Source: Geosiphon pyriformis
Taxonomy: Eukaryota > Glomeromycota > Glomeromycetes > Archaeosporales > Geosiphonaceae
Length of the DNA stretch: 64,000 bases
Direction: 5' to 3'
Assembly: GCA_016748015.1 (NCBI GenBank)
Contig: JAAOMT010000430.1
Coordinates: 129,698 to 193,697 of the forward strand
Shown: in pieces, positions 1-64,000 of the stretch
How positions within the stretch are numbered: position 1 is the first letter of the stretch
How the letters are laid out: each line of letters starts with the position of its first letter
Program-made: the position numbers and the translations under genes
The notes under the pieces: generated by a model
The model's database searches: none
What the model saw: the letters and a program-made list of their open reading frames with translations, nothing else
What the model was told of the DNA's origin: nothing

Positions 1-946
1 TTAGAGCCCTGTGAGAATATGAAATGCGTTCTCCCCACTTCGGTTATTTCAAGATGCGATGAATTCGTAAATAATCTTAATAATATTGAAGTACCGGATG
101 TGCCCATGAACATTGTACATAACAAAGAATGGAAAGAGAAGGATGTTAAATTGTTAGAACGAACAAATCGTATATTAAGCGTTTTGTAGGTATTTTTTAT
201 CTTTGTATTGATTTTAAGAACTTTTTAACTATTCTTAATGCAGGGAGGGGGTATGGAACAATCCAGCATTTGCAACTAGCGAAATGCGTAGTTCTCAAAG
301 TGAAGGAACTTATATCACAGACATCGTTGTACCTTTGCTTCGGGCCGGTTTGGATGATCTCCCAAATGGTAGTATTTGTATGAGCACTGCGGAACGTCAG
401 AGTATAGCAAGTAAGGTCCGAAAAAGTCTTGGGGTGAATGAAGAAAAGAGTTCACACTCTCCCAGAGTGCCAATAGGGAAAAAACCCGATGTTATGGTGA
501 TGGAAAAATGTGGAGGTAAGATTTTTGAACTTGGTTATGTGGAATCTTCACGGGTCGTTTGCACTAATTCAAAAAAAGAGGATGATTCTATAAAATTGTG
601 GAGGGAAACCCTAGATGGAATAAGTCTCGTCGGTATTGCTTGTAGACCAACAAGTAATCAATTTGGTATTGTTGGAATTCAAGTGGCTGGTGAGGATTTA
701 TGTCTTAACGTTTTAGTGAGAGATGCAAATGGGATACCAAGATATTTCCATCTTGTCCAAGCTCAAATACCTTTTACAAAAAGTACTTCATGGCGTGTGA
801 AGCCTCTTGTTCATCTATTACTGACTTTGAGAAATATTACAATTGTAAACAAAAGCTTACTAATGCAGGCATTAGAGCAAGCTAATACACGTCCACCCCG
901 AAATGCTAATCCGAGTCCCACAGTTTCTTCACCATTATACGATTAA
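1..946 (+). CDS. Partial two-exon gene, C-terminal part of a hypothetical protein
   Basis: Reading frame 1 is open from the window edge. It continues across a proposed intron at 186-243 (GTAGGT donor, TGCAG acceptor, 58 nt), which joins the two exons exactly in frame: exon 1 is 1-185 and exon 2 is 244-946 (stop TAA). Without splicing the first exon would stop at TAG 187-189. The visible part is about 295 residues. It contains SEGTYITDIVVPLLRAGLDD, then GKKPDV, FELGYVESSR and KLWRETLDG, an arrangement I remember from lineage-specific, multi-copy hypothetical proteins of arbuscular mycorrhizal fungi. The PD followed by a Glu in a hydrophobic strand faintly recalls a PD-(D/E)xK nuclease fold, but no Lys is evident and I would not assign activity. 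The 3' end is rich in Pro, Asn and Ser. No frameshift is visible, so it may be a functional gene. Confidence 0.7.
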
Positions 947-1458
947 TCTTTGTAATATTTTGATCCTTTGTATTTTTATCTATATCAATAAAATTGTCAT
1001 GATGGCGATTTATCTTATATATGAGTACCTGCGTGAAAATCTGACAAAAATCAAAAAATTAGATAATACAAACATAGTCACGCGTTATTTATCGGGCATA
1101 TGATAGATTATTAATTATATGCTTGTAGTACATCCCGAAATAGATTCCACCCCGAAATAGATCATATACGATTATCCCAGATATAGAACGACGTATTATC
1201 GGTGCTTCATTTTGATTGGGTAATCGCCATATATATCTCCCTACCGATTATCAATGATTACTTACCTCTCACGCTTCTTTTTTTTCTGCGAAAGTAATAC
1301 TATTCTTCTTGAGTAGGACATCGGCTCTAGGAATTATTCCTAACGGCTCGTCGAATTGCGTTGCTTTTGTACGTTTCTGCCTATCAGCGGAGCTAGTGTC
1401 TAGACACTTATTTAATACATTAAGACCATTTTTTCTCTGCATTCGCTTTATTATAACC
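947..1458. other. Intergenic stretch with a short direct repeat
   Basis: No convincing gene. The 12-mer CCCGAAATAGAT occurs twice with a 17-bp period at 1134-1145 and 1151-1162. The rest is moderately AT-rich spacer and presumably holds the 3' end of the upstream gene and the 5' flank of the helicase-like pseudogene. Confidence 0.5.
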
Positions 1459-4082
1459 ATGAACTCAACCAACAAACGAAAAGAAGCTGTCACGTCGGAA
1501 GAAACACCACCCACGAAGAAGTTATCACGACAGGCCCGAGCACGTAGAAATAAAAAACAGAGGCGTGAACAAGAACAGATTGTGATACATCAAGAACCTG
1601 GGATTGATGCAAACTCCCTCACAAGTTCCACGGAAATGAATTCGATAATAAATACCACCGATATAATTTTTGATCCGACTCGAGAAATATTACCGTTAAT
1701 TTTATAAAATGTCTTTGCGCTAGATACATTTGTGTTGATAAGGCTGTCTTAGTTATTTGCGTGGGTTTGTGGAACAGAACGGAGCCGTGACCGTCCTGCG
1801 CTTTGGCTAAGACAATTTGTTTGTTCCTCAAAATGTAATCTTGTCGCTGAGTCATTTAGAGATAGGTTTTTTTTGCTCACCTGTTGCTAGTGGCAAAACA
1901 AAAACACTAAGAGAAATTCTCGATTCCTTAGCCAAAAATAGAGCAGATTTGCCTTGTTTAACTGGATTTCATATCGTAAAACTCTTAGCAATGAGACTAA
2001 AGCTAAAGTTGAAATATTGCAAAATTCAGGACTTCGTGTATGCCATTATCAGGAAAATGAGGGTAATTTAGCTATACGCGACTGGGATGTTATTATTGTC
2101 CAAGTTGAAAGTACCCATCGTCTTAATTTCTATGGAAGGCGTTCTTACGTAGTTATCTTAGACGAAAATAATGCTATTATGCGTCAAATGTCTAGTGGAG
2201 TTCATGCACGTGAATCTGAAAATGCTATGCGGGATTTATTAAAATCAGCTGTTCATGTTATTTCTATGGATGCATTTGCAAACGAATCGACTTTAAACTT
2301 TTTGAGACAATATCGAGGTGGAGATATAAGAATTTTTGATAACGAATATAAGCCACGTGAAGGTGAGACTGTTAAAATTCTTTATGATCCAGATAAAGGA
2401 TCAGAAGCTATACATAGGGGTCTTAAGATGCTTCAGGAAGGTAAACGAGTTGCTTTTTCAATGACCTCATGCAAAAAAGCACGAGCTTTGGCAAACCAAG
2501 CTTCCAAATCACAAAAACCAGACGGCTCGCACGTTTTATCACGAGTTTATTTTGGCCAAATGGATGGAAAGCAACGGCAGGATGACTTTGCCGATATTAA
2601 TGCTACTTGGAGTGGTCTTGATTGTGTGGTTTATACAAGTACTGTAGAAGCTGGCATCTCTTTTGAAATTTCCAATCATTTTGATGCAGTTATAGGAATA
2701 AGTAATATTAATACAGGAGTACATGCTGAAGCTTTTGCACAAATGTTTTATCGAGTTCGCGATTGCCCATATCGTATTATTTCTCTCTATAATAGTAAAA
2801 AAACTGGCATTTTCAAAGAACCGAATCGTGATCTCATTCGTGCTGAACTTTCTGCCCTGAGACCTGGCGACTTGCCAACTGCTATAAAAGGACATCGTGA
2901 ATGGAATAAAATTAACGACTGTTATACACTTCATTCATCTCCAGCCGTAGAGACTTATATTGAGGTCGAATATGAAAGACGCTTATCGGCCAAATATTTT
3001 CCTGAGATTCTTTGTAGTCTTATTGCTAGTACTGGAGCAACTCTTGAATTAATTTTGGCAGAAGATACTGAAAAAGTTAACAGAAATGAAATTTCTCATA
3101 CTATTAAGAATATTGAGAAAAATATTAAAAGCTCGGATGCAGAATCAATAGCAAATGCTCCAGATATTAGTCCCAATAAAGCTGAAATTCTTAAGCAAAA
3201 TCCTATATGCTCTTTTGCTGATAACATGACTTTACAACGTCATTATTTATGGAGAACATATGCTTCAGGTGATATTGGTGGCAAGGATGATATTCGAAAC
3301 TGGGGTATGAATAATGATAATTGGATTAAGCTTTGTAATATAGATTTCGTAAAAAAATTCAATAATCCTGAACCTTTACAACATTTTAGAAAGCTGGCAT
3401 ATTTCAGAAGACAAGGTTCCAATGCGACAAAAGCTATAGAAAATCTAAAAATCAAAGAAAAAATGCAATGGGAAGATTCACATGAATCTATGGATCCATC
3501 TTCAGTCGATTTGCATAAATTTTATTCAGCAAAACAATGGGAAGCGGTACATAATCTTGTCCAATCAATAGGTTTAGAGATATAGATGATATGAATATTC
3601 TTTCTGGTGATGATGTGGCTAAGACTTTCGAGCAATTACGGGAAAAAATCGTTAAAATTCGAGAAAATGCATTGTTACTCCTTGGTTTTAAGACCAGAGC
3701 TAAAGGATTGCTCGATCTCAATGCTACAATAAAATTTATTAATGCGGTAATGGGTAGTTGGTACGGTTATACTATCAAGAGTGGTGCAACTTGTGTAGGT
3801 TCTAAAGAACATCAAGTATGGAAAAAAACGTATTGGATTGATCGCAACCCATATTGTGGAGCTGGCTTTAATAATCAAGAAGTAATAGCTAGGAAGTTAG
3901 AATATTGTCCTATAGCTCCAGTTCTTCCATCATATAAGTCAAAGGTAATTGACGAAATTCAGGATCTTTTCGATTCAATACCCATTACTACTGATATCGC
4001 CATTTCAAAATTCAGTAATGAGGTTTGTGAAAAGAGTTCTTGCAATAACATAGTTGAAAAATCCGTAACAGATTTGCCATAA
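1459..4082 (+). pseudogene. Origin-binding-protein-type DNA helicase (herpes UL9-like superfamily 2), frameshifted
   Basis: Pieces in three frames read as one protein. A basic N-terminal piece (1459-1707, many Lys/Arg, ending FDPTREILPLIL) is followed by a Walker A-like SPVASGKT at 1877-1900. The main body (about 1954-3585) contains a Walker B-like VILDENNAIMRQMSSG near 2152-2200, the helicase-core segment YTSTVEAGISFE near 2632-2667 and a motif VI-like QMFYRVRD near 2740. The C-terminal piece is at 3591-4082. A frame change is needed near 1954 and another near 3575, where GF..DIDD continues the domain in the next frame; the link between 1707 and 1870 is unclear and could be an intron or a deletion. 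Proteins of this type unwind replication origins in herpesviruses; related helicases are, from memory, repeated in arbuscular mycorrhizal fungal genomes, where their role is unknown. The three breaks suggest an inactive copy. It is co-oriented with the Penelope-like element 180 bp downstream. Confidence 0.75.
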
Positions 4083-4264
4083 TTGCCCATTTTCATGTTT
4101 GATTGCAAGTATATAAGCGTCGCTTGTAGAGTGGTTGTAGTGCGTCGACTTTCGAACTTAGGCTAACACCCTTTAAAAACGATTTTCTGCGCAGACAACC
4201 GTTTGCTTTACTTGAGCACTCTTATCTTATACTTGCCAACAAAAACCCTAACCTTTTATCAAAT
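4083..4264 (+). promoter_or_regulatory. Candidate 5' leader and promoter of the Penelope-like element
   Basis: This is the spacer between the helicase remnant and the first ATG of the reverse transcriptase frame. It contains a TATA-like TATATAA at 4110-4116, about 150 bp before the ATG at 4265, and one telomere-type CCCTAACC at 4246-4253. A promoter role is inferred from position only. Confidence 0.35.
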
Positions 4265-6837
4265 ATGTCTCAATCTACTTCTCAACCTACTATTTCTTCT
4301 AATGACATGGACATTGATGTCCCCCTAATGAACATTAGGGAATCCGTCGCTGTCCAAAAGCTCACTGACCAGCTTGTGCTCAAGATCGGTTCTTCCGGTC
4401 TTGATAATATGTCGTTCCCTCAAATTCCATAGCAAAAAAATTATGTTCTTTTTCTATTTCATAAGATAGATGATCTGAAACGTAAAATTGTTGCTAATTC
4501 AAACCGTGACCCAAAATCTTTTCTACCCACTCCTCTTTATGATCCTTCTCAATTTCTTTCCGATGACTTACTCATGATTGATAATACGCTTGGTGAAGTT
4601 TGTGTGGCTTTAAAGCATTCTCGTGAAAATCTGCTATTGGCAAAAATTGCCGAGTATGATGCTTTCATCGATAAGTCTCCCTCAAAAGTTCATTCGGATG
4701 TCGCCAATTTAATCAGTAAAGTTCATACTGATGACTTGGTTTCCGATGAAGCTAAGAGTGGTTTACTGGGAATTCTTGATAAAGAAATTAAGGAGTTTGA
4801 AACGTTCATTAAAACTCGTCCAGCTTTAAAGGACTTGGTCATTGGTTCCGCTGTGGTTAGTTCCACTCCACACAAGCCTGTTTTGAAAAAATATTTTTCT
4901 AATAAGGTTGTTTCTGTAGGTTCTGGTATCGAAACCTCCCCCAAAACGCAAGGTTCAGCCATCTCCGGCCAAGAAGAACCTCCCAAACAAAAAAGTGAAA
5001 AATGCAAAACAAGGCGATCAAAAGGGAAAAAAAAGGTCTCAAAAACAACGGTTAAACAACCGCTCGAAGCCGAAAAATCAACGAAGGTATTGGTTCACAA
5101 TATTTCTTCTGTGATTATTTCCTCTTTCGTTATGGATTTCTTGAAGTTAGGTTCGAACTTTCAACTTACTTCGAAACCCTCTCTTGTTAAGACCTATCAA
5201 ACGTGGTCAGGCGTCAGGAAACAAATTCTCGAAGCCTATAGTAAAATCCCTGAAAGGAAAAGAGAAAGCCTCTTAATTTTCAATCAGCGTTTACTCTTTG
5301 CATCCGACTACATTTTAAATAATTTCAATGTCCTTAAAGATCGTAGAAATAGTATTTTTAATATCTCTGGATGTGTTAATAATGTTTTATTATTTTTAAT
5401 AGATCACGACTTCATTGTCGTTCCATTAGATAAAAACATGGGTCTCACTATTTGTGATTATTCTCATTATAACACTGAAATGCTTAAGCTACTTTCTGAC
5501 ACTTCGGTTTTTAAGCTTTGTGATGCGCCTGACGTTTCGCACTGCTCTAAATTGCTCTCGGATCATATATCTGATTTTTATATGAGCACTGACTTAAGAG
5601 AACGTAAAAATACTCATGAATACTTGCGAAAAATATTTTTTCCTTTACGTAATTCTGAATTACGTTTCCCTGAAATTTATGGATTATGGAAATTACACAA
5701 AAACCCTTGTGTTCTTCGTCCCATTACTCCTAATCATTCTTGGATTATGTCCGCTGCTTCGCGTTGGTTAGCCAAACGTTGGCAACCCTACATTAAAAAA
5801 TGTCCGACAGTCCTCGATAATTCTATGAGTTTTATTTCGAATCATTATCATGGCTATGTTACTGTTGCTACATTTGACATCAAGAATATGTATACCAATA
5901 TTGAAATTCGTACGCTTTATCAGCGCATTTGGGCTTGGCTGAAATTTCTTTCACCTGATCGCTCAAATTTTGAGAATCTTTGGTTGACCTTTGAAGTTAA
6001 ACTTATGAGGCTTATTCTTGAGAATAGCTTTGTTCTTTATGAAGATTCGTTCTATCACCAGCACAAAAGACTGGCGATGGGTACTTCAGCTGCTCCTGTT
6101 ATCACGAATTTATTCTGTGCTTCTATTAAACACAAAATTGTCGCGACTATGGGTAATACTTTTGGGTCCACTATTGTTCGTCGTTATTTGGATGATATTA
6201 TCGTTATTTATGATCCTCATAAATTCGATATTAATGCCTGGGTACGGTATTACCACTCCCTTGCTGTTCCTTCCACGTTTATTTTGGAACGCACCGATAA
6301 TGACGACTATAATGCCGTATTTTTGGATTTGAATATTTCGGTTTTCTGGTCTGATAATCTTACCAAATTTTCAGTCCAATCTTATGACAAAACCATGTAA
6401 TCCTCATATATATACTGATCCTCGGACTTTTTATCCCAGGAAATATGTTATGAACTGGATTCAGGGCGAAAATATTCGTCATATTCGAAATAATTCGGAT
6501 TTTTCCAGTTACTGGGTTCATATTAAGAAATTTAAAGCTTGACTGCTGGCTAGGGGCTATCCCCTGTTTGTGGTTGACTTTCAACTTAACAAAATACTTG
6601 CCTTGGCTTCTTGGTTCTCATGGAAAAAGAGATTTTTCTAGTACCATTGTTAAGATTCCTAATCTACCGGAAAGGCCTCTCATATGTAAAGTCATTCATG
6701 ATGTCATTTTCCCTTCATTTTCGGGTCATGCCAACTCCCTGGTACCTATAGTTACCCGTGGTAGTAGTGTTTTCAACGTTGTTAATAGAGCCAGAAGGAC
6801 TTTAATCGCCCAAAAACTGGCTGAACCTACTTTTTAG
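4265..6837 (+). pseudogene. Penelope-like element reverse transcriptase, no GIY-YIG endonuclease seen, broken copy
   Basis: The frame starts at ATG 4265 (MSQSTSQPTISS) and is interrupted by one in-frame TAG at 4430. It is then open to TAA 6398-6400, so the real N-terminus is about 100 codons upstream of the long open stretch starting at 4574. Penelope-type reverse transcriptase blocks appear in order: VPLDKNMGLTICD (near 5420), YGLWKLHKNP (near 5680), RPITPNHSW, TFDIKNMYTNI (near 5870), AMGTSAAPVITNLF (near 6075) and the catalytic RRYLDDI, with YLDD at 6185-6196. FLDLNISVFW follows. A one-base shift at about 6398 restores homology, a TGA at 6540 sits where Trp is expected (before LLARGYP), and a further shift near 6560-6630 leads into 6568-6837. 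The C-terminal part shows no GIY...YIG signature, as in endonuclease-deficient Penelope-like elements, which are known to attach to telomeres. Telomere-type repeats lie just downstream. This copy is inactive as read. Confidence 0.8.
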
Positions 6838-7003
6838 TGTTCGCCGGTGTTGGATCCCGATTGGTTTGCATGATCTGGCTTGACTTGGTGACGGCCGGCT
6901 AAATTATTTTATCCTTGGTCCAGCCATGTGATTGGCCATTGTCACGGGCTCTAGCACATGATTAGTTTTGTTCTATGATGCTAACCCAATCCTTTACACC
7001 TGA
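6838..7003 (+). other. Probable 3' untranslated region of the Penelope-like element
   Basis: This non-coding stretch of moderate GC lies between the last recognisable element codon and the telomere-type hexamers. Its composition matches the element and not the AT desert that starts at 7034, so it is taken as element 3' UTR. No hammerhead ribozyme core could be identified by eye. Confidence 0.45.
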
Positions 7004-7033
7004 TCTTAACCCTAACCTTGACCCTAACCCTAA
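7004..7033 (+). repeat. Interstitial telomere-type repeat array (CCCTAA)n
   Basis: Five consecutive hexamers: TCTTAA, CCCTAA, CCTTGA, CCCTAA, CCCTAA. The units are in C-rich orientation on the + strand, as at the left end of a chromosome. The array is at the 3' side of the plus-strand Penelope-like element. The two variant units differ from CCCTAA by one (TCTTAA) and two (CCTTGA) substitutions. Confidence 0.8.
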
Positions 7034-8570
7034 TACTTATTTATAATTTTAAATTGGCTAAACAAAAAGTTAATCATATCCAAATTGGTAATTTGATTAT
7101 AAATAAAATTTTTAATATTAATGTAAAGCTTATTTAATTAAGTAAAAAATTAACTTAAAAAATTGAAGAATTTTTTGTTAAAAATTTAAAAACATATTAG
7201 TTTTTACAATATTAAAAAAATAACAGCAGTCTATAGTATTAATAATATTATTATTATTAAAAATAAAAACAATCATAGAAACAAAATTTTTATAACTATT
7301 ACTATTGTTAAAAATTAGAATATATTGTCAGAAATTAGAACATATTATTAGAAACTACTAAAAAAAATATTTAATTAATATTAACAAAATTAATATTAAG
7401 TATAATTAAAATATATATAATTAATGAGATATTAATATTTATTTTCTTAGTATTAACAACTCTAATACTTATTTTGATTATTACAAAATTATTATTAATA
7501 TTTTTAAATAATAGTATAATCTTAATTTTAGTATTAAACTTTTCAATTTATTAATTCAAAATCCTAAGTTATTAATTATAATTAAGAATAAAAAAACAAC
7601 AAAAAAAATCAATTTTAATTTATATTTATATTATTATAGAGTATAAGTTACAGTAATTTACTACTTTAAGCACTATTAAATAGATATTTTAACCAAATTG
7701 CTTATCTTGGTTTTTACAAAATTCAGAATTTTAATATTATACTTTTAAAAAAAAAGCCATAATTAAGTTCACCAATTTTTTTTTTCCTAACAATAATCAA
7801 ATTACTTTTAATATAATTTCTTTAACTATAATTACTGAAGATAAAATACTTGCTATTATTTTTTTATTTAATAAAAAAAATTTAAATATTTTTAATTTTT
7901 TTAGTAAAGCTGTTTTAATTAAAATAAACTAATAATAATAATATATATTAATGCCAAAACAAAATAAATAAATATTAAATTAATACTTATTAGTAAATTA
8001 ACTGACAAAATAATTATAAAACAACTTATAAATTAATTAAGTTACTAAGTTAATTAATATTATTAGTTGAAATTTAAGATATTAATTAATATAAAATTAT
8101 TCTTATAATTTTTACTATTAATTAGTATATATTATTATTTCAAATTATCATTGATTATTTTATTAAATTATTCAAATTATTATTTAATTAATAATTTAAT
8201 TTATATAAAACACAAATATAATTAAATTATAATGATCAAATTATATAATACACTAAACTATATAATATTAAAAATTTCCCAAAATATTTAGTAATTTAAC
8301 AAAATATTTAACAGTTTACCAAAATAATTTATAATTTGCAGAAATAACTTGTAATTTAATAAAATATATCTTTAGTTTACCAAAATATTAAGAAAAAAAA
8401 ATGCTAGATTATAGAATAGTATTATAATAAGTTGTATAAAAGAAAAGCATTTTTTAAAACAATATATCTTAGTTAAAATTAATTTTTATTAAATATCTTT
8501 TTTATAAATTAATTTTAATAAAAACTTATCTTAAAAACATAAAAATTCTTAAATATTTTTTTATTAAGAT
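7034..8570. other. AT-rich desert
   Basis: Almost pure A/T with homopolymer runs and very few CG dinucleotides, starting directly at the telomere-type repeats. No open frame with recognisable similarity; short open frames are compositional. Probably decayed transposon sequence, but no relic could be aligned here. Confidence 0.6.
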
Positions 8571-8790
8571 TTAATGAACAAAATCCAACTACTGTTTAGA
8601 AATTAGAAACAAACTAAAAATTTTAGTGTTAAACATAGTTTATATGCTTTTTACATATAATTAGCTACTTAAGCCAGTTTAAACTATACTATATTAATAT
8701 AACAAAAGAAAACGTATCTAAAGACAACATCTTTTGAATAATATTAAACAAGATAACACTACAAACAACCAATCCAACTAATTATTTGAC
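8571..8790 (-). mobile_element. Hypermutated 3' end of a LINE (same family as 46491-51835)
   Basis: On the + strand this stretch aligns base by base with the 3' end of the better LINE at about 46501-46640. TTAATGAA starts both, followed by AACTACTGTTTAG against AACCACTATCTAG, then CAAACTA against CAGACTA and TTACATATAATTAGC against CTACATGTGGCTAGC. Most differences are C to T or G to A towards the desert copy. The match fades after about 8700. The coding part could not be followed to the right, so it is a fragment or too decayed. Confidence 0.55.
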
Positions 8791-11700
8791 TGTTTTTAAG
8801 GAGTTAGTTTTAATGCTAATAGACTTATACTTTCAAAAAAAAATTAAGTTAGAAAATATATTATTATTAATATTAACTGAATGTTTTAAATTATTAAACA
8901 TATTAATATTTTCTATGCAGTACTTTTTTTTAAAAAAAACTACTTTTCTTCTCAACTTATTAATAATCTTGTTAAAAAAATTCAAATAAATTATAAGTTC
9001 ATTAATCTTGAAGCTAAAAACACTGTTTAATGTAAAATTATACTTAATAAAGTATTTAAATACAATAATTAATGTATTAATAGGCTTAATAATAAACTCA
9101 ACCAAAATTAACAACTTAATTAAATTGAATTTCAAAAATATTAGCTAAAAAAAAATCAAAAAATTACTAATAACCATAAAAAAAAAATAAAAACCACTAA
9201 AAAAAAAAACTTAAAAGAATCTAAAAAAGCAAAAGCTTTAACATAAGAAATATTATTCACAAAATATGATTTAAATATTTTATAGTTCACAATCAGATAA
9301 TCTATTTTTTGACATTTAAAACAATATTAATAACTAGAAGTTTTTATCAAATATGTCACTTTCTTAGTACATTAGTTTTGACAACTGCAAAGTTTAAGTC
9401 AATTTAAAATTTAAATATAATCAGAACAAATCAAAAATAATGACCAGAATTTAAAAAACAAAAAATAAAATACATTTGGCTATCAACTTAGAGAATCATA
9501 TTATTAATCTCAAAAACAATGCAATCAAAAAAAAAATTAACCAACTTGGTTTTAAATCTATCTTAAAACAAAATTGTCTTCTTTTAATTTACAAAAAAAA
9601 AAATCCAAACATTATTTTTGCTCACTAAAACTAACTAGTAATTGAAAACAAATGCAGCAGCACAAAATTTTTTAAAATAAACAATTATGTATTGTCAAAT
9701 ATCAACAGACTTTAGCACAACATAGAAAACAATACCAAAAACACGAAAAGCTGTCTTAATATTAGCAGTAGACATACTTAATAACACATTACACAATACA
9801 ATAGCAGCAAAAAAAGAACCAAATTAAGAAACTACCAAAAACTTGGCAATTTTAAGAGTGATCAAACAAATAAAGCTTGTAAGTTTAATTAAAAACATAG
9901 TATTCAGAAAACTTTAAAAAGCAAATACTGTATAGAAAAGCTTTATATTGTTTTTAAAAACAAATTTCACATTCAAAAAACCATGTATAGAATGAAAAAC
10001 AGCCTTAATATGAACCAATTTGATATTAAAAATAGTATTAGATATCAAAATAAAGGTTATTTACTCAGTAAATCTTTGATAACTAATAATGATTTCTTAA
10101 GTATTACTAGTAATAATACCAAAAACCAAAAAAGATAATAATGATTCAGTTTTTATTTAATTAACTCAGTTCTCAAAAACAAGTGACTTAACAGAAAACT
10201 ATTGTTTTGTTTTTAAAATTGGCAAAAATCTATTAGAGACTTTATATTTGACAACATAATTAGTAATTAATTTTGGTCTATCTTAAATGATAGACTAATT
10301 GATACAACAGAGATTTTATCTAAAATTTTATTAGAAATTACAAAGAAGTTTGTGTAACAATAATAGAAGCAAGTAATTGTCTCACTTTTTTGAATCTTTA
10401 ATTTTTTTAATTATTTTATTAAAAGAGATAATATTAGCAATACTAAATATAAAAACTATAAAAAAAAAGATTTGCTTGTTAACTAGTCTATTATTAAAAA
10501 ATTTTGGGTTCTTAAAGAAAATAAAAACAACACTAAAACTAATTCAAATATGTTTTTTTAAAGAAATTTTAATTGGTAAAGAACTAATTAAAGATGAAAA
10601 AAATATTCAGCAGTCACTAAAGGCAGCTTTTTATTAATATCTTTAAAAAATATGACCAAAACATTATGTTTAGCTGTATTAATAAAAAAAAATTCTTTTA
10701 TGTTAAAATTTTATTAGTTATTATAAAAAAAGTAACATTTGTAGCTTTTTTACTTTTTGTTCTGATCATGATTATAAAATTAAAAAAACAAAGAGTTTTT
10801 GATTTTTTCTTAAATATTTTTGTTTCAATTTTATATTAATATTTTAAAATTAATTAATTACTAATTTTAGAAATTATTAATAACTTTTAAGTCTGAATTT
10901 AAAATGACTTTTTTGATATATATATATATTTTTTTTTTGTTTATTTTTTTTTATATTATTAAGTAGTTATAGTTAAAATTTTTTATAAAAGAGTTAATTT
11001 TTACAATAAAATAACTATATAAATTTTAAAGAATTTACAGATAAAATTTTTTTGTAAAAGAGTTAATTTTTACTGCAAAGTAATTATACAAATAATTAAT
11101 ACAAAATTATTTTCTTATAAGCTTAACAGCATAAATAGTTTAAAATATAAATATTTTGAAAAAAAAATTAACTTATTGGAAGTTTATTAAGTTCTATTAA
11201 CAATATTTAAAAAAAAATAGAAAAATTTCTAATAATATTTGATGTTTTTTTAAAAATAATACAGCAATAATTAAATTAATAATTATTTTTTTGGAAACAA
11301 CAATATCACAAAAATTAAAAAAAAATCTTTTTGAAAACTTAATTTATTATTTAAACAAAGATCTAAAAGTTATTAATACTAATACTTATACTATTTATTT
11401 TAAAAAACTTAATTACAATATTATCAAGTTTTGTAAAAAAAGATATTTTGTTGATTTACAATTTGTTTTTAAACTTAAATTTGAATTTAAAACTAACAAC
11501 AAAGACAAAAAAAACATTTAACCAGTTTATACAACTTTTATTATATTAAAAACAAATTTTTTAATATTTATAAATACTTAAATAAAAAATCAATTTTAAA
11601 TTACCATTTTTAATTACATTTTTCTTAGCTTTGTTTGCTTAAGTACAAATATTTAATTCATCTTTTAACTAATTTTTAAGACCAGAAAACTTTATTGAAA

Positions 11701-13275
11701 ATTTAATCTAACAGTCAAAATTAGTTTTAAACTAGTACTAATTTTTTTAATTATTTAATAGAAAACCAAAGTAAATATTTAGAAACATTAACTTATAAAA
11801 AAGACATTTCTGAATCTATTGAAAAAAAAAATAAAACAAAAAAAAAATTATAGACAACAAAAAAAATAAAAAAATAACTACTTATATTGCAAAAATTTTT
11901 AAATTTTCTAAAAAAAACATTAAAACCAGTTCTTAAGAGTGGTTTAACCAAGTTATTAAAGCAAAAAACACAAATAAATAAAATATAATAAGAATATTAA
12001 GAGCAATTTTCTATTTTTTTAAAAATTTTTTGGCAAATAATTCAAAAATTTGGCTGTTTCTTTTACAGAATATTCAATTTTTAAAACTGCTTTTTTTAAA
12101 CAGTTTATAAACAACAATACTTTAATTATTCTTCAAAACCACTTTTAAAACATTAAATAAAAATTATTAAAATCTATTATAACTTATATTAAAAAGTTTA
12201 ACAAATTTTTTAAAAGAATTTATTAACTTAAAACAAATACTTACTACTCTAATTTTTAAAATTTGGATTAATCTATCACTAATTTAAAAGATAAATTAAT
12301 CAGAAAAGTTTATTTATATGCTCTAACAAATTTAAATACTACTATTTAACATATTAAAAACTATAAAATAATTATGGAAAAAACAAATTGCATTAAATTT
12401 GTTAATCTTGTAATTAAAAAAACCAGTTTAATAGCTAAAAAAAAAATCAATTAACTTGTTAAGAAAGTTAAAATATACTTTGTTAACCAATAACAAAAAT
12501 ACTAATTATTACAATAATAAAACAAAAAAAATTTATTGTTTAGTAATTTGTCTTAACAATCAAACAATTATTATTATGAAATTTTCAAACACTAAAAATA
12601 CAATTGCCAAAAAATACAAAAAAATTAATAAAAACAAAATAATAAACATTATTTTTTTCAATAACAACAATTTTATAATTTATTATTATTTATTTACTAT
12701 TTTTTAAAATCTCAGTCTACTTATTATCAGTTTATTTTACAATAACTACAATAATATTATCAATTATTTTTAATTTAAAATTATTAATCACTAGCAAAAA
12801 AATTAGTTCAACTTAACCAATTTACTTTTCAAAATTGTTTTCAAATTAATAATAACAGATTTAATTTTAATAATCAATTGGTATTTTGTAATAATAATTA
12901 ACAGCTATTTAAATATTTTTACATTCAATAAGCTATTTTACAATACCAAAAAATCAAAATTTTTATCATATTGTACTTTTAAAAAGTAGAACTATAGTAT
13001 AACTACAAAATTTTTTTTTAACTACACAATAATTTTACTAACAAAAATAGCCAAAAATGCCAATATTTTAGATATATTTTTATTTGAATTTAAAGCAAAT
13101 AAATTATTATTCTTATTTAGCAATATAACAACTTCTTAAAAAAAGTTATTACAATAATATATTGTTACAAATTAGAATAACAAGTTAACAAATAAAAAGA
13201 TAGAACAAAATTATAGGATAATAGAAATAATTAAAAAAAAAATTACAATAAAAAAACAAATTAAATAAGTAAAAA
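8791..13275. other. AT-rich desert, probable decayed transposons
   Basis: Mostly A/T. Open frames of 60-100 codons here (for example near 8833-9135, 10377-10637, 11291-11521, 12456-12707) are Lys/Asn/Ile/Phe-rich with no motif and are treated as compositional. Around 10310-10345 a short stretch resembles the reverse transcriptase region of the plus-strand LINE (near 28410), which hints at an old plus-strand LINE, but this is weak. No RNA gene seen. Confidence 0.5.
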
Positions 13276-16203
13276 TTCAATATATAATAATGTATTGTTT
13301 TATTTGTCTTGTTGTTTTGGTCTGACAAATCTTTTTAATATACAAGGTCTGCAGTAATATTTGGTGATGATTGGCCATTTTTCATTGTTTCTGATATATA
13401 TGCTCATAGAAAATAACTTTTTCTCACAGTTAACACAAATTAATTTTGGGATTTGATATTATTGATTTCCTTGATTTGGAGTAAGATAGCCTACAGGTGC
13501 CAATTGTAGTTTTTCTTCTGCTTTTCTCTTGCTTTTTTCTTCTCAAGTTGGTAATAAAGGTAACTCTGCTCAGTAATTGTCAGCCCAAAAAACTTAATAG
13601 GTCTCTATTATTGGTAGTAGTATTGAGTCTTCAAATTTAATCAACAGTTTTTCTGGGCTTTGAGCTTTGAAGTATCTACACATAGCCAGAACTCATACAT
13701 GCTGTCTGTTAAAGATAATCTGTAATTCTTGCATATTCTAGTTGATGGTAACATTAACTTTGATTAACCAATTATTTTCTACAAGAGCTTAATATTGAGT
13801 GGCCTCCATAATAAGCACTTTGATGGGGATTTGAATTTCATCAATTTCAAAGAGAAAATTGTCAATTTTTTCTATCAGGATTTTAGTATTTCCATCTGTA
13901 ATTATGATTTGGGCAGTAGCTGCACAGTCTACTTGGTGATCTAGTTGATCTATGAGTTGCTTTATGATTATACTACTTGCTAATCTACTATCAAGAATTA
14001 ATTTGATGTCCATGTTTTTAACTTTAGTGTTAATATACAAAACAGTTATTAGTTTATCTTGATTAATAGTGGCTCTACTGAAAAAACTATTGTTATTTAG
14101 ATGGTCAATGTCAAAGAAAAAGATAGTGACAAGAGTAGTGTCTTCAGTAATAGTAATGAGTAGAATAGTATTATTGGTTTAATTTTGACTCAAAGAGTTG
14201 AGTATTTTTCTTATATCCTTCCTTTTTAAAGATGTAGAGCTAAAAAAACCTGGCTTTTAGTGAGACCAAGATATGAAACTTGATTTGGGTATTTGGTTGG
14301 TACTAGTTGAGATGAAGCATTATTCCAATTGAGAGGTTACAATAATTCACTGTTAATTTGCATTTAATTGTTGCTGAAGTTCTTTTATCCTTGGTTATAG
14401 TCAATTGTACGAGGTCTAAATAGATTATAGATAGAGTTTTGATACTGTGGTGCTACTTGAATTATTGACTGCAATGACTAATAGTAGTTCTGAGGCAGTT
14501 GTTAAGTATATGTAATTGGTTGTATGTATTAGGACAGTAAATACTAGAACATAGGGTATTGGAGTTCTATTGCTTGGAGATATCTTAAGTGTTGATATTG
14601 AGTTCCTCAATTTTGGTCTGCTAATTTCTGTCGGCAATCCTAAACAATATGTTCAGGTTTTTGGTAATAATAACAATTGCAAGAATCAGATCTCCAAGGT
14701 TGTTGTTGTTGCTAACATTCCTGTTGTTGGTAATATTTACTGCTGTTATTGTTTCTTTGTTGGGGTAACTGATAAGTTTTCGTGGTACTGGTTAAGAATC
14801 CCTCAATTTTTTGAGTTAATTTTTCACTTAATTGAGTTATTTTTGCATCAATGTTTATGGTTTTATTGATAGCTAAATTAACAGCTTGGATATGATTGGT
14901 TTCTTGTTTTGCTAACTTAAAATTACAAGCAAGGGTAACAGCATCTGGTAAATTTGTTGGATGTTGGAGTCTCATAGATTTTAGGAGGCTGTTCCTTAAT
15001 TTCTTGACAAATTAATTAAAAACTTGCATCTTAGTGTAATAGTCTTTTTCAATTGCCAATATTTGACAAAGAACTTGGTTGAATTGTCCAAGATAAATAG
15101 TCACTGCTTTGTGGTATTTTTGTTTTATTATACTAAATTGATTCTGTAATCTGATAAGAGTATTAGGATTGCAAAAGTATTTTAGAAAGACAAGTTTAAA
15201 AGTAGTGAAGTTGGTTGGTTTTTCTGTTAGGCTTTGATATCATAAGTTTGTAATTTCTGTTAAAAAAAAAGGTAGAGCTTGAATGGTCTTAGTATTATCC
15301 CAGTTGTTAGTAATAATATCTTAGTAAGCCATAATCTGGTGGGTAAGTGGAGTTTTACTAGTTAATGCTAAGGGATTTAGTGTTTGCATGCTAGGAGATT
15401 CTTCTGGTGCTAAGGCTGGTTGTTTTTTTTGTTCTTGAAATTGCTCAATTGTTTGATGAATGTTTTCTCTATTAATGTGGTTGTTAATTCTGTTAGAGTT
15501 TGTGCTCTCAGTGGTTTCCAAGTTGATGTATCTTCTCCTGTTTTACTAGCTGTAAGGATTAGATTTCTAAACAATGATCCGTATTTTCCTAAGAATCTGG
15601 TCTAATTGTTGTAATCTTATAGGTGTTAATTTCCAGAAGTTTGTGGTGTTCTTGCCTAAATTTTCATGGTTGGATTAAATATAATTCTACTTTCTGGTAT
15701 CTAATGATATAGTGAAGTTGTTGAAGAAAGGAATCTTGGTATCTTGTTGATTGTGGAGTGAACTTGTTTTTGTGCAGCTGCTGTGCTATCAGATTTGGAC
15801 TTGCATTTTTCAGGATTAGGCCTTGCTGATTGTTTTACTTAAAAGTAATGTTTTTCTGTATAATACTCAATGTCTTTATTGAGTATACAAAGAGTTTTGG
15901 CTATGGCTCAAGTAGTAGTATTCATTGAGTTGGCTAATAATTTTTGATGAATTTGTTCTTTAAGTTTTCCAATGTCTGTTATTTGGCCTAGAAAGCAGTT
16001 AATTTTTGCATGCAAATAGTCACAAAATTGGTTTTTTGTGATAATAGTTTCTGTGAGTATTTTTAAGTCTTTTTGAAAGTATTAAAATAATGCTTTTCTA
16101 TACAGAGTGTGATCTTTTTCTACTGTTTCAATAGTTGTCACTTTTGTAAATTTTCGAAGTGCTCTGTTTTTGTAGATTTTATAATCTTACAAAAAGCACT
16201 AAA
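13276..16203 (-). pseudogene. Ty3/gypsy element E1, 5' internal part (Gag, protease, start of Cys-rich domain), degenerate
   Basis: Read on the minus strand, this starts from a primer-binding-type stretch at about 16186-16201, next to the LTR end at 16204. Gag follows (about 16150-14600). The segment 14975-14712 (LPDAVTLACNF, KLTQKIEGFL) matches the Gag C-terminus of element A (LPEAVTLARAL, ELSKKIESYL). A retropepsin follows at 14040-13745 with LILDSRLASSII (DSG changed to DSR) and EATQY. After a tail, the beginning of the Cys-rich domain is at about 13570-13290 and aligns with E4 at 58260-57960. Many stops and frame breaks are present. Homology disappears near 13276, where the AT desert begins, so dUTPase and the rest of pol are missing or unrecognisable. 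The LTR family is the same as E4. Confidence 0.7.
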
Positions 16204-16913
16204 TGTTACAAATAAACTTAGTGAAATAGAAAAATAGTAACATTTGGTGCTCTCAATTATCAGTAATGTATGTTTCACATAATTTTATTGATTTAGTCTT
16301 GATTATCAATTTCTGAAAGTCTTATTTACTGGTTGTGAATTTATCTGTTAAGTTTTTTGGTTATAAGACATAGAGGTTTGGCTTTCATTGATTGCAACTT
16401 CTTATAAATATAAGCTATCTTCTCTGAGCTAATAAGCATAATTATTAGAGTCTGGTATTGTCTTTTCACTTTTCTGGTAAGCTACCAAAATAATATTAAT
16501 ATTCAAAACTTAGAAAGAGCTTCCTTTTTTTATTAGGCTATCATGAAGTTTATTCCCAAATAGTTGATTTTATTATGTTGTTGTTCCATAAAAAAAAAAA
16601 TAAAAAAATAAAAAAATAAAAAAAATAAAAAACAAAAAAAAACAAAAAAAAATGAATTAGTATCATTAATTGCCATAATCAAGAGCAATTAGTCCAAATT
16701 GTTAATGGTTCAAGATAATTATGCTAAGAGCATTTGTCCTGGAACAAAGATATAAACCAATAATTTATTTACATGAAGTTCACAAAGTTTGAAAACATAA
16801 ATTCATGATTCTAATTTCTTAATAATTAATTTATTTTAAAAGATGAATATAAAATAAAATAAATGATAGAAAGTGTAAGGATATTTGATTTTTGTCTAGT
16901 GATTTGTATCTTT
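16204..16913 (-). repeat. 5' LTR of E1, proximal piece (split by element B)
   Basis: On the + strand it starts TGTTACAAATAAAC and aligns along its length with the LTR at 51836 onward, mostly with transition differences. The second piece of the same LTR is 26908-27244. Together, less a 5-bp target duplication, they make about 1042 bp against 1044 bp for the intact LTR at 51836-52879. Confidence 0.8.
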
Positions 16914-17765
16914 TATTACTCATAGAATATAGGAAATATATTAGCACATAAATTAGCCAATTAGATGTAACCATAGTAAATGTAGAATTCCAGAATTTTT
17001 CTCAAAAGAATTGCAAGATTCCAGGAATTTCAGAATTTTCATATAAGGAATTGCAAGATTCCAAAATTCTAGGATTCTTTTCAAAGGAATTGCAAGATTC
17101 CAGGAATTCCAGAATTCCTGAGGTGAAGAATTGAGGAATTGAGGAATCTCAATTATGTATATATAGTGGTAGTATTAGAAGTAAAAAAGACAGACCTTTT
17201 AGTTTAGATTTAATCTAAGCAATCTTCCAATTCACAAATATCAATAAATAATTATTCTCTATCTTTAATTCACTCTCCACTATCAACACTTCATGTTGAT
17301 AGTGATCAATACTTAACCACACTGGAACAATAGCTCTTGATCATGACTATTGATGGGATACTAACTTACAATTGCTTTTACTCATTTTTTTATCTTCTTT
17401 TATTTTTTTCTATTTTCTTTTTGTTATTTCTTTGGTTTTACTAATTGATTAAGGATTAAGTGCTAAAGTACAGATGTCATAAAAACTGGTAAAAAACCTG
17501 TAAAACAAAAGTAGAACACTTATAGATTTGAGAATAGCTTATCAAGAAAATTACCAGCCATCATACTAAAAAAAAAATTTGACGGAATTGTGATTCCAAA
17601 AGGCTACTGAAAACAATACTTGAATCTTTGTCTATTATACAAAGAACTCAACAAAAATCTTCAGATACAAACAACCTTTAGATAATATTAACACCAGAAT
17701 ATTAATCAAGCACCAAGTTACAGGTTTGTTATTTGATTTGAGATCCCAAATAATCATCTGTAACA
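16914..17765 (+). repeat. 5' LTR of element B
   Basis: Begins TATTACTCATAGAATATAGG (ancestral TGTTAC likely, by comparison with 33714) and ends CTGTAACA. It matches 26096-26907. It has a TATATATAG box near 17158-17166 and an AATAAA in ATCAATAAATAATTA near 17240. Imperfect copies of GGAATTGCAAGATTCCAG repeat between 17010 and 17120. Confidence 0.85.
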
Positions 17766-17767
17766 TT

Positions 17768-17784
17768 TGGTGCTCTCTGTGAGG
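17768..17784 (+). promoter_or_regulatory. Primer-binding site of element B
   Basis: TGGTGCTCTCTGTGAGG starts two bases after the LTR terminus CA. The TGG start fits pairing with a tRNA 3' CCA end. The tRNA was not identified. E3 (minus, 32266-32282) has the near-identical TGGTGCTCTCTGTAAGG. Confidence 0.65.
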
Positions 17785-17799
17785 TATAATCTTACAAAA

Positions 17800-19580
17800 A
17801 ACCAGCACCAACTACACCCATCCAAAAGTGACAGAATCAGAATCAATAGAAGCAAACTATTTAAGATTTGCAAAATCCTTATTTTAACACTACTGTTAAT
17901 ATTTGGGATTAAACCACAATCACATATTAGCGAAATTAGCCTTCAATTTTTATGTTAATAAGAGAATTGTTTATCTGTTAGGAACACTAGTAAATACCAA
18001 GTCAGCAAGAGAAACCTTTTACAATAAATTAATTCAAAATACTAGCCTACCAACAAATCACAATTTTGCATTTATTATCACAGAAATCAATAAAGAAATT
18101 GAATATTACACCCAACAAAGATACCTAATTATATATGCCAGTAAAGGAAAAAGAAAACTGCAAACACTGACAATAACACCCCAAAGGATACAACCACCTA
18201 CTTGGAAGAAAACCAGAGTTGAGTCACCAAGCAACCCATCCTACTACTATATACTTGGAAATGTTATCAACATAACATCAGTAGGCATATTCACATCAAA
18301 TACAACATTAACATTTAGACAACTCCCATTTTAAAGTAAACAAAAAAAAGCAGAATTACTAGAAATCTATGGCAATTATTTTAAAGAATTTAAATCGTGA
18401 TCACCAACACCATCAAAATTCCAATCACCATCACCTCAACCAGATTTTGGAAACACAAGTCTTTGGGAGATAATGGAATCAGAAGAGGAGGAAGAAAAAG
18501 AAGCTGAAGATCAAGAATTTATCTACCAGAACCCAATTCCGAAAAACTCAAACATTGAAACCTCAAACTTTCAGACTTAGCAAAATCCAAATTTAGAAAA
18601 TCCAAAAGTTAAAACTCCAAATTTTCAAACTCAGCAAAATCAGAACAATTAAAATCTTGACATTAATAATTAACAATACTTAACTCCAGTAATTATTATC
18701 AACCCACCACCAATTGCTCCACAACAACAACCACTGTCATAACCCCAAATTCAATTACTACTTCAATCACCATAGCAAATAAACTTGAATCAAATGGCTT
18801 ACATTTCAATAGCAAAACTCAAAAAGTTTACCAGTAAAGAAGATGACACCCAAGTATGACTGAATAATGTGAAAAAAGCCATTACAGTCAATGAATGGGA
18901 TGATGCCAGAGCCATGCAAACCATCTTCTATTTTCTCCAGAATACCGCCAATTCATGATACCAAAGCTTGGTTAACAAATCCCAAGATTTTAATGCATTT
19001 AAGCTTGTATTCCTATAATATTTTAGTAATAATAACAGTATTAATCACCTAGTCAATACTTTTACCACCATTAAACAAAGAGAAACTGAAGCAGTCACCA
19101 CTTATTTGGGACATTTTCATAGAAACTTGTGCCAAATTTAAGCAATTCAAGCTGACTACTTTACAGTGCCACTGATTCTAAACCAGTTTATTTGTGAACT
19201 ACACAATAGCATCTTCTAACGTGTACACCTAATGTATTCAGCAGACCTTTAAGCTGCAGTTACAAACACCAGAGATTTTGAAGCAGCTAAACTTGAAGCT
19301 AACTATGCCCAAGCCATAAATTTAGTAATGAACAGATTATCTGAATTGAATTCTAAGTTGAAACAATTCAGTAATTTTATCAACCAGAAATTAGAAGGAT
19401 ACTTAACTAACAATCAAGCAGTTTATCAACCTTTATAATAACACAATAATCAAGGAAACACAAATCATTTCCAAAATCAATTGCATCTATTATCTTCCAC
19501 CAATCAACAGTGGCAACAGGAGATGTATGTTTGCCACTACTGTGGTAAACAAGGACATTTGAGAATTGACTGCAGTTAAG
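17800..19580 (+). pseudogene. gag: Gag of element B, degenerate
   Basis: Coding similarity to element A Gag runs through this region. The N-terminal part (17903-18334) has NFYVNKRIVYL and EINKEIEYYTQQRY, parallel to YYINAKINY and KIHREIEQYANK in A. The capsid-like part (about 18790-19300) has KKAITVNEWDDARAMQT, parallel to QKAIQANNWNDQRAIQT in A, and RETEAVTTYLGHF. A CCHC zinc knuckle, CHYCGKQGHLRIDC, is near 19531-19572 and would bind genomic RNA. TGA stands at conserved Trp positions, including the W of WYQSL, where A also has TGA. It is Gln/Asn-rich between the capsid and knuckle. No intact frame remains. Confidence 0.75.
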
Positions 19581-20099
19581 GATAGAAAACCAATAATCAG
19601 AAAATCAATATCAAAATCCTGATTGCTGGTTTTAAACTTTAAGTTATCAATCCAACCCAGTACCATATTAACCAAATTACCTACCTATAATGCAGCAGCC
19701 AATTTATCAACCACCAGTATATCAAGCTCTACTCTATCAACCAGCAGCACCAGTTATTTATCAACTGCAGCCACAAGTAATATATTAACAACCACCAATT
19801 CCAACACTGCCATCAAACTCAGCTCAGATAACATCTGGAAATTTCAGATCAAGAGTCATTCAAAACTGGAAATCAGCAATAGTTGTTCACCAACCAATTC
19901 CCAGTTCATCCAACCAGCCATTAGAATTATGGCAGTGGAGTTCAGAAACTGGGTATACTCAAAACCCAAGTTCCCAAAACTATTTAAGTTTCTTGGTTAT
20001 CCCAGAAAACACTTTATCCAACAACTTAGAAACAAACCAGAAATCACTTACCAGCAACATACCACTAGTTACCATCATGAAAAACGAGTTACTTACAGC

Positions 20100-20500
20100 T
20101 ATATTCCCCTTCGAAATTGAAGAACCATTAGCAACTCCATTGTTCAATGGGGCTGTACTCAAGAAAAAACCAATTACCACCATATACATTAACACCAAAG
20201 TAAATGGCCATACTATCAAACTTATCATTAATAGTGAGTCAACAGACAACATTATCACATGACAACTTATGAACCAATTAGGTTGCCAAGTTGATTATGC
20301 TGCTAGTGCCAAGATAATAATGGCTGATGGAGTGACTAAAACTTCTATTGATGAGATTAATAATTTTCTCTTTAAAGTGAATAGTATTATTACTCTAATC
20401 AAAGTTTTGGTAATAGAGACTATGCAGTATCAAGCACTAGTTGGTAATGACTGGCTAGTTAAAACAAATGCCATGCTTGACTGGAACATGTAGAAACTAC
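20100..20500 (+). pseudogene. Retropepsin-like aspartic protease of element B, active site lost
   Basis: The segment KPITTIYINTKVNGHTIKL leads to the active-site strand, where the canonical DSG reads NSE (near 20230). QLMNQLGCQVDYAA, EINNFLFKVN and YQALVGNDWL (near 20430-20455) follow, matching A step by step. Loss of the catalytic Asp plus an in-frame TGA just after it mean no activity. It sits between Gag and the Cys-rich domain. Confidence 0.75.
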
Positions 20501-20889
20501 AGCTTAGTCAGAATGGTCAACACATATGTGTACTTGCCACATGTGGACACTTCAAACCCATCACCACACCATCAGCTCCACTTATTGAATTCAAGGAAAA
20601 AAAAGAGAAACCTATCTGGAAAGCCTATTAAGTGTCTTGGGCTGACAAAGATCACAACAAGCTACTACCAATACTCTCTTGAGATAACAATAGAAAAGGA
20701 AAATAAAAAAAAGAACTTACCTAATATGCTGACCAAGCCTGGAAAACCGACAATGATTAAAACAAATTAACAACAACTTGGAAGTAAAAAGAAGACAATT
20801 ATGAGGGAAAAGGAAAAAAGAAAGAAAAAGATCTAACACCAACCACCACTTACCAATCATATACTTACACTTAACCACAATCATCTAAT

Positions 20890-21500
20890 TATCATTGACC
20901 AAAATTAAAGTGTGTCAATTGTGACAAGAAACTGTTGTCAATGGGTGCATGCTGTGGCAACAATGAGGAATACCAAATAACAACTAAGTTCTATTGCCAC
21001 CCATGCCTTATTGAATGCTTTAAAAAACCAAAATGAGTAGAAAAATGAGATAATAAGCCATATTTGGCTTGTGGAGAAACTCTTTTTAATAAAGAAATAT
21101 GGAACGACATTCCTGGAAAAGGAAGAACATATGACAAATTGTGTCAATACATGATTCTCATAAGCAACTGAATAAGAAAAAGAATGCCCATAGATGCTGC
21201 TTAGAGATGAGCAGTCAAATGCTTGAATGGTTGTTCACATAATAATAACAAAATTTGGCAAATGGCTCTTACCAAAATTGAAGAAACATTACCAGAAGAA
21301 ATAAAGACAATCAAAAATAACCTACCAAAACCCATAGAACTTGATTGGAACTCAGAACCAGTCATAAATCTTTTAGACCCAGAACAATTCTATGAACACT
21401 ACCAAGAGCTAGCACTTACAAGAGAAGAGCAGAAGCAATGCTTGAAAAAAATCAACACTCGATTATGTAACCACTGTTTGATCCCATGTAACTTTTAATA
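20890..21500 (+). pseudogene. Cysteine-rich domain of unknown function between protease and dUTPase (element B)
   Basis: It aligns with the same domain in A and E4. It starts with LKCVNCDKKLLSMGACC and then FYCHPCL, LACGETLF, WNDIPGKGRTYDKLCQY, LALTREEQKQCLKKIN and RLCNHCLIPCNF (ending 21498), followed by YCNECN. The CxxC pairs suggest zinc-ribbon or treble-clef type metal sites. I recognise no named family. Several TGA/TAA stops interrupt it at positions where A has Trp. Confidence 0.7.
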
Positions 21501-21540
21501 TTGTAATGAGTGTAACCTCATTTACAATTTACCAACATGC

Positions 21541-22254
21541 ATGATCTACATGATCCTAAAAGAAAAAGAACCAATCAGCAGCTGTACATTAGAATTGAAA
21601 TCAAATTTCAATCCTAATTCAAACTTTGACAATGATGATGATAAAAACAATGATTTCAGTTCTGCCCAATATGGCAACAAAATTAATAATGATTTAAACT
21701 CCAATACAAATTCTGAAACATATATTGCACTTCTTGAACTTTTCAAAAAGCAGAAACTCAGATGGTTCAGTGATAATAATAAAGGTATTATACCAGAACA
21801 TGTGCATGATACCAATACAGAGTTTGATCTAAGATATTCAGGAAAAAATTCCATCAAATTGGAACCTTATTCATGTACTTGCATTGATCTTAAAATAGCA
21901 CTGGAAATTTCAGCAACAACAATAGTTTATTTAGTATCTAAGAGTAACTTAGCCAAAAAAAGAATCAACATCAGAGGAGGAATAATTAACACAGGATACA
22001 TAGGAAATATTATTGCTATGCTACAAAATAACTCAGAAAAAACATATATTATAGATCCAAACAAAAAAATAGCACAGGCAATATTTCTGCCTCTAGTTAA
22101 AATAGCTCAATTAATATTAGTGAAAAACAGGGAAGAATTAGAAATTACAGCTAGAGCGATACAGAGATTCAGATCAATGGGTAGAATAGATGTACCAGTT
22201 AACATGACAGAGGAAAAAATTGTTAACAAGAAAGAAATTATTTCCACCTGTTAA
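21541..22254 (+). pseudogene. dUTPase domain of element B, catalytic residues altered
   Basis: The trimeric dUTPase motifs are recognisable in order: motif 1 NTEFDLRYS (Asp to Asn at the DAG position), motif 2 VSKSNLAKK (RSS-type loop altered), motif 3 GGIINTGYIGNIIAMLQNN (the catalytic Asp of the ID..Y motif is Asn), motif 4 IAQAIFLPL, and motif 5 decayed to RFRSMG. The family hydrolyses dUTP to dUMP and pyrophosphate and limits uracil in cDNA. A 237-codon open stretch remains, including a Glu/Asn/Asp-rich linker before motif 1, but this copy should be inactive. Confidence 0.8.
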
Positions 22255-22261
22255 TTAATTT

Positions 22262-23490
22262 CTATTTCACCATATAATTAGTACATGGTAGTCATAGAGA
22301 GAAAAGTAAGGGATCAGATTCAAATTTTTGAGGCAGAAACAACACTTTGCAAATTAAGAGAGATTGGATTAGTTAATTTACACATACCAGCCAAGAACCA
22401 CAGTCACATAAAAATTTCCATCTACAACAACACAAGAAATGTCATCAAGATACCAAAATGAACAACCATTGGATACTTAACCACTGAAATTAAAAACCAA
22501 CTGCCAGACATCATTCCAGACTTTCTACAACTTTGTAGATATGTGGATATTACATTACAAACAATATATGAACAAAATAAATGTTATTTGCTCCAACCAG
22601 AACAATTGAAACAAATAAACATGAGATACTTAGATCCATTACAATGTATACAGCTCAAAATGTTACTCAACAATTTTAATAACATTATTCAACATTAAAT
22701 CAAAACTGGAGATGCATTGCCAATTAAACAGAGAGCATACAGAGTACTACTAGCTAGCCATGAGATCATTTATCAAGAAATCAATTGGATGCTTGACAAT
22801 AGGCTAATTTAGCCATCAATGAATCCATAGTCATCACCAGTAGTATTAGTCCATAAAAAGAATAGAAAAATCTGCTTTTGTGTGGATTACTGGAAACTGA
22901 ATAGAGTAACAAAAAAAGACAGCTACCCAACTCCAAAGATCCAAGAATTTTTCGATGTTTTTGGAGAAAAAAAATGGTTTTCAATATTAAACTTAGACAA
23001 TAGTTACTGACAAGTAGCCATAAAACCAGAAGACAAAGAAAAAATAGTTTTTACAACTTAGAAAAGAAACTTTGAATTTGAAGTAATGTTATTTGGCTTG
23101 ATAAATACTCCAGCCACTTTCCAGCAACTTATAGAAATTGTTTATACTAAACTACTATGAAAATTAGTAGTCATATACTTAGATAACACCAATGTGTTCT
23201 CAAAAACATTTGATGATTATCTGCATTATTTTTAACAAGTGTTTAAAAGACTAAGAAGAGCTGGATTAAAGCTAAATGCAACCAAATGTTTCTTTGGAAA
23301 AACTGAACTCAAGTTTTTGGGACATATAGTGAGCCAAGATAGAATCAAAACAGATTCAGACAAGATTAAGATTGTCAAAAACTTTCTAGTACCAAATAAT
23401 CTTACAGAATTGAGAACATTCTTGGGATTTGCTAGATACTACTGCTGCTTTATCAAGAATTTTTCCAAAATAGCTCAACCACTACACTAA
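22262..23490 (+). pseudogene. pol: Reverse transcriptase of element B, YLDD changed to YLDN
   Basis: A pre-RT linker (to about 22720, with LLQPEQLKQINMRYLDPLQ) precedes the palm: QEINWMLDNRLI, SSPVVLVHKKNRKICFCVDY, DSYPTPKIQEFFDVFG, WFSILNLDNSY, FEFEVMLFGLINTPATFQQL, then IYLDNTNVFS with YLDN at 23176-23187. The thumb has LKLNATKCFFGKTELKFLGH and LRTFLGFARYY. The second catalytic Asp is Asn. Stops replace conserved Trp and Gln. Gypsy-type pol order is clear. Confidence 0.85.
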
Positions 23491-23985
23491 CTACAAACAA
23501 AAAACACTAAATATGAATAAACAGAAACTTAGCAAGAAGCTTTTAATACATTAAGAAAAAAACTTATTCAAGCTTTAGTACTGATCTATTCAGATCACAA
23601 CAAGCCATTTATAATTACAACTGATACATTTGGTCAAGCATTGGAAGCAGTATTATTTTAGAAAAAACTGGATAGATGAGAACATCTAGTAGCTTATGCA
23701 AGTAGAAGCTTAAGTCCAGCAGAAAAAAACTATAGAACTCCAGCACTGGAATACTTAGCTATCTATTGGGCTGTTATCAAATAGAAAGAATACTTGAGTC
23801 AAAAGTTTGATGTGTACACTGATCACAAAAAATTGACTTCAATCCAGAAGCAAAAATTTGGAAACAATTGTCATGTCAGATGGAAAATAGAACTTTCACC
23901 ATTTAATTATACAGTATATTATAAAAAAGGAAAAAAAAATGAAAATGCTGACAGATTGTTGCGAATAAAACAAATCTAAAAACAT
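23491..23985 (+). pseudogene. RNase H domain of element B
   Basis: A gypsy-type RNase H follows the RT thumb: FIITTDTFGQALEAVLF, YASRSLSPAEKNYRTPALEYLAI and FDVYTDHKKLTSIQ, ending with NENADRLLRI. It degrades RNA in the RNA:DNA hybrid during reverse transcription. Interrupted by TAG/TGA at several sites, for example where E4 reads Gln at 55400. Confidence 0.75.
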
Positions 23986-23999
23986 TTCAACCTAAAAAT

Positions 24000-25230
24000 A
24001 TAACAAAAGATGAATATACAAAAATACTAACAACTCCAACATTATATAAATACCCAATTGTTCAAGGAGAAATTATCTCAAAAGAAATAAAAAAGCATAA
24101 AACAACAATCAAAATATTTTATCAACCATCAAAATATACTTTATCAGAAGAACAAAAGAAATCCAAATTAACCAACCAGAGTAATTACAGAACCAGAGAA
24201 AGAGACAATATTATTCAACATGTACTCAGATCTAACAGCAGGATATTTTCATAAAGAAGCAACCATGAAAAAAACCAGAAAAAGATATTATTAACTATCA
24301 ATGTATTCAAACATCATCTAATATGTTCAAAATTGTGATGCTTGTTAGAAAAGAGGAGGAACAAAACCCAGTGAACCATTGAGACCAATCAAAGTGGGAC
24401 AACCATTTGACCACATTAGAATTGACTTAGTTGGATCATTAACAATCACCAGCAAAGACAACAAATATATTGCAGTAGTTATAAATTATTTTACAAAATG
24501 GCCAGAAGCAAAAGCCATTCAAAAAGCAGATGCAAAATCTGTTGCCAAATTTGTTTATCAAAATTTAATCTGTTAACATGAATGTTCAAAAAAACTACTA
24601 TCAGATCAAGAAACTCACTTTGTGAACAGAACATTGACCAAATTAAGTCAAAAATTTGGAATAAAAAGACCATTATTATCACCATATCATTCACAAACAA
24701 ATGAGTTAGTTGAAATATTTAACAGAACATTGTGTGAAACAATCACCAAGATCAGTTAAAAAAACCAGAACAAATAGAATTTGTTTATACCATTAGTATT
24801 ATTTGCTTATTGGACAATAAAACAAAACACTACACAAGCAACACCATTTGAATTAGTATATGGTAGAACAACAACATTACCAGTTAAGATAGAAGTCAAC
24901 ACTTATCCAATAAAACCAATAATTGAAGACAATTTTCAGAAAACATTGCTAAGAAAAACATATAACTTAATAGAAACACTAGAAAACAAATCGCAAAGAG
25001 CAGTTGATAACATCCAAAAGTCACAAGAAAAACAAAAAGAAAAACATGATAACAAACTATTAGATAAACCAGTTGAATTCAAGATTGGAGACAAAGTACT
25101 TTTATATCATATTAAAGCGGAAAAACAATAGAGTGAAAAATTTGATCCCAAATAGGACAGACCATTTCACATAGAAGAAATTCTTAAAAATAGAGCTTAT
25201 AAATTAAGATAAAACAACAAATTTTAACCA
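24000..25230 (+). pseudogene. Integrase of element B
   Basis: An N-terminal HHCC-like region reads LTAGYFHKEATMKKT and QNCDAC; His at the usual GH position reads Tyr, as a C to T change would give. The rve core keeps its three acidic residues in context: IRIDLVGSL (near 24420), LLSDQETHFVN (near 24600) and HSQTNELVEIFNRTL (near 24690-24730). The C-terminal part has FELVYGRTTTLPV and KIGDKVLLYH (to 25131). Stops interrupt the frame. Confidence 0.8.
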
Positions 25231-25443
25231 AAGTAGCACATAAAGATCAACTGAAACCATATTACTATATAGTTGCACCATCTACAAATAATATTTCACA
25301 ACTAGGAGTACAGCAAATATTAGTCCAACCAGATAAAATTTCACAAGATCTGAAACCAATCATAATTATTGAACCAAACACATAAAATTGAACAACTAAG
25401 GAGTATATAAAGACATGGTATACACAATAAAAAACAACAAAAA

Positions 25444-26076
25444 ATGGAGATTACTAACAGCATTTACTCACTAGCACAACAACTCTTTCAACTAATACAA
25501 CAACAAAAAATGGAAATTACAATCAACCAACAAACTATTAGATACACATACACCAGAAAAAAAAATGAGATAAAACACAGAAAAAAACAAAAAACACTGT
25601 TGATAAAATAATTGCAAAGGTAAAACTGGCAATAGAAACACAACCAAAAATAACCCAATACCAAGAGTTAACTATAAAAACTTGGAATTGGTAGATACAA
25701 TAATTCCCAAAGAACTTTTGTTACTTCCACTTGAAACAACACTTGAACATTCAGAATTTATACATGAATAAAACAAAATGATTATTTGACACAACTATAT
25801 TGCAACAACTGAAACAATTTGTAGGAAAGAACAATTTAACTACACAAACAAAAGCCATCTATCAGCTATATACTGGATTTTAAGACAGACCAAAAATCTT
25901 ACTTAATCCAGAAATGGATTCTATTACAGTGAACCAAATGGGAAAAATAACCAATGCCCAATTTAAAGAATTACAGAACAGAATAACACAAGTAATTTTC
26001 GAAAAAGAAGTTTAGAAAATACTCAAAGATAGAGAATTAGATTTAGGAGATTTGAGAGATTTCAATAGAGCTTAAT
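25444..26076 (+). pseudogene. Extra ORF of unknown function between integrase and 3' LTR (element B)
   Basis: It starts at an ATG near 25444 (MEITNSIYSLAQQLFQLIQ, then KMEITINQQTIRY) and continues, with breaks, to SITVNQMGKITNAQFKELQ near 25920-25980 and a final acidic stretch ending just before the polypurine tract AAAAAGGAGAGAA (26080-26092). The same blocks recur at 33035-33705 and at 53640-52893 (minus). There is no signal peptide, membrane segment or metal motif, so it is not obviously an envelope protein although it sits in the env position. Unrecognised. Confidence 0.6.
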
Positions 26077-26095
26077 ATTAAAAAGGAGAGAATAA

Positions 26096-26907
26096 TATTA
26101 CTCATAGAATATAGAAAGTATATTAGCACATAAATTAGCCAATCAGATATAACTGTAGTAAATATGGAATTCCAGGATTCTTTTCAGAGGAATTGCAGGA
26201 TTCAAGAAATTTCAGGATTTTCATACAAAAAATTGCAAAATTCCAGAAATTTCAAGATTCTTGGGATAAAAAATTGAGGAATTGAGGAATCTTAATTATG
26301 TATATATAGTGGTAGTATTAGAAGTAGAAAAAACAGACTTCTCAGTTTAGATTTAATCTAAGCAACCTTCCAACTCACAAATATCAATAAATAATTATTC
26401 TTTATTTTCAATCTACTCTCTACTATTAACACTTCATATTGATAATGATTGATATTTAACCATACTGGAACAATAGCTCTTAATTATAGCTATTGACAGA
26501 ATACTAATTTGCAATTGCTTTTACTCATTTCTTTATTTTCTTTTATTTTTTTCTATTTTTTTTTTGTTATTTTTTTGGTTTTACTAATTGATTAAGGATT
26601 AAGTGCTAAAGTACAGATGTTATAGGGACTGGTAAAAGACCTGTGAAACAAGGGTAGAACACTTATAGATTTGAGAATAGCTTATCAGGAGGATTACCAG
26701 CCACTACACTAAGAAAAAATTTTGACAGAATTGGGATTCTAAAAGGCTACTGAAAACAACACTTGAATCTCTGTCTATTATACAAAGAACTCAACAAAAA
26801 TCTTCAGATACAAACAACTTTTGGATAATATCAACACCAGAATATCAATTAAACACCAAGTTATGGGTTTGTTATTTATTTGAGACCCCAAATAATCATC
26901 TGTAACA
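26096..26907 (+). repeat. 3' LTR of element B
   Basis: Begins TATTACTCATAG and ends CTGTAACA. It aligns along its length with 16914-17765 with transition-type differences and small indels (812 against 852 bp). A purine-rich tract lies directly upstream. TATATATAG recurs near 26300. Confidence 0.85.
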
Positions 26908-27244
26908 CCTTCTTGTTCTTTTTTTTAATTTCTACAACTACTCATTTTTATACATTTTTTTGGTTTTACAGGATTGCTTTTGATTGTTTTATTATTGCTA
27001 ACTATTGCTTTGCTATTTCTGTTATTGCTTTGTTTTTTTACATTATTTCTAATTATTCTATATTATAACATATTATCTGGTGTTATTATATGTTATTCTG
27101 TGTTATTCCACATTGTAACACATTATCCTGTATTATTCTAAGTTATAACATATTATCCAACATTATTGCATGCTATTCTGTATTATGTCATATTTTGGTC
27201 ATGTTTCTTCATAATTTTGGATCAGTTTTTCTATTCAGATAATA
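26908..27244 (-). repeat. 5' LTR of E1, distal piece
   Basis: This is the continuation of the LTR piece 16204-16913 beyond element B. It aligns with 52545-52879, including TATTATGTCATATTTTGGTC against TGTTATGTCATGTTTTGGTC, and ends at ATTCAGATAATA where the intact LTR ends CTCAGATAACA. Beyond 27244 the sequence is LINE. It contains clusters of TTATTCTGTGTTATT-like repeats. Confidence 0.8.
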
Positions 27245-30200
27245 GTGTCTGCAATTATATTGTATAAAATTAATAATATGTCAGAATTTTTAAATACAGA
27301 TTACAAGTCAGTTTCAGTTTCAATTGGTTTGAGTGGACTCTTGGATGCTTATTTTATCAGCACTCACAAACAAGCCAACTGAGATTAATAGAAGTTCAAA
27401 TTGAAAGATGTAGATAACATTCAATGGTTGGGCTTTAAAAACCATTTTTTTGCTGAGTTGTTGGTTAGATTAGACATATTTAAAAGTGCAAAAGACAATA
27501 ATGACTTAGATACAATGTGGAAAATGCTAGAAGAAGCTGTGGCATTAGCTGCTAATGTGGTATTTTTCAAAGTTTGATATAGTGAGTATAATTGTTCAAA
27601 AAATAAACAATCTTTGAAATTCTTTAAATTAGAGCTGCTTATTGCTAAGATTGTAAAATATTAAAATTCTGGTAATTTTTTGAACTTTGACTGCCTTGTA
27701 AAAGTCTGGTCAGATATTAATAAGATTGAAATGTCTGTGATTGTTGATATGATACTAAATAGTGCAAGCTCAATGAATTTAGTTAAGCATTTGTCAGTAA
27801 TAAGGAAGAGATACAGGAAATCTAAGTATTGTGAATCTAATATTGCTAAAGATATAGTCATTAGAAAAACAATTAACTATTATATGGAAAATTTCTGTTC
27901 TAACAAAGTGCAGATAATAAAAAGCATTCTGAAACACCTGTTTTGCAAAGTGATTCTAAATCACTTAGTGGTAGATGATGAATTGGTAGTTGAACCTAAT
28001 GAGGTTAAGCTCAAGGTCAACAAGATTATGGAAGAGTGGACAAGGAAGCATTTAGTACTCCCAAAAATGCCTGATTTTTGGTCTTAACAATATATGCCTC
28101 TAGATTATATGGATGATAATACTTTCTCTGGTATAATGAAAAAGATTGGTATGGCAGAATTGTTTTTGGTTATTAATGACTTGCCAAACAATAAAGCAGC
28201 TGAATTGTCTGGGATACCTAATGAACTTTGGAAACATTGTGGTGAGGAGATATTGGCCTGTCTTTTGAAGCTACTGAATTTGTGTTTGAGTTTGGGTACA
28301 GTTCCGACTATCTAAAAGAGAGCATGAGTTTTGATAATTCCGAAACCTTATAAATAGAATAGTGTTTTAACAAATACTAAGCTTATTGCATTAGTTAATA
28401 TTACATGTAAAATTTTATCTAAGATTCTTTCTGACCAGATATCTTTGGCTTGTAGCAAATTTGATGTTCTTTGTGATAATAATTTTTCAGTATTAAAGAG
28501 TACTTCTATCCAGTCTCTTATTTTTGCAATTAGATCTATTGTTGAGGATGCTCTAGAAAAAAATAAAAAACTTTGGTTGGTACTGCAAGATATACACAAA
28601 GCTTATAATTTGGTAGACTGGCATTATTTAAAGGCAAACTTGCATTATATCAAAATGTGTAAGCAGTTCATCCAGTTTTTTGGCAACATTCATAAAGATA
28701 AAATTAACAGGGTGATAATTGACTTTGGGCTCTCAAAAGATTATAGGGTACACAATAGATTGGATCAGAAAGAAGTTTTTTCTCTGCTTTTTTGGAGAAT
28801 TTTTATGATTTGTTTTTGTATGAGATAAAGAGATATAAGCACTTATATGGATACAGAATAGATACTAGGTTTGTGACAAAGTCTGATAGGATTAAGACAG
28901 TTAAAGAAAAAACTTTTTTTTTGGCTGCTGGTGCCTTTGTAAATGATATGATTTGGGTCAGAAGCTGTTAGACTTCTATGCAATATATTTTAAACATTGC
29001 TAGTAAGTTTTTTGAGATTAATAACACATTAATTAATAATGATAAGACAGTAGCTATTCTTATTAATCAAGGTATTAGGAATGCTTTACTGTTGATTAAT
29101 GACTCACCAATTTTGATTGCTAAAAAGAGTGAGTTATACCAATATCTGGGTATCTTCTTATCAACTAAGGGTCTCTCTAAATCCAGTTTGGCTCAAGCTT
29201 ATAAAGATGTTAGGTTTTTTACTAATGTAGTGTTGAGGAAAGCTATTACAAATAAACAATTTTGTTACTTGGTTTCAGCTGTTTTGCAGCCTATTGTTAG
29301 CTTTCACATACAGTTTAATTTTGTTTCTTTAGGTGTGTGTTAAAAGTAAAATACTATGATTAGAAAAGATCTTTAAGCCAAGACTGGTTTATCACACAAT
29401 TTTTCCAAGAAGGTTTTGCACTATCTATCTCTGTATGGTTTGAAACTTTTTGAGCAAGTGCAGTCTGAAAGAAAGCTGGCTTTGCTAATTTCATTTTCCA
29501 ATAGCTGTAGCATTCTTAGACATTTATTTGATTATAGATTTTTAAATTTACAGATTCTGGGATAATTTTCTTTAAATTCTTTACAATTCTCTGTCAGATT
29601 GCATGTTAGTTCTGTGAACAATTTTTTGGCTGAGGTGGTGAAAATTTTGCTAAATAATAAGTTGTCTTTAACAAACAATCTGTTTAGTGTCTTTTGTAAA
29701 TCTGGCAATTTTCTGATGTCTATTATTTTGAATTGGTCCTTGTATTATAAATCTGTTCTATTATTGAAGCAGTTTGGTGTCACATTTAGTAACAGACTTA
29801 TAGACAAAAAAGGGAATGTGATAGATTAAAAAACATTTTGGTGTTAGAAGCAGTTGGATCTAAGGAGCTCTGTACTCTACTGGTTTATGTTGACATCTAA
29901 GTTTATGTGCAATTCTGTTTCTTTGGGAGTTGGGACTGCTACTATTTTTGAAGAGGGTGTGCTTAATGTTTTGAATTCTGATAAGTTCTCTAATGTTCAT
30001 AATGATTTACTGGAAGTGTGATCTAATTATATTGAGGTCTATACAGATGAGTCTTTAAAAGGTGCTGGCTCCAATAAAATAACAGGTGGAGCAGCTACTT
30101 ATTTTTCAGCTGTAAATGCAGGTATTGGGATTAGGGTAGCTAGGCTTATGTCCTCTACTTTAACTGAATTGCAGACTGTTGCTTTGGCTTTAGAGTGTGT

Positions 30201-30261
30201 TCCATTTTCATGCTCTGTTGTTCTGTATTTGAATAGCCAATTTACAATTAATGTCTGTATA

Positions 30262-31335
30262 TCTGAGGCTTTTTCTATTGTGCCCGATTTCTACAACCAA
30301 TGTTGGATTAAAAGATTGCAGATAATCAATCTTCTTAGAAATAAAGACATTTTTATTAAGTAAGTAAAGGTTAAAAAACATTTTGGTATATCTGGCAATG
30401 TTAAAACTGATACATTAGCTAATAAAGCCACATTCTTGCCTTTCTTTTTGCTGGTTAGAATTCAGAAGAGATATTTAATTGCTAAAAAAACTGCTATATC
30501 TGACAATACTTGTTATTTTGTTTGTAATATGTGGTAAAACTATTAACTAAGTAGTTAATATTATTATTGTCACTAAAATGCTATAGAAACACAGTTTTAA
30601 ATATGTTAAAGTTCTGTGGTTTGTTGATAAGGTTCTAATACTATGAATTGATAGTATTTTGGAGAAAATATGGAATTGTTTACAGTGCTCTGGTGTTATT
30701 CCAGTTATTGGCTATGATTGCTTTAGTAATATTATTCAACTAAGCTTAAGCATTATTCTTTTTGCTAGTGAATTTTTCAAATTTTGTANNNNNNNNNNNN
30801 NNNNNNNNTCTGAGGCTTTTTCTATTGTGCCCGATTTCTACAACCAATGTTGGATTAAAAGATTGCAGATAATCAATCTTCTTAGAAATAAAGACATTTT
30901 TATTAAGTAAGTAAAGGTTAAAAAACATTTTGGTATATCTGGCAATGTTAAAACTGATACATTAGCTAATAAAGCCACATTCTTGCCTTTCTTTTTGCTG
31001 GTTAGAATTCAGAAGAGATATTTAATTGCTAAAAAAACTGCTATATCTGACAATACTTGTTATTTTGTTTGTAATATGTGGTAAAACTATTAACTAAGTA
31101 GTTAATATTATTATTGTCACTAAAATGCTATAGAAACACAGTTTTAAATATGTTAAAGTTCTGTGGTTTGTTGATAAGGTTCTAATACTATGAATTGATA
31201 GTATTTTGGAGAAAATATGGAATTGTTTACAGTGCTCTGGTGTTATTCCAGTTATTGGCTATGATTGCTTTAGTAATATTATTCAACTAAGCTTAAGCAT
31301 TATTCTTTTTGCTAGTGAATTTTTCAAATTTTGTA
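30262..31335 (+). repeat. 527-bp exact direct duplication flanking an assembly gap
   Basis: Bases 30262-30788 and 30809-31335 are identical as far as I compared (both begin TCTGAGGCTTTTTC and end CAAATTTTGTA), separated only by 20 N. Most likely one locus represented twice by an unmerged contig overlap. Any reading frame crossing the N run is meaningless. Confidence 0.9.
30789..30808. other. Assembly gap (20 N)
   Basis: A run of 20 N, a typical placeholder length for a gap of unknown size. Confidence 0.98.
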
Positions 31336-31336
31336 A

Positions 31337-32284
31337 TTAAAATATAAGTTATTGGTTGTTGTGGCTGTTGTTAAAGTTGTAGTTGTAATAGTGCAGCAAC
31401 TGGTGATGGATCAATCACAATTACTGGAGGTAAGTTTTGCTGATTACTAATATTGGGATTTGAATTGTTCTGATTTTGCTAAGTTAACACAATTAGAGTT
31501 TGAATTTCCAGATTTTCTAGAATTGGGTTTTGATAATTGAATTTCTGATCTTTATTTTTTTCTTTTTTTGACTTCATTACTTCCCAAAAATTCACAGTTC
31601 TGAAATCTGGCTAAGATGGCAGTAATTGAAATCCTGATGGCATTAATAATTACAAATTAAATTCTTCAAAATAATCACTATAAGTTCCCAATAACTCTGC
31701 TTTCTTTTGTTTACTTTAAAACAGAAATTAAGTTGATGCTGTTTTTACATTTAATGTGGACATGCCTGTTGATAAAATATTGATAATACTTTTGGGTATA
31801 TAGTAGTATGATGAATTAGTTAGCAATTTAACTCTTGTTTTTTTTCAAGTAGGTAATTGTATTCTCTAAAGTGTTACTGCTGGTGTTTGTAGTTTTTTTT
31901 TGCCTTTGTTTGCATAGGTTATTGGATATTTTTGTTGAATGTGGTTTTTAATTTCTTGATTAATTTCAGTAATAATGAATATAAAATTATGATTTACTAT
32001 TAGGCTGGTATTTTGAATTAATTTATTGTAAAAATTTTTTCTTGTTAATTCAATATCTACTAGTGCTTTTAGAAAATAAAAAATTCTCTTATTGATGTAA
32101 AAATTAAAGACTAATTTTGCTAATAGATGATTGTTAATTAATTCTAAGTATTGACAGTAATGTTAAAATAAGTATTTGGTAAATCCTAAATGGTTTGTTC
32201 TTATTTTTTTCAATTTTGCCACTTTAGACTGGTTGTTTTTGGTGCTAGTTCTCTGTAAAATTATACCTTACAGAGAGCACCAAA
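31337..32284 (-). pseudogene. Ty3/gypsy fragment E3a: Gag N-terminal half and primer-binding site
   Basis: Read on the minus strand it runs from the primer-binding site (complement of 32266-32282, TGGTGCTCTCTGTAAGG) into a Gag N-terminus resembling element B at 17800-18800. It has a Gln/Thr/Pro-rich stretch and stops abruptly at 31337 against LINE sequence. No intact frame. Confidence 0.6.
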
Positions 32285-33034
32285 TGTTACAAATAATTAT
32301 TTGGGATCTTAAATCAAATAACAAACCCATAACTTGGTACTTAATAACTGATTTGATAAGTATTATTTAAAGATTTTGTATCTGAAAGTTTGGTTGAGTT
32401 TTTTGTATAATGAACAGAGATTCAAGTATTGTTTTTATTTGTAGCTTCTCAGAATTACAATTTTGTCAAATTTTTTTCTTCGATATAATGGCCAGTTTAT
32501 TCTGGCAGTCATGTTTTTCTGGTAAACTATCCTTAATCTTCAAGTGTTTTACTCTTGTTTCATGAGTTTTTTATCAGGCTATCTTTGACATTAATAACTC
32601 AATGCTTAATCCTTAATCAATTAGTATACAACAACAAAAAAAAAAGAAAAAAAAATAAAGAAATTTAACCCAAGGCAATTTATGTTAGTATTTTATTAAT
32701 AGCTATGATTAAGAGCTATTGTTCTAATGTTATCAAGTATCAAATACTATTAATATAAAGTGTTAATAGTGGGGAGAGTGATTTAAATAGTGAATAATTA
32801 TTTATTAATATTGATGATTCTAACTAAGATGTTCTAACCAGAAAATCTTGGTATTGATTTTTCTTCTAATACTCTTGTTATATATACATAATTTGGGTTC
32901 TATAAGATCACTTACATTCTCGAGCAATGTGTTATAATTTTTTAAGTAATATACTCACATGTTAACTATTATTTTCCTATTGGTCTATCTGTTTTTTCTT
33001 ACTATTTTCTTATATGCTTTTTCTATAAGTAACA
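32285..33034 (-). repeat. LTR of E3a (minus strand)
   Basis: Minus-strand start TGTTACTTATAG (complement of 33023-33034) and end TTTGTAACA (complement of 32285 onward). It is related to the plus-strand LTR at 33714-34709. Internal marks shared with the B LTR include the complement of TTGATTAAGGATTAAG near 32600 and a TATATATA box near 32880. About 750 bp, shorter than its partner. Confidence 0.7.
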
Positions 33035-33705
33035 ACAACAATAGCAACAACAAAAAGATAGAAATTCCAGATTACATTCACTCAATGGCTCAACAATTAT
33101 TTCAAGCTATAAATTAACAACAATTGGATATGGAAATTGTTATTAATTACCAAACAATCTGCTATTAGAACACTAAAAAAAAAAGAAAAGCAAGAAATAT
33201 ACTATATTAATAACCACTAAACTTAACAAAACACTAATCAGATAAAATAATCAAAAATGTGAAAAATACTTTTAAGAAAACATCTATTATTGTTTCAACA
33301 AAAAAGCTAAGAAAAAAAAACTAGAAACAATAAACAGAACAATTTTTAATATTATATTGTTATTATTAGTTAGAACAAATATTGAAAATTTAAGAACTAT
33401 ATATTAATAAATTCAAAAAAATTTTTAATCAAAAAATAATACAGCAAATTGAAGACTTTTTTGGAAAGAAAACAAATTCAATACTACATATTAGAATAAT
33501 TTATTAATTATATACCATATTTTAAAACTACCCAGAAATACTACTATATCCAGAAATAGAAACAATAACTATTAATCAGTGAAGAAAAATAAACAACTCA
33601 CAAATAGAAAACATAAAAACCAGAGTTAAACAAATAATGTTAAAAAAAAAAGTAATAGAATTAATCTAAAATGAAGATTTTGATGGAGCTCAATATTAAA
33701 AAAGA
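33035..33705 (+). pseudogene. Extra ORF of unknown function, second copy (E3b)
   Basis: The sequence begins directly at the LTR end and reads EIPDYIHSMAQQLFQAIN and MEIVINYQTI, then near the 3' end TITINQ, RKINNSQIENIKTRVKQIM and FDGAQY. These match the extra ORF of B block by block (SLAQQLFQLIQ, MEITINQQTI, SITVNQ, GKITNAQFKELQ). A polypurine tract AAAAAAGAGAAGATAA precedes the LTR at 33714. Stops are present. Confidence 0.6.
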
Positions 33706-33713
33706 GAAGATAA

Positions 33714-34709
33714 TGTTACTTATAGAAAAAAAAACAAAAAATAGAAAAAATAGATAGAAAAAATAGACCAATAGAAAAATAGTATTGAGCACATAAGTAT
33801 ATTGCTAGTAAATTATGATATATTACTTAGCAATATAAGCAATATCAGTAAATTAAGACATATTACTTAGCAATATAAGCAATGTTAATAGATTAAAGCA
33901 TATTGTTCAACAATGTAAACATTACTTAAAAAATAATAGTATATTGTTTATGAATATGTAAAATCTTAGAAAACATTAATTATGTATATATAGCAAGAGT
34001 ATTAGAAACAGAAAATACAGAATTCCCAGCTAAAATTCAATTTAAGATTAATACCCAACTTATTAATTATATTTTATTTTTCTTTTTAAAAAATAGTTTC
34101 TATAATTTGAAGTAAAATCAAATTATATTAATAAAATATTAATTACTACTTAAATCTATATTATTATTACTTGATTAAAGAATATTAATTATCTTTATTC
34201 TATTAACACTTTATATTAATAAAATCCAATACTTAATTATATTAAAATAATAGCTCTTAATTATGATTATTAATAAGATACTAATTCTTATTTTCTTTTA
34301 TTATTTTCTTTATTTTTTTTTATTTTTTTTTATTTTTGTTGTTTGTTGTTTACTAACAGATTAAAGTAATTAAGCACTAATTAATTAATGTTAAAAATAG
34401 CCTGGTAAAAAACCCAGAAATAAGGATATAGAGTTTGGAAATTAAAAAATAGCTTACTAAAAGAGCATAACTGCTAAAATAAACTGGCCATTATGCTGGA
34501 AAAAAAAATTAATAAAATAATCATTCCAAAAGACTATGAAAAACAAATCATTGAATCTCTGTTTATTATACAAAAAACTCAACCAAAACTTTTAGATCAA
34601 CCAAAACCTACAAATTACAAAAACCTTTAGATCTTACCAATTATACTTATTAAGCATTAAGTTACAGATTTGTTGTTTGTTTTTATACTCCAAATAATCA
34701 TTTGTAACA
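33714..34709 (+). repeat. 3' LTR of E3b (plus strand)
   Basis: Starts TGTTACTTATAG after a polypurine tract and ends TTTGTAACA. It contains a TATATATAG near 33980 and the same series of LTR landmarks as element B, for example the AATAGCTCTTAATTATGATTATT block near 34250. About 996 bp. AT content is higher than in the B LTR. Confidence 0.75.
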
Positions 34710-36328
34710 ACAAATATTTAAAGTAAAAGATTTTTTAACAAATATATTGACAAAATTTTTTAAAAAAAATGACAAAATTACAGAAACATCTAAGAGAACA
34801 TTATTTTTATTTTTACTTATAAACTTAATCTTTTTTAAAAATATGTTTAATACTTTTTTGGTCACCAATCTAAGTTCTTTAGATGTTTGGTTTAGGTTGT
34901 TTTTATTCAAAATATTTTATTTGTTGTAATTTATACTGGTTTTTTTTATTAAAAATTTTTTTTTTATATCAATATTATTGAATTTAATAATATTATTAGT
35001 CTCAAAATCTTAAGAACAATTAATTATTTTCTTGGCAAACAACTTTTTATTAACAATATTATCTTTTAAAACATTATATTTTCTTTTTTTTCTAAAAAAA
35101 ACATTCTTATTAACAATATTAAAGCCAAAGTTTTTGACAGATTTTTTTATAATAACAATATTAAAACCAATAATAGTCTTGTAATTAAATAGAAATAGTA
35201 TTGATTTATTAAATTAAATAATATATAATGACAACTAAAAACTTTTTTATTAAAATTAAGACTTATTAATGATTATTAAATAAATTTAATTAAAAAAATA
35301 TATTATAAACAGTATAAATTTTAATTAAATACTTATTTAAAAACAAGTTTTAAAAATTTTAAATAATTTATATAAAAAAAACTACTTTTTTATTATAAAT
35401 TTGAGTAAATAAATAACAAAAAAAAGATTATTAAAAATAATTGAAATAATAAAAAAACTAAAATTAAATTTGTAAAAATTAATATACATAATTAATCTTA
35501 AAATTATAACTGTTTAATTTTCTAAAGAATTTGAAAAAACAATAATGTTTATTATTAGTAATAAAATAATATTGTTATTATTATTTTATGTTTTATTTAC
35601 TTATTTTTAGAATTAATAATAAAGTTTTTAAAATTTTACTTACAAAAATTGACTTAATAAATTTATAGTTAAATTTATTGGTGTTTTAAAAATTTTGTAA
35701 AAAATATAAAGTATTAATATAAAAGTTATTAAACTTAAATATAAATATGTTTAAAATAAAAAATTAAATAAGCATTTAAATAAAAAATTGTTAAATACTT
35801 AAATAAAATAAAAACAAATAGTTTTTAATTTATATAGCTTAAATTATTGGTTATATATAAAAATGTGTAAGTAATATTTTTGTTACATATTTTAAGTTTT
35901 AATTAAATTATATTTAATTAAAAATAACATTATTAAATTTGTTTTATTTATAATTAAATATATAAACTTTTATTTAATAAGTTTAAAATTAATATAAAGT
36001 TACATATATATATGCAAAATAATAATAAAAATATATTTAATACTGGTTTAATTTTTTCCAATTTTAAACTTACAATTATTTTTATTTTAAAATAATAAAA
36101 CGAATTTTATTCAATATTAAAATATATAAAACAATAATAATAATTTAAGAAAACAAAAATAATTTAATGAATATTGCATAATACAATAATTATTAAAAAA
36201 ACAATTATATTATAGAGTAAAAACTCTTGTAATTTAACAAAGGCGGGTTTGTTACCTAAATAGTAAATTTATACTGATAAATCAAAGATCTGAAACGTCA
36301 TTGACACGAACCAAACATATATTAGGCC
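34710..36328. other. AT-rich desert upstream of the Crinkler-like gene
   Basis: Nearly pure A/T. No gene, no recognisable relic. GC rises sharply at about 36240, some 90 bp before the start codon of the next gene. That short stretch should hold its promoter; no clear TATA element stands out. Confidence 0.6.
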
Positions 36329-38285
36329 ATGTCTTCCCAAACCATAACAAACACACAAAATACCATGTCTGAAGATATTAAACGTGAATTAGAATACGCT
36401 AAGACCCAGTATGGGAGATGCGTGGAGAAGCTAGATAGATTAGAAGAGTTGAAGAAGAATCTGAGAGAGAAGGAGGATGTGGACGAAAACCAAAGGAAGA
36501 AGTGGATAGAAGAAAAACAAGAGCTGGAAAAGCAAGAAAAAAAGCTGGAGATAGAGAAGGACGAGTGGAAGGAGGAGCTGCGAAAATGGGCAGAAAAACT
36601 ACGTGCAGCAATAGATGATACAGGTAACAAATTTGTAAATTCCACTTTTCCATCCATACAATCTATATTACTATTAATTCATTTTGTAATCATATGCGTT
36701 TTATGGAAGGAATATCCATATCTAAGAGAATATTTGGTGTATAACGCTTATTACTTTCTATTTTCTATGGTTATTATAGAACACCTTGCGAAGCGTGCTA
36801 GACTTGACATGCCTGACAACACCTTATCATTTCTACAACTTCTCTGTCCTCCCTTCGATGAACCAATCACACGCAGCAATCTTGAACACTGTTTTACCTC
36901 AGCGTTACTTCAAAAATTGCCAGCTATATCCCATCTTTGCCGGGACTATGGGAATTATCTTGTACCTATAGATTCAGATCCTCTCTACAATGTTCCTAGA
37001 TTGTTAGCAATCGTCACTACCATTTTCAGCAAGTCCTTTACCGAAAGTCCTCGGCAAGAACAACGAACCGCAGATGGTATCAATAATCACATTTTGGACA
37101 TGATTACACTTTTAGGCCAATGTTTCGCAACTCCATCACTACGCTGGAAACGTAATGGAAAAATAAATGATACGAGTACCATCACAGATAAGAGCGTTCG
37201 GCCAGATATCACAGTTTATTGCAACGACTTGCTTGTAATGATTGGTGAAGAAAAAGATATTAAGGAAAACATATTAAACGCAGCACAACAACTGAATGAT
37301 TATTTTCAATTTTGGAATCCACTTGCCTTTGGTAACTTACCATTTGTTCTAGCCCTTGCAGCGGGAGGTACACATTTGCAATTTTACTATTACTACGTGG
37401 ATGATACAACGGGCTTGACACCAAGACGTGAGACAATTGGCGAATCTCTGATCCTTGACGGTCTAATCCGAGTATACAATTATCAAGTGCTTCAGTACAC
37501 AATCAATTTTATTCGGATTCTTCGGACTTTGTGTCGAGATCAGTACATCACAGCTCCAATATTGAGGCTATACGATGATATCCAACGGTCACATTGTGTT
37601 GTTACAATATTCCCCGACAAGATCATTAAAAAAATAGACAAACCAAGCATTATTGATCTAGATTTCCATAAAAATTTTTACCAAAATACGCTTCCAGGCT
37701 TAGGACCAATCAAGGTTCTTAAGTATTCCCGTACAAGTGACTCAGTGATAGTACATTTGGCTCCGGTTGGCTTTACGATATTTCCTAAATGTGAACGCGA
37801 GCTGCGAGATGCTATACTGCATGTACTTGTAACGCTAGAAAAACTTCATAAGATGAACGTCGTCCATCGGGATATTCGCTGGGATAATGTTTTAAGACTC
37901 CCGAATGATAGTTGGATGTTAATTGACTTTGAAGAAGCTGCTCCCTTAGGAGCTTCAAGGTACAGTGATAAAAGAATTTCGACTTACGGTTAGACATGTT
38001 TGCTAATTGTTGCTATTTACTTTACAAAGAGATTCATTGGCTATTGGAGCTCCAGAATATAAATCGGGGGAAGACTTTTGTAGCGCTGCAGGAGATATAT
38101 GGATGGTTGGAAATCTTTTCAAACATACTAGAATTTACAACCATATTTCACTTTCTTCATCCGCTCAACAGTTTAAGGAAAAATTGATGAACAAAAATTC
38201 TAATAGTCGACCGACTGCAAATGATGCTCTAAAAGATGAATGGTTTAATTTGCCAGAGGAGCAATTATCTATAATGCAAGCTTAG
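36329..38285 (+). CDS. Crinkler-like protein: coiled coil, PD-(D/E)xK nuclease-like domain, protein kinase domain
   Basis: Start ATG 36329 in a CCATGTC context. Exon 1 runs to 37988, an intron of 43 nt is proposed at 37989-38031 (GTTAGA donor, GCTAAT branch-like, AAAGAG acceptor) and exon 2 is 38032-38285; the join restores the kinase frame (STYG-DSLAIGAPEY). Residues 15-95 form a charged Glu/Lys/Arg coiled coil. Then FTSALLQKL, and RPDITVY ... GEEKD (37199-37257), which fits a PD...ExK nuclease site. The kinase part has HRDIRWDN (37865 onward) with catalytic Asp and Asn and DFEE (37925 onward) as the DFG equivalent; no Gly-rich loop was recognised. This architecture is typical of Crinkler-type (CRN) proteins, nucleus-directed effectors or conflict proteins. 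A hydrophobic stretch coded by 36624-36779 may be a further in-frame intron of 156 nt (GTAACA...TATAG). Otherwise intact and unlike its surroundings in GC. Confidence 0.8.
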
Positions 38286-38880
38286 ATTTTTAAACACATT
38301 AAATGTACTGATGTACAATTATGTTATACAAGTTTTATTATTTGCTTAAATCAATCTTAATTTTTAAATTTGTCTTTGTTTTTTTATATTTTCGGAATTA
38401 AAAAAGTATTTTATTTTTTTAGCTGTTAATGACTATTTTTTATTTCAGATTTTTTAAATAATACATTATTTTTGTATAAAAAATATGTGATGTTTATTTT
38501 AATTTGTAATAATTTTAAGTTTAAAATATTAATATTAACAATTTTATAAAAAAACAAAATTTGATTATGTTTTGTTTGTATGTAACCAGTTATTTAAATT
38601 AGTTAAAACAATATTATATTTTAAATAATATATATTCTGGCTAATTTATTATATATATTATTAATTAAAAAGATAAAAAAAATTTATATTATTAATTAAA
38701 CTTAAATAATTAAAAAATTGCAATTTTTTTTTTAATTTAATATTATTAAACTTGTTATTTTTGATATAATCAAATTTATTTTATAAATTATGTTAACTTT
38801 AAAAACTTTTTTTTGTATATAATATTATTTATATAGAAAAATAACAAAATAACAAAATTAATTAATTTTTTATTTTTATG
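38286..38880. other. AT desert with a short LINE 3'-end relic
   Basis: No gene. Around 38575-38625 the + strand aligns with the LINE 3' end (46570-46620): AACCAGTTATTTAAATTAG against GGCTAGCCATTCAGATCAG, with C to T and G to A differences. It lies just before a second, complete relic that starts at 38881. Confidence 0.5.
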
Positions 38881-41800
38881 TTTAATAAATACAGTTCAAT
38901 CACTATTTAATATACAGAAACAAACTAAGTAAATCTAATTAAATATGATTTACATGTTTACTATATGTGATCAGTTATTTAAACCAATTAAAACAATACT
39001 ATATACTTATATAAATCTTTATACTATTGATAATATTTAAAAAAAATGAATAAACTTTGTATAATTTAAAACTAATAATAAAAAACTTAATAATATTAAA
39101 CAAATGAACAACTTTAACTAACAAAACACTAAACAAATTTTCAAAACCAACAGTTATCATATTTATATTATTAATTAAATTACTTTTTCTATATTTGCTT
39201 TAAACTTTAATTTAAACAACTATAATTTACTACAATACTTTTCGACTAAATAATAAACAAAATTAACTACCATTAAAACAGTTTTCTTTTTATTACTAAA
39301 AATTAATATTGCCTTATTAGTCTAGTTCTTAAAAACAAAGTTTTTACACAAAATTTTCAAAAAAAAATATACAATACTAAGAATAATAACAGAAAATAAG
39401 ATTTTACCAAAGATTTTTATAAATTAATATGATTTAGCAGAATTTAGAACAAATAAAGACATTTCTTGAACATATAAAAACATAATTAAACAATTTAATA
39501 TTATTACACATTAAGCATAAAACATTTAAATAACTTTTATTATAGTTTTTTATAGACTGTTTTTATTAAATATATGTCAAAAACAGTTAAAGTTCTGTTA
39601 ATAATTTTAAAAACATGTAAAAATTTGAATATCAAACTACAGCTATACTAGTTCAGTCTATAGTCTGATAAATATTATAAACAAAATTATAAGTATTTTT
39701 TAATATGACTTAACTATTAACCACAATAAATCTTTTGCAAATTTCAGCAGAAAATATAAGACAAGACTGTATAATATTACATACAAAAATATCAGCTCAG
39801 TTATTGTCTGTATCCTTCAAATAACTTTTAATCTTTATTTATTTAACAAAAATATTTTTCAATTTAATTAAATTAGCCATATAATATCTCTTTATTTAAT
39901 ACTTGTTTTAAAAATCAAACGGATAAAACTTAAACTCTAAAACACATATATTTATAATAACTTGACTGTTTATATGCAAAATTATTAAGCAGAAAAAAAA
40001 ATACATTTTAATACTAAAACAATTATCTGTAATTTTAATATTATTAAAAACAACAGTCTATGTATCTTTATATCTATATCTATTTTACTATTAGAAAAAT
40101 AAGCTATTACTTTACTAACCATTTTTATAGTACTTAAATACTTCAAAAAATTATTAGTATAAACATTAAAAATATCTGTTTACAATCTATGCAAATATTT
40201 TCAAATATTTAAAAATTTTTTTAAACACAAAAAATTTAACCAATTAAAAATAAGAGCAATCTTATTAGGTTTAGTAAGAAATTATTTATAAAAACTAAAG
40301 CTTTCTTAATTTATAATAGTATTAAGTCTTTAAAACTTAATTTTTTAAATAATAAAAAGTCTTTTAATTTACAACTAACTTGTGTTTATTTAATAACTTA
40401 TTTTTAAAGATAATATTAAAATGTTTTAAAGAGTAAATTATCTTAAAATAATAAAAATATTCCAAAATTTTGAATATTAAAAAGTAGTAAAAACCACAAA
40501 ATATGCTAAACAAGTTGTTGATTAAAAAAATCTGATTATTTAGAAAAATTTTCACAATGTTTACCAAATAATTGTTTATAAAACTAACTTTTAACTTAAC
40601 TAAGTACTGTAGTAAGTTTATAAATATTTATTCTAAAACTTGCAAATTCAAAAAGTAGTGTTTAAATAATTAGCCAAGGATTCTAGTTGTATTAGAAAAC
40701 TAAACTACTAAAGCTACTTTGCTTTCTGCTTATATTTGTTTAAAAAACTTTAATCTATACAGAAATAAATAATATAAAGTTTGATTAAAAAAATTTTTAA
40801 GCAAATTGGTTTTAAATCTAAATTTTTTTTTAATTATAATATTTCATTTTTAACATATACTTTTAGATATAAAATTAAATTATGTTTAATAATTTACTAT
40901 AAGTTAAAAAATTGTTAAGACCAAATAAAAAACTGTTTATTTAACAATATTTTTCTAAAAACCAAATTCAAAAAAAAACTTAACATCTAAATATGCCTTG
41001 ATAAAACTTGACTTAAACATATTTTCTGTTAACAAAAAAATTTCAAGTACCTATAAGATTCACTATACTTGACAATAAAAATAGGTTAATTACTAATATA
41101 TAAAAAAGAATTTACAATTTTTTAATTAATGAAAATTACTATTGTTTTGTTATTATTAATAGAAATATTATTAATCTTAAAAAACTTATTAATAATATTC
41201 AAAATATACTGTGTTAAAGTTTAATTGTTTTTTTATTTAAATTGTATTATTAATAAAAATACCAATTGCAAAAAAAGAAGATTTTTTCTATTAATCTTTA
41301 CTTTACTCATTTTTGCCACAAAATTAGTGTTGATTTTATATTTACATAAATGTTTATGTTTTTTTATTTTACATAATAATAGATTATAAAAGATTTTCCA
41401 AAAAAACAGAGAAAATATTTTACTTTGATTAAAACTATCTTATACTTTGTAATTATCTAAAAGACAAAAATTAATCATTACTTTGTTGATTTTGTTTATG
41501 TATATATTTTTAAAAAACTTAATAAACTTATTATATATCTTAATATACTTCAAATTAGCTTTCAAATAATACTAATTAACTAAATTATATGTTTTGCACA
41601 TATTCTACAAAACTAATTAAAACTTTTAGCTTTTTTTCAAAGTATTTTTTACTATTAAACCAATAACAAACACAGAAAATTGGATCAAAGTATTTTTTAA
41701 AACCAAAAAATTGGTATTTTAAAAAATATTATATTTACTATAAGCAAAAAAATATAATTCCAAAAAATTTTGTTAAAAATTTTTTTGGTCATTTTAATAA

Positions 41801-44090
41801 ATACAATAAACTGTATATTTATAAAAATACTATTCTAATCATAAAACTTGAAAATCATTAAAACTTATACTGTTTTTCAAAAAAACTAAAATATTGCTAA
41901 AAGTTAAACAAAAATTTAATAGATCTAAAAAACATCTCATTACTATGTTATTATAATGTTTTTAAAATTCATTTAATATTTTAAACAAATTAACAACCTT
42001 ATTATTAGACAGACTATTAATAACTAAAACCAATTTATTTATTCAGATTTTACTTATTATATTAAAAAAATATCTTCTTTTATATAACTTAATAATCTAT
42101 ACTAATAAAACCACAAATTAGACAACACTATAAATACTTTTTGCTTTTTTATCTAACTTATTATAATTTTATTAATTTTAAGTTTTATTTTATTTGGTTT
42201 TAGAACCAATTTTTTCTTAACTGCCAAATAGTTTAAAATTACTTTTAAAAAAATTATTTTAAAATACATCTTTATTATGCTCTTTTTATTAGAACTAAAA
42301 CTTTTTATTTGTCTTTAAATTATTTTTTGACAGTTATATTTTTGGTTATTTTTAACTCATAATATTTAGTTTTTTTATTTTTTTTTTGATTATTAACAAG
42401 TAGCTAATAGCATTTATTAACTTTGCACTATTTTAAAACATATTTTTAACTTTAAAAGACTTTTTATTATTAATAATAGACTATTTTTTAATAAAAAAAT
42501 TACATTTAATTCTGCTATTTAAGCTTAATTTCTTTTTAATCTTAGCAATTAGCAATTTTAATTCAAAAAACTTTAAAGATTGTTTGTTTTTTAAGTACTT
42601 AAATTTGCTAAATCAATGTCTAAAAAATATTAAATTAGCTAAATCTATTATTATTATTTTCAATATTTACTATATAACATCCAAATTATTAAGAATTTTT
42701 ATGTTTACAAACTTATTTATTATTATTAAAAGCTTAGCAAAAAAGATTTTCTTAAAACATGTTCACTTGTTATAATTAAGATTTTTAATCTTAAACTTCT
42801 ATCAATTCTTATTATTATATTTCTAAATTTTATTTAAATATTTATTTAAAAAACCACTTAAGTTAAAAGAAATTATAACAACTATATAGTTAATATTAAA
42901 AAAATTAAACACACCATTAATCTTTTAATTAATTACAGCTATTAAAAAATATTTATTAATAAAAATATAATTTATAGTTTTTTTTACACTTTTTAAATTA
43001 TTTTAAATCAGAAGTTTAACAACAAGATTATTTGAAAGAGAATTGTACAAATCTAAATTAAAATATTTTTTCAAATTTATATTCTGCTTCATTAAATTTT
43101 TATTAAAATTACCATCTAATATTATATAAAAACTTAAATTAATTGCTTTAGTAATGCATAAATTTATTTTACAAACTTAATCAAAATATATACTAACAAA
43201 AATTTTAGCATACAAACTCAGTATTATTATTAAAAATTTATTGCCAAACGACAGATAGATTAAAAAAAGATGATTAGGAATTTCAAAAACTTTGTATATA
43301 TACTGAGCAAAAATATTATTTATTACTATTGTTACTTTTAAACTTAAATAACCAGTATTTGAACCAGAAATAAAAACTTTTACATCTAAAAATCTGTTTA
43401 TAATTCAAAACTTAGTTTATTTTTTTAATTTTGTCTTAATAAATATAAAAACCAAATTGCTAGAATTTTTATGTTATCTAATAACATTTTTTTGTTTAGC
43501 CAAATTGTTTATTTCTTTAATATTACATATTATAAACTTTTAAACATAATTGGTTATTAAAGTAAAAAATATATTAGAAAGTTTAAACCAAAACATAATT
43601 AATTTAATCTTATCAAAACTAAATTAACAAAAATTTTAAAAGCAATTATCTTTAATTTTAAGCTGTCTATCTTAATAATTAAAATCTTAGAGTTATTTAT
43701 ATCTAAATTTGAAGTTTTAATTATTATTACTAAAAAAAAATAAAAAAATAATGTCTATAAGTTATCTAAAACTATATCCAAATTTAAACTTGAATTTAAA
43801 AACACAAAAACAGATAAAAAATTAAAAAGCAAAAACTAAAAGCACCAAATTTGTATTACTTAGCCTTTACACAATACTAAATACTTAATTAACCAAGAAT
43901 TTCAAAAAATGTTCTAAAAAAACCAAAAAAATATCAATAAACAAACAATCTTATAAAGCAAAAAGAGTTTTATTAAAATGTAAAGTACCAAAAAAAAACA
44001 AACCAAAACTAAAACCAAAGCAAACATTATTAAAAACAAAAGTTAATAAAACCACTTGGGCCCATAATTTGTTACCAAAACAGCAAAATA
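38881..44090 (-). mobile_element. Full-length hypermutated LINE ghost (copy 3, minus strand)
   Basis: Collinear with the better LINE at 46491-51835, shown by anchors at nearly constant offset. The 3' end at 38882-39030 matches 46505-46640. The post-RT segment at 40364-40567 (NIVKIFLNNQIFLINNLFSI) matches the segment at 48112-48320 (VNNFLAELVKIFLDNEFFL) and 29599-29829 in copy 1. AAATGTTTATG...AGATTATAAAAGATT near 41347-41396 matches AAATGTTCATG...GGATTATAAAAAATC near 49097-49146. TTGGGCCCATAATTT near 44055 matches CTGAGCCCAAGTTTT near 51799. C to T and G to A changes dominate, and no catalytic motif survives. Confidence 0.65.
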
Positions 44091-46490
44091 TAAAATAAAA
44101 AAATTTTGTTAACATATAACTTAGCCAACTAAAGACAATTTGCTTTTAAAACAAAATTCTTATATATTCTTAAAAATAAAAGAATAGATGCATTTGGTAT
44201 ATTACAATTCAGAACAGAATATTTAAAATATTTATATTTTTCACAATAAACTATATCTAGTCTAATTGATTAATTACATGTGTTTTTTTACCAGTTTTTT
44301 TTAATAAAGCATTTAAATTATAAGCAGTTATTTTTATAGTCAAAATTAATAAAAACATTTTAAATTAATTTTTTAATATTTAAATATTGTGATTTTTTAC
44401 AGTTTTGACTATATATACTAAATTTTTCTAAATAAAAATATTTATCTTAATATTAGTTAATTGGCTTAATTTGATTTGGCAAATTTTATTATAGCTTTTT
44501 ATTATAGTCTAATTAACTATAACTAAATTAATGCTATTTAACTATATTTAATTACTGTAATGACAATTATTTTTTTGGCATATTTATAAGAATTTTTTAA
44601 TTACTACAGTCTAATCTGAACAGAATTTTTGTTTTTTAATATTATTATTTATTATAATGTTTTTTTTTGGCCAATAATATGGTCTTTTTTATGCTTTTCT
44701 CTAATATAAATATAGATCTGATTATTTTTTCAAATTTTAAATAAGTAGTAGCTCCTCTAAAATTATTGACTAATAAGAATAATTTTTTAATTATTTGAAT
44801 TTTTACTATTGTTAATTTGTTTTTTACTGTTAAAAAATTAATGTTTAAAACAAATAATTTCTTAATAGCTATTTCTATTTGAGTTTTAATAATCTTAAAG
44901 TTGATTTAATTTCTATTTAAGAACACTAAAAAATGAGAAAAAAGCATAACTTTATTATTATCTAAGATGTATTTCAAAATACTAATAGAAGACTTAATTA
45001 TTTTACAAATATTAAATCTTTTGGCTTTTGAAGTGTTTATTTTTATTATTAGTTTTAAACCACTCTTAATATTCGTAAAAAAAACTATTAATATCTTTTT
45101 ATCTGTATTTATTCCAGTAAATTGTTTAAATATTTACTTAGTTTTACCAAAATTTATATTTGTTTTATTACTAAAATGTTTAATATTATCTAAAAATATT
45201 TTTTGTTTTTAAGTCAAGCTTCTATTAACAGATCTCAATACCATAATTTTAGTTGGTTTTTTTTAACAATAAAACTATTTATAGTAACAGTTAATTTAAA
45301 AACAAAAAGATTTATTTCTTAAAAAATAATAAAATATATAATAAAAAAACAAAAAAAATCTTTTTTCAAAAATTTGTTTCTTTGAAAATTTGGAATAAAG
45401 AAAAGAAAAAAATTATTAATTAAATATTAATATTATAAATAATATAATAACTAAAATTTAAAATATACTAAAAAATAAAAATAATTATAAATAATATTAA
45501 TAAAAAATATTTTGTAATTAAATAAACAAAAACTTAAAAACTATTTTTATTTTTGTATTAAATTTATTTTATTGTAAATAAAAATTACTATTTTAACTTA
45601 TAAATTTAAATTATTATTATTATTATTAAAATAATATTATAAATTAATAGTAGCTAATATATAAAAACATAATAATAATATAAAATACATGATTAAATAA
45701 TCTTTAATCAGATTTATAAAGTAATGTATTTTTATAAAAAATATGTAATCCAAAAAAATTTTTAATAAAAACAATAAGTTATTAATTATAAAAAACTTTT
45801 TAAATTTATAAATATTTTATTTTTATTTTTTTTTGTTTTTTGATACTATTTTTAATAGTATTTGAAAAACAATTTTTAGTTTTTAAAATTTTTTTAAATA
45901 AATAGTATTTATTTTAGTGTTTAATATTATTTTTAAGATTAAATTAGTTTTAGTTAATTTTTTGTTTAATTTATTGTCTGGTTTTATTAAATTAAAATTT
46001 TTATTGATAATTTTATTTTTTTAACTATATTTAAGATTATAAAATCTTTTATAGTGGTTTTTGTTTTTTTGTTGTATTTTATAATATTTCTTTTAACATA
46101 TTTTCTTATAACATTAAAAATATTTTTAATGTTTTTGATATTATTATTTTGATTAAGTTAAAGTTTATTAACTTGTAATAATATATTATTATTTATTTTA
46201 AAAATTTTTTTTCTGTTATTGTTATTACTATTGCTTATTAAATAATATTAATAAAAAAATAGTATTAATTTTTTTTTGGCTTATTTAAAAAGAAGTTAAT
46301 ATTTTAAAATCATTTTTAAATCCAAATTAATTAATTTTTTTTTGGTTATATTGTTTTTAAAATTAGGTATTTGATTTTTTAAGTTAATAGTCATAATTGT
46401 TTTATTTTCTGTTTTTTAATTATTATTGTTATTAATATTTTGTTGTTATAACTTTTAAGTTTTTAATAATTTTAAATTTTTTTATTTTTT
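44091..46490. other. AT-rich desert between LINE relics
   Basis: Extremely AT-rich. The left part may be the 5' end (ORF1 region) of the LINE ghost. An 81-codon open frame at 44967-45212 is hydrophobic and compositional, with no motif. Nothing else recognised. Confidence 0.5.
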
Positions 46491-49400
46491 ATTAATGCAA
46501 TTAATGAATGAAGCTCAACCACTATCTAGTACACAAAACCAGACTAAGTGACCCAAACTAAATACAACTTACATACTTGCTACATGTGGCTAGCCATTCA
46601 GATCAGACAAGACAACACTACACTCCTATATAAATCTGCACAATACCACTCAAACCAGAAAAGAAATTACATGGCTTATGATAATCAAAGCTAACAGCAA
46701 AAGACTCAATTACACCAAGCAATTTAACCATATTATTAAACAAAAATGAAGACACACTATAAGACAGCCTGGAAATCATATTATTATCATGAACCAAATC
46801 AATCTACTCTATATCTATTCTATGACCAGACCTTATCAACTATGTCTTTATGCAATGCAACTTTACAACAAATCTCATATAATTAACAATCTAGGTATTT
46901 ATCTCTTTCTTATTATTGAAAGCACTATAAGCCTCTTCACATTATTCTTTCAACACAAATCTCTTACATATTACAGTATACAATCCAATATCCAAGAAGC
47001 ATTGAGACAGAACTCACAAAATAACAGAAGCAGATAAAATAGAACTATTAGCCAAAACAAACCAATGCACAGAAGCTTCAGCCAAGACTTCACTACACAC
47101 ACCAACATTATAAGCATAAGTAAAAGTGTGATCAGAGAATTCCACCTCATTACACAATAAACACAACATACTAAAGTAATACTTGCTATATATTTTTTTT
47201 TTAACTGTTACTGACAGCCACTTGTGCACAGCTTTTATCAGGTATGTGTGCAGGTTAGAAGATTTCTGATTAGTAAACTCAATAAGCATATGAGAATTAG
47301 GATACCATACCTTCATTGTAGCAATCCAGTTTACACACCTGATTAGCACATGTGAAACCACATTGCTACCAGGACTAGCTTCCCAACAGGCACAACAAAC
47401 TGACTGAAAAATATCCCTAACAAAATGGCAAGCATTACCAAAAACAAGTGTGTTCTTAGCTACCAAAAAGTGCTTGCATACTTCAGCCAACAATAAAAAA
47501 AGAGAATAAGCAGTCACATTCACCACCAAATCTGCCACCACATTACCAAAAACTCCTAAATGTCCTTTAATCTTGACTCAAGCCACACTTAGATTCTTTT
47601 TCTTGATTAAATTAAAAATATGATGTCTCTTAATCCAGCACAGGTTGTGAAAATCAGGCACAACAGAAGACAATTCAGTTATATAAGCATTAATAGCAGC
47701 CTGGCTGTTAAGATGCACAGACACTATACTAGAAGATAAGACACACTCTAAGGACAAAGCAACAGTCTGCAACTTGGCCATAGTAAAAGACACAAGACCA
47801 CAAACTGAAACATTAATACATAGATTCAAAACCAGAAAATAAGCAGCTGCCTCATTAACAACATCAGCAAAGCCAGCATCTTTCAATAACTCATCAATGA
47901 ACACTTTAAAGAAATCAGACCAAATCTTATGCAAACCATTCTTTACAACAGAAAACTTATCAGACCCAAGAATGTCCATATCACATAACTAATTGGGTTT
48001 TGCAGAACCAGACAAAAAAAAACCTAAACCTAACAAATGCTCAGATGCAATCACAAACCAATAAGAAACAGAACCATGTGGATCCAGTCTCTTCCAATGA
48101 CAAAAAGTTTTCTAATTCAACACCCCATTCTTTTTATCAAAAAGTTGATCACCAAAAGCAATCCCAAAACACCTTAGAGAACAAACAGGATTAAAGCACA
48201 AGGACTTTTCAAGGACCAATAACAGTGAAAAATGACCAGGAATATGAAAAACATTTGAAAGATTGTTTACTAAGAAGAACTCATTATCCAAAAAAATTTT
48301 CACCAATTCTGCTAAAAAATTATTTACTGGATTAATATGAAGCTTGACAGAAAACTGTAAAGAATTCAAAAGAGTCCAACTCAGAACCTGCAAGTCCAAA
48401 AATCTATGACTAAACAAGTGTCCAAAAATGTCCAAAGCATTGAAAAAAAAGACCAAAACAGCCATCTTTACTTTAGACTGCACTTGCATAAAAGATTTCA
48501 GACTATACAAGGGAGGATAATGTAAAGCCATATCAGAAAAGTCATTGAACAGACATACTTTTAGCTTGAAATCTTTTCTTATTATAACATCTCACTTGTG
48601 ACACATATTTGATAAAATAAAACTGAATTGAGTTCAGTAATTGATTATAGGCTACAAGACAGCTAACACCAAATAAAAGAATTGCTTATCTGTAATAGTC
48701 TTCTAAAGCACAACATTAACAAAAAAATAAACATTAGAATGAGTTTTGACAACACTCAGCTTGAACAAGCCATTAATAGACAAAAAAATTTCCAAATAAT
48801 GATGAGTTTCACCTCTCTTGACAATTGTAATTGATTGACCACAAATATTCAATGAAGCAATTTTAATTTCTTGATTGATGAGGATAGCCACTGTTTTTTT
48901 ATTGTTGATAAAAATGTCATTGATTTTAAAAAACTTAGTGGCAATGTCCAAAGCAAACTGAGTAGATGTCTGACAGTTCCCAATCCAAATAGTGTCATCA
49001 ACAAATGCATCTACTGCAAAATAAGAAATTATCTTACTACTAGTCTCAATTCTGCCTGTTTTAGAAATGAACTTAGTATCAATACAGTACTCATACAAAT
49101 GTTCATGCCTCTTAACTTTACACAAGAGTGGATTATAAAAAATCTGCTACAGAAAAGGTGAAAAAAACCTTATTCTAATCTAACTTATCATGTATTCTAT
49201 AACTATTTGACAAACCAAAATCAGTTATCACTCTGTTAACTCTATTTTCATGTATACTACCAAAAAAATTGATAAATCTTTTATACATTTTGACATGCTG
49301 CAAGCTATTTTTCAAGTGGTGCCATCCAACTGAATTATAAGCTTTCTGTATATCTTGTAAGGCCAACCAAATTTCCTTATTCTTTTCAAAAACATCTTCA

Positions 49401-51835
49401 ATCATTGACCCAACAGCAAACACTAAAGACTGCATAGATGTACCTCTTAATACTGAAAAGTTATTATCCTGGAAGACATTGAATCTGTTATATGCCAATA
49501 AAATACAATCAGACAAAATTTTTGATAGAATTTTCCTGGCAGTTTTGATTAAAGCTATGGGTTAGGTGTTCATAAGAACCCCATTCCAGTTGTAAGATTT
49601 AGGGATTATTGATACCCAAGCCCTCTTCCATAACACAGACACATCACCAAAAGTCAAACATGTATTTAGCAGCACCAAAAGGCATTCCAACACTATTTTA
49701 CTACCATGTTTCCATAATTTATTAGGAATATCAGATAAGCCAGTGGCTTTATCATCAGGCAGACTACCAACAACTGAAAGCAACTTACTCATACTGACTG
49801 CACACATCACACCAGAAAAAGCATCATTCCTAATATAGATTAAAGGTATATATTAGTAAGTCCAGTGATTAGATAAAACCGAAAGTACTGAATGTTTCTT
49901 TGTCCAACCTTCCATAATCTTATTCACACTCAATTTTATTTCTTTCAGCTCCAAAACCAGTTCATTATTTACCACCAAGTGATCCAGAACCACCTTGCAA
50001 AAAGGCCACTCCAAAATGCTTTGAATTATACTATCTTTATTGGAACAAAAATTTTCCATATGTCTTGCAACCATCTTTCTAATAGAAGCTTTCTTAGCCA
50101 GCCTTGATTTATGCATTTTAAACTTTCTGTATTCTTTACAAGCTAATGATAAATGTTTGAGAACCACCACAGATTTTACCTCTGAACACATCACATTAGT
50201 AAAAGCATGAGCCTTAGTGTCATCCAAAGTCGACCATATTCTTATGAGATAATTAACTTTAGACATGTCACTAGAGCTAAATTTCCTAACAACTTTGGCA
50301 ATCAAAAATTCCAAACCAAAAAACTTAGAAGAGTGTTTATTTCTTAAACACTGAAATTCACTAAACCAATGTCTTAAAAAAACTTTATTAGTTGATTTCA
50401 CCATTATTCTCTCCAAAATTGCTCACATTACCATAGGATTCAGCATCAGAGAATTTGTCAGCAATAATCAAAAGCTTAGCAAAAGAGCAATTTTTAAATT
50501 TAGCCCATTTGAAGCTATCAGCATCTTTGATTTTAATCTTCCAATGATTCTTGTTAGTCTGTTTATGCAAACTATTTAAACAAACATTCAAGAGCCCATC
50601 TAAGCCAATTGAAACCAAGACAACATTGTAATTAATGTCAAAGAAATTGGACACAGAGCAGACCTAATCACCAACAACAGCAGAAGATAAATTCTCATTA
50701 ACAAAAATGTAATCAATTGTTTTCTCAACTTCTCTAGAATTGCTCCATGTGAAAAAGTCTACCAACTAATAGCTGGCAAATGAATTGACCAAACCCAAAT
50801 TTATACAGAACTTAAAGCTCACACTTTTTTCAGACCTATTTTTATTAAAATCCCCACTCAAAATCACAAAAGTGCTGAAGTTGACTGTCTTCACAATTAA
50901 AGAGTTTACCTCTAAAGCTTGACCAAACCTAGTTCCAGAAGAAGCACCAGCATAAAAACCCAAAATTATAATCAAAAGCTTGCCTTTAAATAAAAACTGA
51001 ACCAAAAAAACTTGACTAAGAACTTCTTTTATCTTAAACACATAATAAGCCAAAGAATTGTTCATAATTACAGCCACTTCAGCACCAAGGAATTTTTTAT
51101 TCAAACCAGACATAAAGGCACACACACACTCAAATTTATTAACAATTCAAGACTTGACACAAGACTGCAATTTAGTTTTCATAATAAAAGACACAAAACT
51201 ACCAGAATTTACATGTCAACAGACAATGTTTACTTGTTTTGTAGAAACATTGATACCTCAGACATTACATGTAGCAAATTTCCAGACCAAATTATTTATG
51301 AAAGGGAAAGATTAATAAGAAACCAGAACTCAAACACAAGATATTCAATTTTGCCAAGACTGAATTGACTGACACTTCCAGGACTACCATTTTTGATTTC
51401 AAACCACTTATCTTAGAGATTAGAATCTTTGAACTGCTTGGACCAAATTTATCAATAGACTTGTCAATAATAACTGAGAGAAAAAAAGCAACAGATGACA
51501 ACACATCATTTACAGCCATATTCGAATCTAAAACCAAAGCCACAAGCACAAAAACAGTCAAAGGAGAAGCACAGAAGAAAGATACCAATAGTGCCAATTC
51601 AACAAAACTCAACTTTCTTAAAATGCCAAAAATCTGGTTAGACAAAAGCTCTAAAAAGTGTTCTAAGAACACCAAACAATCATTTAAACAAGAAATTTCA
51701 AGAGAATTGGAATTAAACAGAAGTGGCTTCACACCCAAAGATGAGCCAGCACCAGAAACAACTAAAAAAAGCATGTGAGAAGAAGCACTACCAACAATCT
51801 GAGCCCAAGTTTTACCACCAAAAAAAACTGGACAA
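46491..51835 (-). mobile_element. LINE copy 2 (minus strand): ORF1 end, endonuclease, RT, RNase H, zinc finger, 3' UTR
   Basis: The best preserved LINE. Minus-strand order: ORF1-like remnant (51830-51292, hydrophobic/Ser-rich); apurinic-type endonuclease (about 51280-50400, GDFNKNRSEKSVSFKF, LGLVNSF, NNSLAYYV); linker (50416-49853); reverse transcriptase (49810-48703: DDKATGLSDIPNKLWKHGSK, FSVLRGTSMQSLVFAVGS, LQDIQKAYNSVGWHHL, the catalytic box AFVDDTIWIG near 49005, HHYLEIFLSINGL); VNNFLAELVKIFL (48330-48280); RNase H (47979-47578, KLQTVALSLECVL, SQAAINAYITEL); CLLCNEVEFSDH zinc finger (near 47165-47130). The C-terminal tail FNNMVKLLGVIESF and PCNFFSGL ends near 46620. The 3' end is A-rich (46491-46480). 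The FVDD box is intact, but stops and frameshifts break the frame. It is cut at 51835 by the E4 LTR. Confidence 0.85.
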
Positions 51836-52879
51836 TGTTATGAGTAAACTTAATAGGGTAGGGAGATAGTAATGTTTGGTGTTCTCAATTATTGGTAAGG
51901 CATGTTTCGTGTAATTCTGGTGGCTTAATTTTGATTATCAGTCTTTGAAAGTCTTTTTTTCTGGTTGTAAATTTACCCATTGAGTTTTTTGGTTATAAGG
52001 CACAGAGTTTTGGTTTTTGTTGATTGCAACTTTTTATAAAGGTAAGCTTTTTTCTCTGAGCTAACAAGCACAGTTATTAGGGTCTGATATTGTCTTTTTA
52101 CTCTTTTGGTAAGCTATCAAGATAATGTTAATATCTAAAAACTTAGGGAGAGCTTTTCTCTTTTACCAGGCTATTATGAAGTCTATTCTCAGACAGTCAA
52201 TTTTACTATGTTGTTGCTTTACAAGAGAAAAATAAAAGAAAAAAAAAGAAAATAAAAGAAAAAAAAAAAAATAAAAGAAAAAGATAAATAAGTATTGTTA
52301 ATTGTCATAATCAAGAGCAATTAGTCCAAATCATTAATAGTTCAAAGTGGTTATGCTAAAAACATCTGTCCTGAAACAAAGATATGAAACAATAGTTAAT
52401 TCATGTAAATTCCACAAAGTTTGAGAACATGAATTTGTAATTTTGATTTCTTAATAATTGATTTATTTCAGAAGATGAATATAGAATATAATAAATAATG
52501 AAAGAGTATGGATATTTGATTCTTGTTTAGTGGTTTGTATCTATTTGTCCTGTTTTTTTCTATCTTCTACAACTACTTACTTTTATACATTTTTTTGGTT
52601 TTATAGAATTGTTTCTGATTGTTTTATTATTGCTAACTATTGCTTTGTTATTTCTGTTATTGCTTTGTTTTTCTATGTTATTACTAGTTATCCTATGTTA
52701 TAACATATTATCTGGTATTATTACATGTTATTCTGTGTTATTCTATATTATAACACATTATTCTGTACTATCTTAAGTTATAATGCATTATTCAACATTA
52801 TTGTACACTATTCTGTGTTATGTCATGTTTTGGTCACGTTTCTTCATAACTTTGGATCAGTTTTTCTACTCAGATAACA
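51836..52879 (-). repeat. 3' LTR of E4, intact (unoccupied) copy of the E1 LTR
   Basis: Minus-strand start TGTTATCTGAGTAG (complement of 52866-52879) and end ACTCATAACA (complement of 51836-51845); 1044 bp. The purine-rich AAAAGAGAGAAATAA lies just upstream on the minus strand (52894-52880). It aligns with E1 pieces 16204-16913 plus 26908-27244 and provides the empty site for element B at 52540-52544. It holds an A/G-rich tract at 52225-52285. Confidence 0.85.
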
Positions 52880-52892
52880 TTATTTCTCTCTT

Positions 52893-53640
52893 TTAGAATT
52901 GAGCTTCTGTGAAATTATATGTATCTGTTCCTATGTCTTTGTTTGTGTAATGTTTGATGGTCATGTCGAGTATTGTTTTTCGTAGGTCTTCAAACTGTTA
53001 ATTGGTTATTTGTCCTATGTTGTTAACTATTATAGTCTTTATAGATCCATACAATAGTATATTTGAACAATGTTGGAAAGTAACATGTAATCAGTATGCT
53101 GCTTTATATATAGGATTAGGTTGCTTCTTTTTATGAATTTTTCTACTTGTTGCATTGTTTCTTTATTGAAAGTTTTTTGGCTAAAGTCTCTATATGGTAT
53201 CTTTAAGTCTAATTGTTCACCTATTTTGTAGAACCAATAAGCTGGAAGAAGTCTTTCTTTCTATTCTTTTGCATTGTCTAGTGTCTATTCTTTTGTTTCA
53301 GGAAATCAATCCCATGAGATAAAACTTCTTTAATTTTTTTGAGCTCAGGGACCAAGTATTTTCTTTTATAAACTTTTTCTCATTCCTCCACTCTTTCTTC
53401 AAGCTCCACTCAAGACAATTTAATTTCTTTTTGTAAAATTCCTTTCTTGGGCAAAGTGTAGGGATAGAAATAGTTAGTTCTAGTTGAACTTACACCTATC
53501 TCTTTCTTGCTTCTATCTTTATAGCATATTTTTTTTCTATTGATTGTCACTTCTATTTGAGCAGAAGATTATTGAATTGTATCAAATAGTTGTTTCGAAA
53601 GTTGTAGAATTTAATCTGACAAGTTCATGTTAAAAGTTCT
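52893..53640 (-). pseudogene. Extra ORF of unknown function, third copy (E4)
   Basis: Minus strand from an ATG near 53626: LSKQLFDTIQ, QIEVTINRKKICY, then a middle part with VELEERVEE, and near the end TIIVNNIGQITN, QFEDLRKTILDM and FTEAQF (stop next to the polypurine tract). The first and last blocks match the extra ORFs of B and E3b. One frame change lies near 53110. This is the longest copy, about 240 codons. Confidence 0.55.
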
Positions 53641-53699
53641 ATTATTTCTTGCTGTTTTTCAAATGCTATATATATTTGAATTTCCTAATTTAATTTGCT

Positions 53700-54960
53700 G
53701 CATGTTGTCTATGTTTTGATGATGATGATTGGTCCCAGATCTTGTGGTATATCTTCTGGTCTGATTAATGAAATTTGTATTCTTAGTTGAAGTACTAATA
53801 ATGATGATTTTTGTTTTACATGATAAATTTTTAACCAATTTTCATGTATTACTTTCTTTAAAATCCTGTCTTCCAATCGTAATTTGTAAGCTCTATTTTC
53901 TAAAGCTTTGTGTATATGGAATAGACCATTCTACTTTGGGTTGAACTTTTCATTCCACTGTTTCTTAGCTTTTGTACGATGTAATAATACTTGGTCTCCA
54001 ATCTTAAATTTCATTGGTTGTTCTAGTAGGTAATTATTATGCCTTTCTTTTTGTTGTTCTTAAGTGTAACTAATATTGTCAGCTGCTGTTCTTTAATTGT
54101 TTTCCAATGTTTTTATTAGCTGATATGTTCTTTGGTGTAAAATAGCTTCAAAATTCTTTTTGTTGATTTTTTTGTTGAGTATGATGATATTACTTGTTCA
54201 ATTGGTAACATAGTTTTTCTTTCATAGACTAGTTTGAATGGTATAAACTGAGTCATATTTTGTTTTAATGTTTAGTATGCAAAGAGTACAAAAGATATGA
54301 ATAAGTCCCATTTTTATTTGTTTTTATGACTTATTTTTGCTAGTATTTCACACAGTGTTTGGTTAAATCATTCTACCAGTTTATTTATTTGTGGATGGTA
54401 TGGTAATAATAAAAATCACTTTATTCTAAACTGTTGCTTAATTCAGTTAACATATTATTAACAAAATGTGTTCTCTAATCAGATAATAATTCTTTCAGGC
54501 ATCCATGTCAGCAAATTAGGTCTTGATGCACAAATTTGGCTATTGTTTTGGTGTTGGCCACTTGGATTGCTCTGGCTTTTAGCCATTTTGTAAGATAATC
54601 TATAGCTACAGCAATATAATGATTTCCTTTGGATATTATAAAGAAAGAACCAACCAAATTGATTCCAATTTTATCAAATAGATTTCCAACTGGAATGGGT
54701 TAAAGTGGTTCTATTGTTCTGGCTCCTTCTCTTCACTGACATAAATCATAATTAAGCACATATTCAAAAATGTCTTTGTACATTGTTGGCCAATAGTATA
54801 AATTTAGAGTTCTTTTAAGAGTGGCATCTTTGTTAAAGTGTTTTGCAATTGGATCAGAATACATACTATGTAATATAGTTTCCTTTTCATTGTTTTTTAT
54901 AACTCGTTGTGGGGTGGGGCAGTTTTAATGTTTTTGTCGATATAGTTGATTGTCTTAAAT
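53700..54960 (-). pseudogene. Integrase of E4
   Basis: Minus strand. The zinc-binding region is decayed (a CxxC Cys reads Tyr in NYDLC, near 54745). In the rve core, D1 lies in the block before WLVGS-type sequence near 54650, D2 is LLSD..THFVNN near 54490-54455, and E is NKLVE near 54375. The C-terminal part has KIGDQVLLHRTKAKKQW-like sequence near 54010-53950. Many stops. Confidence 0.65.
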
Positions 54961-54989
54961 AAAATAATTTCGGGCTTGTTTTCATATAG

Positions 54990-56510
54990 TACTTTGTTCC
55001 TATTGAAATAATATTTCCTTGAAACATAGTGTCAATAAGTACTAATGTAGTCATTGATAAGTAAATGTGTCCATGGGTCTGGGATTAGTTTTGTGGTATT
55101 CTCAACAAACTGTTGGCATTGGTGTTCTTAGATTCTTCCTTGTAATAGACTTTAAGTGAAAATTGCTGCAGATAAGTATTTCATCTTGCATATTTTCCTT
55201 CCAGTTGTGGGTTATTGAGTAACCAGATAAGTTCCTTATAATCTGTATATAGGTCAAATGGTTGACTGAGGTAGTGTTTTCACATTTGTACTGCCCAATA
55301 GATGGCGAGGCATTCTAGATCTATTGTGCTGTAGATTTTTTCAGCTGGATTTGTGCTATAACTAGCATATATAATTGGATGTTCCCTGTTGTCTGGTCTT
55401 ATTTGCAACAAGACAGCTTCTAGTGTATTCTTTGAGGCATCTGTAGTGACAATGAAATGTTTAGTGAAATTGGAGTAGATCAATATTGGAGATATAATTA
55501 ATTACTGCTTAAGATAGTCAAAGGCTTTTTGTTGATCTTCTTTCCACAGATATGGCATGTATTTGGACAACAAGTGGTGAAAAAGTTTTGTAATAATTGA
55601 AAATATTTTGACGAATTGGCAGTAGTATCCTGTCAAATTTAAAAATTCTCATAACTCTTAAAGATTGATTAGGGCTGAAAAATCTTTAACTTTTTAGACT
55701 TTGCTTGGATCAAATTTGACTCTGTTTTTGCTAATCACGTGTTCTAAGAATTTCAACTTGGTTTTTTCAAAGAAACATTTCTCAGGATTGAGTTTTAATC
55801 CAGCATTTTGAAGGTGTTCAAAAACTTATTAAAGGTGGAGCAGATAATTGTTGAACATTTTAGAGAATACATTTGTGTTGTCTAAGTAAACTACAACTGA
55901 TTTTCAAAGAATTTTTTTGTACATGACATCTATAAGATGTTAGAATATGGCAGGAGTATTGTAAAATCTGAAGAGTATTACATTAAACTTGAAGTTTGTG
56001 TCTTAAGTAGTAAATGCTGTTTTTTCTTTATCTTTAGGATCCATTTTGATCTGCCAATATTCGCTGGCTAGGTTTAATGACAAAAACTATTTTTTTTTTT
56101 CTGGATTGTTCAGAATTTTTTGGATGAGGGGAGTAAGATAACTATCTCCTCAGATGATGCTATTTAATTTTTAGTAATCCATACAGAATCGTATTTTTTC
56201 ATTTTTTTTGGTAACCAAGACTACTGGGGAGGACTAAAGGCTTAACAATTTTTTGATTAAGCCATTTTCAAGCATTTGTTGAACTTCTTGTTTGATAAGA
56301 TTGTCACCAGATGGAAATATTCAGTAAGTCTGTTGTTTAATAGATCGAGTGTCTCCCATATCAATCTGATGTTTCATAATGTTGGTGTGTCTGAACTTAT
56401 TTTTGCTGGCAAAAACATCAGTGTATTGATTCAAGAGAACCTTGAGTTGCATTTGCTGTAGGGTACTTAAGTTCCTGAGATTCAATTTATTGATCTCTTC
56501 TGACATAAAC
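54990..56510 (-). pseudogene. pol: Reverse transcriptase and RNase H of E4, YLDD changed to YLDN
   Basis: Minus strand. The pre-RT segment at 56506-56321 (LNLRNLSTLQQMQLKVLLNQ, YTDVFASKNKFRHTN) matches A (LNIGTMDPDQQRQLKALILK, YSDIFSRNGEFERTN). RT follows: EVQQMLENGLI, SSPVVLVTKKNEKIRFCMDY, WQIKMDPKDKEKTAFTT, YNTPAIF, YLDNTNVFS (YLDN at 55888-55877) and LKLNPEKCFFEKTKLKFL. RNase H at 55483-55280 reads HFIVTTDASKNTLEAVLLQ and IDLECLAIYWAVQ. The Asn for Asp in the catalytic box is the same change as in element B. Confidence 0.8.
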
Positions 56511-56814
56511 AGATAACTTTCTTTTAGTAAGTTCTATACTTGTAAGGTAATATCACAAAATAAGAATAGCTGTGTAAAATCTGGAATGGGCTGGAGTTTT
56601 TTGGAATGTTGGATGTCTAGTGAAATAGAACCAATAAAGATCTTTTTGAGGATTTTAATTACATTTTCTGTGGAGTTGTGGATAGAGATTTTGAAGTGTT
56701 TATAGACTTTGGCTAATAGATATAAGTTAGCAACATTGACTAGAGAACAGATTTTAGGATTGGCTTCAAATAACAGGGCTTAATTTTGGATCTTTCAATT
56801 TATTTTGAGGATGT

Positions 56815-57300
56815 ATTGTCAGTAAGTGGGGATAAAAATGACTGTGTCGGTGTAAATAAGTTTTACTTGATTACTATCTTCCTCTGTGAAGTTGATTGGT
56901 ACATTTTCTCTTTTACTTGATTCAAACCCATTGATTTTTTGGGCAGTGAGATCTAATTCTTCTTGGGTTGTTATTGAAATTAATTGGGATATTTTGATTA
57001 GGAGTAGAAAAATAGCTTGGGCAATTTTTTCTTGTGATTCTATTTTGTAGGGTTTGTTCAAATTGTTCTGTAATATCACTATAATGTTTTTTATATAACC
57101 AGCATTAATGATTTCTCTCTTTATGTCAATTTCTTTCTTGGTTAGACTAGATTGAGAGGCAACTTGTATCATTGTACTGACAGGAATTTCTAATGCTATC
57201 TTAAGATCTATTTTTACAAGGGAATGTGGAGCTATAATTATGAATGATTATCTGGAATATTGTAAGTCAAAACCAGCATCAGTATTATGCACTCTTTCAG
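56815..57300 (-). pseudogene. dUTPase domain of E4
   Basis: Minus strand. Motif 1 TDAGFDLQYS (near 57290-57255, intact), motif 2 VASQSSLTKK (Arg of RSS is Gln, as CGA to CAA would give), motif 3 REIINAGYIKNIIVILQNN (catalytic Asp is Asn), motif 4 EKIAQAIFLLL and motif 5 decayed. About 120 codons remain open at 57172-56819. Same position in pol as in A and B. Confidence 0.75.
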
Positions 57301-57479
57301 GGCAGATTTTTTTCTCATTGTTACTATACTATTTTAATTCTAATTCTTTGGATAGGTCGGGATATGCGAGATACTGTTTTGTTTTAGTATCCTCAGTTGG
57401 ATCTTGAAATGACATGTTTTCAATGATTAATTCTTTTTCTACCTCAGGTTCTAGTAATTTGATGATATAGTTTTTATGA

Positions 57480-58140
57480 AGGTGGGTGGAACATGATATC
57501 GCATTTGTTGCAGTACTAAAAGTTACAAGAGATCAAACAATGATCACACAGTTTCATGTTTAGGTCAGCTAGCCTTTGTTTTTGCTCTTCTCTAGTTGGT
57601 GCCAGGTTCTGGTAGTGCTTATAGAAGTATTTTAGATTGTTTTTAATGTTGTCAAAAATGTTAAAAGTCATAATATATTCGAATTCTAAAAGAGATAAGG
57701 GATTGTTTTTGATTTCTAATAATTCTCTGATTGTAGCACTCTTTGCTTTCACACTTGCCATTCTCCAAATCTTATGTTCATTGTGGGGATACCCATCCAA
57801 TTATCATAACACTTATTTTTAGGCATCATCGATTGGAGTTCTTTTTTGTATCCAATTATTGATCAAGATGGTATATTGACATGCTTTGTCACATGTTTCT
57901 CCTTTGCCAAAAACATCATTCCATAGTCCTTCATCTGGCAGGATTTCACCACAGGCAAGGCATGGTATATTGTCTCATTTACCTTGTTATTTTGGTCTGC
58001 CAAATCTTTTTAACACACAAGATCTGCAGTAATGTTTGGTAGCAGTTGGCCATTCTTCGTTGTCTTTAATACATGTGCCCATAGAAGATAATTTTTTTCT
58101 ACAGTTAACACAAATTAATTTTGGGGTTTGATATTATTGA
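57480..58140 (-). pseudogene. Cysteine-rich domain of unknown function (E4)
   Basis: Minus strand: LICVNCRKKLSSMGTC, HYCRSCV, IPCLACGEILP, WNDVFGKGETCDKACQY, INNWIQKRTPIDDA, an open segment 57800-57516 (KIWRMASVKAK, FYKHYQNLAPTREEQKQRL) and KLCDHCLISCNF. It aligns throughout with A (61888-62480) and B (20890-21500). The N-terminal part continues into protease-linker sequence up to 58259. Confidence 0.7.
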
Positions 58141-58259
58141 CTTCCTTGACTTGGGGCAGAATAATCTACAGGTGTTGATTGTAGTTTTTTTTCTGCTTTT
58201 CTCTTTTCCTTTTTTTTCCAAGTTGGTGTTGGGGGTAACTCTGTTTGGTAATCATCCAC

Positions 58260-59088
58260 TGTTACAGTTTAAGAATTTAGCAAAAAGAATCATAAAAATA
58301 ATACAAACTATTCAATCATAATATAGCACAGTAATAATCTTAGAAAGGTAATGATTAACATAATAGCAAACACCATCTCGCGATAGTGGCAAGCACCAGT
58401 TCACAATAGCAGCCAACACCAACTGGTGATAGCAGCAAGCACCAGGTTGAAATATTAAAAAGAAAGTATTTTCTCGTAGAACTACAAACATGTATATATA
58501 CAGTAGTTTTAATATTGAGAAAGAATCAATCAAGTAATAAAAATCATAACTTATCAAGCAATAGATCCAAATTAAATATCCCAAGAAACTTTTAAAAATC
58601 AAAAAGAAATGAAAAAGAATATTTAAAACGGAACTATCACAACCCAAAGTATTAAGAAACTTACTTGTATTATTTATTGAATGAAACTATCATTCATCAA
58701 CTGAATCCCTTGGAAGAATAATCCTTGATCAAGATTATTCATGTTGTTACTAATTGATAAAAGCTTTATTGTGAGAATTAGAAAAGCGCTAAAGACCATT
58801 AACATTCTGTGTTTCTAGATTAGAGAAACACATCAGGCAATTGCAAGGATAGCCTCAGAGAAGACCCCAGACAGTGGGTAGATTTCAGTTCAGCCTCTGA
58901 GAAGGAGTACATAAACACACACAACAATCAAGAATTAAAGAATAACTTACATCGCAACAGTAAAAAGAAAGCCTTCAGTGTAACAGTGACATTATCACAC
59001 AAATAGAATTGAGGAACTCACGAAAGACTGATTGCAATTAAAGCAGGATATCAGCAATTAAATATAACAAGAGAACCATCCCGTAACA
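58260..59088 (+). repeat. 5' LTR of element A
   Basis: Starts TGTTACAGTTTAAG and ends CCCGTAACA, giving the 6-bp terminal inverted repeat TGTTAC/GTAACA. It carries a TATATATAC box near 58493-58501 and variants of TAGTGGCAAGCACCAG repeated three to four times at 58370-58445. The 3' partner lies outside the window. Confidence 0.85.
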
Positions 59089-59090
59089 TT

Positions 59091-59107
59091 TGGTGAACCC
59101 TACGAGG
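59091..59107 (+). promoter_or_regulatory. Primer-binding site of element A
   Basis: TGGTGAACCCTACGAGG, two bases after the LTR. It starts TGG as required for a tRNA CCA end, but its 3' half differs from the site in B (TGGTGCTCTCTGTGAGG), so a different primer tRNA is possible. The tRNA was not identified. Confidence 0.6.
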
Positions 59108-59169
59108 AAAGAAAATCAAAAAGGAAATAATAATTAGCAATAATTCATTGCTAAAAAGGAAAGACAAAA

Positions 59170-60837
59170 GTGGCGACAAAAACCCCTAATCTTACTGTTC
59201 TTGAATTCTGCCGTGCTATTTACACACAAAATCAAAGTGATCTTGGATTACCAGAAGGGTGTTGTCCAGCAGAATCTGCCCTTACTTATTATATCAACGC
59301 CAAAATAAATTATCATATAGGAAAGGAAGAAGAACCACACGACGCAAAACTTGGATTGTATAGAGAATTATCACAATACACTACAAAAGAAGTAGCAGTA
59401 ATAGCCGCAACTATTATCAAAATCCATCGAGAAATTGAGCAATACGCCAACAAAAATTTTCCAATATCCACAGGAAACACTAGGGAATGCGCCAACAAAA
59501 CCAAAGAAAATTTAGAAACTAATCAGGAAAGTAACCAGCAAAAACTAGAAACACCAGCTCAAACGCTAAAGAAAACTGTCACTCAATCAATAAAGAAACA
59601 ACATATTTATTCATCAGAAGATAAATCATACCATTTTTCACCAGAAAATAAAATACAAATTCCATTAGGAGCTGCATCATTATCAACATCAACTCCACAA
59701 ACGCTAAGAACTCCTAGTTATATTGATAAAATTAAACAACGTAACTGGGGAGACATACCAATTACAGGAGGATATTCATCACTATTCCAAAACCCTCTTT
59801 TTCAGCCAAAATTTAGAATGGGGTTTGAAAACCGTGAAGAGGAGTCTGAATTAGAATCCGAAAAAGAGACCAGCGAAAAAACAATCACAAGACCAGTCAC
59901 TAGAACAAGCAGCCAGTCCAAAAACCAAGAAACTCATGATCAAAAGGAAGAACCGGATATAAGGAAAGCCACCTTTAGGAATGCTCAAGGAAATATCATC
60001 CCACCTTCTCTTAGACCAATAAACCCACCAGCAGAAAACGGCAATGAAATGACCACACCATACATTGCAAGACTAACAGATTTCTCAGGAGAGGAAGAAG
60101 AAACGGACGTGCACACATGGCTCAGAGAAGCACAAAAAGCCATCCAGGCAAATAACTGGAATGACCAAAGAGCAATTCAAACATTACCTTTCTTCCTGAA
60201 AGGCACAGCCGACTTGTGATATCAAAGCCTGGAAACAAAACCCACGAGCTTTACCAAATTTAAAAATGCACTCCTGGAGTATTTTAGCGACCCAAATGCC
60301 GTAATCCAACTACAGAACAAATTCAATACTATCAAGCAAAATACCGGTGAAACTGTCACCCAATACCTTGCTCGATTCAATCGAATTCGCTGTCAGATTG
60401 AAGCAATTGAACAAGGATACTACACTGATTCTCAGGTTTTAAATCAGTTTATTAGAGGATTAAAAAGCAGCATTTTAGGAAGAGTACGCCCTGCCTACCC
60501 TAATTCCTTACCAGAAGCCGTTACGCTCGCCAGAGCCCTTGAATCAGCTGAGAAAGAAGCTAATCATAGTCAAATGGTTAACATGGTAATGGAGGAAAAT
60601 AAGACAGAAACATTAGAGAAAAGAGTAACACGATTAGGGGAAGAACTCTCTAAGAAAATAGAAAGTTACCTCATCCCGGATCCGAGAAAAAATACATACC
60701 AACCACCCCAAAGACACAGCCAGGAAGTCAGCAACAGTCGAAATAATCACTCGTCGTGCCAGGAATTCAGAACAGAAAAACACGCCTGCCATTTTTGCAA
60801 ACGCGTAGGACATTTGATTAGTCAATGTCGAACGTGA
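59170..60837 (+). pseudogene. gag: Gag of element A, interrupted by one stop
   Basis: The frame begins at GTG 59170 (GTGGCGACA); no in-frame ATG occurs until 59818, so the original start was probably an ATG here or upstream. The N-terminal region is charged and Gln/Thr-rich. A capsid-like core has FSGEEEETDVHTWLREAQK, then TGA 60217 at the Trp of WYQSL, and VIQLQNKFNTIKQNTGETVT, FIRGLKSSILGRVRPAYP and LPEAVTLARALE. A CCHC knuckle CHFCKRVGHLISQC lies at 60787-60828. TGA 60835 follows directly and probably separates Gag from Pro-Pol by mutation, not by design, because homology continues in the same frame. Confidence 0.85.
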
Positions 60838-61836
60838 ATGATGCAGGAAGCACGCGAAAATAATTACTACGTGCCACCCCAAATGCCCAGAAACCAGTAC
60901 ACACCAATACCACGCCAATATCCCACCACGTATCAAAATCAAGGAGCTTACCAGCAACAGCCCATGATAGCCAACCCGAATTGGCGTCCCGAGATCCAAA
61001 ATCAGCCCATGTGGAACCAGAATGCGTTGGTCCAGAGGAATCCAAACCGCGCCGGAACCAATCAGCAAACCAATCCAAACTACCAAAATTATCAACAAAC
61101 TTATCTTAATATACTGGAAAACCTGATCATCGGAAACAATGATGGTAGAAACATAAACAGAACCAAGAATTCCTCCAAATTGAGCCAGACAATACCACCA
61201 GCAGTTGCCACTGAAGATAGCAGCCTCGCAGCTATTTTTTCTTTTGAATTAGAGGAAAACGAGGCTATGTTCAGTGGAGCAGCATTGGACGAAAAACGCC
61301 CAATCACTGCTATGTATACAGAAGCCACTGTAAACAATACCCCAATCAAACTTATCTTAGACAGCGGATCCGCTGGAAGCATTATAACGCTTCAACTAGT
61401 AAACCAACTGGGTTTCAAAGTTGATCGTGCCACGACGTCCCAAATCATAACAGCCAATGGAAGTACAAAGCTGCCTTATGGCGAAATCGACTCATTCCCT
61501 TTCGAAATTAACGGCATAGTAATATCTACAAAAGTATTAGTAATGGACGCTACACAATATCAAGCGTTAGTAGGGAATGACTGGTTAACAAAAGCCAACG
61601 CCACCCTAGACTGGACCACCCAAGAGCTTCTGATCAATTATAATGGCCACCAGGCCAAAATTCCAGCCACCTGTGGCCACTTCCAAAAACCCAGCGCCAA
61701 CCAAAGACCTACCTTCGAATTTGAGGAAAATCCAGCACTACCAGTCATCGAAACCTATCAGCTCTCTTGGGCTGATGACCAAAGAACAGGACTACCAGCC
61801 ATACCAATGTGGACCAGCGAAGAAAGATCCAAATAG
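60838..61836 (+). CDS. Retropepsin-like aspartic protease segment of element A
   Basis: A Gln/Asn/Pro-rich linker (about 130 residues) precedes the protease. The active-site strand is LILDSGSAGSII with Asp-Ser-Gly at 61360-61368; QLVNQLGFKVD, EIDSFPFEING and ALVGNDWLTKANATLDW follow, the last near the flap and C-terminal strand of this family. The protease would process the Gag-Pol polyprotein. The catalytic triad is intact here, unlike in B (NSE). TAG 61834 ends the open segment, but coding similarity continues in frame. Confidence 0.85.
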   Translation: MMQEARENNYYVPPQMPRNQYTPIPRQYPTTYQNQGAYQQQPMIANPNWRPEIQNQPMWNQNALVQRNPNRAGTNQQTNPNYQNYQQTYLNILENLIIGNNDGRNINRTKNSSKLSQTIPPAVATEDSSLAAIFSFELEENEAMFSGAALDEKRPITAMYTEATVNNTPIKLILDSGSAGSIITLQLVNQLGFKVDRATTSQIITANGSTKLPYGEIDSFPFEINGIVISTKVLVMDATQYQALVGNDWLTKANATLDWTTQELLINYNGHQAKIPATCGHFQKPSANQRPTFEFEENPALPVIETYQLSWADDQRTGLPAIPMWTSEERSK

Positions 61837-62610
61837 AACCAGGTAAGTTCACGAAGAAACCACCAGCGACGCAGACCAAAGCTAGAATGCTCGGTTTGCA
61901 AGAAGAAACTCTCGTCTATGACTGCGTGCAGCGCACCGGACGAAGACCCAAGAAACTCCACCCACTACTATTGTAACCGTTGTAACAAAGAAAAATACGG
62001 TTACCCAGAAAGACACGGAAAATGGGACGAGGAACCGTGCCTCGCTTGTGGAGAACCATTACCAAGAGGGTGCGACTGGAACGACTTACCAGGCAGAGGA
62101 AGAACATGTGATGCAACTTGCCAATACACAATCCTCATCTGTAACTGGGTAAGAGGAGGAACGCTGTTCGAAGCAGCATTCAACAGAGCATTAAAAAGAC
62201 TACAGCACTACCCACACGACGAGGACGAGTTGTACAACACCGCACAAGCCAAAGTAAGAGGAGGAACCGCCGAAGAAATATGACATTGGAAAGAGTCAGC
62301 CAAAGTAGCCGACAAAGTTGCCAGCTACAACATGTTCGACCCAGTGGACGAATTCCAGGACTACTACCAATAACTATGCCCCACTCGACAAGAGCAAGAA
62401 CAATACCTCGCCCAAATCAACACTTACCTCTGCAAAAACTGTCTCATCCCGTGCCAAAGTCAGTGCTGTGAAGAGTGTCAAGACGAAAGGGACTTAGAAA
62501 GAAAAATGGAAATTGAGAATCAGCAGTCTCAAAATCAATCAATAAATCAACAAGACTCACCTGACGGTCCCGAGTCAGAAAAATTTGTAACCTATACTGA
62601 CCTAGAATAG
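61837..62610 (+). CDS. Cysteine-rich domain of unknown function in Pol of element A
   Basis: In frame with the protease. From 61888 it reads CSVCKKKLSSMTAC, YYCNRCNKEKYG, CLACGEPLPRGCDW, LPGRGRTCDATCQY, ICNWVRGG, a middle part with ALKRLQHYPHDEDELY, CPTRQEQEQYLAQIN, then LCKNCLIPC and CCEECQDE (to about 62480). At least five CxxC pairs suggest several zinc sites. TGA 62281, TAA 62371 and TAG 62608 interrupt it. I know of no named domain in this place; it lies between protease and dUTPase in three elements of this window. It could act in nucleic-acid binding or as a pol linker; this is open. Confidence 0.75.
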
Positions 62611-63120
62611 GTGACCGACATCCGATACTTTGACAACGGGCACTTAGGAATAATACCCAAAAGAGTCCATCCAACCGACGCCGGATTCGATCTACATTAT
62701 CCGGAAGACCAATCCACAACGTTACCACCCAGGAGCATCACCAAAATCGACCTAAAAATAGCAGTTGAAATTCCGCCAGGAATAATGGTTCAAATGGCGT
62801 CGCGATCAAGCCTTGCGAAAAAAGGAATAAGCATTCAAGGAGGAGTAATTGACTCCGGATACACTGGAAATTTGATGGTTTTGCTACAGAACAATTCAGA
62901 AAAGCCTTATACTATTGAATCTAAGGAAAAGATTGCACAAGCAATTTTCCTACTATTGGTAAAAATTGGGAAATTCGTGCCAGTAGAAAATCATGAGGAA
63001 TTGTCACAAACAACGAAAGGAACTTTTGGTTTCGGATTGACAGGAAAAGGAATTGAAGCGAATTTCGCTGAAACAATAGAGGAAAAAGGTGAAGTAATTA
63101 AAAATGAGCGGTCCATCACG
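62611..63120 (+). CDS. dUTPase domain of element A, all five motifs present
   Basis: Motif 1 TDAGFDLHYP (Asp 62677), motif 2 ASRSSLAKKGI, motif 3 GGVIDSGYTGNLMVLLQN (Asp 62851), motif 4 EKIAQAIFLLL, motif 5 KGTFGFGLTGKG. In the usual trimeric enzyme the motif 3 Asp activates water and motif 5 closes over the nucleotide; here motif 5 has Lys for the usual Arg before GxxGFG and Leu for Ser. The frame is open with no stop. It hydrolyses dUTP and so would keep uracil out of the element's cDNA. It is fused in frame between the Cys-rich domain and RT. Confidence 0.9.
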
Positions 63121-64000
63121 CTCCTACCATATGGAAAATCAGAAATAAGAATAAAAAGTACAATTAAAGAAAAAGACCTAATATTTGAGCCCTACCCAAA
63201 AACTTGCCAACAGTTTCTCATAGGACTTACTAACCTTTTTATTCCAGCTGATAAAGCTCAATGGATAAAAATTCCTATTGCAAACACCACAGAAGAACCC
63301 GTCTACATTTCGGAAGATACCATCATTGGATACCTCGGAACGGAGCTAGAAAACGCGTCAACACCACAAGAAATTCTAAATTTCCCAGAAATCGCCCTCT
63401 ACTGTGAACTCACTTCAATAAATTGGCAACAACCAGTAGAATGCTATCAATTTACGCCAGAAGAATTGGCCAAATTAAACATTGGAACAATGGATCCTGA
63501 CCAACAGCGACAATTAAAAGCATTAATTTTAAAATACTCTGATATATTTTCAAGAAATGGCGAATTTGAAAGAACCAACTTGGTTCAACACCAAATCCCC
63601 ACTGGAGACGCCAGATCTGAAAAACAACATGCTTACCATGTCCCACCAATGGAGCATAATTTTATCAGAGAAGAAGTCCAAAGCATGTTGGAAAAAGGAA
63701 TAATACAACCATCAATGAGCCCATGGTCCTCACCAGTTGTTTTAGTAAGGAAAAAGAACGGAAAAATTAGATTTTGCGTCGACTATCGCAAACTAAACAG
63801 CAAAACAACCAAAGACTCATACCCAATACCGTTAATTGACGAAATCTTCGACGTTTTTGGAGGAGCAAAATGGTTTTCTACACTGGACTTGACCAGTGGG
63901 TACTGGCAAGTGGAAATGGACCCAAAGGACAGGCATAAAACAGCATTCACAACACAAAATAGCAATTATGAGTTCAATGTAATGCCATTTGGATTAACAA
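63121..64000 (+). CDS. pol: Reverse transcriptase N-terminal part of element A (cut by window end)
   Basis: A pre-RT beta-rich linker (IKIPIANTTEEPVYISEDTI, IIGYLG) and LNIGTMDPDQQRQLKALILK are followed by the RT start: EVQSMLEKGIIQPSMSPW, SSPVVLVRKKNGKIRFCVDY, DSYPIPLIDEIFDVFGGAKW, STLDLTSGYWQVEM, FNVMPFGLT. The catalytic LDL Asp is present; the YxDD box would lie just beyond the window. The frame is open throughout. Confidence 0.9.

Follow-up and report, generated by a model that had tools for sequence, protein, structure and literature searches.

Does the Penelope-type reverse transcriptase (RT) gene that runs into telomere-type repeats at this locus represent a retroelement that once attached itself to chromosome ends? 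We addressed this in the window, by which we mean the whole 64-kb stretch of DNA analysed here, part of contig C296. It contains a decayed Penelope-like element (PLE) of ~2.9 kb on the plus strand at 4091-7033, and we consider it likely that this is a dead retroelement of the endonuclease-deficient, telomere-attaching kind. The evidence, consisting of one 3′ junction and one telomeric 5′ fragment, supports telomere attachment in the past. The features of the element and its surroundings are as follows.

1954-3585, plus strand: upstream ORF, helicase-like, of the herpes-UL9 type (Herpes_ori_bp; Pfam)
3591-4082, plus strand: ORF without a Pfam match, presumably the helicase tail
4091-4264, plus strand: 5′ block (promoter or 5′ UTR), common with the independent fragment on contig C387 (81% over window 4091-4443)
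4110-4117, plus strand: TATATAAG in the 5′ block
4243-4253, plus strand: AAACCCTAACC in the 5′ block
4265-6400, plus strand: element ORF, comprising an N-terminal part, a basic linker and the Penelope-type RT; ATG at 4265, at the same place in C387
6185-6196, plus strand: YLDD catalytic motif of the RT
6402-6837, plus strand: C-terminal ORF part in shifted frames, up to the TAG at 6835-6837; no endonuclease domain found
6838-6980, plus strand: 3′ UTR, 143 nt, too short for a GIY-YIG domain
6981-7033, plus strand: degenerate CCCTAA tract, C-strand, 53 nt, joined to the element 3′ end
7034-8200, no strand: AT-rich flank (~14% GC) beyond the tract, common to the copies on contigs C79 and C68

The start codon, the YLDD motif and the plus-strand order lie as the preliminary description of this DNA had placed them; the 3′ UTR that it gave as 166 bp measured 143 nt, from the TAG at 6835-6837 to 6980. 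An in-frame TAG at 4430-4432 interrupts the element ORF, so that the open frame is 4574-6400, and the RT frame is broken at ~6398, with the ORF going on in other frames. At 6835-6837 the window and C79 have TAG, and C68 has CAG, with a frameshift just upstream of it; in the window copy, the next stop in the frame of this TAG is at 6871. At the other end of the element, the match to C387 does not continue upstream of 4091. The 5′ block contains an inverted repeat (4098-4113 with 4228-4243) that encloses an inner palindrome (4177-4204), which is largely kept in C387 and has no Rfam match. No direct repeats longer than 27 nt were present in window 3900-7300, meaning no partial terminal repeats from tandem copies, which are common in PLEs and not known to be a requirement. 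Searched up to an E-value of 1, window 3900-7200 gave no Rfam match, and hence no hammerhead ribozyme, which decay could mask; such ribozymes are common in the terminal parts of PLEs and, again, not known to be a requirement.

The RT in the product of 4265-6400 was recognized by Pfam as RVT_1 (E 4.9e-07), and the sole other Pfam match listed for this product, DUF5863, fell under its cut-off. A word-based search over 5.8 billion proteins, with 8000 candidates scored, recovered 11 relatives at E up to 0.001 (phmmer), and a three-row profile that also contains the proteins P0001 and P0002 recovered 14 at E up to 1e-4. Three of the relatives, P0009, P0013 and P0016, have both RVT_1 and GIY-YIG (PF01541), with three-row profile E-values of 2.6e-30, 2.3e-33 and 2.4e-15, respectively, and P0009 also matched the window RT by phmmer (E 1.0e-5). 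This combination of domains is given as the architecture of PLEs in one source (PMC3846280). The window RT is related to Penelope-type RT/GIY-YIG proteins, and its preliminary designation as a Penelope-type RT is borne out by the RVT_1 match and by relatives that bear both domains. A search of the PDB with the single RT sequence gave no RT match, a search with the profile gave weak bacterial RT matches (best 4.3e-05), and a phage collection and viral contigs gave no match.

The best two relatives, P0001 (25% identity) and P0002 (27%), are without GIY-YIG. In a tree of 17 proteins over 630 columns, the window RT, P0001, P0002 and P0012 fell on one side of a branch with support 96/96, the window RT and P0012 on long branches; none of these three companions has GIY-YIG. 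P0010, in which no GIY-YIG motif was noticed, sits among the GIY-YIG rows, and a grouping with it was rejected (AU p 0.0036). P0008 and P0014, both short and with no GIY-YIG motif noticed, also fall among these rows. Over the whole tree, GIY-YIG status was not clustered beyond chance, with values as low in 74 of 500 and 112 of 500 shuffles for two labels.

The preliminary description had reported no GIY-YIG domain and had proposed a profile search. That search covered six frames of window 1-14000 and of the 3′ regions in all three near-full copies (window, C79 and C68), and it detected none. The best score in those frames was 5.5 bits, compared with 87-128 bits for the 10 homologues from which the profile was built; because these homologues are its own rows, its recovery of 10 of 10 is no independent control. 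There is also too little room for such a domain, since ~110-143 nt are left between the ORF stop and the tract and the Pfam GIY-YIG model has 78 positions. P0001 aligned with C79 up to residue 576 of its 650 and with C68 up to residue 562, that is, ~130-140 residues beyond its YLDD, and the remaining C-terminus resembles the P0001 end by eye only (VTRGSSVFNVVNRARR versus VVYTRAKTLGQYLSRAKF). The window ORF seems, by eye, to terminate near the motif that ends the GIY-YIG-less P0001 and P0002. These data bear on the idea that an endonuclease-bearing PLE lost GIY-YIG in the window copy after having inserted by ordinary target-primed reverse transcription. The three near-full copies stem from one insertion (see below), and a single ancestral deletion might thus account for the missing domain. 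However, the apparent ORF end near the P0001/P0002 terminal motif and the grouping of the RT with these two GIY-YIG-less proteins both speak against such a loss, and we judge it highly improbable.

The element 3′ end is joined, at one independent junction, to C-strand repeats of the type found at this genome's own telomeres. Where the preliminary description had counted five tandem CCCTAA-type hexamers, the tract proved to be real and in the C-rich orientation stated, and to be longer: a local alignment to (CCCTAA)n scored 53 over the 53 nt of 6981-7033, or about nine hexamers with decay, and the final 27 nt (7007-7033) were detected as a 6-nt tandem repeat of 4.5 copies. The next best place within the 64-kb window scored 20, and in 30 simulated sequences of 60 kb, using the dinucleotides of window 1871-7034, the maxima averaged 19.5 and never exceeded 24. 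C79 and C68 also have the tract, in a more decayed state (scores 40 and 38, respectively). The best single GC changepoint in 5001-9000 falls after 7030, inside the tract, with 37.3% GC before and 13.7% after it. CCCTAA arrays occur at contig ends of the same genome (among the places listed), and four perfect CCCTAA units had 321 forward and 208 reverse matches genome-wide, compared with 0 in the reversed control. The sequence CCCTAACCCTAAD occurs at 12 places in 124.7 Mb (reversed control, 2), one of which is the window tract, and for two of the 12 a contig start is no more than 1.3 kb away. With window 6400-7040 as query, four places in the genome matched (the window, C68, C79 and C315), so none of the other CCCTAACCCTAAD tracts adjoins a 3′ UTR of the element recognisable by this search.

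A variant of our preferred reading, compatible with it, is that the CCCTAA tail was encoded by the element itself, as reported for Terminons, and is not old telomere, with attachment still occurring through pairing with the overhang. This is possible but somewhat doubtful: at 53 nt the tract exceeds a short pairing stretch, and we found no second 3′ end with which to compare it.

We then surveyed copies of the element across the genome. The RT protein gave at least eight matches: one on C296 (the window), one on C79, two on C68, and a relic on C315 in four pieces; a search with P0001 returned only three element loci already found. The match of C79 and C68 to the window starts at 1869, spans the element (90%) and continues over ~5 kb of flank at 83-91%. 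The alignment ends at window 11916 for C79, near the end of its contig, and at 12372 for C68, which has an additional piece matching window 16916-18591. The window, C79 and C68 are duplicates or haplotypes of one locus. Because their flanks are common, the 3′ junction they display is one event, and we rejected C79 and C68 as independent support for it. The C315 relic has 60% identity over query residues 416-606, and its match stops at ~window 6594, before the 3′ UTR. No second independent 3′ junction was found among the copies recovered, and a comparison of 3′ junctions across copies, proposed in the preliminary description, is thus answered in part, C79 and C68 being not independent and C315 cut before the 3′ end. 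All four RT-bearing loci found (window, C79, C68 and C315) carry stops or frameshifts, indicating a fossil record rather than a working system; the earlier suggestion that this fungus "has, or had" a telomere-targeting lineage is upheld in its past tense and not in its present.

Relative to the window, the element part of C79 shows 126 C-to-T and 108 G-to-A changes, with 25 opposite changes and 9 transversions. Over 1870-7033 (L039 and L041-L043), the differences of C79 and C68 from the window are almost exclusively C-to-T or G-to-A, most frequent at CpG and present in all contexts; in one copy or another, 63% of CpG sites differ, as do 25-33% of the remaining C sites. The AT-rich flank has no such bias. 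A Rhizophagus paper states that neither Gigaspora margarita nor Mucoromycotina species had yielded detectable RIP signatures.

A different account of the junction is that a PLE inserted by chance beside an old interstitial telomere tract, or was rearranged to it, leaving the junction uninformative about how the element moved. Only one independent 3′ junction is available, 10 of the 12 CCCTAACCCTAAD places lie >16 kb from the contig start (counting distance to the start only), and the element itself is ~85 kb from the only telomere seen on its contig and does not have the strand that attachment to this telomere would give. Such tracts are nevertheless rare, and the window tract starts at the element 3′ end, stops at the GC step and has the strand predicted for attachment, in an element in which no endonuclease was found. 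An independent telomeric fragment of the element, described below, also faces a telomere. Accordingly, we regard a chance association as unlikely.

The same-strand ORF at 3591-4082 stops 8 nt before the common 5′ block, and the upstream ORFs (1870-4082) are probably outside the element. We considered the helicase ORF as an element part, as accessory ORFs are in the large composite Terminons, which was not supported: among the matches listed, C384 has helicase pieces without a PLE match, and C315 and C387 have no helicase match. The C79 and C68 matches start at 1869, where those loci extend the helicase frame further upstream. An opposite-strand ORF there (L039 1-4850) is tyrosine recombinase-like by eye and has no Pfam match, and the helicase and recombinase-like ORFs are perhaps another mobile element. 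Farther along the window, at 21541-22254, lies a dUTPase-like ORF (PF00692, E 1.6e-12), perhaps of a retroelement or virus.

The one fragment that places the element at a telomere is on C387. A query of window 4083-4573 matched C387:610463-610813 on the minus strand at 81%, and the last ~300 nt of this contig, up to its end at 611870, are CCCTAA and variant units. Inward from this telomere array, C387 has 757 nt of other sequence, the element 5′ block with ~60 ORF codons, and AT-rich DNA that begins with an A-run; GC content changes from 42.5% to 15.8% where the element part ends. The 757 nt (L054 5300-6070) are GC-rich, with no other match in the genome and none convincing among the loci and homologues compared. 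Over 340 sites, C387 and the window are separated by 25 transversions, compared with 9 over the whole element in C79, so C387 is an independent copy. A CCCTAACC at 4246 was examined as a telomere-capping relic at the 5′ end and dismissed, as C387 has CCCTAAC there within the continuous common block. The element part of C387 lies 0.76 kb from the telomere array with its 5′ side outward, as 3′-end attachment predicts. For the comparison of 3′ junctions, the DNA on the 3′ side of the C387 fragment is AT-rich and lacks CCCTAA, but it is the 5′ side that faces the telomere. Its truncated end could reflect a start inside the RNA or a later deletion, and initiation within the transposon RNA is reported for an Anolis PLE in PMC11167929.

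To put the position of C387 in context, the 26 telomere-bearing ends place 0.03% of the genome within 1.5 kb of a telomere (a count by eye, with some ends on contigs of unestablished extent). The RT protein had no match in 61 telomere-pattern loci (L009-L038 and L062-L092, many overlapping). By eye, retroelement-like frames lie directly inside other telomere arrays: LINE RNase H parts in L066 (C11) and L079 (C109), which read inward, as 5′-truncated, telomere-capped copies would, and Ty3-type pol-like frames in L038 (C72) and L092 (C181). Given these other retroelement-like pieces beside telomere arrays, the C387 position is not special to the element and is weak on its own. Toward the inside, CCCTAT and AAATAT units appear among the CCCTAA units of the telomere arrays, and perfect-unit runs recur at 0.7 kb on C75 (L073), where they are embedded in a variant array, and at 1.3 kb on C383.

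In the telomere-attachment reading that we prefer, the element RNA would have been reverse transcribed from the 3′-OH that the G-rich (TTAGGG) overhang offers, giving a coding strand that runs inward from the chromosome end with CCCTAA after it. Other DNA may later have covered the 5′ side, and rearrangement would have buried the site; the locus would then have come to three copies, and C-to-T change would account for most of the decay in two of these. Priming on the exposed chromosome 3′ end is the mechanism proposed for telomere-attaching PLEs in PMC3846280 and PMC6431247. This mechanism fits the strand, the order and the missing endonuclease of the window element. A more speculative extension, which we think rather unlikely, is that the endonuclease-less PLE patched ends in two ways, at eroded telomere repeats in the window and at a broken AT-rich end in C387. 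There, synthesis would have started inside an A-rich stretch of the element's own RNA, and telomerase would then have capped the new end. If true, this would constitute a natural end-healing system operated by a telomerase-like RT.

PLEs are linked to fungal telomeres in the Coprina elements of basidiomycetes. As described in PMC3846280 and PMC6431247, the Athena/Terminon elements of bdelloid rotifers resemble the window element in having a Penelope-group RT with no fused GIY-YIG, reverse-complement telomere repeats at the 3′ end and attachment to chromosome ends, and the same sources give Penelope RTs and telomerase a common ancestry. By contrast, the window element has no hammerhead ribozyme that we could find, is ~2.9 kb long, is broken, and has CCCTAA in place of (ACACCC)n or (TCACCC)n. 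In Mycosphaerella graminicola, the telomere-localised family 4, described as putative PLEs in PMC4522978, is alike in having an RT gene, telomere hexamers at the 3′ end (there one to three) and a 3′ end that points away from the telomere. It differs in its length of 3.4-3.5 kb, its 34 full-length copies and its presence at 26 of 41 chromosome ends, whereas the window element has few, broken copies with only the C387 fragment at a telomere. PLEs of Agaricus bisporus are likewise linked to fungal telomeres (PMC7473861). The host of the window element is probably a fungus, going by a Pkinase_fungal match that falls under its cut-off, and proteins resembling the Sel1-repeat and gag-like proteins of Rhizophagus suggest a glomeromycete. 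For arbuscular mycorrhizal fungi, we found no report of a telomere-attached, endonuclease-less PLE in the open-licence literature; a term search did not find Penelope named in the main text of two Rhizophagus irregularis transposon papers, one of which does include a PLE profile in its toolset. If an early-branching fungus had a telomere-attached PLE without an endonuclease, the scattered occurrence of such elements would reach beyond the published fungal cases that we found, Agaricus and Mycosphaerella.
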